DNA from: Isosphaera pallida ATCC 43644
GTDB taxonomy: Bacteria > Planctomycetota > Planctomycetia > Isosphaerales > Isosphaeraceae
Assembly (NCBI RefSeq): GCF_000186345.1
Contig: NC_014962.1
Coordinates: 1,984,001 to 2,048,000, forward strand
Length of the DNA: 64,000 nt
Direction: 5' to 3'
The notes below the pieces were generated by a model. That model was not told the origin of the DNA. It was given only the letters and a program-made list of their open reading frames with translations, and did not search any database. Positions 1 through 64,000 of this stretch are shown piece by piece (the stretch's first letter is position 1; every line of letters begins with the position of its first letter). A program made the translations under genes and the position numbers.

Positions 1-232
1 CCCGATCCCGTTCCCGCCGGTCTCGCGCCCCGCATCGCCTCGGATGGCTCGGTCGGACGTTGAACGTGTTCGGGTCCATTGATCGGCCTTGATCGACGCG
101 ATGGACAATCCGAAGGCGTCCGCGTCCCAATCTCGGGCGGCGCATGTGTGTCTGGTCCGGTCCCTCGGGTCGTGTCCCGTCGCTCGACGGACGCACCGTC
201 GCGCGACGTTCCCCGGGAGAGGATGGAAAGAC

Positions 233-1528
233 ATGAATGCGTCGTCGGATTCGGGAGATTCGGGTTCGTTGGTGGCAGGACTGAGGTGCCGCTTGTGCGG
301 CACTCTGTATCCAGCCCGCCCCATCAACTTCTGCCCCGAGGACTTCGGCCCGCTGGAGGTCGATTACCATCACGACGCGGTGGCTCGCACCTTCAACCGC
401 GCGGCGATTGCTTCCCGTCCCCGCACCATGTGGCGCTATCGGGAACTCCTCCCGTTGGACGGCCCGCCGACCGTGGGCACCCAGGTTGGTTGCACCCCTC
501 TGGTTCGAGCCGACCGTCTGGCCAAGGTCCTGGGGGTCTCTGAGCTTTACATCAAAAACGACGCGGTCAACCATCCCACCCTCTCTTTCAAAGATCGAGT
601 GGTCGCCGTGGCGCTCTCCAAGGCGGTCGAGTTCGGCTTCAAGACCGTCGGCTGCGCCTCGACCGGCAACCTCGCCGGCTCAGTGGCGGCCAACGCCGCG
701 GCTGCTGGGTTGGAAGCATATGTGTTGATCCCCGACAACCTGGAAGCCGGAAAAATCCTCGGGGCCACCGTCTACGGTGCCAAGGTGATCGCCGTTTCGG
801 GGAACTATGACCAGGTCAACCGTCTTTGTTCCCAGATCGCCTTCAAATACGGCTGGGGCCTGGTGAATGTCAACCTGCGTCCCTTCTACGCCGAAGGCTC
901 CAAGACGATGGGCTTCGAGATCGCCGAAGACCTGGGTTGGTGTGCGCCGGATCATGTGGTCGCGCCCATGGCCGGTGGCAGCCTCATCGGCAAGATTTAC
1001 AAGGCGTTCAAGGAACTGGAAAAGCATGGGCTAATTGGACCGGTCAGCACGCGGATGTATGGCGCTCAGGCGTCGGGCTGCAACCCAATCGCCGCGTTGG
1101 TGAAGTCGGGCGGCAAGCGGATTAAACCGGTTCGCCACCCCAACACCATCGCCAAGAGCCTTGCGATTGGCGACCCCGCCGACGGCGACTTCGCCGCGTC
1201 GCTGATTCACGCCACTGGGGGCTGGAGCGAGGATGTCAGCGACGAGGAAATTGTCGCCGGGATGCGGCTGCTGGCCCAAACCGAAGGGATCTTCGCCGAA
1301 ACCGCCGGCGGCGTTACCGTCGCGGCCGCACGGCGTCTGATCCAAGACGGCAAGATCGACCGCGACGGCTCGACCGTGCTTTGCATCACCGGCAACGGTC
1401 TCAAAACCCAAGAAGCGCTGATCGATCACGTGGCCCGTCCCCAGGTCATCCCGCCCAACCTCGCCGCCTTCGAGGAACTGGTTGGTCTGGCACCCGTTGA
1501 TTCGGCCGGCTTGGTCGCTGCCTCTTAA
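233..1528 (+). CDS. thrC: Threonine synthase-type PLP enzyme
   Basis: This is a fold-type II PLP enzyme of the threonine synthase family, which converts O-phosphohomoserine to threonine. The N-terminus has a small zinc-ribbon-like element (CRLCG at about residues 18-22 and a further Cys near 34), as in archaeal and plant-type ThrC. The PLP lysine is K120 in the SFKDR motif, followed by the glycine-rich phosphate loop CASTGNLAGS. At 431 residues it has the usual length. I chose ATG 233 because GGAGAGGATGGAAAG precedes it; the frame is open further upstream to 89 but without family-like sequence. It is the first gene of a rightward set with a CysO-like carrier, a MoeB-like enzyme and a cysteine desulfurase, so a role as a sulfhydrylase using a protein thiocarboxylate is an alternative. 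Plain threonine synthase remains the default. Confidence 0.85.
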   Translation: MNASSDSGDSGSLVAGLRCRLCGTLYPARPINFCPEDFGPLEVDYHHDAVARTFNRAAIASRPRTMWRYRELLPLDGPPTVGTQVGCTPLVRADRLAKVLGVSELYIKNDAVNHPTLSFKDRVVAVALSKAVEFGFKTVGCASTGNLAGSVAANAAAAGLEAYVLIPDNLEAGKILGATVYGAKVIAVSGNYDQVNRLCSQIAFKYGWGLVNVNLRPFYAEGSKTMGFEIAEDLGWCAPDHVVAPMAGGSLIGKIYKAFKELEKHGLIGPVSTRMYGAQASGCNPIAALVKSGGKRIKPVRHPNTIAKSLAIGDPADGDFAASLIHATGGWSEDVSDEEIVAGMRLLAQTEGIFAETAGGVTVAAARRLIQDGKIDRDGSTVLCITGNGLKTQEALIDHVARPQVIPPNLAAFEELVGLAPVDSAGLVAAS

Positions 1529-1699
1529 CTCCTGAGTTCCTTTCCCAGTCGGCCCCCGATTTGACACCCTGAGCTCGATCCCAACCTCCCTCAACCGCCG
1601 CGCTGGGTCGCCCCATTCGATTTCTGATTTGGACGGCAGCGCGGCATCGAGCGCCCCATTTCTGGCTTTTCCCCCATCAAAACCTTGAGAGTTCCCAAT

Positions 1700-1972
1700 A
1701 TGGCAACTGTTCGGATTCCCCCAATGCTGCGAGCCCAGACCGGCGGCAAGGATACCCTGGAGGTCCCTGGCGGCACCGTCGCCGAGGTCCTCGCACGGGT
1801 CGCGGCCGATCATCCCGACTTGGGCGAACGAATGTACAAAAATGGAGAACTTCAACGTTTTTTGAACATTTACCTCAACGACGAGGATGTTCGTTACCTC
1901 GACCATGAGCTCAACGAGCCGGTCAAGGAGACCGACGAAATCGCCATCATTCCCAACGTGGCTGGCGGTTGA
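1700..1972 (+). CDS. CysO/MoaD/ThiS-like sulfur carrier protein
   Basis: A 90-residue ubiquitin-fold sulfur carrier. It ends in AGG, the di-glycine tail that is adenylated and then thiocarboxylated. The segment LQRFLNIYLNDEDVRY and the ending IIPNVAGG closely recall the mycobacterial CysO carrier, which delivers sulfur for cysteine synthesis, more than MoaD (molybdopterin) or ThiS (thiamine). ATG 1700 was chosen because it gives a family-like N-terminus; a TTG five codons upstream is the only other option. It lies 171 nt after the threonine synthase gene and 130 nt before the E1-like gene that presumably activates it. The CysO resemblance is from memory and needs an alignment. Confidence 0.85.
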   Translation: MATVRIPPMLRAQTGGKDTLEVPGGTVAEVLARVAADHPDLGERMYKNGELQRFLNIYLNDEDVRYLDHELNEPVKETDEIAIIPNVAGG

Positions 1973-2102
1973 TTTCAACCGCGTCCGCTCGTCGCCTTCG
2001 TCGGCGTCGGCGTTGGGCGGTTGACCTTCTGCGTTGTCCCACCATCCCGCCTCGCCCCTCCAAGCCGGTCGCGGCCGGCTTTTCCAGATTCAAACAGGTT
2101 CC

Positions 2103-3191
2103 ATGATGTCAAGCATGTCCGAAGTCACCAACAACGGTCGTCCACACGAAGCCGAGGCGGTCGATCCGTTGGAACGTTACAGCCGTCAGACTCGCTTTCA
2201 CGCTCTGGGCATGGCAGGACAGCGCAAACTCATGCGCAGCCGCGTGACCATCTGTGGCTGTGGAGCGCTGGGAACGGTGCTCGCCAACCACCTGGCCCGA
2301 GCGGGGGTGGGGTTTCTGAGGATTGTGGACCGCGATTTCATCGAAACCCACAACCTTCAACGTCAGATTCTCTTCGACGAGGCCGACGTTGCCTCCAACC
2401 TTCCCAAGGCCGAGGCGGCCGCCCGCAAGGTTCGGGCTATCAACTCGACGATCGAGGTCGAGCCGATTGTCACCGACATTGACCACACTAACATCCTCGA
2501 CCTGACCGCCGACGTTGATTTGATTCTGGATGGGACCGACAATTTCGAGACCCGTTATCTCATTAACGACGCGGCGGTGAAACTCGGCAAACCGTGGATC
2601 TACGGCGGCGTGATCGGCTCTGAAGGTCAAACGATGACCATCCTTCCGGGTGAGACCCCTTGCCTGCGCTGCGTGGTGGAAACCGCCCCACCGCCGGGCA
2701 TGGCCCCGACCTGCGAAACTGCCGGCGTGCTTGGTCCAGCGGTTTCGGTGGTTGCCTCGTTCGAGGCAATTGAGGCGATCAAACTCCTCGCCGGTCAGTT
2801 CGAGGCGTTGAATCGCAACCTGATCCTAATCGACGTGTGGGATTGGACCTGGCGCGCCCTCAAGATCGCCAAGCTGCGTGAGAAAGTGAACTGCCCCTGC
2901 TGCAAGGGACGCCAGTTCGATTGGCTCGACGGCAAGGAAGGTTCGCATACCACCACGCTTTGCGGGCGCAACGCGGTTCAGGTGGCGCATCGCCGTCCCG
3001 AACCGATCGACTTCGCCGAATTGTCCCGTAACCTGGGACCGGCCGCCCAAGCGCGCTTCAACAATTTCATGCTGCGGTTCCAAGCCGACGGCCACGAGTT
3101 TACCGTTTTCCCCGACGGCCGGGCAATCATTAAGGGCACCAACGACATCGCCAAAGCCAAAACCTTATACGCCCAATACCTCGGCAACTGA
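2103..3191 (+). CDS. moeB: MoeB/ThiF/HesA-family E1-like adenylyltransferase
   Basis: This enzyme adenylates the C-terminal glycine of a sulfur carrier and passes on sulfur. The Rossmann ATP-binding loop GCGALGTVLANHLARAG is near residue 55, followed by the DRDFIETHNLQRQ segment typical of E1 enzymes. Two Cys pairs (CLRC and CPCC) should bind structural zinc, and C204 in PTCETAGVLGP is at the catalytic position. It lacks the C-terminal rhodanese domain of MoeZ; the C-terminal roughly 90 residues are a short extra module. Start choice is uncertain: ATG codons occur at 2103, 2106 and 2115 and no strong ribosome site separates them. The partner is almost certainly the carrier at 1700-1972, and the sulfur donor may be the desulfurase that follows 49 nt later. 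Confidence 0.88.
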   Translation: MMSSMSEVTNNGRPHEAEAVDPLERYSRQTRFHALGMAGQRKLMRSRVTICGCGALGTVLANHLARAGVGFLRIVDRDFIETHNLQRQILFDEADVASNLPKAEAAARKVRAINSTIEVEPIVTDIDHTNILDLTADVDLILDGTDNFETRYLINDAAVKLGKPWIYGGVIGSEGQTMTILPGETPCLRCVVETAPPPGMAPTCETAGVLGPAVSVVASFEAIEAIKLLAGQFEALNRNLILIDVWDWTWRALKIAKLREKVNCPCCKGRQFDWLDGKEGSHTTTLCGRNAVQVAHRRPEPIDFAELSRNLGPAAQARFNNFMLRFQADGHEFTVFPDGRAIIKGTNDIAKAKTLYAQYLGN

Positions 3192-3240
3192 TCGGAACGA
3201 CCTGTCCTTGCTTCCTCATTCCTTCTTGCTCCACGCGCTC

Positions 3241-4398
3241 ATGATCTATCTCGACAACGCTGCAACCAGTTTCCCCAAGCCCGAGCCAGTCTATCAAGCG
3301 CTCGATCGGTTCGCCCGCACCGCGTTGGCCAACCCGGGACGAGCTGGGCACCGTATGGCCGTCCAAGCTGAGGGGACGTTGGACCAAGGCCGCCATCTCC
3401 TCAATCAGTTCTTTCGCGGCGAGGCCCCCCAGCGCTGGATTTTCACCCTCAACGGCACCGACGCCCTGAATCTGGCGATCAAAGGCCTCGTCCAACCAGG
3501 CGATCATGTCGTGACATCCGACCTGGAACACAACTCGGTCAGTCGTCCCCTGCGCGCTCTGGAACGGGCCGGGGTCATTACGCTGACCCGTCTCGAGTCG
3601 GAGGCGGGCTACCTTGACCCGGCCGCGGTGGCCAAAGCGCTTCGGCCCGAGACTCGTCTGGTGGTCTTGACCCACGCGGCCAACGTATTGGGCACCGTCC
3701 AGCCAATCGAGGCGATCGCCCGGATCGTCCGTCAGGCCGATTCGCTATTGTTAGTGGACGCCGCCCAAACCGCTGGGGTGGTGCCAATCGACTTGAAAAC
3801 CACGCCGATCGACCTATTGGCCTTCCCCGGCCACAAAGCACTCTACGCTCCTACAGGTGTCGGCGCACTCTACGTCGGCCCCCGCGCCCGTCCCCGCCCT
3901 TGGCGCGAAGGAGGGACGGGAGGCGATTCCTCTTCGGAGGTCCAACCCGAGGAATATCCCTATTTCCTGGAGGGCGGCACCCCCAACGTGCTGGGAGTCG
4001 CCGGATTGATCGCGGGAATCGACTGGGTCAACGAGCAAGGTCAAGAGACCCTGCGACGCCACGAGATCGCTCTTCTGACCCGGGTAGTCGATTGGGTCGA
4101 GGCCGAGGGAGCAGCCATCGGCTGGAGGATCGCCGGCCGTTGGGACCCGGAAACCCACGTTGCGCCGCTGTCCCTGGTGCCTCCCGAAGGGCTGTCGCCC
4201 TCCGACTTAGGCGGAATACTCGACAGCAGTTTCGATATTGCGGTGCGTCCCGGTTTGCATTGTGCGCCTTACATCCATCGACGTTTGGGAACCTTCCCGG
4301 ACGGCACCATCCGCCTGTCCCCCGGACCATTCAACACCCCCGACCACATCGACGCCTTGCTCAAAGCCCTCACTGAGATCACCGCCGGCGTGGTTTGA
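3241..4398 (+). CDS. Cysteine desulfurase / class V aminotransferase
   Basis: A PLP-dependent class V aminotransferase of the SufS/NifS type, which takes sulfur from cysteine as a persulfide. It begins with the typical YLDNAATSFPKP. PLP-binding K199 lies in FPGHKALYAPTG, and the persulfide cysteine C341 in RPGLHCAPY is present, so the desulfurase is expected to be active. Length is 385 residues, usual for the family. ATG 3241 was chosen over a TTG eleven codons upstream. It is the last gene of the sulfur-carrier cassette and is the likely sulfur source for the E1-like enzyme, which has no rhodanese domain of its own. Confidence 0.87.
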   Translation: MIYLDNAATSFPKPEPVYQALDRFARTALANPGRAGHRMAVQAEGTLDQGRHLLNQFFRGEAPQRWIFTLNGTDALNLAIKGLVQPGDHVVTSDLEHNSVSRPLRALERAGVITLTRLESEAGYLDPAAVAKALRPETRLVVLTHAANVLGTVQPIEAIARIVRQADSLLLVDAAQTAGVVPIDLKTTPIDLLAFPGHKALYAPTGVGALYVGPRARPRPWREGGTGGDSSSEVQPEEYPYFLEGGTPNVLGVAGLIAGIDWVNEQGQETLRRHEIALLTRVVDWVEAEGAAIGWRIAGRWDPETHVAPLSLVPPEGLSPSDLGGILDSSFDIAVRPGLHCAPYIHRRLGTFPDGTIRLSPGPFNTPDHIDALLKALTEITAGVV

Positions 4399-4605
4399 GC
4401 AGGCGTTCGAGGCGAAATCCAACCCCGAACGTCATCGGCCGCCTCGACACGTAACAACAACCCCGACCATCCTCCACGTCGCTTGATGAATGCGCGAAGA
4501 GGCGCAGGGGTAAGTGGAGTTCGCGTTGGGGGCTTGGTCGCACGACCGCGTGGAGATCGATGCGTCCAGCCCCCACCGTTTGGAGCCAGGTTTCATTTCG
4601 TCAAT

Positions 4606-5721
4606 TCAGTCCCGCCTCTCCATGCCAACTTCGATCGAACCGTTGATTGTCCGCATGACCAACGAAGCTTGGGGATGCTCGCCCAAGGTCTTGATCAGGG
4701 ACGTGACATGCTTCGGCCGATCCCGATCGTGGTCGGGGTCCCGACCTGGTCCGCGATGGGGGCGCTTAGGAACCAAATCGGTCTTGATCGAACCGTTGAT
4801 CGTAGAGGCGTCAAGCTCGATCGACTGGTTTGGAGATAGCTTCACTTTGATCGAGCCATTACGATTCTCGAGCTTGGATTCGCCGGGCGCGAAGTCGCCG
4901 CGAAACTCGATTCGGCCGTTGTCGGTCGAGGCTTGGACCACCGCATCCCGCGCCTCAACCATGACCGAGCCGTTTCGAGAAGCCAGGAGATATTGCCCTC
5001 GGCCACCGCGAATGTTAATCGAACCGTTGTTGGTGTGGACCGCGACTTGTCCATTCCAATCCCGCACGTCCACCGATCCGTTTTGAGCCTTGAGATCGAT
5101 GGCCATGTCGGCGGGCGCTTCAACGCGCACCTCGGCCAGGGCGGAAAAGCCGGGTTGAACGTCAGGCGCGCTGACTTTGAGCGTGAGACGCTCCACTCCT
5201 TCGGCCTCCTCGCGTTGAGTTTCCACCACGATTCCCTCGGCGATCGCTCGGGCGGCCTGCTGCGTGGGAGCTTCACCAATGCGCACCACCTCGCAACGCA
5301 CCATATCGCTGGCTCCCCGGCGCACTTGGATGGGGCCATTGAACGATTCGACCCGAAGCGACGCTCCGGTGGTCAGCTCGAACTCTTTGACAACGGGCGA
5401 CTCCACGCGGGAACGCTCGAGATCGAGCAAACCCACTTCGTTGAGCGCCACTCCACCCACGACCACCCCGAGGAAGACCAAGGTGGTGACGGGCCAGCCG
5501 CCCGCCGCTTTGGCCTTGGCGTCGCCGCGCGTTTCGGCGTTGGGCGGCTCAGTGGTCTTGGCCTTATTGGAGGTGGAAACAGCGGAACTCGGCTCGTCAT
5601 CCAGAAAACGGATACCGGGTTCACCCAAGCGCTCGGAACTGACCCGCCCTCGTTCGTCGATCACCACAATGAGGGGATCTTGCTGGTGACCCCGCTTGCA
5701 TGGCTTGCCGAATCTGAACAT
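4606..5721 (-). CDS. Membrane-anchored DUF4097-type repeat protein
   Basis: A 371-residue protein with a low-complexity N-terminal region, one transmembrane segment at about residues 75-95 (WPVTTLVFLGVVVGG) and an extracytoplasmic repeat region. The repeats have the core NGS followed by alternating hydrophobic residues (for example NNGSINIRG, RNGSVMVEA, INGSIKTDL, INGSIEVGM), spaced about 18-25 residues apart, the hallmark of DUF4097 and a probable parallel beta-helix. The start at 5721 is decided by a strong ribosome site, GGGGAGGATC, ending a few bases upstream; the frame stays open further out without support. Function is unknown for the family. It converges with the desulfurase gene and diverges from the M1 peptidase. 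Confidence 0.8.
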   Translation of the reverse strand: MFRFGKPCKRGHQQDPLIVVIDERGRVSSERLGEPGIRFLDDEPSSAVSTSNKAKTTEPPNAETRGDAKAKAAGGWPVTTLVFLGVVVGGVALNEVGLLDLERSRVESPVVKEFELTTGASLRVESFNGPIQVRRGASDMVRCEVVRIGEAPTQQAARAIAEGIVVETQREEAEGVERLTLKVSAPDVQPGFSALAEVRVEAPADMAIDLKAQNGSVDVRDWNGQVAVHTNNGSINIRGGRGQYLLASRNGSVMVEARDAVVQASTDNGRIEFRGDFAPGESKLENRNGSIKVKLSPNQSIELDASTINGSIKTDLVPKRPHRGPGRDPDHDRDRPKHVTSLIKTLGEHPQASLVMRTINGSIEVGMERRD

Positions 5722-6085
5722 CGGTTGATCCTCCCCAACTCCGCGACTGATCGACGACCTGCCGCGCGTGTTGGTTGTTGAATGAAACAAGACGAATGGT
5801 GGGGTGGACTTGGAAGAGCGTCCCAAGCTCAACTCCGTAAGGATCCTACGGCACGGGACGATACCAGGTCGCGGTGCCGAGTCGCGGCTCCCTCTTCTAG
5901 AGGATTCGCCACGGACGAACCAATCTTGCCTCCAAGAGGAGGAATCGCCGCCCCTCAAACCCGTGGGTGACGACCGATCAGGGCTGGACGCTTGCCGATG
6001 GTCCCTGGGGTCGAGACAATGCGTCGCGGATGAACCGACCCGTTTCCCCCTCCCCCTCTCTACTCACCCGTCAGCGAGTCCTCTC
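5722..6085. other. Divergent intergenic region
   Basis: No gene is supported here. The region separates the leftward DUF4097 gene from the rightward M1 peptidase gene and must carry both promoters, but I could not pick out a convincing -35/-10 pair for either. Both flanking reading frames remain open into it. Confidence 0.5.
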
Positions 6086-8713
6086 ATGCGTTCCCCGGCC
6101 AAACACGATTTCACTCGGTGGGGCGTCGCCCTCAAACCACGCCTCCTCCTGGCAATGGCGTTTGCGACGCTCGGGGCCCTGTCGTCCGCCTTGGCTCAGG
6201 AGGCCGTCGTCGCGCCACCGGGGTCCGATTGGCCCTACGACGTGCGGCATCTCGTGATCAACCTGACGGTCGATCTGGAGGATAAGAAGGTCGAAGGGTC
6301 GATCACGCATGTGTTGACACCAACCCGTCCTGGTCAAGAAACGCTCGAACTGGATTGCGGCGCGGCGGTGACGGTCAACGGTGTGGTAGAGACGACCCGT
6401 CCTGACCAACCCGCGTTGAAGTTCCAACACGATCAGAACGCGCAACGGTTGCGGATCGACCTGGGTCGTGTGGTCGAGCCGGGCGACTCACTGGCGGTTC
6501 GGATCGACTACGTCGCCCGTCCCAACCGCAAAGGCTTGTTTTTCATCGAACCGACTGCCAAAAACCCTGATCTGCCTCGGATGGTCTGGTCCCAAGGTCA
6601 GCCGCAGGACAACCGCCAATGGCTGCCCAGTCACGACTTTCCCAACGACCTGGCCACGACCGAGATGATCGTCACTGTCAAACAACCCAACTTCGTGCTG
6701 TCCAACGGCATCCTGACCCGAACCGTCGCCAACCCCGACGGCACCACCACCTATCATTGGCTAATGCGTCAACCCCACGTCGGCTACCTGATCACCCTGG
6801 TGGTCGGCGAGTTCAACGTCTTCGCCGACCGTCACGGCAATCTCCCGGTGGATTATTACGTTCTCAAAACGGTGGACGAGGCGACCACGCGGGCAGTTTT
6901 GGGCCGTACCCCAGCAATGATCGCTTATTTCGAGCGGATGCTGGGCGTAACGTTCCCTTACGACAAGTACGCTCAGGTCTGCCTCCCCGAATTCACCATG
7001 CTAGGCATGGAGAACGCCTCGGCCACCTCGCTGGCGGACTCGATTTTAGTCGATCCGATCGCCCGCTTGGAAAAGGACTCCGACGACCTGATTGCTCACG
7101 AATTAGCGCATCAATGGTTCGGCGATTTGCTCACCTGCGCCGATTGGACGCATCTTTGGCTCAACGAAGGCTTCGCCACCTACGCCGAGGCGCTTTGGGC
7201 CGAGGAGGTCAGCGGCGACGACGGCCTGCGGCTCACGATGGAGGAGAAACTGACCGAGTATGCCCTGATCGAGCGGTTCAACTCCCGTCCCCAACTGGCC
7301 CAGCAATACAACGACCCAATGGAGGTCTTCGACCATGTTGCCTACAACAAAGGCGGGTTGACCCTGCATATGATGCGCGGATTGATCGGCGACGCCGCCT
7401 GGTGGCAAGCGGTCCGCAACCATGTGCGACGCCACCAATTTCGGAATGTCGTCACCGCGGACCTTCAAGCCGCCTTCGAAGAGGCCAGCGACCAAAAGCT
7501 CGACTGGTTCTTCGAGCAATGGACCCTCAAACGCGGCCACCCCACCCTGCGAACCTCCTACGACTACGACCCCGAACGGGGCGTCGTTCGGCTCCGTGTC
7601 CAGCAAACGCAACGGATCTCCGACGAGGTGCCAGTCTTTCGCATCCCCACCACGGTCGCAATTTCCTACGGGTTGGATCGGGTCGAAACCCTCCCCATCG
7701 TCATCGACCAGGCCGACCAGGAATTCGTCCTAACGGCCCGCTCCGAACCGCTCAACGTCGAGATCGACCCGCTGGACTGGGTCCTCAAGCAAAACAATGA
7801 ATCCAAGCCCGACGCAGCCTGGTTGTTCCAACTGCGACACGCCCGCAGCGTGACCGCCCGTCTCAGAGCAGCCGCTAAGGTGGCCCGCATGAGCGACGAG
7901 CCGGCCCAAACCGCCCTGGCCACGGCCTTGGCCCGCGAATCCCATCCCAACGCACGCGCCAAAATCGTCTCGCTGCTGAACGTCCGCCTTCCCGCCCACC
8001 GTGCGGCTCTGATTCAAGCCGCGAACGACCCCAACGCCATCGTGCGCCGCGAGGCCCTGACTGAACTGACCCGCGCCCCCCTCGACCCCGTGACCGAAGC
8101 CCTTTGCCGAGCCGCCTGGTCCAACCCCCATGAGGCATATGGGGTCCGCAAAACCGCCCTTCGAGCGCTGGCCCGCGCGAATGTCAACGACCTGAAAATG
8201 CTCCTTAACCAAGGATTGAAGACACCCTCGCAAAATGATACGATCGCGATCGAATCGTTCAATCTATTGCTGCGTCAACTCGACGACCCGGGCAGGCTCG
8301 CTTTGATCCGCTCGATTGCCAAAGCGGAGTCGGGATGCACGCGCGAATTGAAGCAGGCCGCTATCAACGCCTTTATGGGGATCGCCCGCAACCAACCTCA
8401 ACAAGTTGACGAGCTGACCGCCTGGCTGGCCGATCCCGACCCGGCCGTGAGGTTGTCGGTTCTCAACGCTTTGGCAGAGCTCAAAGTCAAGTCGGCCCTG
8501 CCCGCGCTGCGCCAACGCCGCGAGGTCGAACCGTGGGAGGAGCTGCGCGATCGAATCGACTTTGTTGAACGGGTTCTACAGGGCAAAGCCGAGGCGCAAG
8601 CCAACGAGAATGAGGATCAGAATCACAACGACGAGGATGACGACGACCCGGCGGAACGAGCAGACAACACTTCCCCTCTTCTTCTCTTTGAAACCGACAC
8701 CGGAGCGCGTTGA
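6086..8713 (+). CDS. Secreted M1-family aminopeptidase with HEAT repeats
   Basis: A zinc aminopeptidase of the M1 family. A signal peptide (LLLAMAFATLGALSSALA) ends near residue 38. The substrate-binding GMEN motif sits about 35 residues before the zinc site HELAH (residues 338-342), and the third ligand is the Glu in LWLNEGFATYAE. After the catalytic domain, residues from about 580 to 850 form HEAT-like helical repeats (for example DPNAIVRREALTEL and DPDPAVRLSVLNALAEL). The C-terminus is acidic and Asn/Asp-rich. Start ATG 6086 was chosen because it directly precedes the signal peptide; the frame is open to 5804. It overlaps the next gene's possible TTG start and is probably co-transcribed with it. 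Confidence 0.9.
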   Translation: MRSPAKHDFTRWGVALKPRLLLAMAFATLGALSSALAQEAVVAPPGSDWPYDVRHLVINLTVDLEDKKVEGSITHVLTPTRPGQETLELDCGAAVTVNGVVETTRPDQPALKFQHDQNAQRLRIDLGRVVEPGDSLAVRIDYVARPNRKGLFFIEPTAKNPDLPRMVWSQGQPQDNRQWLPSHDFPNDLATTEMIVTVKQPNFVLSNGILTRTVANPDGTTTYHWLMRQPHVGYLITLVVGEFNVFADRHGNLPVDYYVLKTVDEATTRAVLGRTPAMIAYFERMLGVTFPYDKYAQVCLPEFTMLGMENASATSLADSILVDPIARLEKDSDDLIAHELAHQWFGDLLTCADWTHLWLNEGFATYAEALWAEEVSGDDGLRLTMEEKLTEYALIERFNSRPQLAQQYNDPMEVFDHVAYNKGGLTLHMMRGLIGDAAWWQAVRNHVRRHQFRNVVTADLQAAFEEASDQKLDWFFEQWTLKRGHPTLRTSYDYDPERGVVRLRVQQTQRISDEVPVFRIPTTVAISYGLDRVETLPIVIDQADQEFVLTARSEPLNVEIDPLDWVLKQNNESKPDAAWLFQLRHARSVTARLRAAAKVARMSDEPAQTALATALARESHPNARAKIVSLLNVRLPAHRAALIQAANDPNAIVRREALTELTRAPLDPVTEALCRAAWSNPHEAYGVRKTALRALARANVNDLKMLLNQGLKTPSQNDTIAIESFNLLLRQLDDPGRLALIRSIAKAESGCTRELKQAAINAFMGIARNQPQQVDELTAWLADPDPAVRLSVLNALAELKVKSALPALRQRREVEPWEELRDRIDFVERVLQGKAEAQANENEDQNHNDEDDDDPAERADNTSPLLLFETDTGAR

Positions 8714-8715
8714 CC

Positions 8716-10074
8716 ATGATCAGATGGCGATGGAACATGGTTTCACCCCTTGTGATTGGCGGGTTCGCCGTCGCCTCGGCGTGGTTTCAAGCCGTCGCTT
8801 CGGCGGAGTCCCCCGCGCAGTTTTGGGCGGGCGCGGCGGTGGCGGACATCACACCCAACGAACCCACCCCCATGTGGGGTTACGGCGCGCGGCGGGACGC
8901 GCTGTCTCAGGGAACGCTGGACCCGCTCCGTGCCAAGGCCTTGGTCATCGAGGCTAACGGCCAACGCCTAGCGATCGTCGCTACGGACCTCGGACGGGGA
9001 CCGACCGCGGCGATGACCGCGGCGCTCCGTAAACGCGCAGCGGAACGCTCGGGGATCGACGCGCTCTTTGTCTGCGGCAGTCATTCACATCACACCCCGG
9101 TTATCGAACTGACCGACCGCCCCGACCGGGGACGAGGTCGCTTCGACGCAGCGGTGGCCTATGCCGCGGGCTTGCCCGAGCGTCTGACCGATCTGATCGA
9201 CCAGGCCGCCCAACGTCTAGAACCGGCCCGCCTAGGCGCGACGGCCCGCGAGGTTCCTTACAACCGTAATCGCCACTCCAAAAAACCGACCAAACCGACC
9301 GACCCGACCTTGACCGTTCTGCGGTTGGATCGCGCCTCTGACGGCAGCCCGTTGGCCATTCTGGTCAACTTCGCCGCCCATCCCACGATGATCGACGCAC
9401 GGGTGTTGCAATTCTCTGCCGATTATCCCGGCGCGTTAGCTTGGGTGGTCGAGCGGGCGTTCGCCGACGCGCCTTGTTTGTTCCTCAACGGTGCGGCCGG
9501 CGACCTCAGCCCCAATCCTCCGCCGGGGGTCTCAGGTCACGAGGCGTTTGGGCGTCTGTTGGGCGAAACGGTGGTGGAGTTGGCCCAAACGATTGAAACC
9601 CGGGTTCCCGAGCGTCCACAACTGGCCTTCCGGGTCGAGTCGCTCACCGTCGGCAGCCGGATTGACTTCGCCAACCCCATCGTTAAAGCGATCTATGCCC
9701 GCGAATTCTTCCCCGAACTGGTCAACAACTTCGCCGACTCCTTCGCGGACGGCATCCGGGTGGAGTGGACCGTGGCGGTTCTCAACGACCGGATTGGTCT
9801 GGTGGGAGCTCCCGGCGAGTTTTTCTGCGATCTGGCCAACCGGCTGCGCCGCCGAGCCGACCTGGATCATTTGCTCTTTCTTGGATATTGCAACGATCAT
9901 CTCCTCTACGTCCCGACCATCGAAGCGGTGGCCGAGGGAGGTTACGGAGCCGACTTGCGGGTCGCGCCGGTAGCGGTGGGGACCGGAGAACTTGTGACCG
10001 ATCGGATGCTGATTCGTCTCTATGAGCTGCGCCAGAAGCTCACCGACAAGGTTGTCCAACCAGGTCGCAAGTGA
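8716..10074 (+). CDS. Neutral/alkaline ceramidase-like secreted hydrolase
   Basis: A 452-residue protein of the neutral/alkaline non-lysosomal ceramidase N-terminal domain family, common in planctomycetes. A signal peptide covers about residues 1-30. Characteristic segments are FWAGAAVADITP at the start of the mature domain, the histidine cluster SHSHHTP, NFAAHPTMI and LNGAAGDLSPNPP, which together provide the zinc ligands and nucleophile region in ceramidases. The immunoglobulin-like C-terminal domain of full neutral ceramidases is absent, so the natural substrate may not be ceramide. The gene begins two bases after the peptidase stop codon, which suggests translational coupling in a two-gene operon. 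Confidence 0.82.
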   Translation: MIRWRWNMVSPLVIGGFAVASAWFQAVASAESPAQFWAGAAVADITPNEPTPMWGYGARRDALSQGTLDPLRAKALVIEANGQRLAIVATDLGRGPTAAMTAALRKRAAERSGIDALFVCGSHSHHTPVIELTDRPDRGRGRFDAAVAYAAGLPERLTDLIDQAAQRLEPARLGATAREVPYNRNRHSKKPTKPTDPTLTVLRLDRASDGSPLAILVNFAAHPTMIDARVLQFSADYPGALAWVVERAFADAPCLFLNGAAGDLSPNPPPGVSGHEAFGRLLGETVVELAQTIETRVPERPQLAFRVESLTVGSRIDFANPIVKAIYAREFFPELVNNFADSFADGIRVEWTVAVLNDRIGLVGAPGEFFCDLANRLRRRADLDHLLFLGYCNDHLLYVPTIEAVAEGGYGADLRVAPVAVGTGELVTDRMLIRLYELRQKLTDKVVQPGRK

Positions 10075-10188
10075 GGTCTTGGAGCGTTGGCGGACCAGTT
10101 GGACCCTCCGGTTGGCGACGCGCTGAGCTGAAATGAGAATAAGCCACGGTCGATCTGGACATTGTGGTGGTTCAAGGAGTCACACGTG

Positions 10189-11196
10189 ATGAAAGCCGCG
10201 TTTATCGAGCAACACGGTCCCGCGGATTCGATTCGGGTGGCGGAATTGCCCGAACCTCGTCCGGGACCCGGCGACGTGGTGGTCAAGGTAGGGGCGACCG
10301 CATTCAACCCAGTGGACCTGTATCTGCGGGCCGGCACGATCGCCATGCCGATGAGTTTTCCCTACGTGGTGGGCTGCGACCTAGCTGGAACGGTGGTCCA
10401 GGCAACCCCCGGGGGACGCTTCCGCGTGGGGGACCGGGTTTGGGGATCAAATCAAGGTTTGCTGGGCCGTCAAGGCACCACTGCGGAATTCGTCGCGGTG
10501 GCCGAGGATTGGCTTTATCCCACGCCGGACCACATGAGCGACGCCGAAGCAGCCGCCTGGGCCCTAGTGGGGTTGACCGCGCACCTGGGCTTGTTCCATC
10601 GCGGCCAGCTCCAAGAGGGTGAAACCGTCTTCGTACCGGGCGGCTCGGGCGGCGTGGGGCATCTCGTCATTCAAATGGCCAAAGCAGTCGGTGCGCGGGT
10701 GGCGACCACCGCGGGCGGCGCGGAACGCGGCGAACGTTGTCGCGCTTTAGGAGCTGACTTGGTTCTCGACCACCGCGACCCCAACCTCGATCTGGCGGCG
10801 GCTCTCACCGAGTTCGCCCCCGAAGGCATCCATCTTTGGTATGAAACCCAACGCGAACCAAATTTGGAACTGTCTATCCCGTTGCTCGCGCGTCGAGGCC
10901 GAATGATCCTCATGGCCGGTCGAACCGCCACCCCTAAACTGCCCCTGGGTCCATTTTACACAACCAATAAAAGCCTGCTGGGGTTTGCCATGTTCAACTT
11001 CACCCCCGACGAACAGCGCGTTTGCGCTGAGGCGATGAACCAGTGGGCCAAGCAGGGCCGCCTCAAGCCGGTCATCGGCGCGACCTATCCCCTCGAACGC
11101 GCTGCCGAGGCTCAGGCGTTCCTGGAAGCCAATACTCTCCACGGTGCGGGTCAACTCTTCGGCAAGGTGGTGGTGCTGATCACCCCCACCGCATGA
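10189..11196 (+). CDS. Zinc-type / quinone oxidoreductase (MDR family)
   Basis: An NAD(P)H-dependent medium-chain dehydrogenase/reductase of the quinone oxidoreductase group. The N-terminal GroES-like domain (MKAAFIEQHGPADSIRV) is followed at about residues 135-175 by the nucleotide-binding fold with VPGGSGGVGHLVIQMAKA. The structural zinc Cys cluster of alcohol dehydrogenases is missing, which supports a zinc-free quinone reductase. ATG 10189 has AAGGAG about ten bases upstream. At 335 residues it has the normal length. It stands alone between the ceramidase-like gene and a repeat-bearing intergenic region. Confidence 0.88.
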   Translation: MKAAFIEQHGPADSIRVAELPEPRPGPGDVVVKVGATAFNPVDLYLRAGTIAMPMSFPYVVGCDLAGTVVQATPGGRFRVGDRVWGSNQGLLGRQGTTAEFVAVAEDWLYPTPDHMSDAEAAAWALVGLTAHLGLFHRGQLQEGETVFVPGGSGGVGHLVIQMAKAVGARVATTAGGAERGERCRALGADLVLDHRDPNLDLAAALTEFAPEGIHLWYETQREPNLELSIPLLARRGRMILMAGRTATPKLPLGPFYTTNKSLLGFAMFNFTPDEQRVCAEAMNQWAKQGRLKPVIGATYPLERAAEAQAFLEANTLHGAGQLFGKVVVLITPTA

Positions 11197-11222
11197 ACCC
11201 AATCCAGTCTGCTCTTCAACCA

Positions 11223-11426
11223 CCTTCCCGACGACCAACGCGCCGCATCATCCCTGGCGACACCGCGGCGCGTCCTCTCGATGGTCAACGCGCCGCGTCT
11301 CACCCCACTTCCCACTTCAACCACCCTCTCGACGGTCAGCGGGCCGTACCTCGCCCTACTCCCCACTCCCCACACCCTCCTGACGGCTATCGTTCCCGAC
11401 GACGACGCGGCGCGACCCTCCTCCTG
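11223..11426. repeat. Imperfect 51-bp tandem repeat, four copies
   Basis: Four head-to-tail degenerate copies begin at 11223, 11274, 11325 and 11376. Each starts with a CCT(C/T)-type block followed by GAcGGTCAaCGcGCCG-like sequence and then a C/A/T-rich pyrimidine half (CCCCACTTCCCAC-like). The exact 51-bp spacing between successive starts is what identifies the repeat; a fifth, shortened copy may begin near 11420. The array lies in the 491-bp gap between the oxidoreductase gene and the unknown gene at 11688. A leftward reading frame spans it with a 17-residue period, but that protein has no family resemblance and I treat it as non-coding. Confidence 0.7.
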
Positions 11427-11687
11427 ATCAACCGTGCCGCCTCCATTCCAAATCCACTCCATCATCGCCACGAGGGTTGTCTCTCCACGCGGGCATGGTG
11501 ACGATGGTGACGAGCGGTGGTTTGTCTAAGAATTTTGGGCCGAGCCCTTGACCAGTGGAACAAGGGGGTTGAAGATCGAGACCGTCTCAGCGCGGGTTTC
11601 GACGGAAACGATACGCAATTTCAGGAAAGGTCTTGGTTGCGCTTCGTCGAGATCGCGCCGATGGTGAGCCGAGGGGGGCTTCGTGTG

Positions 11688-12617
11688 ATGGGTTCGCCGC
11701 ATGGTCTAGAACGGGTCGATCACAATCGTCTCAAGCATCGGTTAGACCAGCTGGGTTGGACTGTAGGCATGTTTCAGCCTTATGGCGCGGGTGTGGAACT
11801 GAAGCCTCCAGCCGATCGGACCGAATGGAAACCGATCGTTATTCCTTATAATCCCGTTCACGAGGACTATGTTACCCGGTTGGATGAAGCCCTCAAAGCG
11901 GTCGCGGCGATCGAGGGGCGTGCGGTTGAGGAGTTGCTGCCAATGGTGGAATCGCCGGGTCAGGACACGTTGCTCATTCGAGTGGCCTTCGATGAGCGCC
12001 GCCCCCACGAATCGTCGTTCGCGTTGGCCTTTCTCATTTACGAGATGATTTTTCAGTCGTTTGAGCAGATTTCGGAACGGATTGGTCAACCCCGTCTCGA
12101 ATTGGTGTGTCCACTTGATCAGCAGGCCACGGGACCGGATTTGGTGCGTGACGCGCGCCTTCGGTTTATCCGCGAGGAATCGGGCGGCCGGGAGTTGGTC
12201 TGGTTGATTTCCGTGCCTTGCGGCGAAGGCCTTCCCGAGTTGGTCGAGCCGATCGCTTCAATCGAGCAACTTCTCGCCAAAACGCTGTCCAATCGGGCCG
12301 CCTTAGCGCTCCTGATGAATCGACTCCATGTCGCGGCGTCTCACGGCCTCCCCGTCACGGATTCGAGCGACCCACGCGCGACCGCCTCCACCTCAAGCGG
12401 AACTCGGGGTTCCTCCAACCTTTCCTCCTCATCAACCGTCGAAAACAGCGCGGTGGAGTTTTTGGGAGTTTCGCTGAGTCAGCTGGGAAACGACGGAGTC
12501 GAGCGAATCGAATTTGAAGTGACCTGGGCCGACGAGTTTCCCGTCCCGGAAACCCTGGTGCCTCGTCGGGTCGTCATCTCCGTTGCCGAGCCGGATGCGG
12601 ATCTGGACGAGGATTAG
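11688..12617 (+). CDS. Conserved-looking hypothetical protein
   Basis: I do not recognise this 309-residue protein. It is soluble, with no signal peptide or membrane segment. Residues about 20-60 (LDQLGWTVGMFQPYGAGVELKP) and 80-150 look well folded, and residues about 220-265 are a Ser/Thr/Ala-rich linker before a final beta-rich segment. ATG 11688 was chosen because GAGGGGGG lies about nine bases upstream; ATG 11661 and an upstream in-frame start at 11517 are alternatives. Codon use matches its neighbours. No cofactor or catalytic motif is visible. It precedes the clpP pair in the same direction but 350 bp away. Confidence 0.65.
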   Translation: MGSPHGLERVDHNRLKHRLDQLGWTVGMFQPYGAGVELKPPADRTEWKPIVIPYNPVHEDYVTRLDEALKAVAAIEGRAVEELLPMVESPGQDTLLIRVAFDERRPHESSFALAFLIYEMIFQSFEQISERIGQPRLELVCPLDQQATGPDLVRDARLRFIREESGGRELVWLISVPCGEGLPELVEPIASIEQLLAKTLSNRAALALLMNRLHVAASHGLPVTDSSDPRATASTSSGTRGSSNLSSSSTVENSAVEFLGVSLSQLGNDGVERIEFEVTWADEFPVPETLVPRRVVISVAEPDADLDED

Positions 12618-12967
12618 CATGGTTCAGGGCAGCCGTTTCCCAACGCGGCTTGCCCTCCATTGCCTCCGATCAACCAGTTTAGGCAACGCTCAGAGGTCAG
12701 AAATCGCAGCCCGGACTGGGGAACTTGAACCCAATGGTTCTCCATGCCTACAATACCAATCTCAACCCGCCATCCCCTCCAGTCGATTCGGATGTTCGTG
12801 GTCCGCACAAGGGTAAGCGAGGTTCGTTTGAATGCTGCCCACCGCATCCACAATCGCTGACGTCGATTGGTGACGGATGGGATGGGGTTGTGAAGGTTCG
12901 GTCATCTTGCTCCTAGGCCTAGGGGTCGGGCCCGCCGGCTCCGTTTTCGATGAGACGAGTTGATTCC
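12618..12967. other. Gene-free stretch upstream of clpP1
   Basis: No gene is supported. It holds a perfect 12-bp palindrome CCTAGGCCTAGG at 12912-12923, about 45 bp before the first clpP start, and a tRNA T-loop-like string at 12718-12732 on the minus strand that does not fold into a tRNA. The promoter of the clpP pair is probably here but was not resolved. Confidence 0.5.
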
Positions 12968-13597
12968 ATGCCGATGGTTCCGATCGTCATCGAGCGCGGC
13001 GGACGCGAAGAGCGCGCGATGGACATTTACTCGCGGCTGTTGCAAGATCGGATCATCATGCTCAGTTCGATTTTGGACGACGTGACAGCCAACTTGATCG
13101 TAGCCCAGTTGTTGGTGCTGGCTCATCAAGACGCCAAGGCGGAAATCAGTTTATATCTGAACAGTCCTGGCGGGAGCTTGACCGGCACAATGGCGGTTTA
13201 CGACACCATGCAGTTCATCGGCTGTCCCGTGGCCACCTACTGCATCGGCATGGCCGCCTCAGGCGCAGCGATTTTGCTAGCCGGCGGCACTAAGGGCCGT
13301 CGCCATGCGTTGCCCCATTCCAAGATCATGCTTCACCAGCCGTATGGCCATGTGGGAGGGCAGGTCTCGGACATCAGCATTCAGGCCGCTGAAGTGTTGC
13401 GCAATAAGGCGGTGGTCGAAAAAGTCTTGGCCCGCCGCACCGGACGAAGTGAAAAGCAGATCGAGTCGGAAATCAAGCGGGACCGCTACCTCTCGGCTCC
13501 CGAGGCGCTTGAGTTCGGCCTGATCGACCACATCGTGGAAGACAAATCCGAGATCAAGGACGCTCAGGCTTCCACTCCTACGCCCCCCCCACGCTGA
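12968..13597 (+). CDS. clpP: ATP-dependent Clp protease proteolytic subunit 1
   Basis: A serine peptidase subunit of the ClpP ring, which degrades proteins unfolded by ClpX or ClpA/C. The catalytic triad is present: Ser in GMAASGAAIL, His in KIMLHQP and Asp in KRDRYLS. The segment around the nucleophile, AASGAA, departs from the usual ASMG(A/S), and the substrate-handling surface differs from that of the neighbour, suggesting a specialised paralogue. ATG 12968 was chosen because MPMVPIVIE then lines up with MPRVPVVIE of the second ClpP; ATG 12950 is the alternative. It has a Pro-rich tail. The two clpP genes are 136 bp apart and likely form a mixed ring. No clp ATPase lies in the window. Confidence 0.92.
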   Translation: MPMVPIVIERGGREERAMDIYSRLLQDRIIMLSSILDDVTANLIVAQLLVLAHQDAKAEISLYLNSPGGSLTGTMAVYDTMQFIGCPVATYCIGMAASGAAILLAGGTKGRRHALPHSKIMLHQPYGHVGGQVSDISIQAAEVLRNKAVVEKVLARRTGRSEKQIESEIKRDRYLSAPEALEFGLIDHIVEDKSEIKDAQASTPTPPPR

Positions 13598-13733
13598 GAC
13601 TACGATCCCGTCGCACAGGGACCCGACCCAACCAAGCTTACGCAGTATTCCTGTTGGGCCGGAGCGCAACCTCCCCCACCGCGACAGGTTGTAGCTCTCA
13701 TGGTTTTCCGTTCAAGGTTCAAGGACTTTCCCT

Positions 13734-14330
13734 ATGCCCCGCGTCCCCGTGGTCATCGAAGGTAGCGGTCCCGACGAGCGAGTCATCGATATTTACTCAC
13801 GCTTGTTGCGCGATCGCATCATCATTCTTGGTACGGCGATTGACGAGTCCGTGTCCAACTCGGTGGTCGCCCAATTGCTCTATTTGGCCTCGGAGGACCC
13901 CAAGGCCGACATCCGGCTCTACATCAACAGTCCCGGCGGCAGCGTGACGGCCGGTTTGGCGATCTACGACATGATGCAGAGCGTCCCGTGCGACGTGGCA
14001 ACCTATTGCATCGGGCAATGCGCGAGCATGGGTTCGTTGCTGCTGGCCGCCGGAGCCGCCGGCAAGCGTCACGCCATGCCCCACGGCCGGATTATGATTC
14101 ACCAACCCCTCGCTGGCATGGAGGGGACCGCCACGGACATTATGATTCATGCCGAAGAGTTCTTGCGCATGAAGAAGCAACTCAACGGCATCTACAACCA
14201 CCATACCGGCCAGTCCCTGGAGAAGCTCGAACAGGACACCGACCGCGACCGCTTCATGTCGCCCCGTGAGGCCAAGGAATATGGTCTGATCGACCACATC
14301 GTGGTCCATAGCGCGATGCCCAAGTTCTAA
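13734..14330 (+). CDS. clpP: ATP-dependent Clp protease proteolytic subunit 2
   Basis: The second ClpP, 198 residues, is close to canonical ClpP. The nucleophile serine is in [10 protein letters not shown], the catalytic His in [10 protein letters not shown] and the catalytic Asp in [11 protein letters not shown]. The start is clear from alignment with ClpP1 and family length. It probably forms the classical tetradecamer on its own or together with the subunit encoded just upstream. Between the two genes there is room for a second promoter but I see no clear one. Confidence 0.94.
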
Positions 14331-14510
14331 CGAGCCGAGTCGTGTGGATCGTGTAACATTGGACGGCTTGGCTTCCCAGCAAGTGAATCCACGCCGTCCA
14401 GCCTAACCCTGATCGTGAGCACCTAACCAAACCGAGTCGTGGAGCAATGGGCGGTCGCGGTGGGCCACTTGGTTAAAGGCGATGAAAGGTAAGCAAGTCT
14501 CCCAAGGCGT

Positions 14511-15332
14511 TCAAACCGCCGGCACGCCTCGACTTCGCAACCATTCCACCACCTGACGCACCTGGTCGGCGGTGGCCTCCGGATGATTGGCTAAAGGATA
14601 GGGGATGCCCATTGCTTCGTATTTATATTGTCCCATTTGATGAAACGGTAACACTTCAAGCCGCTCGACGTTGGGCCAGGCGGCGACGTGGTTAGCCAAC
14701 GCCTCAAGGTTGTCCACCGGATCGGTCAAACCGGGCACCAGGACGAAGCGAATCCAAACCGGATGGTTGCGGGCCGCCAGCCGCCGGGCGAATCGCAGGG
14801 TCGGTTCCAGCGGTTTGAGCGTCAAACGCTGGTAAAGATCCGGGTCGCCCGACTTGAGGTCGAGCAACACCAAATCGACCAGGTCCAGGTCCTCTTCGCT
14901 CGCCCGGTCTCCAAGATACCCCGAGGTGTCAAGCGCCGTGTGCAACCCTAGACCACGACACGCTTTGAAAATCTCAAATGCGAACCGATCTTGATATAAA
15001 GGCTCGCCGCCACTCAACGTCACGCCGCCATGTCCCAGGGACATCATCCGCAGATAGGGGCGCAACCGATCAATCACCTCCTCGACCTCGACCAAACGTC
15101 CGTTGCGGGGTGCCCAGGTGTCAGGGTTGTGACAATATTGACACCGTAGTAGACAGCCGGACAAAAAGATCGCACAGCGCAGGCCGGGTCCATCCACCAT
15201 GCTTCCCCATTCGATCGAATGAACCCGTCCCAGGCGGCCCTGCGCCGTAAGAAGTTCCTCCGTGGGATGCTCGGGTGTATCGAGCGGATCGTGATGGAGG
15301 ATCGACAGGGCGTGGCGATGTTCCAACGGCAT
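14511..15332 (-). CDS. pflA: Pyruvate formate-lyase activating enzyme
   Basis: A radical SAM enzyme that installs the glycyl radical on pyruvate formate-lyase. The [4Fe-4S] motif CLLRCQYC (CxxxCxxC) is near residue 60, followed by HNPDTW as in PflA proteins, and the SAM-binding GGEP is present (SGGEPLYQ). Preceding it is the activase signature SIEWGSMVDGPGLR. At 273 residues it is slightly longer than typical PflA because of about 30 extra N-terminal residues, so the start may lie further in. Its target, the pyruvate formate-lyase gene, is on the same strand 3.1 kb away, with two other genes between. Confidence 0.93.
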   Translation of the reverse strand: MPLEHRHALSILHHDPLDTPEHPTEELLTAQGRLGRVHSIEWGSMVDGPGLRCAIFLSGCLLRCQYCHNPDTWAPRNGRLVEVEEVIDRLRPYLRMMSLGHGGVTLSGGEPLYQDRFAFEIFKACRGLGLHTALDTSGYLGDRASEEDLDLVDLVLLDLKSGDPDLYQRLTLKPLEPTLRFARRLAARNHPVWIRFVLVPGLTDPVDNLEALANHVAAWPNVERLEVLPFHQMGQYKYEAMGIPYPLANHPEATADQVRQVVEWLRSRGVPAV

Positions 15333-15468
15333 CGGGGTGGGGACTCAACTCAAGCCTCGCGTTCACAGCATGGGGGGATCGGGGCTGACTTGGAAAACCC
15401 ACCACGCATCCTTCCCGCAACGTTGTCATGATAGGCGGCCAGCCGCTTGGAACAAGGAGATCCCTCCA

Positions 15469-16383
15469 ATGACTTTCGCCAAGTCCAACAACGAGCCGAT
15501 CCGCGAAACAGTAGCCGCTTCCCTCGAGTCCGACGGTCCGTCGGGTTCATTTCTGGCGGCGGTGGTTCAACTCAACAGCACGTCGGATCTAGACGCCAAC
15601 TGGTGTCAGGCCCGTGACCTGATCGTGGAGGCCGCCCGCCGAGGCGCTTCGCTGGTAGCGACCCCCGAAAACACCAACTTTCTTGGTCCTCACGACCGCA
15701 AAGTGGCGCTGGCTGAACCACTTGATGGACCAACCGTCGCCCGCTTCGCCGACCTCGCCCGTTCCTTGAGGATTTATCTGCTGTTGGGTTCCTACAACGA
15801 ACGGGCGGCGACTCCGGACCGATGCCACAACACCTCGGTGTTGTTCGATCCCACCGGCGCGATCCGGGCGGTTTACCGCAAGCTGCACCTCTTCGACGTG
15901 GATCTCGGCGCGCGGGGGGTTCGATTCCAGGAGTCGGCCACCGTCGAACCGGGAACCGAGCCGATCGTGGCCAAAACCGCGCTAGGGTCCTTGGGGATGT
16001 CGATCTGTTATGATCTCCGCTTCGCGGAATTCTACCAGGTGTTGACCGAGCGCGGCGCGCGGATACTGGCAGTGCCTTCAGCCTTCACTGCGACCACCGG
16101 TCAAGCGCATTGGGAGGTGTTGATCCGAGCGCGGGCGATCGAAAACCAAGCCTACGTGATCGCGCCGGCCCAAACTGGGCGGCACGATGATGAAGGTCTG
16201 CGGGCCAGTCACGGCGAATCCATGATCGTCGATCCTTGGGGGGTGGTGCTGGCGCGGGTGGGTGAAGGTCCCGGTCTGGCCCTCGCCGAGATCGACCTCC
16301 AACGTGTCGAGCGCATTCGCCGGGAGATGCCGGTAGCACATCATCGTCGTTGTCGTGTCATGTTTGGATTCGATTCAAGGTGA
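15469..16383 (+). CDS. Nitrilase-superfamily amidohydrolase (Nit1/Nit2-like)
   Basis: A carbon-nitrogen hydrolase with the Glu-Lys-Cys triad: Glu in ATPENTNF, Lys in YRKLHLFDVD and Cys in ICYDLRFAE. The KLHLFDVD and CYDLRF segments match the Nit1/Nit2 branch, whose members hydrolyse deaminated glutathione or alpha-keto acid amides; the exact substrate cannot be read. ATG 15469 has AAGGAGA eight to fifteen bases upstream; the frame is open to 15337 but that part has no support. Length is 304 residues. It diverges from pflA with about 136 bp between starts, so the two may share a regulatory region. Confidence 0.88.
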   Translation: MTFAKSNNEPIRETVAASLESDGPSGSFLAAVVQLNSTSDLDANWCQARDLIVEAARRGASLVATPENTNFLGPHDRKVALAEPLDGPTVARFADLARSLRIYLLLGSYNERAATPDRCHNTSVLFDPTGAIRAVYRKLHLFDVDLGARGVRFQESATVEPGTEPIVAKTALGSLGMSICYDLRFAEFYQVLTERGARILAVPSAFTATTGQAHWEVLIRARAIENQAYVIAPAQTGRHDDEGLRASHGESMIVDPWGVVLARVGEGPGLALAEIDLQRVERIRREMPVAHHRRCRVMFGFDSR

Positions 16384-16451
16384 TTTTCGCTCGAAGTCAC
16401 GTAAAGTCAATTGGCCGAGAAGCGCTGGATGCGAGCCGCTGGAACCAATCA

Positions 16452-16481
16452 AAGCGGAACCGCGGCGGAGCGGTCCCGCTT
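16452..16481. terminator. Hairpin between convergent genes
   Basis: A 12-bp stem with one A-C mismatch and a 6-nt loop, arms AAGCGGAACCGC and GCGGTCCCGCTT. It lies between the nitrilase-family gene and the leftward lipoprotein gene, which converge here, so it may stop transcription from both sides. There is no U-tract on either strand, so intrinsic termination is uncertain. Confidence 0.5.
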
Positions 16482-16566
16482 CGGGAGAAAAGGTCATTCG
16501 AACAACGCCAATGTCGCTTCAGTGGGTCGTTCACATGACGAAAGGTTGAGGAGACATTGATCCGCG

Positions 16567-17910
16567 TCAACGACGGCTACCCGACAAGGGCGAGAAGGGA
16601 GGCAGGGTGCCAACGGCACGGGCGGGCGGATCGAGAATCGAGTCGGGACGGTTCATGGTGGAACGGCTGGACACACTGGCCGAGCGGACGGAAGGCAACA
16701 AAACGGCGGAGCGACGCACTGAGTCGTCCAAAATCAAGGGGACGTTCACGCCTTCGGTCTCGCTCGGTTCAAAGGCCGAACGCGGCAAACTGATGAGCGC
16801 GCGTCGTGAGCGGTCAAGCGAAGAGCCGCGCGCTTCGTTCGGGATCGGGTTGGGAACGGGGGGCTGTTCAGCTTCCTGCGCCGGCTCCATTGGTTCGGTG
16901 GTGTTGGGAAGAATCGTCGGCGTGTCTTCAGGTTCAACCACCTTGGCCGCGTCGGAAGATGGAGCTTCCATGTTGGTCTCTTGGTCCATCGACTCCACCA
17001 GATTCGAATCCTCGTCGGACGCGGTAGCTTCTTCGTCCCCGTCAGGCGATTCGAGCGAGGAAACTGGCGCGGGCGGGGGCGTCTTGGAATGGCCAAGAGT
17101 ACGGACCTTTTGCTCCGATGCGAATGGAGAGGAGTTGTTGGGTTGAGGATGGACCGAGGAAGATTGAGGCGAGGGGGTCAACGGATGAGTCGTGGCGTTC
17201 GACTTCCGCAAACGGGGTGGACTGGAATCGCGTTGAGGGGTGGCGGAGGGGTCCTGATCGTGCGACAGGTGAGGGAGCGGTCGAGGTTGTTGAGGCGAGG
17301 CCTTGGTCGCCTTGGAGCTATGCCTCTTGACCTGGTGATGGGAATGGGGATCAAGTGGCAAAACCGATTCGGGCAGCAAGCCATTGTGTTGTTGTTGTGC
17401 TGATCCCTTCACTGGATGATGACCAAGATCGTAGCCGGGATCCAAACCAGACACCCTTTCTTTGCTTGGATGAACCGGGTGGCTCAGAGCTTGCGGAGCC
17501 GCCTCCGCTGGCTTGTGCCAAGACGGATCGCCGAACGGACCGTGAGGGTAAGGCGTGAGTTTGTGCGGCGCGACCGGACCAGGATCAAGATTAGGATTGT
17601 GGGGAGCTTGATGCGAAGGATCAACCGCAACGGCGGGGCCGCCCTGAGGATTGGGCAACACCTTCGTGGGCACGTTGGGAATCCCGTGGCCATGAGCGTG
17701 CTGAGGATCCATCTGAACCGAGGGACGCGGCACTGAATCCAACACGGCCCAGGGAGGCACCGAGGCGGTCTGCGAGGTCGCGTGAACCTGATGGCCGTGT
17801 CCCTTTAATCCCGCTAACCACTCGCCTGGATGCGAAGACCGGGGAGCGCCCGGCGCGCAACCGAGGGCCAACGACCCACCAGTGCACAGCCAGACCAATG
17901 AACGCTTCAT
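16567..17910 (-). CDS. Histidine- and proline-rich putative lipoprotein
   Basis: A 447-residue exported protein of unknown function. The N-terminus has a lipoprotein signal peptide with lipobox LALGC, predicting lipid attachment at Cys18. The first 270 residues of the mature protein are disordered-looking and contain about 26 histidines in clusters such as HGHQVH, QHAHGH and DPHSHH, together with many prolines; the second half has no histidine and is rich in Glu, Ser and Pro with an Asp/Glu-rich patch. The clustering suggests metal binding, which is inference. The start is firm: AAGGAGGAGG lies five bases upstream. It sits between the pfl activase and pfl genes on the same strand. Confidence 0.75.
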   Translation of the reverse strand: MKRSLVWLCTGGSLALGCAPGAPRSSHPGEWLAGLKGHGHQVHATSQTASVPPWAVLDSVPRPSVQMDPQHAHGHGIPNVPTKVLPNPQGGPAVAVDPSHQAPHNPNLDPGPVAPHKLTPYPHGPFGDPSWHKPAEAAPQALSHPVHPSKERVSGLDPGYDLGHHPVKGSAQQQHNGLLPESVLPLDPHSHHQVKRHSSKATKASPQQPRPLPHLSHDQDPSATPQRDSSPPRLRKSNATTHPLTPSPQSSSVHPQPNNSSPFASEQKVRTLGHSKTPPPAPVSSLESPDGDEEATASDEDSNLVESMDQETNMEAPSSDAAKVVEPEDTPTILPNTTEPMEPAQEAEQPPVPNPIPNEARGSSLDRSRRALISLPRSAFEPSETEGVNVPLILDDSVRRSAVLLPSVRSASVSSRSTMNRPDSILDPPARAVGTLPPFSPLSGSRR

Positions 17911-18305
17911 GACCCCTCCTCCTTGCGGGTCCGCCCCATCCCACCGTTGCGACCGACTTCGGCCTGACGAAAACTCCTCGGGAGATGGGACTGATTCCAG
18001 TTCGTGTCGTCAATCCGTGCGGAGAGCATGCGACGACTCGCAGGTTTCTTCGGACACCCCAGCTTGCCTCGTTCACCAAAAGTTTCGGAACTTGCCTGGT
18101 TCGCCCATGAGATGGACCAGCAGTGTGAGAAGATGCGACGCTTCCCAATCCCATCGCGGCTCAACGTCATGCGTCCGCAAGGACTTAGGTGGTTCCATTG
18201 TCGAGGCGGCGTCAGTGCGATGCCTGCAATCGTTTCGATCGCAACTGTGGCCTTCGAGAAACACCCGGGAAGGAGAAGCTTGTGATGCCCTCCACGCGCA
18301 ATGCA

Positions 18306-18342
18306 GAACCCATCGTGCGGTCGCTGACTGCACGATGGGTTC
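18306..18342. terminator. Perfect 13-bp hairpin downstream of pflB
   Basis: Arms GAACCCATCGTGC and GCACGATGGGTTC are perfect complements around an 11-nt loop. The element lies about 100 bp after the leftward pyruvate formate-lyase stop codon, consistent with transcription termination or 3'-end protection. No T-run follows on the minus strand. Confidence 0.55.
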
Positions 18343-18348
18343 GGAAGT

Positions 18349-18367
18349 CCGACAAAGGTCTTGTCGG
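18349..18367. terminator. Second hairpin downstream of pflB
   Basis: A 7-bp perfect stem, CCGACAA and TTGTCGG, with a 5-nt loop, immediately next to the 13-bp hairpin and closer to the pfl stop codon. The pair together look like a tandem 3'-end structure of the pfl transcript. Confidence 0.45.
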
Positions 18368-18438
18368 GGGGAAGGAGAGGAGAATGATTCGACCTCGAAG
18401 CACGGTCGGACGTGAGTGGTTGAATGGGGTGGATGGTG

Positions 18439-20727
18439 TCAGGCTTGACCGTGGAAGGTGCGGCGAATCACGTCAAGTTGCTGCTCGCGGGTGAGCTTGA
18501 CAAAGTGGACCGCGTAACCTGAGACACGCACTGTCAGTTGAGGATGGTTCTCCGGATGTTCCATCGCGTCGAGTAGGGTCTGGCGATCCAGCACGTTGAC
18601 GTTGAGGTGGAACAAGCCGGCGTCGAACACCACGTCCAAGGCCGCGACGAGGTTGCGAATCCGTTCCTCGGGGGTGCGTCCTAGCGCTGAGGGGACAATC
18701 GAGTGGGTCAAGGAGATGCCGTCCAGGGCGTTGGCGTAGGGCAGCTTGGCCACCGAGAGGGCCGAGGCGATGAAACCGGATTCGTCCCGGCCGTTCATCG
18801 GATTGGCCCCTGGCGAAAACGGTTCGCCCTGGCGACGGCCATCGGGGGTGTTGCCGGTCGCCTGACCATAGACCACGTTGGAGGTGATGGTCAGGACCGA
18901 CTGAGTGGGCTTGGCACCGCGATGCAGCGGGAACCGCCGCAGTTTCTCCATGAAGCGACTCACGAGGTCGGCGGCGATCCGGTCCACCCGATCATCGTTG
19001 TTGCCGTAGCGGGGGGAATCGCCTTCGATCTCGTAATCGACCGCCAGTCCCCGCTCGTTTCGTTTGACCCGCACCCGGGCATAACGGATGGCCGCTAGAC
19101 TGTCGGCCACCACCGCTAGGCCGGCGATTCCGAAGGCCATGACCCGCTCGGGATTCGAGTCGTGCAAGGCCATCGCCAGCCGCTCATAGTTGTACTTGTC
19201 ATGCATGTAGTGGATGACGTTCATGGCGTTGACGTAGGTTTCCGCCAACCAGTCCATCATCCGGTCGAACCGCTCCATCACCTCGTCGGGGTCCAGAACC
19301 TCCGAGGTGATCGGCTCGAACCCCTCGGCGACCACCTTGCCGGTCAGTTCATCCCGCCCGCCGTTGATCGCGTACAACAACGCCTTGGCAAGATTCACCC
19401 GCGCGCCGAAGTACTGCATCATCTTACCCAGCTTCATTGCCGAAACACAGCAGGCGATGCCGGTGTCGTCGCTCCAATGACGTCGCAGCAGCTCGTCGTT
19501 TTCGTACTGGATCGAACTGGTGGCGATCGAAACCTTGGCGCAGAACCTCTTGAACCCCTCGGGCAGGCGAGGAGACCACAGCACCGTCAAGTTGGGTTCG
19601 GGAGCCGGTCCCAGGTTGAACAGGGTTTGCAGGAAGCGGAAGCTGGTGCGGGTCACCAGAGGGCGGCCATCCCGGCTCATCCCCCCGATCGCTTCGGTCA
19701 CCCAGGTCGGGTCGCCGCTGAAGAGGGCGTTATATTCCGGAGTCCGCATAAACCGGACCAGACGCAGCTTGATGACCAGATCGTCGATCAGTTCCTGAGC
19801 CGCCATTTCATCCAAACGCCCCTCGGCTAGGTCGCGTTGGAGATAGATGTCCAGGAAGGTCGAGACCCGCCCCAACGACATCGCTGCGCCGTCGGCCTCT
19901 TTGATGGTCCCCAGATAGGCGAAATAGAGCCACTGAATCGCCTCGCGGGCAGTCTCCGCCGGACGGCCTACGTCGAACCCGTGCGCGGCGGCCATCGCCT
20001 TGAGTTCGCCCAGGGCGCGGATTTGCTCGGTTAATTCCTCACGGTCCCGAATCACTTCGTCGGTCGAAAACCGAGCGTCGAGCGCCGCCCGGTCGGCCCG
20101 CTTGACCTCGATGAGTCGATCGACCCCGTAAAGCGGTACCCGGCGGTAATCGCCGATGATCCGACCACGAGAATAACCGTCGGGCAGCCCGGTGATCAGG
20201 TGGCTGGAACGACAACGGCGAATCGTCTCGGTGTAGGCGTCGAAGACGCCCTGGTTGTGGGTCTTGCGGTACTTCGTAAAGATCTCCGCAAGCGTCGGAT
20301 CCAGTTGATATCCATAAGCCTCCAGTTCCTTGACAACCACCCCCAAACCGCCGAAGGGATAAATGCCACGCTTCAGCGGAGCGTCGGTTTGCAGACCGAC
20401 AATCAGTTCCCGTTCGCAATCAATCCAGCCCGGCGGATGCGCAGTGATTCCCTGGGGCGTCATCGACACGTCCAGCACCCCGCCCCGCTCCCGCTCTCGC
20501 GCTTTGAGTTCACAAACCTTGGCCCAGACCGCTTGGGTTCGCGGCGTCGGACCTGCCAAAAAACCATCGTCCCCTTCGTAAGGTTCCACGTTGCGCTGGA
20601 TGAAGTCCGCCACGTCGATCGAAGACGACCACTCACCCCGCTTAAACCCGCGCCAGGGATCCAACCGCGGCGGGGCGGCACCCGCTCCCCGTTCAACCGT
20701 CTTGGATTCCTCGAACAACACGGTCAT
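18439..20727 (-). CDS. pflB: Pyruvate formate-lyase (glycyl radical enzyme)
   Basis: Converts pyruvate and CoA to acetyl-CoA and formate. The glycyl radical site is G737 in RVSGYAVHF near the C-terminus, and the catalytic cysteine pair C426-C427 is in [12 protein letters not shown]; both are diagnostic of true PFL rather than of glycerol dehydratase or choline lyase relatives. Length 762 residues is normal. A G-rich ribosome site (GGGGGGACGAG) precedes ATG 20727. The radical would be installed by the activase encoded at 14511-15332. Oxygen sensitivity of PFL implies that the organism ferments or lives micro-aerobically at times. An AT-rich 219-bp upstream region probably has the promoter. Confidence 0.96.
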
Positions 20728-20946
20728 GATCTCGTCCCCCCAACTTCATTTTCGAATGCCGGCGGTTGCGACCCCCCCGGTCAGGTTGATTAATGATTGT
20801 TTGGAGTCCCTTCTCCAATTTTAGGATACGAACAAAATGAGGTTTGGGTTCGATTTGGATCCGCTTGGCAGGCCGCCTGGGGTTGGTCACATAGCATCCC
20901 GATCGATTGACCGTCGAACCCGGCCGAGGCGAGGACCGCGTGGGTT

Positions 20947-21687
20947 TTACTGGGTGAGGCCGGAGACAGCCCGATCGACCACCCCGAAGCCATCGGGAGG
21001 CGTGGGGTGAGAGTTGGGCGTGGGTGGGAGTTGGGGTGGAGAATCGGCGTGGTCCGCCTCGAACGACGTGGACGAAAGAACGGGATAGTCGGCTCGGGCC
21101 ACCAATTCGTCGTTGCCGAAGCGATCGGTGCGGGACGCGGGATGGTGGCCGACGGGGGCGGAATTGGGATTCCAATCGGCCCCGGCGGGAAGATGAAGGG
21201 GCGTGGGGTTGTCTGCCAGATCGGTTGGGGTGGGGAACGCGGGCAGGGACCGAGGTAACGCGAAGGGATGGGTGGCGGCGATCCAGATTCCTGGAAGGAT
21301 GGCAACCAGCGCAACGGCGGCCAACAGCCAACCGGGACGGAACTCCAGGGTCAACAGCCAGTCACCCAAGGGGTTGCTTAGGATGGATAGAGATCGTCGT
21401 TGATCTGCGAGGGCGGCAGGACGGCGGGCTTCGTGAAGTTGACGGCGAAGCGCGGGCCAGAGCGAGCCGTCGGCGACTGCCTTGCGCCAACCTGGCGGGT
21501 CGTCCCGACCCACTTCGGCTAGGGTGTCGAGAAGACCGCGGATCCGAGCCGCCTCGGCTCGACACCGGGGACAACCGGCCAGGTGACGCTCCACTTGGCG
21601 GCGTTCCTCGCCCACAAGATCGTCGCTGGCCCACAATGCCAGATGGTCCCGCACGCGGTCGCAATCCGTTTTCCATAACGCGATCAT
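20947..21687 (-). CDS. Zinc-finger anti-sigma factor
   Basis: A membrane-bound anti-sigma factor that would hold the ECF sigma encoded directly upstream. The cytoplasmic domain has the ZAS motif HLAGCPRC (HxxxCxxC) near residues 35-42, with an upstream Cys/Asp-rich helix (CDRVRDHLALWASDDL). A single membrane segment, WLLAAVALVAILPGIWIA, is at about residues 120-140, and the remaining about 100 residues are outside, Pro/Thr-rich and without a recognised sensor fold. The gene overlaps the sigma gene by four bases (ATGA), so the two are translationally coupled. Confidence 0.85.
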   Translation of the reverse strand: MIALWKTDCDRVRDHLALWASDDLVGEERRQVERHLAGCPRCRAEAARIRGLLDTLAEVGRDDPPGWRKAVADGSLWPALRRQLHEARRPAALADQRRSLSILSNPLGDWLLTLEFRPGWLLAAVALVAILPGIWIAATHPFALPRSLPAFPTPTDLADNPTPLHLPAGADWNPNSAPVGHHPASRTDRFGNDELVARADYPVLSSTSFEADHADSPPQLPPTPNSHPTPPDGFGVVDRAVSGLTQ

Positions 21688-22511
21688 TGTTGCGACTCCG
21701 GGGTATCGACAGGGGCGGGGGAAGTTGAAACGGACGCAGAGGAAGCAGGGACGTTGGACGGCGATGAGTTGGACGACTCAACCTTATCCCGAAGGTCGGG
21801 GAACCCCTTTATGCCGGCGGGACGTTCTAATGGGATTGAAGGGCGATCGACGAACGCAGTCGGCTCGATTTCCCGACGTTCCCAGAGCTTGCGGAAGTGA
21901 TGGCGAGCCTGGGCCAGACGCCAGCGGATGGTCGCCTCGCGACGGTTTAAGATCGCGGCCACCTCAGCGGAGGAAAACCCTTCCAAGTCCCGAAGAACCA
22001 AGACGACGCGATCGGCCGGGGGAAGCAGTTCCAGAATCCGATGAACCTCCTGAACCAACTCGTCACGCCGACGATCTTGGCTGGGATCAGCCGGGTCCAA
22101 GTAACGGCGCGTCTCGTCGCTGGCGGCGGCTTGGAGCGAGAGGGTAGCCGGACTGTTGGAAGAGTGTTTCCGCAACCAGTCTAATCCGAGATTCACCGCC
22201 ACCCGGAACAACCAGGGACCGAAACGCCGCGAGGAGTCGAACTGATCCAGTCGAACGTACACTCGCCAGAAGGTATCTTGAGCCAAGTCACGGGCGGTCT
22301 CGCCGTCACGCACCAGACGGGTGAGGACACGAATCAACTTCCGCTCGTAACGGGCTACCAGCTGCGCGAATGCCTCCTCGTCGCCCCGGCGAGCGCGCTC
22401 GGCGAGTCGAGCATCGGACGCTTCGTTGACAAACGGGGCCGAAGGCCAGCTTGAACCCTCGGAACCGGTGTCGTCCAACTCGGGGTTGGGCGAAAGCGGA
22501 GTGGGAGGCAT
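21684..22511 (-). CDS. ECF-type RNA polymerase sigma factor
   Basis: A 275-residue extracytoplasmic-function sigma factor. Region 2 spans about residues 40-110 (FAQLVARYERKL, ETARDLAQDTFWRVY for -10 recognition), and region 4 about 155-210, with the helix-turn-helix VAAILNRREATIRWRLAQAR. About 35 residues N-terminal to region 2 and a Ser/Pro-rich tail of about 60 residues are extra compared with minimal ECF factors. It is the first gene of a two-gene operon with its anti-sigma factor. It diverges from the acetyltransferase gene with 150 bp between starts. Confidence 0.92.
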   Translation of the reverse strand: MPPTPLSPNPELDDTGSEGSSWPSAPFVNEASDARLAERARRGDEEAFAQLVARYERKLIRVLTRLVRDGETARDLAQDTFWRVYVRLDQFDSSRRFGPWLFRVAVNLGLDWLRKHSSNSPATLSLQAAASDETRRYLDPADPSQDRRRDELVQEVHRILELLPPADRVVLVLRDLEGFSSAEVAAILNRREATIRWRLAQARHHFRKLWERREIEPTAFVDRPSIPLERPAGIKGFPDLRDKVESSNSSPSNVPASSASVSTSPAPVDTPESQQ

Positions 22512-22661
22512 TCGAATCCCCGGAAAAAGAGGGTGGAATCGGTTCTTGACTTTTTACGAGCCGACCGCTCCGAACGTTGGCGGTTTTTGGTGGTTTCTTC
22601 CCTCCCCTCTTGACCCCGCGATGATCCCACCGCGGTTCTCTTCGCCCCGAGACGACCCCAC

Positions 22662-23687
22662 ATGACTTCGTTTCCGTCCGATCCTCCACCTTCGGACGCC
22701 TTAGCCGCCCACCCCTCTGCCAGCGCTGACTCAACGTCGCCGCGAGGAGTCCAAAGGCCAATCCCTTGTCCGTTGGAGCGCTGGAGCGAGGGGCTCCAAA
22801 TTCTGTTCCGACGGGCCCCGCAATCGCTTCGACCCGCCATGATCGCTGAGGCTCTCAAGGATCTCCACACCGGGCAATTGGCCCCAGACACCCTTTGGAT
22901 TACCTTGAGACACGATCGGACGATTGGCGCGATTCGTTGGTTCCCTTTGGACCACCACACCGCGTTCCTCCACCCTCCCGAAGTCGTTCACGCCCGGCGG
23001 CGTGCTGCCGTGGCCGCTCAGTTAGTCCGTGCCGTGCTGAAGGATCTGAAACATCGGGGCCTTCGCGCGGTCCAAGCCTTGCTCGACCCCGAACAGGATC
23101 AGGTCGCGGCAGCTGACTTCATCCGGGGCGGACTCCCAGCCGTGACCACTTTGGAGCTTCTGGAACGTTCCACCCTCATTCCTCCGATCGTGCCCCAACG
23201 AACTCCGCGACTGGTCTGGCGTGAATACCAGCCGGATCTGGACCAGGTCTTTGATCGGATTCTTCGCCGAACGGCCATCGATAGTCTGGACCTTCCCGAG
23301 TTGAACGGTCTGCGTGGGTTCCAGGACGTTCTGGCCGGTCAGGTCGCCGCCGGACGCTTTCTCGCCTCGTTTTGGAGACTTGGTGCCCCCATCGAAGAGG
23401 GGCCAAACTTCGATCCTTGGGCCCGACCGGAGCGGGTGGTGTTGCTCTGCGCCCCGTCGAATCGTTACGACGCTTGGGAACTCACCTACCTCGGATTGAC
23501 CCCCGAGGCTCGGGGACGCGGTCTGGCCCGTCGCGCTTTGGCGGATGCCTTGGAACTGACCCGTGAACACGCCTCCCGTCTTACTCTGGCCGTGGACCTT
23601 CGCAACCTTCCCGCCGTCCGGCTCTACCGCGCTGCCGGATTCGTTCCCTTCGATCGCCGCGCCGTCCATCTCCTCCGTTTGAACTGA
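22662..23687 (+). CDS. GNAT-family N-acetyltransferase
   Basis: A 341-residue protein whose C-terminal 80 residues form a GNAT domain: the acetyl-CoA loop is TPEARGRGLARRALADAL and the terminal beta-strand region is RNLPAVRLYRAAGFVPFDRR. The N-terminal 200 residues look like a second, weaker acetyltransferase half (TGQLAPDTLWITLRHDRTI, ARRRAAVAAQLVRAVL), so a tandem GNAT arrangement is possible. Acceptor substrate is unknown. ATG 22662 is preceded by no strong ribosome site. It reads away from the sigma factor gene. Confidence 0.82.
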   Translation: MTSFPSDPPPSDALAAHPSASADSTSPRGVQRPIPCPLERWSEGLQILFRRAPQSLRPAMIAEALKDLHTGQLAPDTLWITLRHDRTIGAIRWFPLDHHTAFLHPPEVVHARRRAAVAAQLVRAVLKDLKHRGLRAVQALLDPEQDQVAAADFIRGGLPAVTTLELLERSTLIPPIVPQRTPRLVWREYQPDLDQVFDRILRRTAIDSLDLPELNGLRGFQDVLAGQVAAGRFLASFWRLGAPIEEGPNFDPWARPERVVLLCAPSNRYDAWELTYLGLTPEARGRGLARRALADALELTREHASRLTLAVDLRNLPAVRLYRAAGFVPFDRRAVHLLRLN

Positions 23688-24385
23688 GCGTTTTCCCTCC
23701 TCTCCCGGCTCGCCACATCCCGCGTTGCCGATCAGTTGCGTCTTGACACCATTGAAATCATCCCATCCCGCCCGCCACCATCAGACACCAAGAAGAATCG
23801 CCATCCACCTTGATCCAAACCCGACCCGCTTCATCTCGGAACGGCCTTACGCTTGGGCGGTGAAATCGGTTTAACAACGCCAAGTGTTCTACTCAAAGAG
23901 GCCGGACCACCCCTTTGCGCGTGAAGGGCGTCGATTTTTCGCCACATTCCCTGGTCAAGCATCGCCTATCGAACCATCCTTGTCTTGGAACGCTCGGCGG
24001 TGTCAGGTCTGCCGATCCCTTTGCTAGGGTTGTCCACCCGCGCCGCCTTTCCGTTTCCACTTCCACGTTTCCAGGTGGATCCGCCAACTCATCCCGTTTG
24101 TTCCAAAAACATTCATCCGCGGAATCCCACGCCTGGAGCGTTTTCCCACGACGACCCGCCGGACGGCGACCCTCTTCGCCGAACGGATGACGAAACAAGA
24201 ACCCGCGAGTCTGTTCGCGCGACGTTGCGACCGCGAACCCGTCGGACCCAGGATGATTCCTCGCGGTTCACCGCACTCGTTCCACCCCAGGCAAGAGAAT
24301 GATGCGGCACACAACGAGATATGAACCCCGCGAGGGAATCGAAATAAATCAACATCAGGTCCTTTCGACCTGGAGGAATCCGGTG
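23688..24385. other. Long gene-free leader before the Flp pilin gene
   Basis: Almost 700 bp without a supported gene. Short frames on both strands are not convincing. The sequence is less G-rich than surrounding genes and may be a long 5' untranslated region or promoter region for the pilin; I see no recognisable riboswitch or tRNA. Confidence 0.5.
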
Positions 24386-24634
24386 ATGTTCTCAAACCAA
24401 AGACGACGCTTCGTTCCAACACGCGGGATCGTTCCCGTTCTGACGCTTCAAGACGAGCAGGGCGCGACAGCCGTCGAGTATGCCGTCATGCTGATGGCGA
24501 TCCTCTTGGCGATGATCACCTCGATTCGCTACTTTGGAGAAGCCAACGAGCAGATGACCAACAACAACAGCACGGCGGTCCATTCCGCCATCGACGGAGC
24601 CATATCCCAAGGCGCGGGAGGCGGTGGCAGTTGA
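24386..24634 (+). CDS. Flp/Fap-type pilin
   Basis: An 82-residue class IVb prepilin-like protein. The processing site and hydrophobic core are typical: GATAVEYAVMLMAILLAMI, with cleavage expected after the Gly and Glu at position +5, followed by about 20 hydrophobic residues. The C-terminus is short and Gly-rich. ATG 24386 has GGAGGA eight bases upstream. Flp pilins assemble into tight-adherence pili, but none of the tad/cpa assembly genes is in this window, so the gene stands alone here. It almost abuts the converging unknown gene (18 bp between stops). Confidence 0.85.
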   Translation: MFSNQRRRFVPTRGIVPVLTLQDEQGATAVEYAVMLMAILLAMITSIRYFGEANEQMTNNNSTAVHSAIDGAISQGAGGGGS

Positions 24635-24652
24635 GCAGCGGACTCTGACGTC

Positions 24653-25714
24653 TCACCGACACGACACGATTGCGTTCGATTCTGGCTGATCGGTTCGACA
24701 CACTTGTCGAATTGAGACCAATCCAACCCATTTCAATCCAATTCCGTCCGATCGAGCGTCATGGTCATTCTCCCACCCCCCGACGAGGTGGGTCAAAGCG
24801 TGGTCGTCGCCCATCCGCGTTCGGCTTCGGCGGAGCCGTTCGCGCGAGGGTGATTCTCCTTTCAAATTCGAAGATGAACGGCCCACCGGTTCGTTGATCG
24901 GCTCCAGGCCAGAAACGCCCATGTTCCAGCCTTCCCAGATCGAAGCGGAATCGGGATGTCCTCTGCGCATCCAGAGCTTAGCATCCTCCAGCGCTTGAAG
25001 ACGACGATCCCGATCCGGCTGCTCCAACACGATCCGAAGGCAATCGACGAAGCGGGTGAGGAAAGGTTGATCGGCGGCCAACCGGTGGAGTTGGTCCCGC
25101 GCGTTGGCTTGAGCTGTCGCGTCGGCCCCGCGTCGCGTTGCCAGAGCGACCAGCGTGAACGCCCGCGTCACAGGATCGGGATGATCGGTCATTTCTTCCA
25201 AACCGACTTCGCTCAGGGTTACCCCCTGAACCGCCGCCTCGGCCAAGGCGCGGGCGAACTGGGCACGGAGCCAGTCGGGCCAGTTGGGTGAACGAGCCGT
25301 CGCCAATGCGAAGCCGCGCGGATCGCCCCGCACCGCCTCGGCTCCCAAACGTTCGGCCAAACGCCAACGCGCCAGGGTCGGGAGCTCTTTGCGAAAAACG
25401 AACTCCCAAATTTGCGCGGGGGTTACCCGGGGATCGTTCGCCAACCGATCGCCCGCTTGAATCCGCTCCACGAGGGCCGATCGCTCATCGAACAACACGA
25501 ACACGTCGCGCCATACGTCGCGCATCGACCACACATTCCAGGCGAACCACCCGACCCAAAGGATCACTCCTATCAAGCCCGCTAACCCCAACCAAAACAA
25601 CACGCCGTATTTCTCCCGCGCGGTTCGGGAAGAGGGCAAGGACGAAGGGGAGATGGGAGCCGCGGAGACCGCGCCCAACACCGGCAACTCTGGCAACCTT
25701 CGTTGTTCGCTCAT
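24653..25714 (-). CDS. Unknown membrane protein with helical repeat-like region
   Basis: A 353-residue protein I cannot assign. About 35 residues precede one membrane segment (YGVLFWLGLAGLIGVILWVGWFAW), then an Ala/Arg/Leu-rich alpha-helical region at about residues 75-245 with weak HEAT-like character (DDHPDPVTRAFTLVALATR-like), then a low-complexity tail of about 90 residues with little structure. The start overlaps the stop of the upstream gene by four bases (ATGA, 25711-25714), so the two are almost certainly translated from one mRNA. The tail runs close to the pilin stop codon and may be poorly conserved. Confidence 0.65.
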   Translation of the reverse strand: MSEQRRLPELPVLGAVSAAPISPSSLPSSRTAREKYGVLFWLGLAGLIGVILWVGWFAWNVWSMRDVWRDVFVLFDERSALVERIQAGDRLANDPRVTPAQIWEFVFRKELPTLARWRLAERLGAEAVRGDPRGFALATARSPNWPDWLRAQFARALAEAAVQGVTLSEVGLEEMTDHPDPVTRAFTLVALATRRGADATAQANARDQLHRLAADQPFLTRFVDCLRIVLEQPDRDRRLQALEDAKLWMRRGHPDSASIWEGWNMGVSGLEPINEPVGRSSSNLKGESPSRERLRRSRTRMGDDHALTHLVGGWENDHDARSDGIGLKWVGLVSIRQVCRTDQPESNAIVSCR

Positions 25715-26232
25715 GGTCGGGACCGTCTCCTGGAGGGAGTGAACGAACGGCTCGTCGGATGGATTGCCCCTTCGGCTAACTGTCGTTGACGTTCGAAGGC
25801 AGCACGTGAGCCGCGCTGTCGATTGAATTCGGCGACCAATTCGGTGACACGCCGCAACTCCTCGGGTGCAGCCGGTTCGAGGGGGATCTCGCGCCAGGGC
25901 GTCGAGGCATCGGCGGGGGTCACCAGCTCGGAAGAATTGCCCGGAGACGACTCCGCGCTGACTGTCGGCTGGGCATCGCCGGCGTCATGGTCAGCCACCA
26001 GCGTTCGGGAGAGATTGAGACGTTTGATGCCCGTTGAAAAGGAGGGGGTTGTGGCACGTTCGTCTTGGGCAACCGGAAGGGGAAGTCGGGGCGGTCCACA
26101 ACGAACTCCCAAAAGGGTGAGCAACTCACACAAGTCGTCGGCCTCACGCACGTGAACGCGGATGGCGCGGCCTTGATCGACCAGTTCGGTGGGTGGAATC
26201 GGGTCAGCGGGGGAGGACGGTGTCATTGTCAT
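25711..26232 (-). CDS. Hypothetical protein, coupled to the gene that follows
   Basis: A 173-residue soluble protein with no recognised domain. The first 50 residues (VDQGRAIRVHVREADDLCELLTLLGVRC) look folded; the middle is Ser/Thr/Pro-rich and the end is basic (SFTPSRRRSRP). Its main support is the four-base start/stop overlap with the membrane protein gene downstream and codon use like the neighbours. The start may be either of the two closely spaced ATG codons encoding MTM. Confidence 0.55.
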   Translation of the reverse strand: MTMTPSSPADPIPPTELVDQGRAIRVHVREADDLCELLTLLGVRCGPPRLPLPVAQDERATTPSFSTGIKRLNLSRTLVADHDAGDAQPTVSAESSPGNSSELVTPADASTPWREIPLEPAAPEELRRVTELVAEFNRQRGSRAAFERQRQLAEGAIHPTSRSFTPSRRRSRP

Positions 26233-26305
26233 GATGAATGGACTCTACAACACCATTGTGCGATCAAGATGCCGATGACGATCGAATCCTTGTTTTGGAT
26301 GCGGT

Positions 26306-27160
26306 TCAATTGGGACGGGTGAGGTGATAAAGCAAGATGCCGGTGGCCACGGCCAGGTTGAGCGAGTCCGCGCCTGGACGCATGACAATGGTGGTCAGTT
26401 GGTCGGCGCGTTGAACCCAGCACGGTTCCAGACCATGCGCTTCGGATCCCAACAACAAGGCGACCCGATCCGGCCAGGTAATCCGATCGAAAGGAACCAC
26501 CGTCGCGCCGGGTTTGAGCGCGGAGGGTCCCGCCGGCTCGCAAACCGCCGCCGCCAGAAGATGGTCGCCCAGACCCGCCAGGTAGTCCAGCGCAGCAGCC
26601 ACGTTGCTGGCTTCGACCACTGGGAAGGCCAGGGAGGCTCCCATCGAAACGCGGGTCACTCGCCTAGAAAGAGGGTCGGGACATCCCGGACCCACGACCA
26701 GGCCCACGGCCCCCATCACATCCCCCAGACGAATCAACGCGCCCAGATTCTCCGGGTTGAACAGCGCGGGACAGACCAGCACGACCGATCGACCCGACCG
26801 CGCCGTCACCCTTTGGGAGGCGGCGAGCAGTTGGTTCAAGGTGGGGGCGTCGGCACGGATTCCACAGCCAAGCACTCCTTGATGGAAGTTGAAACCCACC
26901 AAATCTCTCAAACGCTCGCGGGAAAGGGTGAAGATGGTCAGTTCCTCCACCGGCAACCTCCGAGCGAGTTCCACTTGATCCTCCACGACCAACACCGTCT
27001 CCAAACGATGGGCGCTCCGCGCCAGACGCTCCACCAGCTTCCAACCCTCCACCACAAACCGTCGGCCATCGCGGTTGACGTTCTGTTTCTTCAACGCCCG
27101 AAAAACCGCCAACCGTGGGTCGTCCAGGTCGTCCAGTGCAGTCCATGTCCATAACGTCAT
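26306..27160 (-). CDS. SpoU/TrmH-family RNA methyltransferase
   Basis: A 2'-O-ribose methyltransferase of the SPOUT class. The three family motifs are present: NPENLGALIRLGDVMGA (motif 1, about residue 130), LLLGSEAHGL (motif 2) and SLNLAVATGILLYH (motif 3), which form the SAM-binding knot. The N-terminal 70 residues resemble the RNA-binding substrate domain (FRALKKQNVNRDGRRFVVEGWKLV). Target RNA (tRNA or 23S rRNA) cannot be told. ATG 27160 gives 284 residues; ATG 27217, one base past the stop of the histidine kinase gene, is a possible start that would couple the two genes. Confidence 0.88.
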   Translation of the reverse strand: MTLWTWTALDDLDDPRLAVFRALKKQNVNRDGRRFVVEGWKLVERLARSAHRLETVLVVEDQVELARRLPVEELTIFTLSRERLRDLVGFNFHQGVLGCGIRADAPTLNQLLAASQRVTARSGRSVVLVCPALFNPENLGALIRLGDVMGAVGLVVGPGCPDPLSRRVTRVSMGASLAFPVVEASNVAAALDYLAGLGDHLLAAAVCEPAGPSALKPGATVVPFDRITWPDRVALLLGSEAHGLEPCWVQRADQLTTIVMRPGADSLNLAVATGILLYHLTRPN

Positions 27161-27218
27161 GGAATCGTCAACTCGGAAGGAATTCCCCAATTGGTCCGAC
27201 TTCCAAGTCGGATTCATC

Positions 27219-30200
27219 TCAAACCCTGGACTTGAACACCCTTTCTTCCCGCTTCGTCCAGACCCGCTCCAAAATCGTTTTGAGATCGCGTGAACTGAAA
27301 GGTTTCGCCAGATACTCATCAAAGCCTTCGCGCAAGCAACGTTCTCGCTCCTCTTCCAGGGCGTGGGCTGTCAGAGCGACGATGGGAAGCGTGAACTTCC
27401 GCTCCCGGAGAATCTTGACCGCTTGGCGACCATCCATGACGGGCATGGAGATATCCATCAACACGAGGTCGAATCCTTCGGGTTCAGCCAACACGCGCTC
27501 GACGCCAAGTTCTCCGTTTTCGGCGGTCTCCACCGCCAAGCCCAGACGCTTTAGCGAGTAGGAGATCACGCGCCGGTTATCCGGGGTATCCTCCACTAGC
27601 AAAACCCTTCGGCCTTGAAAGAGGGTGGAAGAACCGCTGGGCAGAGAGTATTCAAGTTTGGGGTCGGGAGGGGGTTGGTTTTGCGAATCACGCTTGGGAG
27701 CAGAATCGTGGTCCGGTTTGGTCTTGGCAAGAGCAACCGGTGCGGATGATGGCGACGCTAAAGAGGAGAAATCCAGCACGGCAGATCGCTGGCTGGTCTG
27801 GCGCGGAATCAACGATTGTGGCAGCTGAATCCATCCGAGTTTCTCCAGACTGGCGGGCAAGGTGGCCAGATCGAGTGGGATTCGTAACTCGAAGGTTGAC
27901 CCGAATCCAGGTGAACCGGTCACGGTCAGATCCCCACCCATCAACCGGGCCAAGCGCCGCGAGATGGACAAGCCCAATCCGGTCCCCTCGTTGGTCTGGC
28001 CAGCGAGGCGACGCCCCTGCTGGAACGGCTGGAACAACACCGCTTGATCGGCGGGATCGATCCCCGCGCCAGTGTCGCGGACCGCAATCACCAAATTGCG
28101 TTGCGAGCTTCCCATTAAGGTAGGGGTAGGGTCGCGGCCCGGCACGTTCCTCATGAATGACGTGGTTCCGGTTGACGAATCATTCGAGTTGGGAAAAGGA
28201 GTCGAAGGAGCAATGGAACTGGATTCCTCGTGGGTTTCTACGCCCAAAATCACTTCGATCTCTCCTTGCTCCGTGAATTTGACCGCGTTGGACACGAGGT
28301 TGTGCAGAATCTGCCGCAAACGGGTGGGATCCACCAGGATTTGGGCGGGGATTGAGGTGGCAGTCCGAGCCGAGAGACTGAGGTTTTTGGAGAACGCCGA
28401 ACGAGCATGGCTGACAAGCACTTCCTTCACGATTTCAAGAGGTGAAGTAGGAAGAGGTTCGACCCGGACGCTGTTCGCCTCCAGTTTGGACAAATCCAGA
28501 ATGTCATTGATGAGTCGAAGCAGATGATCGCCGTTGCGTAAGATGGAGCGGATCGAGTCGCGCGAGATGGAGTCGCTCCCCTGCATGATCGCCTGATCGC
28601 GGAGGATTCGAGCGTAACCTAGGATCGCAGTCAATGGGGTGCGGATTTCGTGACTCATGTTGGCCAAAAACGCCGACTTGGCCCGCTGATCGGCGTTGGC
28701 TTTGCGGGTCGCCCGTTCTGCCTCAGCCAATGCGTGTTTCAAAGCTCGAGTGCGCCGAAAGATCAGGTCGCGGGTGGTTCGCGTCCGGCCAATGAGGAGG
28801 ATGAACCCCATTTGCAAACTGATCGCCACGCCTAACCCCGCCATCGACAACAATAGCACCGTCGAGGAGAATTGGTCCGCCACCGCGGCCGTCAGTGGCC
28901 GAATCTCAAGCCTCCAAACCCGGTCGGCGAAGGTGAAGGTCTCCGGCGTAGGCTGAACTGCGACCAGCAGGGAATCCCGACCACTCCGCTCACGCACGAA
29001 GAGAACGCTGGCGTCGCTTGGCGAAGCTGGGGCGCCGATTGTCGCCACCCCTAGATCAAGCAACCGAACCTGGAAGCGGGTTTCCGGGTCCATCTCCGGA
29101 AGATTGAGAAATCGTTCGATGAAACGTTCGGGATTCAGCTCCACCACACACCAACCGCGAAGCGTCTGATTTCGCGCGTTGAAGACAGGTTGGATCAACC
29201 ACATCCCGTACTGACGATTGAATCCCTGGGCGGAGCGTGGATCATTCCCGGAAAACCAAAGGGTCCTCTCCCCGTCGGGCGGTTGCCGGCGAATCGCTTC
29301 GATCCTAGGATCACTTTTGATAACCCACATCCGCCATCTCGATGAGTTGTTCATCCTACTGTGGTCGAAGAAAAGAATCGAACCGGCTTCGGCGTTGGAT
29401 TCTTCGTCGTTGGCGAACCAAGCGAATCGCGCGACATCATGACTGGACGCGAACCACTTTTGCCCCAAGGCGTCCAACGCTTCCTGATCAATTCGGGGTT
29501 GCCGGGCGATTTCGGTGACGAGCGATCCGAAAAGGTGTTCTAACTCGCGTACATGATTCGCAAGCCGACTGGCGAGATGCTCCGATTCGAGTTCAAGAAA
29601 TTGGTGTCGTTGAGTTCGCTCAAACGACGTCATCGCGGCGAGGAAGACCGAGATCACCAATAAGACCAACAGAGGACACCAGAGGAGTCCGCGACGCTGA
29701 CGCGGATCGTTATCATAGGCGGCGAGGACCAAACCGGGTGTGACCAACAGAAGACCCACCGAGTCGCCCATCCACCATATCAAAATTCGTTGCGCCAGAG
29801 TCTCTAGGAACGTGGGCCATCCATTGACGAACTCCGTACCTACCGGGCTCCAGATTGAGTTCACCAGACATGAAATGGGTCCACAAATCAAAAGTGTCCA
29901 AAGAAACCGCCGCTCACGCCAACGACTGGTGGGAGGCGCGGCGAAGCAGGTGATCAAAAACCAGCCGAACAGGGCTTGGACGGTCGCTCCCAAGCCGAAC
30001 CACGCGATGAGACCGAAGGGCAGATCGGCCGAGTCGATCGGGAAGGGAGCCAACCTCGTGACGTGGAAACTCCAACTCGCCAGGATGTTGCCGATGAGGA
30101 TTCCTGGCCAAACCCGAACGCCCCAAACTAACAGGGCCGACAGCGCGACTCCGGCGGCAGGCCAAAGGAACGAGGGATAGTTGGGGAAGGCATTGACCAC

Positions 30201-30374
30201 CTGGGCCATCCAGGAGACGGCAAAATAGCCTAGGGCCAGAACCGCGATCCTGGCGAAATCTCCGGCCCACGACCGAGGGGGGGTTGTCCACGACGCTGCA
30301 GGGCACCTCCGGCTCAAACGGATCCAGGCCAATCGACGCGGAGGCTCAGACTTTGACTCGTTCGTCGTGTTCAT
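27219..30374 (-). CDS. MASE1 hybrid sensor histidine kinase/response regulator
   Basis: A 1051-residue membrane signalling protein. Residues about 35-265 are a multi-helix MASE1-like sensor (FPNYPSFLWPAAGVALSALL). A periplasmic sensor region of about 240 residues follows, bounded by a membrane helix near 515. The HisKA domain has H575 in NMSHEIRTPL; the ATPase domain has N-box LVSNAVKFTEQG and G-box GTGLGLSISRRLA; the C-terminal receiver has acceptor D974 in LVLMDISMPVMDG and the conserved Lys in LAKPFS. No output domain is present, so a separate phosphotransfer partner is expected. GGAAGGAC directly precedes ATG 30374. Confidence 0.93.
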   Translation of the reverse strand: MNTTNESKSEPPRRLAWIRLSRRCPAASWTTPPRSWAGDFARIAVLALGYFAVSWMAQVVNAFPNYPSFLWPAAGVALSALLVWGVRVWPGILIGNILASWSFHVTRLAPFPIDSADLPFGLIAWFGLGATVQALFGWFLITCFAAPPTSRWRERRFLWTLLICGPISCLVNSIWSPVGTEFVNGWPTFLETLAQRILIWWMGDSVGLLLVTPGLVLAAYDNDPRQRRGLLWCPLLVLLVISVFLAAMTSFERTQRHQFLELESEHLASRLANHVRELEHLFGSLVTEIARQPRIDQEALDALGQKWFASSHDVARFAWFANDEESNAEAGSILFFDHSRMNNSSRWRMWVIKSDPRIEAIRRQPPDGERTLWFSGNDPRSAQGFNRQYGMWLIQPVFNARNQTLRGWCVVELNPERFIERFLNLPEMDPETRFQVRLLDLGVATIGAPASPSDASVLFVRERSGRDSLLVAVQPTPETFTFADRVWRLEIRPLTAAVADQFSSTVLLLSMAGLGVAISLQMGFILLIGRTRTTRDLIFRRTRALKHALAEAERATRKANADQRAKSAFLANMSHEIRTPLTAILGYARILRDQAIMQGSDSISRDSIRSILRNGDHLLRLINDILDLSKLEANSVRVEPLPTSPLEIVKEVLVSHARSAFSKNLSLSARTATSIPAQILVDPTRLRQILHNLVSNAVKFTEQGEIEVILGVETHEESSSIAPSTPFPNSNDSSTGTTSFMRNVPGRDPTPTLMGSSQRNLVIAVRDTGAGIDPADQAVLFQPFQQGRRLAGQTNEGTGLGLSISRRLARLMGGDLTVTGSPGFGSTFELRIPLDLATLPASLEKLGWIQLPQSLIPRQTSQRSAVLDFSSLASPSSAPVALAKTKPDHDSAPKRDSQNQPPPDPKLEYSLPSGSSTLFQGRRVLLVEDTPDNRRVISYSLKRLGLAVETAENGELGVERVLAEPEGFDLVLMDISMPVMDGRQAVKILRERKFTLPIVALTAHALEEERERCLREGFDEYLAKPFSSRDLKTILERVWTKREERVFKSRV

Positions 30375-30685
30375 GTCCTTCCCAATGCTCCGTGATTCGT
30401 CGATTCACCCGCGAACGGTTCACGTCGATGGATCTCCAAGCGACAATCGCTGGCGCGTCCCGAACGAAACGATCGCGGTTGGGGATCGGGCTGGCACGCC
30501 GCGACGGGCGATGAGGCCGAGAACGGCAAACTCGAAGACCCGTAGCGTGCGGCTCCTTGACATGACACTCTTGAGAATAGCTTACTCTGACCGAAAAGCC
30601 CGTTATCCAGTCCCGAAGAACGGTTTTTCCAACCAAGTTTTGGTTGGGTTGGAGCGAGTCGATGCGGTCGGTCGGTTCAGGTTCT
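30375..30685. other. Intergenic stretch with one hairpin
   Basis: No gene is supported in these 311 bp between the kinase gene and the dehydratase gene, both leftward. An 8-bp hairpin lies at 30629-30647 and the kinase promoter should be in the part near 30400-30560, but no clear motif was found. Confidence 0.5.
30629..30647. terminator. Hairpin downstream of the UxaA-family gene
   Basis: Perfect 8-bp stem CCAACCAA and TTGGTTGG with a 3-nt loop, about 40 bp after the leftward dehydratase stop codon. The T-run lies on the wrong side for leftward intrinsic termination, so the call is tentative. Confidence 0.4.
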
Positions 30686-32329
30686 CTAGAGGGTGGGACC
30701 GATGGTCCAGGGAACGAATTCGTCCTCGCCGACCCCGAGGCGGTCGCTTTTGGTGGGTTCGCCCGAGGCGACTCGGAGGATGGCTTCGAAGATCGCTCGA
30801 CCGACTTGGTCCACTGGGACGCCGTCGAGGATCACGCCGGCGTCGAGGTCCATATCGTCGATCATGCGGCGGTACATCGGCGTGTTGGTGGCGACCTTGA
30901 GGCAGGGAGTGGGACGCAACCCTAAGACGCTGCCTCGTCCCGTCGTGAAGACGAGGACGTTGGCCCCGCCTGCGACTAGCCCGGTGGTGCAAACCGGATC
31001 ATAGCCAGGCGTATCCATGAAGATCAACCCCGGACACGTTGGTGCCTGGCCGTATTCGACCACGTCGCACAACGGCGAACTGCCCGCCTTGGCTAGGGCA
31101 CCCAGCGATTTTTCATAGATGGTAGTGAGTCCTCCGGCTTTGTTACCGGGCGAGGGATTGTTGTCGATCGTCGCGCCGAAGCGCGCCACGTAGTCCTCCC
31201 ACCAAGCGATGCGATCGGCCAGTTTGGCCGCGACTTCAGGGGTGACGGCACGTTCGATGAGAAGATGTTCGGCTCCATAAATCTCGGTGGTCTCGCCTAA
31301 GATGACGGTACCGCCTTGGCCCACAACCAGGTCGGCGGCGACGCCTAGGGCGGGGTTGGCCGTGAGTCCCGAAGCGCCGTCGGACCCGCCGCACTCTAAC
31401 GCGACGCAGAGTTTGGAGGCGGGTGTCTGGCGTCGGACGTGTTGGTTGGCGGCGGGCATCAGACGCCGAACCGCTTCCACTCCGGCTTGAACGGTGGCTT
31501 CGATGCCGCCTTGCTCCTGAATGGTCAACACCAGGGGCGGCGCGTTGAGCACGTCGGCGGGGCCGCCCACGCTGGTCGCGCGCCTCAGCGCCTGCGATTC
31601 GATCAGATGGTCGGCCTGGGCAACCTCGCATCCTAAACCAATCACGACATAGCCGGCGACGTTGGGATGACGGGCGAATCCGGCCAACACCCGCGCCAAG
31701 GTTTGGTGGTCACGACCATTCAGCGGCAACCCACAACCACCCTGGTGGGTCAAGGCGAAGACGCCGTCGAGGTTGGGAAAGAGACGACGCCAGGAGGGCT
31801 CGCGAAACCGCTCGGCCACGAAACGCGAGGTGGCCGCCGAACAATTCACCGTGGAGATCACCGCCAAATAGTTGCGAGTTCCCACTCGGCCGTCGCCGCG
31901 GGGATAGCCCTGGAAGGTCCGCGGCTCCATCGGCTCGGGTCGCCACGATCCGGCTCGACCCGCCTGGGGCGAGTGTTCGACCGGTCTCTCGAACCGATCG
32001 GCTCGGAGATTGTGGACGTGAACCCAATCACCTACTTGGATCGGCTGCGATGCGAATCCGATGATTTGGCCGTATTTTCGCACCGGAGCGCCAGTCTCCA
32101 AGTCGCGGATCGCCACTTTGTGGCCTAGACCAATTTTCGTCCGGGTTTTCCATCCCGTGAATTCTTCCGATCCCTCGAAACCGGCACGCTCAAGAGGTGT
32201 GCCCGCCTCGACAGGTCGCGTGGCCACCACCACGTCGTCCTCCGGTTTGAGACGAATTGCCCAGCGAGTACCTGTTGATAAAAGAGGGGACGCACCATCC
32301 GAAGGAACCAAGGGAGTCGCGCTCGCCAT
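30686..32329 (-). CDS. UxaA-family altronate/galactarate dehydratase
   Basis: A sugar-acid dehydratase of the UxaA/GarD type, which removes water from altronate or a related aldonate. The N-terminal about 100 residues are the SAF-like domain (AIRLKPEDDVVVATRPVEAG), fused to the large catalytic domain beginning at YPRGDGRVGTRNY. Conserved segments include THQGGCGLP, GLGCEV, ECGGSDGASGLTANPALG, ETTEIYGAE and NPSPGNKAGGLTTI, with Cys residues that could hold an iron centre. At 547 residues the two domains, split in some bacteria, are in one chain. No uronate pathway partner lies adjacent, so the true substrate is open. Confidence 0.9.
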   Translation of the reverse strand: MASATPLVPSDGASPLLSTGTRWAIRLKPEDDVVVATRPVEAGTPLERAGFEGSEEFTGWKTRTKIGLGHKVAIRDLETGAPVRKYGQIIGFASQPIQVGDWVHVHNLRADRFERPVEHSPQAGRAGSWRPEPMEPRTFQGYPRGDGRVGTRNYLAVISTVNCSAATSRFVAERFREPSWRRLFPNLDGVFALTHQGGCGLPLNGRDHQTLARVLAGFARHPNVAGYVVIGLGCEVAQADHLIESQALRRATSVGGPADVLNAPPLVLTIQEQGGIEATVQAGVEAVRRLMPAANQHVRRQTPASKLCVALECGGSDGASGLTANPALGVAADLVVGQGGTVILGETTEIYGAEHLLIERAVTPEVAAKLADRIAWWEDYVARFGATIDNNPSPGNKAGGLTTIYEKSLGALAKAGSSPLCDVVEYGQAPTCPGLIFMDTPGYDPVCTTGLVAGGANVLVFTTGRGSVLGLRPTPCLKVATNTPMYRRMIDDMDLDAGVILDGVPVDQVGRAIFEAILRVASGEPTKSDRLGVGEDEFVPWTIGPTL

Positions 32330-32892
32330 GTGATCGGACTCGACGAAGTGAAGGGGGCGGGGAAGCTGAGGAACGTCAACGCGCGACTCCAGTGCCCGTC
32401 ACGCCGCCAACGCGCCAGAGTTGACCTGTCGGAAACCACTGCTCCATTAGATCAACAAATCGAAACGGATCATGTTTGAGAAAGCCGCAAGATCAAACCC
32501 AACCACGCCGGCCTGCAACTGGAGTCCCGAGGAATTGTCCCGCTCCTTGGGTGCCGAAACAAGCGACCACAAACAAGGTTCCCCACGACGTTGTAGTTTG
32601 TGGGTTGGGCAAGAGGCGCTGACCTTCTTCGCGTGAAGTGGGGACAACTCGGTTCGAACGGTTCAAGCGATGGAATCGATTGCGCCGAAGATTCAGCGGG
32701 ATCAATTCCTGGGTTCCTCGTCAACTGGAACGCCGGGATTGTCCAACATGACCTTCGTTCACGCCGGGCCGCTCGGTTTCGAGCGGGTTTGCCCTCTCCT
32801 CGACCATTTCTCCGACCGCAAATCGCGCTGGCTTCCCTCGATGAACTTAGATCGGCGCGAGGATCGTGGGTCGGGTCCGGAGGTCCCAACCG
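32330..32892. other. Divergent gene-free stretch
   Basis: About 560 bp between the leftward dehydratase gene and the rightward metallopeptidase gene. Short frames on either strand look like chance. A lower-GC patch at about 32440-32480 is the most promoter-like part, probably for the dehydratase gene, but no motif is convincing. Confidence 0.5.
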
Positions 32893-34974
32893 ATGCGTCC
32901 ACCATGCGCCGAGCGCGGCTCGGTTGCCGATGACTTCGTGCGCCGCGTCCGACGACCATACGCCCGGGCTTGGCGGCTGGTTGGCATCGAGGTGATTCGA
33001 TTGGCGATCCTGGTTGGAACGATCCTGGTCCTTGGGCGATCGTTCTTGGTGTTAGGGACCGCTGCCCAGCAGGTTCGTTCCTGGTGGCCCGCAAACCACG
33101 CGACAGCGTCTCCAGAGAGAGTGGATGTGAAGGTGGAAGGGGGTCGGGCTTGGTGGCATTGGGACGACACCCACTCCGAGACCGACCCAGCCTTGACTTC
33201 GCGGCGGTTGGTCGTGGTCTCGACATTGGCCCGAGAGGGAGGTCCGTTCCCGTTGCGGCTATCGTTGCGGACCGCCGCTACGACGCGGGAAGCGCGGGCC
33301 CCATCAAAGACCGTCGCGCCACCAATGCAGCCGGTTGTGGTCGCGCCGGGCAGGTGGCCGATTCGAGACGAGCGGTTGACGCTGGACGATCGCGTGACGC
33401 GGCTCGAAGCCGCCGCGCCGCCGCGTTCCAAACGTCCACCCCTCCCCTTGAGACGGTTCTGGATACCGGACGGGTCAGGACGTTACGCCGATCCCTCCGC
33501 CTATCGCGCGGTGGCAACCCGGCTGGGGGCCTTCGATGACCACATCCAAGTTTATGTCGATGAAGAGGATTTGCATCGGGTCACGTCCGAAACCCTAAGT
33601 GATCTGATCGATACCTTCAGCCGTCGCATCGAGCCCGCGGCGCGGTTGAGCCTGGGGCTGGGATCGCCTTACGACCTGGATGGCGATGGCCGCTTGACAG
33701 TGGTGATGTCGTGCAAGTTGGAGAACTTCGGAGGAGGGACCGAACCTCTGGAGGGGTTCATCCGCGCTGCGGATTTCGACCAGACCCTTCCCGCACCCTT
33801 GTCCAACCACGCCGATCTCCTCTGGATGTCGGCTGGTCTCAGCGCGGGACCACGCCTTCGTTCGATCCTGGCTCATGAATACACCCACGTCCTGGTGTTG
33901 TGCCGCAAGGTATTGGACCGACGCCACAAGGGGCTGGACGGACTTGAGGAAGAGTCCTGGTTGAACGAGGCCATGGCGCATTGGGTGGAGTCGCGCCACG
34001 GCTTCTCTTGGGAGAATCTGGATTATCGAGTCAGCGCGTTTCTCTCGCGTCCCGAGGCGTATCGTCTCGTGGTGCCGGATGATCACGCCGCTGGGTTGTT
34101 CCGAGGTCATGGCAACCGGGGGGCCGCCTTTTTGTTTTATCGATGGTTGACCGAGCGTTTCGGCGAGGATCTGTTAGGCCGCGTCGCCCGATGCCCCGAA
34201 CCGGGGATCGCCGCGCTCGAACAACTGCTGGGGTGGTCGTTCGACGATCTCTTCCGCGCCTGGGGGATGGACCTGTTCCTTGATGGTCTGGACCCGTGGG
34301 AGCTGGAGAGTTCGCGCGGCGGGTTGGATTTGCGGGATCGGATCGCCGACTGGCCTTTGGCCGGCCCGCGCTTCACTCGTCTGGACCCTTTGGCTAAAGC
34401 GGGCGTCGCTTGGCACTCGTGGGAGTCCCAACCCACCACACACACCTTTTTCGTAGTGGAGCCAAACCCCGGAGGTTCAACCTTTCTGGACCTGGAATCG
34501 CCCCCCGAGGCAATGGCTCGGGTGGCGATTCTGGATCTCCCCCAAGGCTGGCGTCCCTTGGACGTGACGGTGACGACCGCCGAGTCCTCCCAGCGCAACG
34601 CCAATGGAGCGACCTGTCCAGAGATGCTGTGGGTCGAGGTAACCCGAAACGGTTCGAGTTTGGAACCACCCACCCGGTTGCGAAGTCTCTCCTGGGAGCC
34701 TCTGGTTCCACGTGCCAACACGCGAGCTACGACGTTCCGTTGTGGAGGGGGCACCTGGTCGGCACCTTCGGGGTCGCGGTTGGCTCAACCGCCCGCAATT
34801 CGGGACCGCCGGCCGCGGATCGAAACCTTCGCCGCGCCAATGTTGCAGATCGACCAATCTTTGATCATCAAGGCGGTAGGCTTGGATCACCAGGGACGGC
34901 GCGTGGTGGGTTGGGCAGAATGGCGGGCGGAGGCCGGCGGAGAACGCACCTGTTCCAGCAAGGCTGTTGATTGA
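32893..34974 (+). CDS. Membrane-anchored HExxH metallopeptidase
   Basis: A 693-residue protein with one N-terminal membrane segment (VIRLAILVGTILVLGRSFLVLG) and a large extracytoplasmic part. The zinc site is HEYTH at residues 328-332, followed by the likely third ligand E359 in SWLNEAMAHWVE, a gluzincin arrangement resembling the M30 (hyicolysin-like) peptidases. Upstream, SPYDLDGDGRLTVVMS is an acidic DxDxDG loop that could bind calcium. The C-terminal about 230 residues are beta-rich, perhaps for substrate or wall binding. ATG 32893 was chosen because GGAGG precedes it; a GTG nine codons upstream is possible. Substrate unknown. Confidence 0.75.
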   Translation: MRPPCAERGSVADDFVRRVRRPYARAWRLVGIEVIRLAILVGTILVLGRSFLVLGTAAQQVRSWWPANHATASPERVDVKVEGGRAWWHWDDTHSETDPALTSRRLVVVSTLAREGGPFPLRLSLRTAATTREARAPSKTVAPPMQPVVVAPGRWPIRDERLTLDDRVTRLEAAAPPRSKRPPLPLRRFWIPDGSGRYADPSAYRAVATRLGAFDDHIQVYVDEEDLHRVTSETLSDLIDTFSRRIEPAARLSLGLGSPYDLDGDGRLTVVMSCKLENFGGGTEPLEGFIRAADFDQTLPAPLSNHADLLWMSAGLSAGPRLRSILAHEYTHVLVLCRKVLDRRHKGLDGLEEESWLNEAMAHWVESRHGFSWENLDYRVSAFLSRPEAYRLVVPDDHAAGLFRGHGNRGAAFLFYRWLTERFGEDLLGRVARCPEPGIAALEQLLGWSFDDLFRAWGMDLFLDGLDPWELESSRGGLDLRDRIADWPLAGPRFTRLDPLAKAGVAWHSWESQPTTHTFFVVEPNPGGSTFLDLESPPEAMARVAILDLPQGWRPLDVTVTTAESSQRNANGATCPEMLWVEVTRNGSSLEPPTRLRSLSWEPLVPRANTRATTFRCGGGTWSAPSGSRLAQPPAIRDRRPRIETFAAPMLQIDQSLIIKAVGLDHQGRRVVGWAEWRAEAGGERTCSSKAVD

Positions 34975-35217
34975 GGGGGCAGGACTCGCTGGAGGGGAGG
35001 ACATCCTTCCAACGACCATTTCGTCTAGACTGATGACCGAAGTGATGGAAAAGATGGAAGGCAAACGGAATCGAATCACCTCCCCGGTTCAGGCCGAGAC
35101 CCGCAACTCCAGCCGATCGCCTCGACATGAGGGGAGATCACCGGGGTTCCGCTCGAGAATTCCCCTTGGCGGTCTTGAGCGGGATCGGCGGAGGCTGACA
35201 AGCGGGAGACCCAGCGC

Positions 35218-35856
35218 ATGCCGGACGCGGAAACGACCGCGATCGTGATTCGGACGTTAGCGATTGTTTTGGCCGGCGTGGGAATCGCGTCGCTTTTGGG
35301 AGTCCCTCTCGGGGCATGGCTGGGGTTGGCCCGCGCGCGGGGGACCACGGCGCTGCGGACCTTGGTGTTGGCCTCGATGGGGTTTCCGCCGGTGGTGGTG
35401 GGGTTTGTGATCCACCGTCTCATCCGGCAACGCGGTCCTCTTGGGATGTTGGGTTGGGAACATACGCCCACGGCGGTGGTGCTGGCTCAAGTGGTCTTGG
35501 CGCTGCCTTGGGTCGTCGGCTTGACCATGCTGGCGATTGCGTCGGTTCCCAGGGAGCGGGTGATTCAGGTTCGAGCGCTGGGAGCCACCCTGGGACAGAC
35601 TCGTCGCTTGTTGCTCCACGAGCGCCGCCACTGGGTCGCCATCGCAGTGCTGGCCGCTATGGCGCGTGGTTTCTCCGAAGTCGGCGCGACGTTGATTGTC
35701 GGCGGCGACCTACCCGACCGAACGCGAGTCCTCACCACGGTCCTGGTCGCCAACCCCGACGAGGGAGGCGTGTTCCTCGTCGTTTGGCTTTTAGTTCTGG
35801 TGGTCTCCCTCAACATCCTCATGGCGCGTTTGGCGGAGACCGACCGTTCGTTCTGA
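35218..35856 (+). CDS. ABC transporter permease (tungstate/molybdate TupB-like)
   Basis: A 212-residue inner-membrane permease with about five transmembrane helices. The cytoplasmic EAA-type loop is recognisable (VRALGATLGQTRRLLL ... ARGFSEVGATLIVGG), and the closing ARGFSEVG segment is typical of the tungstate TupB branch of the anion permeases. ATG 35218 is preceded by a weak ribosome site. Neither a substrate-binding protein nor an ATPase gene lies next to it, which is unusual, so partners must be encoded elsewhere. The gene follows the metallopeptidase gene after 243 bp. Confidence 0.82.
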   Translation: MPDAETTAIVIRTLAIVLAGVGIASLLGVPLGAWLGLARARGTTALRTLVLASMGFPPVVVGFVIHRLIRQRGPLGMLGWEHTPTAVVLAQVVLALPWVVGLTMLAIASVPRERVIQVRALGATLGQTRRLLLHERRHWVAIAVLAAMARGFSEVGATLIVGGDLPDRTRVLTTVLVANPDEGGVFLVVWLLVLVVSLNILMARLAETDRSF

Positions 35857-35940
35857 CCAACACCTAGCTTGGGTTGACCATCCCACATCCGCCGCGACCA
35901 AACGCCGGGTCCTCGACCCCGCGAACTTCAAGGATGAACT

Positions 35941-36567
35941 TCAAGGATTCACCTGGCGGGTCAGAGTGTTGGGACGGTCGAATCCAAATTGGGACGCGCG
36001 AGCGGAACGGGAGGGACGCCGAGGATGGGTGGCCTTCCAGAGCATCAGGCCCACCGCGATCAAAGCCAGACCGCCCGCGAACAGGAAGGCCGGCGTCCCA
36101 TTTCCAAAGGGGGAGGGGGTAACGGGAGTCGCGCCGCGTTGAGGAATCAACGCATGGTAAAACCCGCCACTCAAAAAACCGCCGCCCATCAGCAACATCG
36201 CGTAGGCGATTCCTCCCACCGCGGGCAACCGCGACACGGTCAACGCCGGGGAGACCGTAGCCTGGGTCCATGCGGGCGGCTCGGGGTCCAGCACCCGCCC
36301 CTTCTCGGCCCCCTTGCCGCGTTCTCGCCCGGAACGCTGAGGAATCTCCTCGTCCACCAGGCGACAGCCCGCTTCCTCCATGCACTCCGGACACCAACCA
36401 AAAACGAGGACCTCCTCGCCGCTCCAGCCCACTGATTGTCGAACCACTGGTTGATCGCACCGAGCGCATCGCATCGGTTCCGCCCTCGTCCCTCGACCCC
36501 ATCCACCGCCACGATCCGTCGCCATGCCGGGGTTGGAGAGCCGGTTCCAACCTCCCGCTCCTTCCAT
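35941..36567 (-). CDS. Zinc-ribbon protein with two membrane segments
   Basis: A hypothetical protein of up to 208 residues. Two Cys pairs (CARC and CPEC, about 26 residues apart) form a probable zinc ribbon, followed by a charged linker, then two membrane segments (AYAMLLMGGGFLSGG and FLFAGGLALIAVGLMLW). Such layouts occur in planctomycete membrane proteins of unknown role. The start is unclear: ATG 36567, 36525 and 36474 (MRCARCDQPV) are all possible and the last is the most compact. It converges with the permease gene. Confidence 0.62.
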   Translation of the reverse strand: MEGAGGWNRLSNPGMATDRGGGWGRGTRAEPMRCARCDQPVVRQSVGWSGEEVLVFGWCPECMEEAGCRLVDEEIPQRSGRERGKGAEKGRVLDPEPPAWTQATVSPALTVSRLPAVGGIAYAMLLMGGGFLSGGFYHALIPQRGATPVTPSPFGNGTPAFLFAGGLALIAVGLMLWKATHPRRPSRSARASQFGFDRPNTLTRQVNP

Positions 36568-36743
36568 GCTGTTTGGTCTCTTCCACAGCCTTCAATTCTG
36601 TCGGACGCTTGAGGCCAAAAGTGCTCGCTGGTCTTTTCCCCTCCTCATCATGACGAAGGCTTGGATCTAGTGTAATCCATCGTCAGGGTCAAAACGACGG
36701 AGAAGGGAAACCGGTTCGACCCCGAGACTACCTTGCCGATGGA

Positions 36744-37181
36744 TTAGGACGACAATCCGACCCCAGTCTCCGCTTCAGGTTCGGGATCACCCCCTTGGTG
36801 GGACGCGCTGAGGTCCATCGGTCCGACCACCCCGGTCGCTAGGCAATCGGGATCATCCAACGCGGCGACTCGAAACCGAAGGCCCGGCTCGATCGGAACC
36901 GGACGCGCTAACTTGAAGGTCACTTCAAGGCAAAAGGACTCCGCCAGGGTGCCCAACGGCGCGCGGTCGATCACCCGACCACGAACCGTCGCCGTGCGAA
37001 TGCTCACCACCCACTCCGTCCCCACGCGACAGGCGCGGGCGAACTCGTCGCCATCGCGGGGACCGTCGGCGGTTAGCACCCCGCGCAGACAGGTGGAATC
37101 CCGACCCAACGGTTCCGGCGCGTCGAACAAGGGACGTTGAGTCGCCACCATCACACCTTGCACCTCTCTTGACGTGAGCAT
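36744..37181 (-). CDS. Hypothetical protein
   Basis: A 145-residue protein without a recognised family. The central part (VVSIRTATVRGRVIDRAPLGTL ... CLEVTFKLARPVPIEPGLRFRVAALDD) alternates hydrophobic and charged residues as in a small beta-barrel, reminiscent of elongation factor domain 2/3 folds, but this is only an impression. The N-terminus is uncertain; ATG 37151 is an alternative. The acidic C-terminal tail is probably disordered. Confidence 0.5.
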   Translation of the reverse strand: MLTSREVQGVMVATQRPLFDAPEPLGRDSTCLRGVLTADGPRDGDEFARACRVGTEWVVSIRTATVRGRVIDRAPLGTLAESFCLEVTFKLARPVPIEPGLRFRVAALDDPDCLATGVVGPMDLSASHQGGDPEPEAETGVGLSS

Positions 37182-37534
37182 TCACGACGGAGGAAGCCGC
37201 TCCCAATGCGAATGCGGCACCGTCATGTCGGCCAGGGCAAATCTTCCCTCTTTGACCCTTCAGGCCGCGACGGAAACGCGACGGCCCGCGAACTCCCCAA
37301 TCATGGCCTTGGGGAGGCGGGCCGATCAAGATCTCGCCTTGGTTGAAACGATCGGACCAGAACTTCATCCGCTCAAATCCTTTGAGCGAACCGAACACGA
37401 AACGCCGCAACGTGGCGCCGGATTCAATCAAACCGAACGCTGGTCTTCCCGTTTTGGAATTCCCCGACGATGTCGGATTCTTGAATGCGACGTCAACTGT
37501 TGCCAGCCAGGGCCCCCTCTGACGGCTTGGCGAT
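37182..37534. other. Gene-free stretch
   Basis: About 350 bp between two leftward small genes. A rightward frame overlapping the lipoprotein gene and a leftward one overlapping the hypothetical gene both look like chance. No structure or repeat was recognised. Confidence 0.45.
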
Positions 37535-38053
37535 TCATTGCGAGCGATAAAACGCCTCGCGGAAGGTCTGACCGTTGTAGGTGCCTGAAAGGGTGCCGAT
37601 CAAGCGGTCGAGATCGTAATCACCCGGTTTGGAGGCAAACCGCGCTTTGCCTGAGTTGTTGATGTTGCGGACCTTGTCAGTAGTCGGCGCGGGGGAGAGC
37701 GGCACGGTCAGCTCCCCGCTGGGAGTCTCCAAACGAGCCTCAACCTGGGTCGGCAACGTGTCCAGTGGTTGGTCATTCTCGTTGAGGAAATAAGCCGCCA
37801 CCACAGCGCGGTTGCGCTCGTACTCGATCACCACCTCGCCAAACCCTGAACCACCCGGCAACGGCACCATCGGACCACCGTGCGGACCGCTTCGAGGAGT
37901 CTCCGGCGGAAGGCTCGTGCTCCCACCGGAAAGACCACCACACCCGGCGATCAACACCCCCCCCAATCCCAGACTCAGCACCGGCGCGATCCAACGACGC
38001 CAATCCAACGACGCCCGCACATTGAGTAAATACGTTGGAATACGCTCTGACAT
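37535..38053 (-). CDS. Putative lipoprotein, periplasmic
   Basis: A 172-residue exported protein. The lipobox LIAGC follows a hydrophobic stretch (SLGLGGVLIAGCGG), though about 25 residues precede it. The mature part has a Gly/Pro-rich spacer and a beta-rich domain (VVIEYERNRAVVAAYFLNEN) that resembles small planctomycete lipoproteins often encoded next to DUF1559 prepilin genes. The start at 38053 is supported by GGAAGGA eight bases upstream. It probably belongs to the same transcription direction as the prepilin gene upstream, after a hairpin. Confidence 0.72.
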   Translation of the reverse strand: MSERIPTYLLNVRASLDWRRWIAPVLSLGLGGVLIAGCGGLSGGSTSLPPETPRSGPHGGPMVPLPGGSGFGEVVIEYERNRAVVAAYFLNENDQPLDTLPTQVEARLETPSGELTVPLSPAPTTDKVRNINNSGKARFASKPGDYDLDRLIGTLSGTYNGQTFREAFYRSQ

Positions 38054-38213
38054 TGGAAAATCCTTCCACAGTTGGAAAACGAGCCGTGTGCTAAGAGAAA
38101 CCAACCAAACAAACGACAGAAGAATTTACCCGGGTGGACGACCACGAATTTAGTCAAAGCAACGAGGCGTTGGATTGAATGAGGAATGAGGGATTGGAGC
38201 AGGCGTTGGGGCA

Positions 38214-38238
38214 TGAACGGTGCGGGTTGCACCGTTCA
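38214..38238. terminator. Hairpin downstream of the DUF1559 prepilin gene
   Basis: Perfect 10-bp stem TGAACGGTGC and GCACCGTTCA with a 5-nt loop, about 85 bp past the leftward prepilin stop codon and before the lipoprotein gene. It may terminate or attenuate transcription between the two. No T-run is seen. Confidence 0.5.
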
Positions 38239-38322
38239 ACCTCCCCAACGGGAAGCTTGCAACGGCACGGTTGAGGGCATCGGAGAGTGGAGGCGTCCCA
38301 TTCCAAGACACCTCCACCAGGA

Positions 38323-39474
38323 TTAGAAAGCGTCGGCGCTGATGACTTCTCCGCCGGCCCGCGTCCCCATCGAACGCCAGGCGAACAGGTTGACAGTATC
38401 CTTGACGAACTTCACCGAGCCGTCGCCCAGCAGGACGTTGACGCCGCCGGGGTGCAGGCTGCGGGCGGTGAAAATGCCATGTTCGCTGGGCACGTCGGCG
38501 ATTGACGATCCGACCCCGCAATCTCGTCCCCGCCAGTTGGGCGGCGCTACGTGGTTGTACAAGGTGGCGATGTACCACGAGAAGGCCCAACCGTCGGAGA
38601 AATCGCTGGTGGGCAAGAAGCGGCCGTTGGCGTTGAAATAACTCGTGTCAGTGTTGTTTTGACAAGTGACGAACAGAGCGTCCAGGTTGAACGGGACGGT
38701 CTGGTTGGGCACGAACACATTATCGCCAGGTTGGAACCGTCCCGTGCTGCCCGAGCCTTTGGTGCGTTCCGCCATCATCGCCGTGTTGGACAGGCCGTCG
38801 GTGAACACCGCCGGGCCAAACGCCGGACCATACGTGAACGCGCCGTTGTCCAGTGGGTTGCGGCGGTTGTCCGGGCGGGTACCGCCCCCGGCATAAGGAG
38901 TCGAGCCGCCGAAGTTGGCTCGATAATTGTTTTCTCCCAAACCGCCTGGCGAGGTGTTGGGATCCGACGGGCAAATGAAAATCGAACTAGCCAAGGCGAA
39001 AGCCGTGAAGTTGGGCGCGATGATCACGTTGCCCAACCGCTGCCGCGAAATGTTGACCCCGTTGAAGTTGATTGCGTTGAACACCGGAGTTTGTTCCATG
39101 AACCCCAGAATGTGGCAGTGGACTGAATAAAAGCCAAGGAACGTGCCAGGAGGATTCGCTTCCGCCGGACCATAGTTGCTGTAATTGACCTGGACCACCC
39201 CGTTGAGAATGAAGTCCGGCTCCAAGCGTCCTGGAGGGAAAACTCCGTGGGTACTCAGATAGTTGTGCAGTCCCAACCCGATCTGCTTGAGATTGTTGAC
39301 ACACTGGGTCCGACGAGCCGCTTCCCGGGCCGACTGCACCGCCGGCAGCAGCAACGCGATCAACACCGCGATGATCGCAATAACGACCAACAACTCGATC
39401 AGCGTGAAGCCGGATCGCGTCCGGCGGATCGACCTTGAAGAAATCATTGACATGGGCCCGTTGATGGAACACAT
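38323..39474 (-). CDS. DUF1559 prepilin-like secreted protein
   Basis: A 383-residue type II pseudopilin-like protein of the large planctomycete DUF1559 family. The prepilin peptidase site is [18 protein letters not shown], cleaved after the Gly with Glu at position +5. The C-terminus carries the signature [17 protein letters not shown] (H-x9-DG). These proteins are thought to be surface or periplasmic and occur in many copies per genome; their role is unknown. The start could be ATG 39474 or ATG 39453 (MSMISS); neither has a strong ribosome site. Confidence 0.93.
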
Positions 39475-39814
39475 CGTACCAAAGTGATCCTTGTTTTTGG
39501 ACGGGTCGATCCAATCGATCCCGCGGTCAAATGGAGCGGATAGATTTGGCCTGATCCAGAGTACTTAATCTAGCCCTCTACAAGAGTTTTCAAGCGACAA
39601 AATTGTGAAACTTTGTTGAAGATCGGTTTTTTGTAAGCAGAATGGGAGCCATCGTCTCGGTTTCCCATCGGTCGCTTGACTCAACACGACGACGGGGACG
39701 TGACGGAGTCTTGAAAGGCGGGGGGGGGTGGGGAAGGGGTTGGACAGGACAAAGCGATGAGCGTGGCGTCGATTGTATGAAATAGGAATCGACCTCGCGT
39801 TGGAGCGAGTCAAA
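39475..39814. other. Gene-free stretch with a G-run
   Basis: 340 bp upstream of the prepilin gene. The part nearest that gene (about 39540-39640) is clearly AT-richer than its surroundings and is the likely promoter region. Further away a G9-T-G4-AA-G4 run (39720-39739) could form a G-quadruplex. Confidence 0.5.
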
Positions 39815-41107
39815 TCAATCGTTGTGGTTTGGGGCGTTGGACAACGCCAGAGCGGCCGCCAAGAGCGGCAGGTCGTGGTGGGTCCGCGCTAATTCAACGA
39901 GAAGGGCGACTCCTTGGGGGCCGGCTCGGAGGCAAAGCTGGGCGGGCGTAGGGACGGTGAGGGCGGTTTCGGGAACACCGTAAAGGTAGGTGGCGGCTAG
40001 TCGCGCCGCGTCGAGCAAGCGATCGTGTCGGATCAACAACCGCGCCAGCGCTTGAGCTGGAAGTGCTTCGATGAAGGATGAGGGCGGGGGAGTTGGCAAT
40101 CGATCCTCCAGCCAGGCGATAGCCCGTTCCACCGCGTCGGGGTCGTCGCCCAACAAGCCTCGGAGATAAAGCGCGTGGTCGGGGTAGAGCGCCTCGAACG
40201 GTGGGTCGCCGGACTGCTGGAACGGCGCGGCGAGCTTAGTTCCGTAGTCGGCCAAATCGATCGCCGCTGAGAGCGCTTGGGGATCGTCGCTCAAGGGGGC
40301 TAGACGCACAGTCGCGGCCAGGTGGGAAAGATCGATGTGGTAGGCGTCGTCCGCGAACAGTTCAGGACGGCCAACCCACAACGGAGCCAGCGGCGCGCCG
40401 ACCTGCCGAGCCGAGTCGGGGATGGTTGCCCCGCGTCGCTCCAGTTCATGAATCAGACCACCCCGGAGTTGTTCGCGCAATCGGATGGCCAACAGACCGG
40501 CGCAACGGCCCCGCACCTTGCGGTCGGGCGGCAATTGATCGAACGCGGTGATCGCCGCACACAAGCCGTGCCGTTCGAGGATGAACTGCCACCCACGTGC
40601 CGGATGCGCCCCTTCATATAAAGCGATCTCCACAAGACGGTTGAACTGAGCCTCGGCGTGCTGTTCCCGCTGGTCGGACGCGGCAGGATCGTCGTCCTGG
40701 ACGACGGTGGTGGAGCCAGACGCGAGCCAGCGGTCCTGCTCGAGCGCCTCGCGGATCGGTTCGGGTTCTCCGATGAGGCGGAAGTAGGGCCAGGCGTTCA
40801 CGAGATCGCCGGCGGCCAAGACGGCGTGGCCCACCCTTCGGACCGCCGCGACGTATCGTTGCTCGTAGGCCGCCCGGGTTGTTTCGGGCACGTCGCAACC
40901 CAATCCCCCTTCGTCGATGATCGCCGGCAGACCCAACTCCAACCGCGCCTGGAGCAGCAGCGTCTCCAGAGCCTGACGATACGTTCTCATCCGCTCCAGG
41001 TCGCGGGCCAGGTTCTCTAACGTGGCAGATGGACCGTGGATGGTCCATTCACTTGTCAAGCGCTCCATAAGCTTGGTCAAGGCGGGGTCGTCGTGAGGCG
41101 AACTCAT
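39815..41107 (-). CDS. Hypothetical protein, alpha-helical
   Basis: A 430-residue cytoplasmic protein I cannot assign. It is rich in Ala, Leu and Arg and appears helical throughout, with possible helical-repeat character (ALARLLIRHDRLLDAARLAATYLYG). Charged heptad-like helices near residues 15-60 could form a coiled coil. No catalytic motif was recognised. Length, uniform composition and codon use support a real gene. ATG 41107 (MSSPHDDPAL) was chosen over an in-frame upstream start at 41197 whose extra residues look random. Confidence 0.72.
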   Translation of the reverse strand: MSSPHDDPALTKLMERLTSEWTIHGPSATLENLARDLERMRTYRQALETLLLQARLELGLPAIIDEGGLGCDVPETTRAAYEQRYVAAVRRVGHAVLAAGDLVNAWPYFRLIGEPEPIREALEQDRWLASGSTTVVQDDDPAASDQREQHAEAQFNRLVEIALYEGAHPARGWQFILERHGLCAAITAFDQLPPDRKVRGRCAGLLAIRLREQLRGGLIHELERRGATIPDSARQVGAPLAPLWVGRPELFADDAYHIDLSHLAATVRLAPLSDDPQALSAAIDLADYGTKLAAPFQQSGDPPFEALYPDHALYLRGLLGDDPDAVERAIAWLEDRLPTPPPSSFIEALPAQALARLLIRHDRLLDAARLAATYLYGVPETALTVPTPAQLCLRAGPQGVALLVELARTHHDLPLLAAALALSNAPNHND

Positions 41108-41234
41108 TCCGGCGGCTCTCGGGAGGCCAAAGTGAAAAGGGAGGGAGCGTGATAATCCAGGCTGGGACAACGGCCCAAAACCAACTGTCAACCGCAATAC
41201 GACGCGACTCGGCCCGACGCGACCATGAACTGGA

Positions 41235-42428
41235 TCACGGATGCTGAGCGAGTCCGGCCAATGCGCGGTACGCCGCGCTAAGCGCGTCGAGTTTGGCGGG
41301 CTGGTTGGCCAGGCCGGACCAGTGGAACACCATGATCCCGGTGGCCGGGCGTCGGCTGCCGAACTCGACGACCGCGGCGACTTGCTCGGGGGTCACCGCT
41401 TGGCCCCAGTCGGCCAGTTGAACGATCGGCCAAATCTTGATCGTCTCCTCTGGCGTGCCTTGCACGTCAAGCAAGCGGCCCAGCCGATTGGTTTGACGGG
41501 CGATCCAGGCGGGATCCTCCGCGTGGCCAAACCGCGCGTGGTATGGCATGATGCTGAACACGTCGAGATAGGCTGCCTGTGCCTTGAGGTCAATCGCCAG
41601 CTTGGTTCGAATCGCGTGATCCCGCTCCTCTGGCCCCCAGGGACAGTGGAAGGTACCCAACAAGGCCTTGGGACGCACCTCGTCTCGAATGTTTTTGTAT
41701 TCGCGGACCCAATCGGTGAACACGTCGCAACGCCATTGAACCCAGGCGTCGTGGTGATTCTCCAGGATGAACCGCGACAGCTGGGGGGGAAGCAGCCTCG
41801 GCAACCGGATTCCGGTGGCCTTTTGGAACTCCAGCAAGGCAGTGGGGCTAAAGTCGGTGTCGGGCAAAAGGGGATCGTCGCGTTCCCAGTCGGCGTGGGC
41901 GTGGTGATAATCCAACCAGATACCGTCGATTTCATACTCGGTCAGGATGCGGCGAAACTCGGCCATCCGATTGGCCCGATAACCCGGATCATGCGCGCTG
42001 ACGCCCTGCCAGCCGTTGGGAGCCGGCTCGGGTTGGCCGTCCAGACCGATCGGCGCGGCCTCGGGATGGTCCTTGAGATACTCGGCGTAGTGCATCGAGT
42101 TGAATTCGGCGAAGATTTTCACGCCCTGTTGCCGACACGCGGCGATCAAGTCCTGGCTCAGGCTGCCCGACCCGACCCAAACGGCGTTGATTCCCGAGTC
42201 TTTGAGCGTTTGGCCCCGATCGAGAAAGGTCTGGGGGAAGCCGCCGTACACCCCGCGAATTGCGATCCAGGGGCGGGGTTCCAAGGGTTGGGCGGCCGCG
42301 GAGGGGTTCGTTGGAGAACCCTCCTGAGTTTGCCCCCAAGCGTTCGCGTTCCACGGCGTGGGGGCGGCCAACGCCATTCCCAACACCAACACCAGCAGCA
42401 GTCGAGTCGTTGGGGCTGCGGAAGTCAT
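41235..42428 (-). CDS. Secreted glycosidase-like (TIM-barrel) protein
   Basis: A 397-residue exported protein. A signal peptide covers about residues 1-30. The mature part resembles putative glycosyl hydrolases of the GHL10/COG1649-like type: successive beta-alpha elements include GINAVWVGSGS, GVKIFAEFNSMHYAEY, EIDGIWLDYHHAHADWE and a late GIMVFHWSGL. Acidic and histidine residues in the LDYHHAHAD strand are the likely active site. Substrate is unknown. ATG 42428 has GGAG about ten bases upstream. It follows the RtcA gene by 44 bp on the same strand and is probably co-transcribed. Confidence 0.75.
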   Translation of the reverse strand: MTSAAPTTRLLLVLVLGMALAAPTPWNANAWGQTQEGSPTNPSAAAQPLEPRPWIAIRGVYGGFPQTFLDRGQTLKDSGINAVWVGSGSLSQDLIAACRQQGVKIFAEFNSMHYAEYLKDHPEAAPIGLDGQPEPAPNGWQGVSAHDPGYRANRMAEFRRILTEYEIDGIWLDYHHAHADWERDDPLLPDTDFSPTALLEFQKATGIRLPRLLPPQLSRFILENHHDAWVQWRCDVFTDWVREYKNIRDEVRPKALLGTFHCPWGPEERDHAIRTKLAIDLKAQAAYLDVFSIMPYHARFGHAEDPAWIARQTNRLGRLLDVQGTPEETIKIWPIVQLADWGQAVTPEQVAAVVEFGSRRPATGIMVFHWSGLANQPAKLDALSAAYRALAGLAQHP

Positions 42429-42472
42429 TACAGACGCTCCAGCAAAACACGGCCCTCGGCATGGGGTCCTCG

Positions 42473-43639
42473 TCACTCGACGACGACCAGCGCGGGGGGT
42501 TCGGGTTGGTCCGGGCTGGGGGGATGATCCAGTTCGACGCGAATGGTCCGTTCGAGGAACGCGCACAAGGTCCGGACATTGGTGAGGAGATGGCCAGTGG
42601 CGTGACCGACACGAAAACGCGAACATCCTGAGGCCAGAGCGAGCGGCAACAACAATTGATCGCCCGAATATCGATCAATCGCCGCATGAGGGGCAGCGAG
42701 ATGATCTTCGAGCTGGTCGAACGCCTCGTCAGCCACCGCCTCTGACGATTTGCCCGGTCGTCCCAACCCCACGAACCCCGCGACCAACGGCGGAGACGGG
42801 CTGGGTGGAGGGATCGTTTGGCCACTGGCGGCCACGCCCGGCGACTCGCCGGCTGGGTCACAATCATCGCTGGTGGGATCTTCGAATTCCACCGTGATCC
42901 CCACCGCGCAGCCGGTCCCGTCGGAGGGCGATTGAACAAGGCGATCCACGATCTCCGCCTCGCCGAGTTGGGGATGATCGGTCAATCGGGTCTGGACCCT
43001 CTGAATCAGGCGTCGTCCAATAGACTCGGGCAACCGCGACACCACCGCGTCGATCAAGACCCGTTGGGGACGACCCCGTTGGGTCAGGGTCACGGGCCGG
43101 GGACGGCCCGGCGGGATCTCAGCCTCAAGCAAACCGCCGCCCCGGGGATAATAACCAGCGCGGGGGCTTCGCAACACGCAGTTCAACCCCACACGCGCTT
43201 GATGAACTCGCCAAACCCGATCGAGGAATGGCCAGGAGGGAGCCGCCAGGTTGTAGGTTCCGCCCCGAAGCGTCAGGGTCGTGGAGTGCGTCAGGCCAAG
43301 TTTGGCCCCTTGGATCGCCACAATTGGAACGAGCGTCTGCAGCAACAATCCGGTCGAACCAGCCGTGCCGATGTCGTACTCAAAGGGACGAATCTCGAAC
43401 CCTTCCGACGGTTCGAAGCGCAGGGTCCGCGACCCCACCTCCGCCCCCTGAGCTTGGGCTCCGGTCAGCGCGACTAACGCCTCCACGCAGGCCAGATGTT
43501 GAGGACGAAGCCCGGGATGGTCCCGGTTGGCCCGAATCCGGTCGATTCGGAACGGACGACCAGTCAGAACCGACAGGGTTAGGGCGGTTCGCAGGATTTG
43601 CCCCCCTCCCTCTCCCTCCCCGCCATCGAGTTCCACCAT
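42473..43639 (-). CDS. rtcA: RNA 3'-terminal phosphate cyclase
   Basis: Converts RNA 3'-phosphate ends to 2',3'-cyclic phosphates using ATP via an AMP-histidine intermediate. The N-terminal GGEGEGGGQILRTALTLS is the family signature, followed by RANRDHPGLRPQHL and GTAGSTGLLLQTL. The catalytic His is in HATGHLLTNV near the C-terminus. At 388 residues it is about 45 longer than usual because of a Pro/Gly/Ser-rich insert at about residues 245-290. ATG 43639 was chosen since family homology begins there. No rtcB ligase or rtcR regulator is nearby, unlike in the classical operon. Confidence 0.93.
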   Translation of the reverse strand: MVELDGGEGEGGGQILRTALTLSVLTGRPFRIDRIRANRDHPGLRPQHLACVEALVALTGAQAQGAEVGSRTLRFEPSEGFEIRPFEYDIGTAGSTGLLLQTLVPIVAIQGAKLGLTHSTTLTLRGGTYNLAAPSWPFLDRVWRVHQARVGLNCVLRSPRAGYYPRGGGLLEAEIPPGRPRPVTLTQRGRPQRVLIDAVVSRLPESIGRRLIQRVQTRLTDHPQLGEAEIVDRLVQSPSDGTGCAVGITVEFEDPTSDDCDPAGESPGVAASGQTIPPPSPSPPLVAGFVGLGRPGKSSEAVADEAFDQLEDHLAAPHAAIDRYSGDQLLLPLALASGCSRFRVGHATGHLLTNVRTLCAFLERTIRVELDHPPSPDQPEPPALVVVE

Positions 43640-43833
43640 GAGCCAATCCACCGTCGTTGCCAACCGATTGACCTCAATCGGTTGGTTTGACCAACATCCA
43701 CTCCAACACTTCCGCCAACTCGACTCCGTCGCGCCAATCCATCCACCGAGGCCGCTTTGCTTGATCGTTGGAGGCGGCCTCTCCCCAACGAATTGGCCAA
43801 CCCAATAACCGCCGCGCGGCCGCGATGCGCGAC

Positions 43834-44184
43834 TCACGACGTCGGAGTGGACGTCCGGCCAATCAAATCGAGAACCAAAATCACCAGCATCACTAACCCG
43901 ACGATCACCATCGCCAAGCCGGGCATCGGTTTTCGGGTCTTGACGTAACGGAACCCGAAAAAGATGGTAAGCAACAAGGTGATGATCGCCGAAAGCAAGA
44001 TCGCGATAAACCGCAAATCAGGGTTGAGCGTCAAAAGAAGGAAGGTCAGGAGTAGGATGGCAAAAATCACGCCGGTGATCACCGAGATCCGACTCCCAGT
44101 CCTCATGAAGCCCAAAAATCCGCCGGACGCCACCAGGATGGCGTAGATGAGGATCGCCACTTGAATGACCTGGAGACTCAACAT
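43834..44184 (-). CDS. TMEM14/UPF0136-like small membrane protein
   Basis: A 116-residue protein with four membrane helices. The first loop, GGFLGFMRTGSRISVITG, matches the Gly-rich signature of the TMEM14 family, whose eukaryotic members are mitochondrial and help in heme precursor transport and whose bacterial members are uncharacterised. ATG 44184 has GGAG nine bases upstream. It is on the same strand as rtcA with 194 bp between, and diverges from the SOUL heme-binding gene; a heme link between the two neighbours is only a suggestion. Confidence 0.8.
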   Translation of the reverse strand: MLSLQVIQVAILIYAILVASGGFLGFMRTGSRISVITGVIFAILLLTFLLLTLNPDLRFIAILLSAIITLLLTIFFGFRYVKTRKPMPGLAMVIVGLVMLVILVLDLIGRTSTPTS

Positions 44185-44490
44185 GAAACCGCTCCGTGGA
44201 AAAAGGAGTGTGAATACCGCGTAGGAATCGCCGGGACGACATAACGCGAGTTCGCCTTGGATTGGTGGTTGACAAGCTTGCCGATAGGTCTAAAACACAG
44301 CTTGAGTCCAAACGCTCAACCCAAGCGCTTTGATCAAGTCGTACCATCATACCCCCTCGACCCGTCAAGCGTGAGAGCCGGGAAGGTTCGCATCCAAACC
44401 GCTCTCAATCGCATTTACGCTTAAGATCTCGTAAATACGATAGATGCTTGGCGAAATTGATCGGAGATTTCTCCTTCAGGACCCCTCTCC
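44185..44490. other. Divergent intergenic region
   Basis: 306 bp between the leftward TMEM14-like gene and the rightward SOUL gene. It should hold both promoters. An AT-rich inverted repeat near the SOUL side is listed separately; otherwise nothing was recognised. Confidence 0.5.
44413..44436. promoter_or_regulatory. AT-rich inverted repeat upstream of the SOUL gene
   Basis: Arms ATTTACG and CGTAAAT are perfect complements separated by 10 bp, about 55 bp upstream of the SOUL start codon. AT-rich arms in a GC-rich genome, with a one-turn centre-to-centre spacing, suit a dimeric regulator's operator; a short RNA hairpin is the alternative. Confidence 0.4.
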
Positions 44491-45189
44491 ATGACTACTC
44501 CGTGCCTTCGTCCGGTTTGGGTCGCCGCCTTGGCGGTTTGTTTTGGGTTCGTCTCGATGTTTCAGACGGCTGCGCACGCTCAGGATCTCCCTCCGGTCAA
44601 ACCCGCCGACTCCGACTCGCCCCTGGCCGAGGACTGGCCCGGTGGCACCGCGCCGGGCACCATCGAGGTCAAGCGTTATCCGGCTTATCGCAGCGCCGTG
44701 GCGACCGCCAAAGGCATTCCGGTCAACTCTGGAGCCGACGGCGTCCTTTTCATGACGTTGTTCAACCACATCAGCAAGAACGACATCGCCATGACCACCC
44801 CCGTGGTCAACACCTACGATGAGGTCATGATCGAGACGCCTGGCGAAAAGGGGGTCATGACGATGGAGTTCATCTACCGCACCCCGCGCATGGGCAATCC
44901 GGGCCGCGACGGAGCCGTGGAGGTCAAGGATCACCCGGCCGCCACCTACGTGGCGCTTGGGATCCAAGGTCGGATGAACACTCAAATCATGCTCGACGGC
45001 GTGGCCCGTCTGGAGAAATGGCTCGAAGAACACAAGGACGAATGGGTCGCGGCCGGTCCTCCCCGTCGTCTGGGCTACCACGGTCCTATGACCCCTGAAT
45101 CCCAGAAGCTTTGGGAGGTTCAAATCCCAATCAAGCCGGCCAAAGAAGCCGCTCCTCCAACCGCCGGAGCCCGAGAAAACGTAAAATGA
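44491..45189 (+). CDS. SOUL-family heme-binding protein, exported
   Basis: A 232-residue protein with a signal peptide ending at AHA near residue 30. The SOUL/HEBP domain is recognised from IEVKRYPAYRSAVATA near the N-terminus, the core SKNDIAMTTPVVNTY and the late LARLEKWL-type helix; in eukaryotes this family binds heme or other tetrapyrroles. The position in a planctomycete periplasm suggests heme storage or transport, which is inference. The C-terminal 20 residues are low complexity. It reads away from the TMEM14-like gene and is followed by polX on the same strand after 305 bp. Confidence 0.85.
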   Translation: MTTPCLRPVWVAALAVCFGFVSMFQTAAHAQDLPPVKPADSDSPLAEDWPGGTAPGTIEVKRYPAYRSAVATAKGIPVNSGADGVLFMTLFNHISKNDIAMTTPVVNTYDEVMIETPGEKGVMTMEFIYRTPRMGNPGRDGAVEVKDHPAATYVALGIQGRMNTQIMLDGVARLEKWLEEHKDEWVAAGPPRRLGYHGPMTPESQKLWEVQIPIKPAKEAAPPTAGARENVK

Positions 45190-45494
45190 GTGGAGAGGTC
45201 GATTGATGATCGAGTCGTCCCACCTCCTATTTTAAACGTCCGTTTATCTACCCAACGGCTGATGGATTGTTGATTGCCCCGCGTCCCACGAACCGACTCC
45301 TCCCATCGTTCAGAGGAGTCGTGTCCGTGAGGCGCGGGTTGACATTTGGGAGCGTCCAAGCCCCTGGCGACGGAACGGATAGGGAGGACACCTTCAAACA
45401 CGCTTTCCAACGTCTATCGTTTCTATAAGTCCGCCTTGACACGCTGCGGCAAAAGGGATGGGGTAGACTCGGAGTCAAGTCAAGTCGCGTCAGT
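45190..45494. other. Intergenic stretch upstream of polX
   Basis: About 305 bp with no gene. A TTGACA at 45436-45441 and TAGACT at 45464-45469 resemble promoter hexamers but lie 22 bp apart, too far for a standard sigma-70 promoter, so the polX promoter remains unassigned. Confidence 0.45.
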
Positions 45495-47321
45495 ATGAAA
45501 GCACGAACTTTTGAGGACGCGACTGGGGAGTGGACGGGGATGGATGGTCCGCAGGTGGCCCGCGCGCTTCGGGAAATGGGCGTGTTGCTGGAATTGCGGG
45601 GCGAAAACGCCTTTCGCTGCAAAGCGTATTACAACGCCGCCGACGCGCTGCGGGGAATTGACGACTTGGCCGAGAAGATCAAGGATGGCGGCAAGGCGTT
45701 GGAGGGTTTGCCGGGTCTGGGATCGTCCATGTTGCGCAAGGTGGCTCAGCTCGCCTTGACCGGTCAGTTAGCCGAACTCGATGAACTGCGGCGCACCACT
45801 CCACCCGGCCTTTTGGAACTGTACCGCGTGCCGGGTTTGGGTCCCTCGAAGATCAAGGCGTTACGCGAGGGTCTGCAAATTGAAAGCCTCGCCGCGCTCA
45901 AGACCGCAGCCCAGACCGGCCAACTCGCACGGCTGAAAGGATTCGGACCGAAATCCCAGGCGTCCATTCTGGAAGCGATCGCTTTTCTCGAACAGGCTAG
46001 TTCCCGCTGTCTGCTCGACCAGGCCGACGGCTTCGCTCGGGCCTTAAGCCAGTCACTGGCGTCTTGCCCACTCATCGACAGTTCGAGGAGACTAGAACCC
46101 ACTGGGGAACTCCGTCGGCGGGTAGAAACCATCGGCGCGGTGGAACTGCTGGCGGTTCCCGCCAGCGGCCAGATCCACCCAGCGGAATTGGAACAGCTTC
46201 ACGCCAGCTGGGCGCGGCTCGGCTGGATCCGTGAACTCCGGTCCCAAAGTCTCGAAACCCCAGGTCCACCCGGCTCGCCGACCTTTGAGCTCGGCGTGTT
46301 GGAGGGTCGAGTCGGCGACGGCGTGCCGATCCGTCTCATCCTCTGCCCACGGGAACGCCTGGGATGGACCCAACTTTCTCGAACTGGTCCTGACTCGCAC
46401 GTCGCCGAATTCCTTGATCACGCCGCGCGTCGAGGCCGATCGACCTGGCCGATCGACGCGGAGGACGAGGCGACAATCCACCACAGTCTGGACCTGCCCT
46501 TCATTCCGCCCGAACTCCGCGACCAGCCCGGCGTGGTCGCCCGCGCCGCCCGTGGCCTCCTCCCCCGTCTGGTGACCCTGAGCGACCTCCGCGGCGTCTT
46601 CCATTGCCACACCGATTGGAGCGACGGCGCTCAAACGCTCGACCAAATGGCCCAGGCCGCCCGCGATCGGGGCTTCCACTACCTCGGGGTGGCGGACCAT
46701 TCGCAATCCGCCTTCTACGCCAACGGCCTCAGTCCCGAACGGGTCCACGCCCAGGCCGCCGCGATCGACCAGCTCAACACCCAGCTCGCCGGCGCGTTGC
46801 GGCTCTTCAAAGGCATCGAGAGCGACATCCTCGCCGAAGGTCAGCTCGATTACGCCGACGAACTGCTGAGGACGTTCGATTACGTCGTGGTTAGCGTCCA
46901 TTCCTCCTTTCGACTCAGGCGGGACGCCCAAACCGAACGTCTGATCCAGGCACTACGTCACCCAAACGCCACGATCTTGGGACATCCCACCGGACGCCTG
47001 TTGTTGGCGCGTGAGGGTTACGCGGTCGATCTCGATCGGGTTTTGGAGGAGGCGGCCCGTCTGGGCAAAGTGGTGGAGATTAACGCGAATCCCCATCGTC
47101 TCGATCTGGACGCCGCCCATGCCCGACGCGCCAAGGAGCTGGGCTTGCTTCTGGCCATCAACCCCGACGCGCACTCGATCGACGGTTTGGACGATGTGAG
47201 ATACGGCGTGGATGTTGCAAGGCGCGCTGGTTTGGAGCCGGGCGACCTACTCAACACGCTCGAAACCGACGAGGTGGCCGCGCGGCTGGCTGCTCTTAAA
47301 CGACTGTCCGGCAGTTCGTAA
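45495..47321 (+). CDS. polX: PolX-family protein, PHP nuclease intact, polymerase site degenerate
   Basis: A 608-residue bacterial PolX. Order: helix-hairpin-helix and 8-kDa-like region (about 15-175, with GLPGLGSSMLRKV, VPGLGPSKIKAL and LKGFGPKSQ), palm/nucleotidyltransferase-like region (about 180-340), and C-terminal PHP phosphoesterase (about 360-605). The PHP metal ligands are all visible: FHCHTDWSDG, VADHS, GIESDI, SVHSSF, GHPTG, NANPHR and NPDAHS. The palm motif, normally GSxRRxxETVGDxD, reads TGELRRRVETIGAVE, so the two catalytic Asp are A215 and E217, and no third Asp is evident in VPIRLILC. It should therefore be a 3'-5' nuclease or phosphatase without polymerase activity. ATG 45540 is a possible alternative start. 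Confidence 0.9.
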   Translation: MKARTFEDATGEWTGMDGPQVARALREMGVLLELRGENAFRCKAYYNAADALRGIDDLAEKIKDGGKALEGLPGLGSSMLRKVAQLALTGQLAELDELRRTTPPGLLELYRVPGLGPSKIKALREGLQIESLAALKTAAQTGQLARLKGFGPKSQASILEAIAFLEQASSRCLLDQADGFARALSQSLASCPLIDSSRRLEPTGELRRRVETIGAVELLAVPASGQIHPAELEQLHASWARLGWIRELRSQSLETPGPPGSPTFELGVLEGRVGDGVPIRLILCPRERLGWTQLSRTGPDSHVAEFLDHAARRGRSTWPIDAEDEATIHHSLDLPFIPPELRDQPGVVARAARGLLPRLVTLSDLRGVFHCHTDWSDGAQTLDQMAQAARDRGFHYLGVADHSQSAFYANGLSPERVHAQAAAIDQLNTQLAGALRLFKGIESDILAEGQLDYADELLRTFDYVVVSVHSSFRLRRDAQTERLIQALRHPNATILGHPTGRLLLAREGYAVDLDRVLEEAARLGKVVEINANPHRLDLDAAHARRAKELGLLLAINPDAHSIDGLDDVRYGVDVARRAGLEPGDLLNTLETDEVAARLAALKRLSGSS

Positions 47322-47379
47322 CCGACCCTGGGGTTTCCAGCTTGAAGGAATTGACCTATCGGATCATTTCAGGATGATT

Positions 47380-48144
47380 TCATCGATTGGGTTCAGGACA
47401 AGCCCAGGCGACAAGGTCACGGGTGCCGGCGGTTTTGTAGGAGAAAAAGAGTTCGCCGGCTTCATACCCGGCGGCCTGACCGATAAACCGGGCGGCTGTC
47501 TCGATCAACCGAATCACACGCTCCTCCCGATGGGCGAACTGGGTGCGGTAGGCGCGGATCGCGGCGAGTTTGGTCTCCAAACTTGGTCCGATGTCGCAGA
47601 CGATCCGCGAATGGGCCTGGGGCACGTTGAAATCCAGGGTGTGCAGGCCGATCGGAAAGGCCAGTTGGTTGGTGATCGTGTGGGGCGGCAAACCGTCGAA
47701 CCACTCGTCCCATTTGGTCAAGCGACTCATGAACACCGCTGCCTCGGTGATGCGCATGACCTGTTCGTGGTCGGGCGAGGCCATCGGCGTTTTGGAGCCG
47801 AACCCTAAGACGACCCGGGGACGGTAGGTTCGAAACACCTTGGCGAGGGCCAATCGGGATTCAAAGTCGTCGAAGAGACGACGATTGGGTTGGTTAAGCG
47901 TGAGACGCACGTGAACGCCCAGAATCCGCGCCGCCTCGGCCGCCTCGGCTAAACGGATATCGGGACCGGGCGACAGCGGGGTCGGTTCCCCATCGGTGAG
48001 ATCGACAATCCCCACGCCGTACCCCTGCTTCACCGACTGCGCCAAGGTTCCTCCGCACGCGATCTCCACATCGTCGGGGTGCGCTCCGACGGCAATCAGA
48101 TCCAATGCGCGACGATCGGGTTGCACGCCCGCCATAAAAGCCAT
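47380..48144 (-). CDS. PIG-L/LmbE-family deacetylase, BshB1-like
   Basis: A zinc-dependent N-acetyl deacetylase. The metal motif AHPDDVE is near residue 20 and the third ligand is in SPDHEQVM. The run [16 protein letters not shown] strongly recalls BshB1, which deacetylates GlcNAc-malate in bacillithiol synthesis, but other PIG-L enzymes of planctomycetes act on different sugars. No bshA or bshC gene is in the window. Start is ATG 48144 with GGAGG thirteen bases upstream; ATG 48135 is close by. It converges with polX, 58 bp between stops. Confidence 0.83.
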
Positions 48145-48344
48145 ACGGATTCCAAACGCCTCCAGCGGCAATCGGATACCACACCACACGGTGGATTGAG
48201 CACCGGCGGATTCCACCTACGACCAAGTGGGATTCTTCCACGACCCACCTGTTGGGAGAAACACGTCCCCCTGCAATGGAACAGGATGATGACCAAACCA
48301 TTTCGAGCCGTCCAGGGTTTTCCACCGAATTCCAGGTCGGACTC

Positions 48345-48373
48345 TTGACGACCTCGACGCCGCTGGGTAGACT
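48345..48373 (+). promoter_or_regulatory. Sigma-70-type promoter of tRNA-Glu
   Basis: TTGACG (48345-48350) and TAGACT (48368-48373) are separated by exactly 17 bp, with the -10 element ending 17 bp before the tRNA. This is the clearest promoter in the window. It may also serve the glycosyltransferase gene that starts 14 bp after the tRNA. Confidence 0.65.
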
Positions 48374-48390
48374 TCCCGCGTCTAACTCAA

Positions 48391-48465
48391 GGCCCCGTCG
48401 TCTAGCCAGGTCCAGGACACAGGATTTTCATTCCTGCAACACGGGTTCGAATCCCGTCGGGGTCA
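48391..48465 (+). tRNA. tRNA-Glu (anticodon TTC)
   Basis: A 75-nt tRNA with full cloverleaf: acceptor GGCCCCG pairs with CGGGGTC (one G-U), the anticodon arm is CAGGA-TTTTCAT-TCCTG with anticodon TTC, and the T-arm is ACGGG-TTCGAAT-CCCGT. The discriminator base is A. CCA is not encoded, so it must be added after transcription. Confidence 0.96.
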
Positions 48466-48478
48466 TTAGGATTGTTCT

Positions 48479-50320
48479 ATGAGCTTGTCGTCATTTGAAA
48501 CTCGTCTGACGTTCATCGTCATGGCGGGTTTCTTGTTGCGCTTGCCTGGGTTGGAACGGTGGTGCTGTTCCCACTACGACGAAGGTGCCTATGTGCTGGC
48601 GGCGGCGAATTTCGCCGATGACCCTGCTGCTGCGCTTCAAAGTGTGATCTACTTCGCGCCGCCCTTGTATGTCACCCTCGTCGGAGGGTTGACCCTTTTG
48701 GGTCTGCCGGTTGATTTCGCTGCCCCGTTGGTCTCGGCGCTGGCAGGATCGGCGGCGGTTGGCGGGATTGGTTTGCTGGGTCGGCGGGCGTTTGGCCCCG
48801 CGGCCGGCTTGGCCGCCGCGTTGTTGGCCGCCATGTCCGGCAGCTTGATTCACTTCGCCCGGTTGGCGTTGACCGACTCGCTCTTCCTGGCCCTTTGGGT
48901 CACCGCAATTCTGGCCACGATTCGAGCGGTCGAACGGCCCACCCTGTCACGGGGGGCAGGGGTGGGTCTGCTCGCCGGTCTAACCTGGCTCACTAAGTAC
49001 CACGGTTGGCTGGTCCTGGCGGTTTTCCTGGCCGCCAGCGGAGCCGAAGCGCTCCTCTCTGGTCCCGGCGGCTGGCGCGACCGGATCCAGAGACTCCGCA
49101 ACCGTGCGCCTTCGCTGCTGGTCGCTCTCCTGATCGGGGCGGGACTTCACGGGCTTTGGTTCCTGTTCGTCAAGGTCGTCGGACCAGGTTATCAAGCGGT
49201 TCTGACTCATCAATCCGGCTATTTCAAAGGTTGGGCGGCTTGGTGGCCGCACCTGAACGCCCAGTGGGCGCAATCGGTCCGCCTTCAAGGATCCCTCCCG
49301 TGGACTTTGAGCGCTGCGGCCCTCGCCTGGTTGATCGCTTGGCGTTTTGAGGCACACCGAGAGAGGATTCGCCCAACGGACACTCGGGACTCATCCCGGA
49401 CTCGTTGGTGGCGAACCCTTGGCGTCTCCCTGGCGGCTGTATTGCTGATCGCGGCGGGATGGGCCACACGGGGAGCATTCGCTACCGCATTGGCGTTGGC
49501 AGGCGTGGGATTGGCCGCGACCCGTCAGCGCGTGGTGGGCTGGACCCTGTTGGCTTGGTGGTCAGCCTTCGCGTTGGGTGGTCCGCTTTATCAGCCCTAC
49601 TCTCGGCTCTGGTTGCCGATGACCGCCCTGGCCCTGGTTTGCTGGGGAGGTTGGATCGGGTTCTTCCTGGAAGGGGAAGCGGCCCATCCCGCCAACCCGT
49701 CTCCAAACGCGGTCCAGGCGACTCGGCAACGTCTGACTTTAGCAGTGTTGGCAATGGCAGCGCTTGCGGTTCTCGCCACGTGGGTCGAGTTGGTGAACGC
49801 CTCCAGCTCTGAACCAAACGCCCGGCCCAACGGTGACAAGAACCAGCGGAAATGGTTTGTCCAGGATCGTGAGTTGCCTCCATCACGATTCTCGCCATGG
49901 CACTCAATGACCGACTGGTCGGCGATCGCGTCCCAAATCACCAAACACTTCGCCAAGACAACGACCGCTGAACGCGCCACGACTCGACTGGTCGGTTGGG
50001 TGTCGCCGGCGGTCTCGTTCAATCTGGCCATGCGCGGGGTTCAAGTCGGACGTCTGGCCGATTTCGAGGCGCTCGACACACCTGGCGGCGACGCCTGGGT
50101 GGTGATCGACCACACCATGCTCAACACCATTGAACCCACGCTCCGAACCACCGTCTTGAACCGACTGGCTCGAACGCATCAAATCGTTGAACGTTTCCCG
50201 ATCCACCCCGCACCTGCGGCGATCTTGGATCTCGACCCCTTCGCCAACTCCCGTACCATCGCCGAAGTCTCCCAATTGACGCTGTTTGGTCCGGGTCGAT
50301 CCAACCCCATCCGCGAGTGA
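48479..50320 (+). CDS. Membrane glycosyltransferase (ArnT/PMT-like)
   Basis: A 613-residue integral membrane protein with about ten or more helices in the style of lipid-linked-sugar glycosyltransferases (GT39/83, GT-C fold). The first periplasmic loop has the diagnostic acidic pair region SHYDEGAYVLAA, and the segment FARLALTDSLFLALW matches the conserved second loop. A soluble C-terminal tail of about 180 residues contains a likely periplasmic domain. Donor and acceptor are unknown; lipid A or protein glycosylation are both possible. The start codon is only 14 bp after the tRNA-Glu gene, leaving no room for a separate promoter. Confidence 0.8.
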   Translation: MSLSSFETRLTFIVMAGFLLRLPGLERWCCSHYDEGAYVLAAANFADDPAAALQSVIYFAPPLYVTLVGGLTLLGLPVDFAAPLVSALAGSAAVGGIGLLGRRAFGPAAGLAAALLAAMSGSLIHFARLALTDSLFLALWVTAILATIRAVERPTLSRGAGVGLLAGLTWLTKYHGWLVLAVFLAASGAEALLSGPGGWRDRIQRLRNRAPSLLVALLIGAGLHGLWFLFVKVVGPGYQAVLTHQSGYFKGWAAWWPHLNAQWAQSVRLQGSLPWTLSAAALAWLIAWRFEAHRERIRPTDTRDSSRTRWWRTLGVSLAAVLLIAAGWATRGAFATALALAGVGLAATRQRVVGWTLLAWWSAFALGGPLYQPYSRLWLPMTALALVCWGGWIGFFLEGEAAHPANPSPNAVQATRQRLTLAVLAMAALAVLATWVELVNASSSEPNARPNGDKNQRKWFVQDRELPPSRFSPWHSMTDWSAIASQITKHFAKTTTAERATTRLVGWVSPAVSFNLAMRGVQVGRLADFEALDTPGGDAWVVIDHTMLNTIEPTLRTTVLNRLARTHQIVERFPIHPAPAAILDLDPFANSRTIAEVSQLTLFGPGRSNPIRE

Positions 50321-50471
50321 TCTCCGCCTGACAGGCGTAGCTTGCCGAAGGGTCCAACTTGTCCTCCCCCGAAGGTAAGCTGCCAACCAACTCCCGCCCA
50401 CTCACGTTATCAGGAGTGGCAGCACTGCCTATCGTGGCTCCGAGAGGCAGCGTCGCCAACGCGAGATTGTC

Positions 50472-51860
50472 ATGACCGCCGAACCTCACTCCAACCCTCT
50501 TTCTCCGGAGCGTCATCATGGGCCGCGTCTGGATCCCCAGGCGTTAGGACTGGTGACCGACCTGTATCAACTCACCATGATGGCCGGTTACCGCGCGCGG
50601 GGTGTCCATCAAAGACCCGCGATCTTCGAGGTCTTCATTAGGCGATTGCCACCGGGCCGGGGTGCGATGATTTTCGCCGGGTTGGAACCACTGCTGCAGG
50701 ATCTCGTCAACCTAAGATTCAGCGCAGAACAGATCGAGTGGCTCAAGAGCCTGGCGATCTTTCAAAACGCGACGATCCCCTCGGCGTTCTGGGAGGAACT
50801 GGCAGTCTTGCGATTCACCGGCGACGTCTGGGCCATGCGCGAGGGGGAAGTCGCCTTCGCTAACGAACCTTTGATGAGGGTGCAAGCCCCTTTGTCCGAA
50901 GCGCAGTGGATCGAGTCATATGTGCTAGCCAGCCTGAGTTATCCCACGTTGGTGGCCACCAAGGCAGCGCGGATGGTCCAGGCCGCGAAGGGACGTCCGG
51001 TCATCGACTTCGGTTTGAGGCGAGGACATGGTCCCCACGCTGGCTTGCTCGCGGCCCGCGTCGGCTGGATCGCCGGATTCGCCGGAACCAGCCACGTCGA
51101 GGCCGCCCGACTCTGGAACATTCCCGCCTTCGGCACGATGGCCCACGCCTGGATCCAAAGCTACGGCGAGGAGCGGGAAACGGACGCCTTCGCCGAGTTC
51201 GCCGCGCTCTTTCCCCACGCGCCCACCGTGTTGGTGGACACCTTCGAGACCCTTGAGGGTATCCGCAAAGCGGCTCGAATCCATCCCCCAGTGGCCGCGA
51301 TTCGGTTGGACTCCGGCGACCTGCCCAACCTTGCCCGTCGCGCCCGCGCGATCCTGGACGATCACCAACGCAGTTCGACCCGCATCTTCGCCAGCGGCGA
51401 CCTGGATGAGTACAAAATCGACGCCTTGACCCGCGCGGAGGTTCCTATTGATGCCTTCGGGGTCGGTACCGAGTTCATCACCGGCGGCGACATCCCTAAA
51501 TTGTCGATAGTGTACAAATTGGTGGAACTCGATGGCCGTCCGGTGATCAAACGCGCTGAGGGCAAACGAACTCATCCCTTTGGCAAACAGGTCTGGCGTT
51601 CCCAAGATTGCGTTGGCATTTTCCGAGGCGATTATGTGACGCACCGTGACGAATCTGCCGAAGGGGAACCGCTTCTGATTCCCGCCATCGCCGGCGGACG
51701 ATTGGTTGAACCCCGCCCCAACCTAGAGACCATTCGCGCCTATTGCGCCGATCGTTGGGCGAACATTCCCGCCGAATTGCGTGATCTCCAACATCCCGGG
51801 ACCTATCCCGTCAGTTATTCGGAGCGGTTGGAACGCGCGTCGCGGGCAATGGGTCTTTAA
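50472..51860 (+). CDS. pncB: Nicotinate phosphoribosyltransferase
   Basis: Makes nicotinate mononucleotide from nicotinate and PRPP in NAD salvage. The N-terminal LGLVTDLYQLTMMAGY is typical, as are FEVFIRRLP, DFGLRRGHGPHAG (active-site loop with the regulated His), GTMAHAWIQSY and VLVDTFETLEGI with the phosphoribosyl-binding IRLDSGDL. At 462 residues it has the usual length of the longer PncB type. ATG 50472 was taken; a 150-bp leader with possible pairing (50339-50346 with 50374-50381) lies before it. It follows the glycosyltransferase gene on the same strand. Confidence 0.94.
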   Translation: MTAEPHSNPLSPERHHGPRLDPQALGLVTDLYQLTMMAGYRARGVHQRPAIFEVFIRRLPPGRGAMIFAGLEPLLQDLVNLRFSAEQIEWLKSLAIFQNATIPSAFWEELAVLRFTGDVWAMREGEVAFANEPLMRVQAPLSEAQWIESYVLASLSYPTLVATKAARMVQAAKGRPVIDFGLRRGHGPHAGLLAARVGWIAGFAGTSHVEAARLWNIPAFGTMAHAWIQSYGEERETDAFAEFAALFPHAPTVLVDTFETLEGIRKAARIHPPVAAIRLDSGDLPNLARRARAILDDHQRSSTRIFASGDLDEYKIDALTRAEVPIDAFGVGTEFITGGDIPKLSIVYKLVELDGRPVIKRAEGKRTHPFGKQVWRSQDCVGIFRGDYVTHRDESAEGEPLLIPAIAGGRLVEPRPNLETIRAYCADRWANIPAELRDLQHPGTYPVSYSERLERASRAMGL

Positions 51861-51946
51861 GAAAGAAGAGTTGAGCCGATCGTTCAGAACGAGCCAAAAC
51901 AACCAACCGAACTGGAAAATCTAGGCCGTTGCCGCCCATCGACCGT

Positions 51947-51991
51947 GCTGGCTGGGCTCGGGCGAGGCGTCCCGCACCCGACCCAACCAGC
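51947..51991. terminator. Bidirectional terminator hairpin, pncB/tlpA
   Basis: Imperfect long hairpin: left arm 51947-51962, right arm 51977-51991, 14 paired bases with one mismatch and one bulged C, 14-nt loop. It lies in the 141-bp gap between two converging genes, immediately before the leftward stop codon side. No clear T-run. Confidence 0.5.
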
Positions 51992-52001
51992 TGGAAGAGG
52001 A

Positions 52002-52544
52002 TCAGTTGATGTTGGCGCTGACGATCGTTTTGAGCGGCTCGTCCATCGACATCGGATGACCAATCCAAGCGATTTTACCGTCGGCCACGATGAAGGCGGT
52101 GGGGATACCCCGCTGCTTGGCCGCCATCATCCAATTCTTGGCCATAAATCCTTCGGAGGGGTTGGATCCTTCGGGAACCTCGTCCAGCGCTACGCGGTAG
52201 GTCATCTTGTCACCCATCTTTTCGATGAACGGCTTGACCTTCTTTTCGGCGTCCGGCTCAAAAGCGTTCAGCCCAATGATGACGACCTTGTCGCCGTACT
52301 TCTTCTGGAGTTCGTTGAGGTGGGGAATCGAAGTGCGGCAGGGCGGGCACCAGGTCGCCCAGAACTCGATGACATAGACCTGGTTCTTCTCGAACGACTC
52401 AACCTTCTCACCCTGAACGAACTCTTTGACCTGAATCTTAGGCGCAGGGTCGCCGACCTTCAGGGTGGCGTCTTGGGCAAAGGCGGTGGTCGCGCCAACG
52501 AGCGCCAGCACGCAGGCGATGGGGAGAGCGAAGAATCGCGTCAT
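52002..52544 (-). CDS. TlpA-like periplasmic thioredoxin
   Basis: A 180-residue exported thiol-disulfide protein. The signal peptide ends at AFA near residue 23. The thioredoxin fold begins at KVGDPAPKIQV; the redox motif is CPPC in FWATWCPPCRTS, and the cis-Pro segment is GIPTAFIV, as in TlpA/ResA-type reductants. It may reduce cytochrome c apoproteins or other periplasmic disulfides. ATG 52544 was chosen with GAGGT six bases upstream; the longer frame has no support. It lies downstream of the MutS-like gene in the opposite orientation of pncB. Confidence 0.9.
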   Translation of the reverse strand: MTRFFALPIACVLALVGATTAFAQDATLKVGDPAPKIQVKEFVQGEKVESFEKNQVYVIEFWATWCPPCRTSIPHLNELQKKYGDKVVIIGLNAFEPDAEKKVKPFIEKMGDKMTYRVALDEVPEGSNPSEGFMAKNWMMAAKQRGIPTAFIVADGKIAWIGHPMSMDEPLKTIVSANIN

Positions 52545-52797
52545 GGTGTGACCTCGGAACAGAGGAACGGGTACGGCTTTGATGGGAACGGGACGGAATG
52601 ATCGGGCGAGTCTCGGTCCTGTTAGGAACGGTTCAGATCCCGCCGCCACACCAAGCTGTATTTGATCGTAAGCAATTCCCACCTCTTTGTCAAACGTTTT
52701 GTCAACTCAAGCGATCAATCAGTTTAAGAACACTCAAGTCAATGCGAACGACCAAATCTCTGGTCGAAACACAGGGGCGGGCGGCGACCCGACCCGC

Positions 52798-54708
52798 TCA
52801 GACGTTCAGACCGACAGCGCGCATGAGGGCGATTGCATTGCTTTTGGTGACCACGCCGGGCTTCATGATGTGGTCAAAGACGAGTTTGCCGTCTTCAAGA
52901 TGATCCTCAAAATGGACGTTGATGGCACGATCGCCTAGGTGCTCGACCAGGTGGGCTAGCGCTAGGTCGTGCGTGGTCATGAAACCGATCGCGCCCCGAT
53001 CGAGCAATCCCCTGACGACGGCTTCGGCTCCCAAGCGGCGATCATGCGAGTTGGTGCCGCTGAACAGTTCATCGAGCAAGAATAGGAGAGGGCGGTCGCC
53101 GTTGGCGAGATCAACGAGTTGGCGAACCCGAGTTAATTCGGCGTAGAACCGCGACTTGCCTTGTTGGAGCGAATCCTGCACCCGAAGGGTGCCGCCTATT
53201 ACCAGGGGCGAGAGGGTCAAGCGACGCGCTCGCACAGTCCCGCCGGTTTGAGCGAGAACGGCCGCGACTCCCACCGAGCGCAACAAGGTGCTTTTGCCCG
53301 ACATGTTGGAACCACTCACAATCATGAGGGTCACGGGTTTGCCGAGGTTGACATCGTTGCGGACGTTGATAGCGCGGGGAATCAAAGGATGACCTAATCC
53401 TTCAGCGTGAAAGACTGGTCCTTGAGAGGGATCCACCAATTCTGGGAACGGATCTTCGGGATTCTCGAACCGTGCGGTGGCCAGCGAGGCCAACGCTTCC
53501 AGTTCCCCGAGGGCGTGAAGCCACTCTCCCACCTTCGGACCGGACTCGCGCCGCCAGGCATCGATCCGAAAACCGAATTGGAGCGGCCACATCAGCAGAC
53601 CACCTAATGGGGCGAACAGGGCGTTGCGCATGTTGGCGTACAGATTGGCCAATCGACTGAGCCGGGCGATCCGTTCCGAGGGCGGATGGCCTTCGACCTT
53701 CAGTTTTTCCTGAAGCGTCACCAGGTGGGGAGCTTGAAAGGTCTCGGCCTCGAAGCGTCCCAGCAGTTCAGCCAGTAACTCCAGTTCGCGCGCGTGGGTT
53801 TCGATCGATTCGACCGCCGGAGCGATTCGCGCTCGAAACGCGCGATGAAACAGGATCAATCCAAGAGCCATCGTCAGAAAGGGTGAAGGTCCGGTGATCC
53901 CCACCATCCAGGCCAGGAGGGTTACCAGGGTCGCCAACGAGCTCAACGCCGCCAGCGGCGGGGCCCAGGATTGGGTTAGGCGGGGTTCCTCGACGGCCCA
54001 GCGGATCAAGGTTCCGGGTTCGATGCCGGTTCGCACATCGCTGCCTAGCAAGGCGAGATCCTCGCGGAACTCCAGACGCTCGGCTAACTCCGCCACGGCC
54101 TGTTGTCGGGCGATCACGACCTCGCGGGGCGCGGGATGAAGCAGCCAGTCGGCCAGGGTCTGCTCGCCCACCCGGGTTCGGGCCACGCAAAGCCATTGGA
54201 AGACCGAGCCGTTCCCGAACAGGTCCAGATCCGCGGCGTAGGGATGATCGGCCGCGGCATCGAGGTAACGTTCCCCGGTGGGTCCGGTACCGGTCCAGCG
54301 ATCTTCCAAACGGGCCAACCCGCGTTCATGGAATGCCACCGCCCGCCGGGCCCGCTCGGCCAAGCGGTCGAGTCGGCCGTTAAGTAAAACGAGGACCGTG
54401 AACCCCAACGCCAACGGAATCAAACTCCACCACGGAACGAAGGAGGTGGAGGCCGCCGCGATCAACGCAACCAAACCTAGCACGAACAGCAATAAACGCG
54501 CGTTGGCGATCATTTCGACGCGTCGATCGCAGTCAAGAAGTTCCCGACGACGGGACTCCAGACGCTCTTGGTAAATCCGAGCCGGTTCGCCTAGAGGCGG
54601 CGTGGACGACGCAGTTGCTCGGGACTCGACCGGCCGAGAGGAGGAAAGGGTCGGCACGAACCCGGAGGTTGCCGACTGAGTGTCATTGCTAGAAGCCACG
54701 CCCGCCAA
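52798..54708 (-). CDS. Membrane-associated MutS-like ATPase
   Basis: A 636-residue protein with a MutS-type ABC ATPase at the C-terminus: Walker A GSNMSGKSTLLR (K472), Walker B LLFLLDELFSGTNS and the His switch TTHDLALAH. It lacks the mismatch-binding and connector domains; instead the N-terminal region has pairs of hydrophobic helices (LLLFVLGLVALIAAAS, LIPLALGFTVLVLL near residues 70-110 and a further pair near 235-280), so it is likely membrane-bound and not a mismatch repair protein. The start is a TTG at 54708, decided by the strong GAGGAGG seven bases upstream. Its substrate and role are unknown. Confidence 0.85.
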   Translation of the reverse strand: MAGVASSNDTQSATSGFVPTLSSSRPVESRATASSTPPLGEPARIYQERLESRRRELLDCDRRVEMIANARLLLFVLGLVALIAAASTSFVPWWSLIPLALGFTVLVLLNGRLDRLAERARRAVAFHERGLARLEDRWTGTGPTGERYLDAAADHPYAADLDLFGNGSVFQWLCVARTRVGEQTLADWLLHPAPREVVIARQQAVAELAERLEFREDLALLGSDVRTGIEPGTLIRWAVEEPRLTQSWAPPLAALSSLATLVTLLAWMVGITGPSPFLTMALGLILFHRAFRARIAPAVESIETHARELELLAELLGRFEAETFQAPHLVTLQEKLKVEGHPPSERIARLSRLANLYANMRNALFAPLGGLLMWPLQFGFRIDAWRRESGPKVGEWLHALGELEALASLATARFENPEDPFPELVDPSQGPVFHAEGLGHPLIPRAINVRNDVNLGKPVTLMIVSGSNMSGKSTLLRSVGVAAVLAQTGGTVRARRLTLSPLVIGGTLRVQDSLQQGKSRFYAELTRVRQLVDLANGDRPLLFLLDELFSGTNSHDRRLGAEAVVRGLLDRGAIGFMTTHDLALAHLVEHLGDRAINVHFEDHLEDGKLVFDHIMKPGVVTKSNAIALMRAVGLNV

Positions 54709-54901
54709 ATGCCAACCTCCTCATCGCTTAGGTGAAAGGAGACCCTTGGCCGCGCTTGTGTGCCGCGTTGGAACGGCGGAGCGCGGCTTGGACAAAACTT
54801 GGTTCATCGTGCCGTCAAACGGATTCACGTTGCCACTGGTGGTCGTGGCGATTGCCCTTGCTCGCCAAGGATGCAGCATGGTTTCCAATTCAATTTGAGA
54901 T

Positions 54902-56461
54902 TTAGAGAGGCAAGGGGACCCAAGAACCGTGGAACCCCGCGGGAACCCTCCGGGGAAGCGCGATCAGGGCCGCGGGCGGCCCGGCGAAGTCGCGGGCGTC
55001 GATGAGGGCAACGAAACTTTGATTGGCCGCGGGGTCGTGGGTATAGGTGATGATCCAACCCTCCTGTTCCCCGCCTTGGCCTTCGGGGTCGGGAAGGAAC
55101 ACCCCCTCGCCGCACCACTGGTTGCCCCCGAAGGTTTGGACTAAGGTGACATTCCGCTCGAAATCGTGTTGCACCAGGCTGTCGAAGGCGGCCGCGGTTT
55201 GAGCTTGTCCAGTGGCCGCCACATATCCAAATCGATTCTTTCGACCCGCGCGGCGGTCATTCAGGCGGGGAAATTCCACGTCGCGGTCGTCGAGGAGGTG
55301 AACACGGGCGGTTTTGTGGACCAGGTCGAGTTCGTAGCGCGTCAACAGACCGGGGTCGTCTTTGACCTTTTCTGGATCGCCGTCGATCTCGAAGCCAGAG
55401 CGTTTGACCAGGTCTACCGTGATCGAAACAACCTGGTTGGTTTGGGGGTCGCAGGTTTCATAAGCGTTGAGCAGGTGGTAGCAGAAGAAGGGGTCGAACT
55501 CGAACCAGATGGGTTCGGCAGGGTGATCGGACCGTCGGGGAATCACCCCCAAACGCGCAGGGAAGGCAGGCATCCATTGGAGGATCGGCTTGCCTAAAAG
55601 CGCTGCGGCGATGCTAAAAACCGCTGGACAGTCAGGCACAATCACATAATTGGGCGTGCATGCAAAATCATGAATCATGACCGGCCGCGGCAGGTCGATC
55701 GGGCGGTGGTGGGTGATGACGCCACGGGCGTCGGCGATGAAGAACACCAGGTAGGGGCGGATCGGCGCATAACGGAAAAACAACAATTCACCGGTCTCTG
55801 GATCGATCTTGGGGTGGGCGGTCATCGCGCCTTGGAGTCGTCCGTTGAAGTCGTAGGGTCCCAAGGTATTGAGGTCGAGGTCGAGTTGGTAGGGCAGGCC
55901 GGCTTCATAGAGGGCCAGGATGGTGCCGGCATGGGCCACGACGTGGGTGTTGGCGGCGTTCTTGCCGCCGGTGGTTGGAGCGCCGGGGGGCAACGACTTG
56001 GAATCGGGCCGGTGCATGACTGCGGCGATGCCGCCATAAAGCGGGCGTTGAGCGGTCATTTCGGCCTCGACCCAGGGGGTGCGGATGAGGCGGTTGCGGT
56101 AGGAGGCTTTGCCGTCAGCGAACTCGACGGCGTGGATCATGCCGTCGCCGTCGAAGGGGAAGGTGTAGCCGCCGACCGGTTCGTAGAGGGGGTTCGGACC
56201 ATTGCGGAGGAACACCCCGCGCAGGCTGCGGGGAATTGTCCCGTGGACCACCTTGAGGTTGGCCGCATGGCGTTCGTCGAAGACGGGAACCCAGGGGCCG
56301 GACCGCAGCCACTGAGATTGGAAGGAAGCCGCGTGCGGAAGGGGCCGGGGTTCATCGAAGGTTTGGTCGTCGGATCCGGCGGCCCAACCCCGGCGGCCGG
56401 ACGCCGCGGCCACTCCCCAAACCAAACTCTGTTTCAAAACGTCGCGACGCCCGAGATTCAT
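54902..56461 (-). CDS. Carotenoid cleavage oxygenase, Tat-exported
   Basis: A non-heme iron dioxygenase of the RPE65/carotenoid oxygenase family. The N-terminus has a twin-arginine signal (GRRDVLKQSLVWG), so the protein is exported folded. The four iron-binding histidines are recognised in TAHPKIDP, VMIHDFACT, FFCYHLLNAYE and GFHGSWVP, and the start of the fold is HGTIPRSLRGVFLRNGPNP. Length 519 is normal. Substrate may be a carotenoid or a stilbene-type compound. AspRS lies upstream on the same strand, 65 bp away. Confidence 0.9.
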   Translation of the reverse strand: MNLGRRDVLKQSLVWGVAAASGRRGWAAGSDDQTFDEPRPLPHAASFQSQWLRSGPWVPVFDERHAANLKVVHGTIPRSLRGVFLRNGPNPLYEPVGGYTFPFDGDGMIHAVEFADGKASYRNRLIRTPWVEAEMTAQRPLYGGIAAVMHRPDSKSLPPGAPTTGGKNAANTHVVAHAGTILALYEAGLPYQLDLDLNTLGPYDFNGRLQGAMTAHPKIDPETGELLFFRYAPIRPYLVFFIADARGVITHHRPIDLPRPVMIHDFACTPNYVIVPDCPAVFSIAAALLGKPILQWMPAFPARLGVIPRRSDHPAEPIWFEFDPFFCYHLLNAYETCDPQTNQVVSITVDLVKRSGFEIDGDPEKVKDDPGLLTRYELDLVHKTARVHLLDDRDVEFPRLNDRRAGRKNRFGYVAATGQAQTAAAFDSLVQHDFERNVTLVQTFGGNQWCGEGVFLPDPEGQGGEQEGWIITYTHDPAANQSFVALIDARDFAGPPAALIALPRRVPAGFHGSWVPLPL

Positions 56462-56526
56462 AAGAACGATCCTTCCGAGTTACAAGGGAGAGGGGGGGAC
56501 CGGCGGGGTCGAAGGTCGCGGACGAA

Positions 56527-58296
56527 TCAGACGGGATCGACCAGGGTCTTGATCCTCAGGTCGCGGAGTTGGCGGGGTTCGACCGGCGCGGGGGCTCCGG
56601 TCATGAGGTCCGCCCCTTTGGCGGTTTTGGGAAAGGCGATGCAGTCCCGGATACTGGTCAGACCGGCGAACAGCATGACCAGGCGATCGAGTCCCAGCGC
56701 GATGCCGCCATGCGGCGGCGCGCCGAGTCTCAGGGCCGAGAGCAGAAAGCCGAATTTCTCCTCGGCTTGGTCGGGGGTCAGGCCCAAGAGTTCAAAGATG
56801 CGGGCTTGAATGGCCGGGTCGTGACACCGAATGGTGCCGCCGCCGGCCTCCTCGCCGTTGATAACCAGGTCGTAAGCCTGGGCGCGAACTTTGGCGGGGT
56901 CGGTCTGAAGCAGCGGGAGGTCTTCCGGCAAGGGCATGGTAAAGGGGTGGTGTTCGGCGACAAACCGGCCTTCCTCCGCGTCCCAAGCCAACAGGGGAAA
57001 CTTTACGACCCAAGAAAAGTGAAACGACGCAGGGTCGTACAGCTTGAGATCGCCACCGAGCTTGGCTCGAAGGGCGGCGAGGCACTGATGGGTGGTCGCC
57101 TCAGCGTCAGCGACGATCAACATGAGATCGCCCACCCGCGCCTGGAACCGTTCACGCAGTTGGGTTTGAATGGATTCGGGAAGAAACTTGGCTGCCGGCC
57201 CGTTCAGGCCGGTCTCCTCGACTTTGAGCCAAACGAGTCCTTTGGCTCCGAGGGTTTTGACGAACTCAGTGAGGCCGTCCAGGTCTTTGCGGCTGTAACG
57301 GGCGGCGCCGGGAGCGCACAGGCCGCGAATTCGGTAGCCGTAATCGAGCGCTTGCTTGAAGACCTGGAACTCCGTGTGGGCGGCCAGGTCGGCGAGGTCG
57401 TGGAGTTCCATGCCGAAACGCAGGTCGGGGCGATCGACTCCGTAGCGTTCCATGGCGTCGCGGTAGTCGAGGCGGGGTAGGGGTCGGGAGAGGTCCATGC
57501 CCGCGAACTCGCGCGCCAATTCCACGATCAGAAGTTCGATGGTGTCTAGAACGTCCTCGAATTCAACAAACGACATTTCGACGTCGAGTTGAGTGAATTC
57601 TGGTTGACGGTTCGCGCGGAGGTCCTCGTCGCGGAAGCAGCGGGCGATTTGGAAGTAGCGGTCGTAGCCGGCGACCATCAGGAGCTGTTTGTAGAGTTGC
57701 GGGGACTGGGGCAGAGCGTAGAACGCGCCGGGATGGATCCGGCTGGGCACCAGGAAGTCACGCGCGCCTTCGGGGGTACTGCGGCCCAGGATGGGGGTTT
57801 CAATCTCCAGGAAGCCGTGTTGAGACATGACCCGCCGCAAAGTCTGGTTGAGCCGATGGCGAAGGATCAACACTTTTTGTTGTTCAGGGCGGCGTAGGTC
57901 AAGGAAGCGATATTTGAGCCGAAGTTCCTCGTTGGCTTCGCCAGCGACCCCTCGGATATCGAAGGGGGGGGTTTTGGCCTGGTTGAACACGTCAAGGGCC
58001 GTAGCCCGAACTTCGATGGCCCCGGTGGTGAGCTTGGGGTTTTCCTTGCCGGGCAGGCGGGCGGCGACGATTCCTTGGACTCCGACGACCCACTCCGCGC
58101 GGAGTTCCTGGGCGCGGGCTTGGAGACCGGAGTCGTCGGGCTCGAAGACGATTTGGGTCACCCCGTAGCGGTCGCGTAGGTCGATGAAGGTCAACCCGCC
58201 CAGGTCGCGCCAACCATCCACCCAGCCGTTGAGCGTGACCGTCTGACCAATATGGGAGGCGTTCAATTCGCCGCAGGTATGAGTGCGTTTGAGCAT
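56527..58296 (-). CDS. aspS: Aspartyl-tRNA synthetase
   Basis: Charges tRNA-Asp (or also tRNA-Asn in non-discriminating forms). The N-terminal OB-fold begins MLKRTHTCGEL ... NGWVDGWRDLGG; class II motif 1 is near GFLEIETPILGRSTPEGARDF, motif 2 is FRDEDLRANRQPEFTQLD, and motif 3 is GIALGLDRLVMLF. The bacterial GAD insertion is present between motifs 2 and 3. At 589 residues it matches bacterial AspRS. ATG 58296 was chosen by family homology over an in-frame start 48 codons upstream. Confidence 0.96.
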   Translation of the reverse strand: MLKRTHTCGELNASHIGQTVTLNGWVDGWRDLGGLTFIDLRDRYGVTQIVFEPDDSGLQARAQELRAEWVVGVQGIVAARLPGKENPKLTTGAIEVRATALDVFNQAKTPPFDIRGVAGEANEELRLKYRFLDLRRPEQQKVLILRHRLNQTLRRVMSQHGFLEIETPILGRSTPEGARDFLVPSRIHPGAFYALPQSPQLYKQLLMVAGYDRYFQIARCFRDEDLRANRQPEFTQLDVEMSFVEFEDVLDTIELLIVELAREFAGMDLSRPLPRLDYRDAMERYGVDRPDLRFGMELHDLADLAAHTEFQVFKQALDYGYRIRGLCAPGAARYSRKDLDGLTEFVKTLGAKGLVWLKVEETGLNGPAAKFLPESIQTQLRERFQARVGDLMLIVADAEATTHQCLAALRAKLGGDLKLYDPASFHFSWVVKFPLLAWDAEEGRFVAEHHPFTMPLPEDLPLLQTDPAKVRAQAYDLVINGEEAGGGTIRCHDPAIQARIFELLGLTPDQAEEKFGFLLSALRLGAPPHGGIALGLDRLVMLFAGLTSIRDCIAFPKTAKGADLMTGAPAPVEPRQLRDLRIKTLVDPV

Positions 58297-58548
58297 GGCG
58301 GAGCCGGACGACTTTCCAATCAATCGGGTGGAGTGCGTGAGATCGAGGCCGAGGTCCGTGAGGATGATCGGGCCAGTGTCGATTTCGTTTCGCGACCACA
58401 AAACGTGGTTCAGACTAACCGAGGAGTCGTCGTTTCGCAAGATTCGGGTTGATTGAGGGGAACTGGAGTGGGACGTGAGCCGGTTTGAGGAACCGCCTAT
58501 CCGGTACGATCAGGTAAGCGGGGTTGCGATCCGCGATCCGTTCTTGGC

Positions 58549-60384
58549 TCAGAACGCGTCGAGATGGGCCGGGGAGGGGCGCTCGACTGAGGAGGACGCG
58601 GCACGAGGCCGAGGAAGGCCGGCTTGATTCTCCAGAAACAGGTCGATGGCCAAGGCGAGGTTGGCCGGAACTTCACCCGGGCGTTCTGGAGAGCAGGCTA
58701 CCGCGCCGAGGAGGATGGTTTCGGGCGGAAGCTTGCGGCCCTCGAAATAGTCGGGGATGTTCGCCAGAGGGCGGAACGAGCGGTCGCGGTGGAGCAACAC
58801 GACCTGACGAATCGGCTGCCAGCCGGTTCGAAGGTCGAAAATCTGACGAGAGTAGTCGGCAAGGTCGCGGAACTTGGCTGGGCTGAACTGGTCGGTTGAT
58901 TTGGCGTCCAGCACGAGCATGACTGGAGGCCGGTTGGGGTCGTTGAAGACCACCTCCACGGTGATGTCGGGCCGCAACGGGTCTTTGGTGAAGGCCGCGC
59001 CATAGGTGTGACCCGCGCGATCGGCGCGACGATGTTCCAGAAACTCCGGCATGTAGGTGACCACCAGACCCACTCCAGGGGCCGCATCGAAGCGGAATTC
59101 CTGTCCTGGTTTGAGTTCGGGGCGGTAAATCTCGTCCACCAGACTGAAGCTAGAGCGGGCTCCGGCTAGGTCGAAACGGTTGCGCAAGTGAGCGACCGTC
59201 TTGAGGAAGCACCAATACTCGTAAAGGGTGGGCAGATCCCGATAGGAGATGCGGAAGGCGTCGCCATCGACCAGCAATCCCAGAGGGTCGCGGGATTGTA
59301 TCAAGCAGCGGTACACCTCGCGGTAGGCGGTACGTCCCAGAAAGGTGGGGGTGGGGGCTAAAACAGTCCGGGGGGGGCCGGCATGACGCAGAAAGTCATG
59401 GGTACGCAGCAGGTCGCCGAACCGTTCGGCCAACTCCTCCGCCTCGCGGGCTTGCTCTAGCAGCGCTTCAATGCGGGGGAGGTCGCGTTGTTCAAAGACC
59501 GAGGGGCCTCCCGAGGTTCGTTGGCCGCCCCATCGGGACTGCTCCTTGCGGAGCAGTTGGGCGGAGGTGCGGCAGTGCTCGGCCAGACCGCGTGAGCGGC
59601 TCTCAAGCCGCCGCAGACCTTCGGCAATGTGCCGATGTTCAGGCAGGTCGTCGCTGAGGACGGCGTTGCGCACGAGTACCTTGCCCAGGTTGACCACCCG
59701 TCCTTGGGGGTCCAATCGGGTCGCCGGATCGCGGGCGGCGCGGGCCGCGGCGTTGGCGGCCACCCGATCGCCGCCGCGATAACGGGCCAACCGATGGTTC
59801 CAGTGCAGAGTCAGCGACGGCTGCTTGGCGATCAGATCCAACGCGCGACGAAGGTGATCATACAGGTCGGTCAACTTGTCCAGCACCATCCGTGGTTGCA
59901 GGCGGGAAATCACCGTGCCGTCGAACAGTTTCCGGGTGTAGCCCCGTCCTACCACATCCAGCGCCAAACCTTCATGGATTTCAGTGAGGTCTTCGACCAT
60001 CACCCGGAAGTCGCGGACCACCTCGGGGCGGGGGATGATCTGAAGATCCACAATCATGAGGGGGCGAGCTGATCCATCTTCGTCAACTTCTTCGAGCAAA
60101 ATCCGGCTCTCGCCGAATTCGTTGCGCAACCAGGGTTGCTGGTCGGTCTCGAAACGAGCCATGCCGGGTGGAACCTCGGCGAGGATCTCCTCGCCGAGTT
60201 TCAAACGCAAGCGGGGGTGGTTGGGTCCCCAACGCGCCACTGAAACGGCGAAGTGGTGGGCCGCGTGGAGCGACAGACCCCGGCGGGTTGGTTCCGTGGA
60301 GGCGGCGGGGGAATGCCGCTCGTGGAACTGGATCTTGTCGCCAGGTCCTTTGACTTTCAGCTCATAGAAGTTGGAAGAAATCAT
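58549..60384 (-). CDS. DUF2357 PD-(D/E)xK nuclease (McrC-like partner)
   Basis: A 611-residue protein. The N-terminal about 200 residues are the DUF2357-type domain (beta-rich, ending near RKLFDGTVISRL); residues about 210-370 are helical with a charged coiled stretch; the C-terminal third is a PD-(D/E)xK nuclease with the active-site residues in RPDITVEV and MLVLDAKST followed by the helix ADYSRQIF. It is the effector of the two-gene module with the AAA+ protein encoded just upstream, which it overlaps by 23 bp. DUF2357 nucleases pair with McrB-like ATPases as type IV restriction-like systems. The exact target is unknown. Confidence 0.83.
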   Translation of the reverse strand: MISSNFYELKVKGPGDKIQFHERHSPAASTEPTRRGLSLHAAHHFAVSVARWGPNHPRLRLKLGEEILAEVPPGMARFETDQQPWLRNEFGESRILLEEVDEDGSARPLMIVDLQIIPRPEVVRDFRVMVEDLTEIHEGLALDVVGRGYTRKLFDGTVISRLQPRMVLDKLTDLYDHLRRALDLIAKQPSLTLHWNHRLARYRGGDRVAANAAARAARDPATRLDPQGRVVNLGKVLVRNAVLSDDLPEHRHIAEGLRRLESRSRGLAEHCRTSAQLLRKEQSRWGGQRTSGGPSVFEQRDLPRIEALLEQAREAEELAERFGDLLRTHDFLRHAGPPRTVLAPTPTFLGRTAYREVYRCLIQSRDPLGLLVDGDAFRISYRDLPTLYEYWCFLKTVAHLRNRFDLAGARSSFSLVDEIYRPELKPGQEFRFDAAPGVGLVVTYMPEFLEHRRADRAGHTYGAAFTKDPLRPDITVEVVFNDPNRPPVMLVLDAKSTDQFSPAKFRDLADYSRQIFDLRTGWQPIRQVVLLHRDRSFRPLANIPDYFEGRKLPPETILLGAVACSPERPGEVPANLALAIDLFLENQAGLPRPRAASSSVERPSPAHLDAF

Positions 60385-63172
60385 CCTCGGCCCTTTGTTC
60401 GGCGATCCGTTCGAGATGGTCGGCAGCGCGGGGGAAGCGATCGCGGGTCACCAAAGCCCGCAACGCGGCTAGGGTTTCCTTGAAATGGGGCGCGGTGGGT
60501 CTCAAACGGGGCAGAATGATCTGAGAGATTTGATAATCGAGGGCTTGGTCCTCGGTGAAGAATGGTTTGGCGGACTCGACATAGGAAAGGATCCGATCAA
60601 ACTGGCGGTAGCCCAGACCCAGCCGGGAGCGGCCGAGGATATCGTTGAGTTGCAGCACGAACGCCCGGCCGAGTCCTGGAGTAGGGGGGGTCAGACCGGC
60701 GATGCGGGGCGGAGGGCTAGCGGAGGCGGCCACCCGATCGCGGTCGTTTTCGGTGCGGATCCAACGCTGGTAGCACTGGATGGAGACTGGATTGAAACGC
60801 GGGGCTTCGGTGCGCGCCGATTTGCGGGGAATCGACAGGTCGGGGGCGGAGAAGGCGACGACCTGTGAGCGGTCCAGCACTTTGGGGCTGAAGAAGTGGG
60901 TGGTCTCATCGATGTTGACTGTTCCTAAGAATCGCAGGTTTTCTCCCAAACTCACCCGCTGGTGAGGGAAGTAGGGGTCGTCGGGGCGGGCCTGGCCAGG
61001 CGCAAACAGGCTGATGCCCCGCAGATCGGGCGGCAGTTCCAAGACGCTCAGGAACTGGGCGAAGTAGTGTTCGACCCGGGCCAGGTTCATTTCGTCCAAA
61101 CCGATCAGAAAGATCGCGCCGCCCCCCTGCTTTCGATCCTCCTCGGCGGCGATAAGCCGCTCAATCAGGCCGCAACTGGCCGGCTCGAAGCGTTGAGCCA
61201 AGACGTTGAAGGCACCAATCAGGTCGCGGTCGTCCAGCCAGTCGGGTCGGACCGGGACGTGAAGATAATCGCGTTCCCAACCCAGCGCCTCGGCGTAGAG
61301 TCTGGGCAATGACGACTTGCCGGTGCCGGTGGGTCCGGCCAGAATCGTCAGGCCGCCGCATTTGACCGTCACGTGGAAGTTGATCAAATCCTCGCGTCGG
61401 AACATAAAGCCGCGGTAGGCCACCAACGACTCGAAGTGGTTGAGAAACGCAGCCTCGTCGATGTTGGGGAGTTGCTCCCCTGGAACAACGCGACGTCCCA
61501 AGCGCTGCACCAGACCACTTGCCCCGACGTGGGGAAATGAGGTCGCGGGCAGGCTGTGGGAGGTGGTTGCGGAGGGCCCTTCTACGTCCGCCGCATCGGT
61601 GACGGCGAGCGGAACCGGGGCCGTTGCGGCGGGGGGGCCAAACGGTGGAGCGATCCATCCGGGCGCGGCCAGACCATTCGGACTCGCGGTGGCGACGGCC
61701 CCGGCGATTGCTGGAGCCCCCCCCGCGGGAAAGCCCAACTTGCGAAGGATCGGCCAGGCGGCTAGCAGGTCCTCGCCGAAGCGGTTGGATTCCAGGTCGT
61801 AACGCTCGATGACCCGGTTGAGACGGGTCTCCAGTCCTTCCTCCAACTCACGGACCTGTTGCTCGCGGGTATCGAGTTCTCGATGTTGGGCGGCGAGTTG
61901 ATCCCGCTGTTGCTGGAGTTCGGCTTCGAGCCGCTTTCGGTCCTCATCGAGCGCGTGGCGGTGGCGGTCCCGCTCCTCGCGGAGTTGGGCTTCAAGTTGA
62001 GCAAGTTGATGCTGCTTGGCGGCGATCTGCAACTCGATTTCCGCCTCGCGGCGGCGTACTTCGGCCTCGACCCGTTCGACCACCAGCTTGTCGGCGTGTT
62101 GCTCAACGAGCTTGGCGAAGACCTCGGAATGCTTGGCGAGCTCGCGGGCCACCTCCTCGGAAAGGTCACGAACCCGTTGCGTGTCAGCCGCGATCTGGCG
62201 CAAGCGGTCTAGCTTACGGGCGTTGATCTCATCGTTGGAAACCACCGCGTCACCTTCGAGGGTGGCCACTAGGTCCTTGAGCGGCTGGGTTTGGCTGCGG
62301 GGAATGCCAGCCAATCGCGCTGCCCAGTTCACGATCTGATTGTCGGTTGAACCATCAAGCACTTGGCCATGCAACCGAAGTTCGTCGAGGTCGAACCAGT
62401 TACTCCGGGTCAATTCAATCCGCAGGTGTCCATCAGGCGCGCCTTCGGGGGGATGATCGATTCTGACATCGAAGCGTTCAACCCGAACCAGACGGTGAAA
62501 GACTTCCAACGGCAACCGAATAATTTCTGCCGGCGCGCCTGGAGTGGGGGCGATGGCTTCGAATTTGAGCTGCTTTTTGCTTCCGTTCCACATCGCCCGC
62601 ACCGGACCGATCACCGTGCGGCGTCCGGCTAGGAACACGCGGGGCGTGGTCGAACGCGACCAGGCCATTGGCAAACTCCGTTGAACCCGCGCCGGGTCGG
62701 GATCGTCCTCGGCGAGGTTGAGGATTTCCAAGAGGTCGTTGCCGGGCGGTTGGACATCGTGAATTTTGACCTGAAACTTATCGTTATCGGGACGTTGAGG
62801 ATCATACTTGGTGGCGAACTCCAACGGGGCGGTCCAAATCGAGCCGGGCGTGACTTGCTCGGTGAGGATGCTGTCGCGGATCAACCACCAAACTCGCCCT
62901 CGATTGGGAAAGGCGGATTCGCCGGTCTCGCAACGTTCGCCGTCTACTGACATCAACGGCAAGAGCACGCTGAAGCGATTGACGTGGGTGGTCCCAGACG
63001 CGGGAATCTCGAACGGGGCTTCATTCACCACAAAAACCAATCGCTTGCGATCGTAATACGCGCGTTCGCCATCCACGGTATGCAATCCTTTCAAAGTCAA
63101 AGATGGGTTGTTCGGACATGCAGGGCGGGACCAGACAAAACAATCTTCGGGTTGGACGCCGCGTGGAATCAT
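60362..63172 (-). CDS. McrB-like AAA+ ATPase with long coiled coil
   Basis: A 936-residue motor protein. Residues 1-310 are an unassigned beta-rich region, with no obvious EVE, YTH or other base-recognition motif. Residues about 330-480 form a long charged coiled coil (repeats of EAELQQQRDQL type). A Pro/Ala/Gly-rich linker follows, then the McrB-type AAA+ core: Walker A AGPTGTGKSS (K619), Walker B FLIGLDEMNLARVE near 690, sensor segment GTVNIDETT and VLDRS with the likely arginine finger. It would power the DUF2357 nuclease encoded in the overlapping gene. The layout recalls coiled-coil type IV restriction (CoCoNuT-like) systems. Start ATG 63172 follows a GGTGGGAT site; a TTG start a little downstream is also possible. 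Confidence 0.85.
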   Translation of the reverse strand: MIPRGVQPEDCFVWSRPACPNNPSLTLKGLHTVDGERAYYDRKRLVFVVNEAPFEIPASGTTHVNRFSVLLPLMSVDGERCETGESAFPNRGRVWWLIRDSILTEQVTPGSIWTAPLEFATKYDPQRPDNDKFQVKIHDVQPPGNDLLEILNLAEDDPDPARVQRSLPMAWSRSTTPRVFLAGRRTVIGPVRAMWNGSKKQLKFEAIAPTPGAPAEIIRLPLEVFHRLVRVERFDVRIDHPPEGAPDGHLRIELTRSNWFDLDELRLHGQVLDGSTDNQIVNWAARLAGIPRSQTQPLKDLVATLEGDAVVSNDEINARKLDRLRQIAADTQRVRDLSEEVARELAKHSEVFAKLVEQHADKLVVERVEAEVRRREAEIELQIAAKQHQLAQLEAQLREERDRHRHALDEDRKRLEAELQQQRDQLAAQHRELDTREQQVRELEEGLETRLNRVIERYDLESNRFGEDLLAAWPILRKLGFPAGGAPAIAGAVATASPNGLAAPGWIAPPFGPPAATAPVPLAVTDAADVEGPSATTSHSLPATSFPHVGASGLVQRLGRRVVPGEQLPNIDEAAFLNHFESLVAYRGFMFRREDLINFHVTVKCGGLTILAGPTGTGKSSLPRLYAEALGWERDYLHVPVRPDWLDDRDLIGAFNVLAQRFEPASCGLIERLIAAEEDRKQGGGAIFLIGLDEMNLARVEHYFAQFLSVLELPPDLRGISLFAPGQARPDDPYFPHQRVSLGENLRFLGTVNIDETTHFFSPKVLDRSQVVAFSAPDLSIPRKSARTEAPRFNPVSIQCYQRWIRTENDRDRVAASASPPPRIAGLTPPTPGLGRAFVLQLNDILGRSRLGLGYRQFDRILSYVESAKPFFTEDQALDYQISQIILPRLRPTAPHFKETLAALRALVTRDRFPRAADHLERIAEQRAEDDFFQLL

Positions 63173-63853
63173 TCATCCCACCCCGGCCAAATCGAACCTT
63201 CTTCGAAGCGGCCCCGCCAACCAAGCCAACGTCGCATCGTCCCTGTTGTTTCGCGCCGCGCCCCTGGTTTTGCCCGGCTCACCTCTTCAGCGAGTCCATC
63301 GTCGAAGCGGCGGCGTTGATCGAATGATCCCGAAAAAACGACGACCGGATCGAGTCGATTGCGACCGGTCCTCACCCGGGAAACGACATCCGGGAAGCAG
63401 GGGGGCGCAAACCGAGTCAAGTCGGGAGGGCCAACCGCAACCCGTGGGTGCCGTGTGGCGACTGGAAGCGTCATCCTGATCGAGGCAACCTGAAATGGGG
63501 TGGTTGGGTCGTTGATGCGGAGAAGGGATCGCGACTCGACTCGGGACCACCGCCCGGATCGATCCCATCGGGAGGCCGGACGAACTGGGGTTGGACTCTC
63601 CTCGCGGGGTTGGGAATACGCGCTGGATTGTGTATTCTATCCCGAACCGCAAGTTCCGACCATCCACCCCAACGAATCGGTCACCGACGTTTGACAAGTG
63701 TGCGAGGTCCGAAGCCGGGGGTAGGGTCTTCACGCGGACCAGACTCCCGCCGGGTCGCAACGTCATGTTCTGTTCCAATGCTATGATCCGCCCCCAGGTG
63801 ATGGCCGGACTCGCGCCGTCTTTTTTTTCCCACCTCTGGAGGAGCTTTGGGTG
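63173..63853. other. Divergent gene-free stretch beside the AAA+/nuclease module
   Basis: About 680 bp between the leftward AAA+ gene and the rightward gene at the window edge. Frames of 60-160 codons on both strands do not resemble proteins. It may hold the module's promoter; no operator or inverted repeat was recognised. Confidence 0.5.
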
Positions 63854-64000
63854 ATGACGATGACGATGAATTTGCTAACCACGCTTGATGGTTCGCTGAT
63901 GCAGGGATTTTTGCCTCGTGGTTGGGATCTGGCCAAAATTGATCGGCTTTGTGGGTTGTCCACGGCCGAAGCGTTTGCTCGCCGAGACTGGTGGCATCCG
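63854..64000 (+). CDS. Partial CDS, glucosamine-6-phosphate isomerase-like N-terminus
   Basis: An open frame starting at ATG 63854 and running out of the window (49 codons, no stop). GGAGGAG lies nine bases upstream and gives it a firm start. The predicted start contains FLPRGWDLAKIDRLC and ends ARRDWWHP, which recalls planctomycete proteins annotated as glucosamine-6-phosphate isomerase/deaminase; that recognition is from memory and only the N-terminus is visible. It diverges from the AAA+ gene. Confidence 0.6.
   Translation, partial: MTMTMNLLTTLDGSLMQGFLPRGWDLAKIDRLCGLSTAEAFARRDWWHP

Follow-up and report, generated by a model that had tools for sequence, protein, structure and literature searches.

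A PolX-type protein of Isosphaera pallida with a decayed polymerase site and a retained PHP nuclease site

We analyzed a stretch of 64,000 nucleotides (the window) from the genome of Isosphaera pallida ATCC 43644, the type strain of a hot-spring planctomycete with a chromosome of 5,472,964 bases and a plasmid of 56,340 bases (PMC3072084). The window holds the gene of a PolX-type protein (Table 1), the only PolX match in the I. pallida genome. The closest solved structures by sequence are the PolX proteins of D. radiodurans and T. thermophilus, and the protein has the canonical domain order of 8 kDa domain, thumb, palm, fingers and PHP. HHH_8, HHH_5 and PHP scored above the Pfam cut-offs, bearing out the initial annotation in its statement that the helix-hairpin-helix region is retained. 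The Pol beta thumb stayed below threshold (18.7 bits, with a cut-off of 25), and the Pol beta palm gave no Pfam match at E-values up to 1. The top NCBIfam match was the PolX model NF006375, at 373.8 bits and below its cut-off of 426.

Table 1. Features of the PolX gene and of its surroundings, in positions of the window
Feature	Positions	Strand	Details
RtcA (RNA 3'-terminal phosphate cyclase) gene	42473-43837	-	opposite in strand to PolX and upstream of it, two genes between
PolX-type protein P0001	45495-47321	+	608 aa, ATG start; 8 kDa domain, thumb, decayed palm and fingers, PHP
8 kDa domain, HHH_8, residues 17-91	45543-45767	+	Pfam PF14716, 57.8 bits; columns conserved in canonical PolX kept 6/6
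Thumb helix-hairpin-helix, HHH_5, residues 108-162	45816-45980	+	Pfam PF14520, 31.4 bits; conserved thumb columns kept 11/12
Palm motif TGELRRRVETIGAVE, residues 203-217	46101-46145	+	S205 to E, D215 to A, D217 to E; G204, R207 and R208 unchanged
Palm stretch, residues 227-271	46173-46307	+	inserts at 227-233, 252-256 and 264-271, peculiar to this protein among the 53 rows of the first alignment
R280 at the third catalytic Asp position	46332-46334	+	from the alignments
Former dNTP-binding stretch of the fingers, SRTGPDSHVAEFL, residues 295-307	46377-46415	+	YF to SR (steric gate), GS to GP, K to D, N to V, R to L
PHP nuclease region, residues 369-603	46599-47303	+	Pfam PHP at 369-530; PolX alignments reach residue 600
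tRNA gene	48391-48465	+	flanked by genes for a PIG-L family deacetylase and a PMT_2-type membrane protein

We found no operon partner for PolX, as the 16-17 kb around the PolX genes of ten relatives showed no common neighbourhood. Out of nine other window proteins tested, the DUF1559 protein alone matched near PolX, in 3 of the 10 relatives, and its family is presumably repeated in these genomes. RtcA was not found near PolX in the ten relatives.

The polymerase site was read from two alignments, a first one of 53 PolX rows, with a single row for each locus, and a wider one of 239 rows; of the latter, two are reference sequences, seven come from plasmids and one is a duplicate (L054/L176). With the duplicate removed, the 238 remaining rows comprise 218 canonical sequences (D/D/D or D/D/E), 18 noncanonical ones, among them the window protein and that of D. 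radiodurans, and 2 fragments that stop short of the palm. These row counts are not frequencies, because some rows were fetched for matches running into the palm and the sampling was not random. Nine repeat loci (L205, L217-L224) were left out of the counts, as were entries that are not PolX or that repeat one (L056-L069, L087, L088, L201, L204); L054, whose protein end is the same as that of L176, was left out of the trees and of later counts.

Both alignments put Ala215 and Glu217 where the first two catalytic Asp would stand, as the initial annotation had proposed, and the third position is occupied by R280, so that the triad reads A/E/R instead of D/D/D and the earlier impression that no third Asp is visible holds as well. 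E217 is thus the one acid left where a canonical polymerase site has three. In the first alignment, D occupies the three catalytic positions in 52, 51 and 52 of the 53 rows, and the position of the palm-motif Ser, said earlier to be Glu, is indeed Glu205 in the window and S in 52 of the 53; the combined change of triad and Ser205 is far from chance. This palm GS-motif Ser binds dNTP phosphates. Set against the alignment consensus, the dNTP site as a whole carries S205E, R282I, Y295S, F296R, S299P, K300D, N303V and R307L.

The losses are concentrated in two domains. Scoring the columns with at least 90% conservation among the 218 canonical PolX rows, we found that the window protein keeps 6/6 in the 8 kDa domain, 11/12 in the thumb, 9/17 in the palm, 9/16 in the fingers and 52/53 in the PHP domain. 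The palm spans 90 residues, where 41 canonical Isosphaeraceae have a mean of 71.1 in the corresponding alignment columns, and nine alignment columns are missing at the fingers end, domain boundaries here not being those of PMC9226535. A frameshift or assembly artefact was considered and rejected: canonical palm-fingers sequences match the gene's own frame best (40.4 bits, E 1.7e-8), while any other frame reaches at most 25.0 bits for this region. Third-position GC is 0.70 in the palm and 0.69 in the fingers, with a range of 0.63-0.78 in the other domains.

The PHP site has been kept. All nine metal ligands, which the initial annotation took to be retained, are present in the alignments (H370, H372, H402, E442, H469, H497, E528, D558 and H560). 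Mutations of F440, R469, R474, N498, R503 and K545 are reported to cripple the PHP activities of B. subtilis PolX (PMC6616362). The equivalents in the window protein, mapped by spacing and motif at a constant offset of 32 rather than by sequence alignment, are in that order F472, R501, R506, N530, R535 and R577; they are identical except for Arg in place of Lys at K545, and R577 adjoins the more conserved R576. The PHP domains of other PolX proteins are reported to act as 3'-phosphatase and AP endonuclease (PMC9226535, PMC6616362), and that of the window protein may have both activities.

An AlphaFold2 model of the window protein, made with 56 sequences (the plasmid rows and two typed references were left out), has a mean pLDDT of 93.2, with ten-residue means of 81-97 over residues 201-290. 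In this model the palm is folded and carries an extended hairpin; palm and fingers have decayed in frame and are predicted to be still folded. A model of L244, a PolX of the planctomycete f52 clade (mean pLDDT 93.9), lacks the palm helix seen at 229-240 in the window model. The top structure match of the model is Thermus PolX 3au6 (Z 43.0, rmsd 5.1, 546 aligned residues), followed by D. radiodurans PolX 2w9m (Z 40.7, rmsd 15.4, 532 aligned residues); the high rmsd of the latter probably reflects a different domain arrangement.

PolX proteins of this kind have been described. Prostova et al. 2022 reported 809 PolX (27.5%) with altered triads, most of them in one cluster made up mainly of Bacteroidetes and Deinococcus-Thermus, with smaller separate groups besides, and they found that the PolX of D. 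radiodurans (AEE) and of D. gobiensis have no polymerase activity and a strong Mn2+-dependent 3'-5' exonuclease (PMC9226535). Deletion of the palm or fingers is stated there for many noncanonical PolX and is not defining. The window protein, which has the triad substitution, the dNTP-site substitutions and the intact HHHEHHEDH motif, and no palm deletion, is a further case of this known kind. Like the Deinococcus noncanonical PolX (D. radiodurans, 2w9m; D. gobiensis), it has lost the triad (AER, against AEE in D. radiodurans, the Ala and the Glu being common to both), has an altered dNTP site next to an intact HHHEHHEDH, and has the same domain order; unlike it, the window protein belongs with Isosphaeraceae by its 8 kDa, thumb and PHP domains, has a longer palm, and comes from a genome with no Ku match. 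With the PolX of Thermus thermophilus (3au2/3au6), the highest-scoring solved structure, it shares the five-domain fold, although the Thermus protein is a polymerase with triad and dNTP site intact (canonical in PMC9226535). Actinobacterial PolX-like proteins resemble it in having a PHP domain without a working polymerase, but the polymerase domain and some of the 8 kDa domain, both present in the window protein, are missing from them (PMC12926913). The same source, a 2026 survey, puts conservation at 95% of PolX1 for the PHP site and at 75% for the polymerase site, and gives X-family members as present in over 90% of Planctomycetes (PMC12926913). The main text of PMC9226535 names neither planctomycetes nor Isosphaera, and our literature search found no paper on the window protein.

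We then placed the protein within its family, Isosphaeraceae. A PolX match was found in 44 of 45 family genomes and none in the remaining one. The 46 PolX rows from these 44 genomes are DDD in 44 cases, the exceptions being the window protein (AER) and L052 (DND); a clade-wide loss, which the initial annotation had raised, is ruled out by these rows. Second PolX copies occur in two genomes of the family (G004 and G029), as L052 and L051; L052 is a copy truncated at a contig end, and both genomes are listed with 9-10% contamination. In a tree of 62 rows built without palm and fingers, which holds no Bacteroidetes sequence and one Deinococcus row, the window protein lies within Isosphaeraceae with support 100/99. 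Its closest relative outside palm and fingers is the canonical L007 (genome G020), with 60% identity over 439 columns; unlike the window protein, canonical Isosphaeraceae PolX keeps GS.RR, all three D and the dNTP-site motif. Because of this placement, the polymerase site was most likely lost separately and in place in the Isosphaera lineage. Transfer of the whole gene from a noncanonical donor is disfavoured by the same tree, in which the 15 other noncanonical rows need five state changes, at least three of them forced by starred branches and the window protein not counted. Forcing the window protein together with f52, a noncanonical planctomycete PolX clade, and alphaproteobacterial noncanonical rows was not rejected when palm columns were excluded (AU p 0.244, from a quick tree).

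The search of genome contigs yielded no close relative of the window protein, only four loci with a best identity of 43%. The palm-fingers segment alone found no strong match in the 44 other family genomes: the top two matches (E 4.5e-4 and 0.0028) lie in frames with stops at positions unrelated to PolX, and the next (E 0.005) is the PolX of G012. On a fixed topology, the terminal branch of the window protein is 54.5 times the Isosphaeraceae median for palm and fingers, 3.8 times for PHP and 10.3 times for 8 kDa domain and thumb; in every domain it exceeds all others among the 42, and the palm estimate of 8.0 changes per column is saturated.

With considerable confidence, we read the protein as a noncanonical PolX, a DNA-binding repair nuclease that arose from a canonical Isosphaeraceae PolX by in-place loss of the polymerase site. 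The initial annotation's reading, a PolX whose polymerase site is dead and whose PHP nuclease is intact, stands as the best one.

The alternative that survives best is that the palm-fingers segment was replaced by recombination with a noncanonical PolX of another lineage. The window palm scores 80.8 bits with a profile of 15 noncanonical palms and 31.7-43.6 bits with canonical profiles, built from 15 canonical sequences in each of 50 draws; two other losses, L147 and L202, by contrast score about equally with noncanonical and canonical profiles. Trees of palm and fingers alone, from which eight fragments or partial rows were left out (L030, L052, L102, L103, L188, L237, L248, L249), likewise put the window protein with other noncanonical PolX, and the AU test on these domains gives p 0.034 against grouping the window protein with Isosphaeraceae alone and 0.042 against grouping it with Isosphaeraceae plus neighbours. 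A profile of decayed palms would, however, favour any decayed palm, because lost site residues are penalised less. Moreover, once the polymerase-site columns are removed, palm and fingers of the window protein are 26.8% identical to f52 and 26.5% to Isosphaeraceae, f52 and Isosphaeraceae being likewise 26.8% identical to each other, and the core stretch 200-221 averages 47.7% identity to Isosphaeraceae and 46.6% to f52. Palm length also argues against a swap from these groups: over the same columns the palm has 49 residues in four f52 proteins and 46.7 in the alphaproteobacterial rows, 41-43 fewer than in the window protein. Since the window protein is equidistant from f52 and Isosphaeraceae, and its palm is longer where f52 and alphaproteobacterial palms are shorter, we read the palm signal that links it to noncanonical PolX as convergence; a palm swap is disfavoured, and we hold it improbable.

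Two further alternatives are much weaker still. That weak polymerisation persists at a relocated or Glu-based metal site draws on the acidic residues E217 and E205 and on D. radiodurans PolX (AEE), for which an earlier report of primer extension is cited in PMC9226535, but with the third Asp replaced by R280, with changes in the dNTP site at the steric gate, GS, K and N, and with the earlier D. radiodurans activity having failed to reproduce (PMC9226535), we give it very little credence. Equally far-fetched is a whole gene decaying without function, which the long branch in all domains (3.8 to 54.5 times the family median) would suit, in view of the full-length open frame, the 52 of 53 conserved PHP columns and 9 of 9 ligands, the coding-like third-position GC in all domains, and the status of the gene as the sole PolX match of its genome.

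Similar changes recur in other PolX proteins. Among the 18 noncanonical rows, the palm GS-motif Ser is acidic in 12, compared with 0 of 218 canonical rows; the third Asp is Arg in 10; and the positions of G204, R207 and R208 are unchanged in all 18. Lineages that stand apart in the tree show these Ser-to-acidic and Asp-to-Arg changes. The f52 clade (L230, L244, L245, L247) has lost its triads (AAR, ECR, EAR, TER) and has shortened palms; when palm and fingers are left out of the tree, its sister group is the PolX of alphaproteobacterial plasmids (DAR, DSQ, DAQ). A second noncanonical planctomycete clade, f32 (L238, L239, L241, L242), has the triads RAR, AAR, GSR and AAR and shortened palms, with shortened fingers in the two members whose fingers were compared. 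L055, from a MAG labelled Nitrospirae, has a PolX with the triad SLS and the same Ser-to-Glu change as the window protein (GELRR). Speculatively, and with the odds against it, loss of the polymerase site might be a repeated and selected remodelling, in which the emptied site becomes an internal salt bridge or a clamp that grips DNA and passes its 3' ends on to the PHP nuclease; the window protein would then be a single-lineage example in an almost wholly canonical family. The main text of PMC9226535 contains none of the terms S188, S180, Ser180, salt bridge or convergent.

We also surveyed possible repair partners. Ku was found in 0 of 45 family genomes, that of I. pallida included, with a positive B. 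subtilis control. A role in NHEJ, as suggested for noncanonical PolX (PMC9226535), therefore fits the window protein poorly as far as Ku goes, because neither its own genome nor 44 family relatives has a Ku match; end trimming in other repair would be a likelier role. That PolX is the only AP endonuclease of I. pallida is unsupported, as the genome has one nfo match; it has no exonuclease III match. Across Isosphaeraceae, counting matches over the cut-off, exonuclease III is patchy (10/45) and Nfo nearly universal (42/45).

Beside what was computed, namely the triad and dNTP-site changes, the intact PHP ligands and DNA path, the predicted fold, the placement in the family, the single PolX match and the lack of a Ku match, we infer the activity of the enzyme, its substrate, a scaffold role and its role in the cell as follows. 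The 8 kDa domain and the helix-hairpin-helix thumb would hold gapped, nicked or broken DNA. Palm and fingers would keep their fold and serve as a scaffold, binding neither catalytic metal nor dNTP. The PHP domain would trim 3' ends as a Mn2+-dependent 3'-5' exonuclease, perhaps with AP-endonuclease and 3'-phosphatase activity, and synthesis would be left to another polymerase. A canonical Isosphaeraceae PolX would be the ancestor, its polymerase site having been lost in place in the Isosphaera lineage.

The window protein adds a probably separate polymerase loss to the known pattern, in the type species of its genus, in a family that is otherwise almost always canonical and in a genome with no Ku match. 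Together with canonical PolX of the L007 type, it forms a close pair for asking what a non-polymerising palm does. If confirmed, the finding would argue that a bacterial PolX can be selected for trimming 3' ends in settings other than Ku-based end joining.
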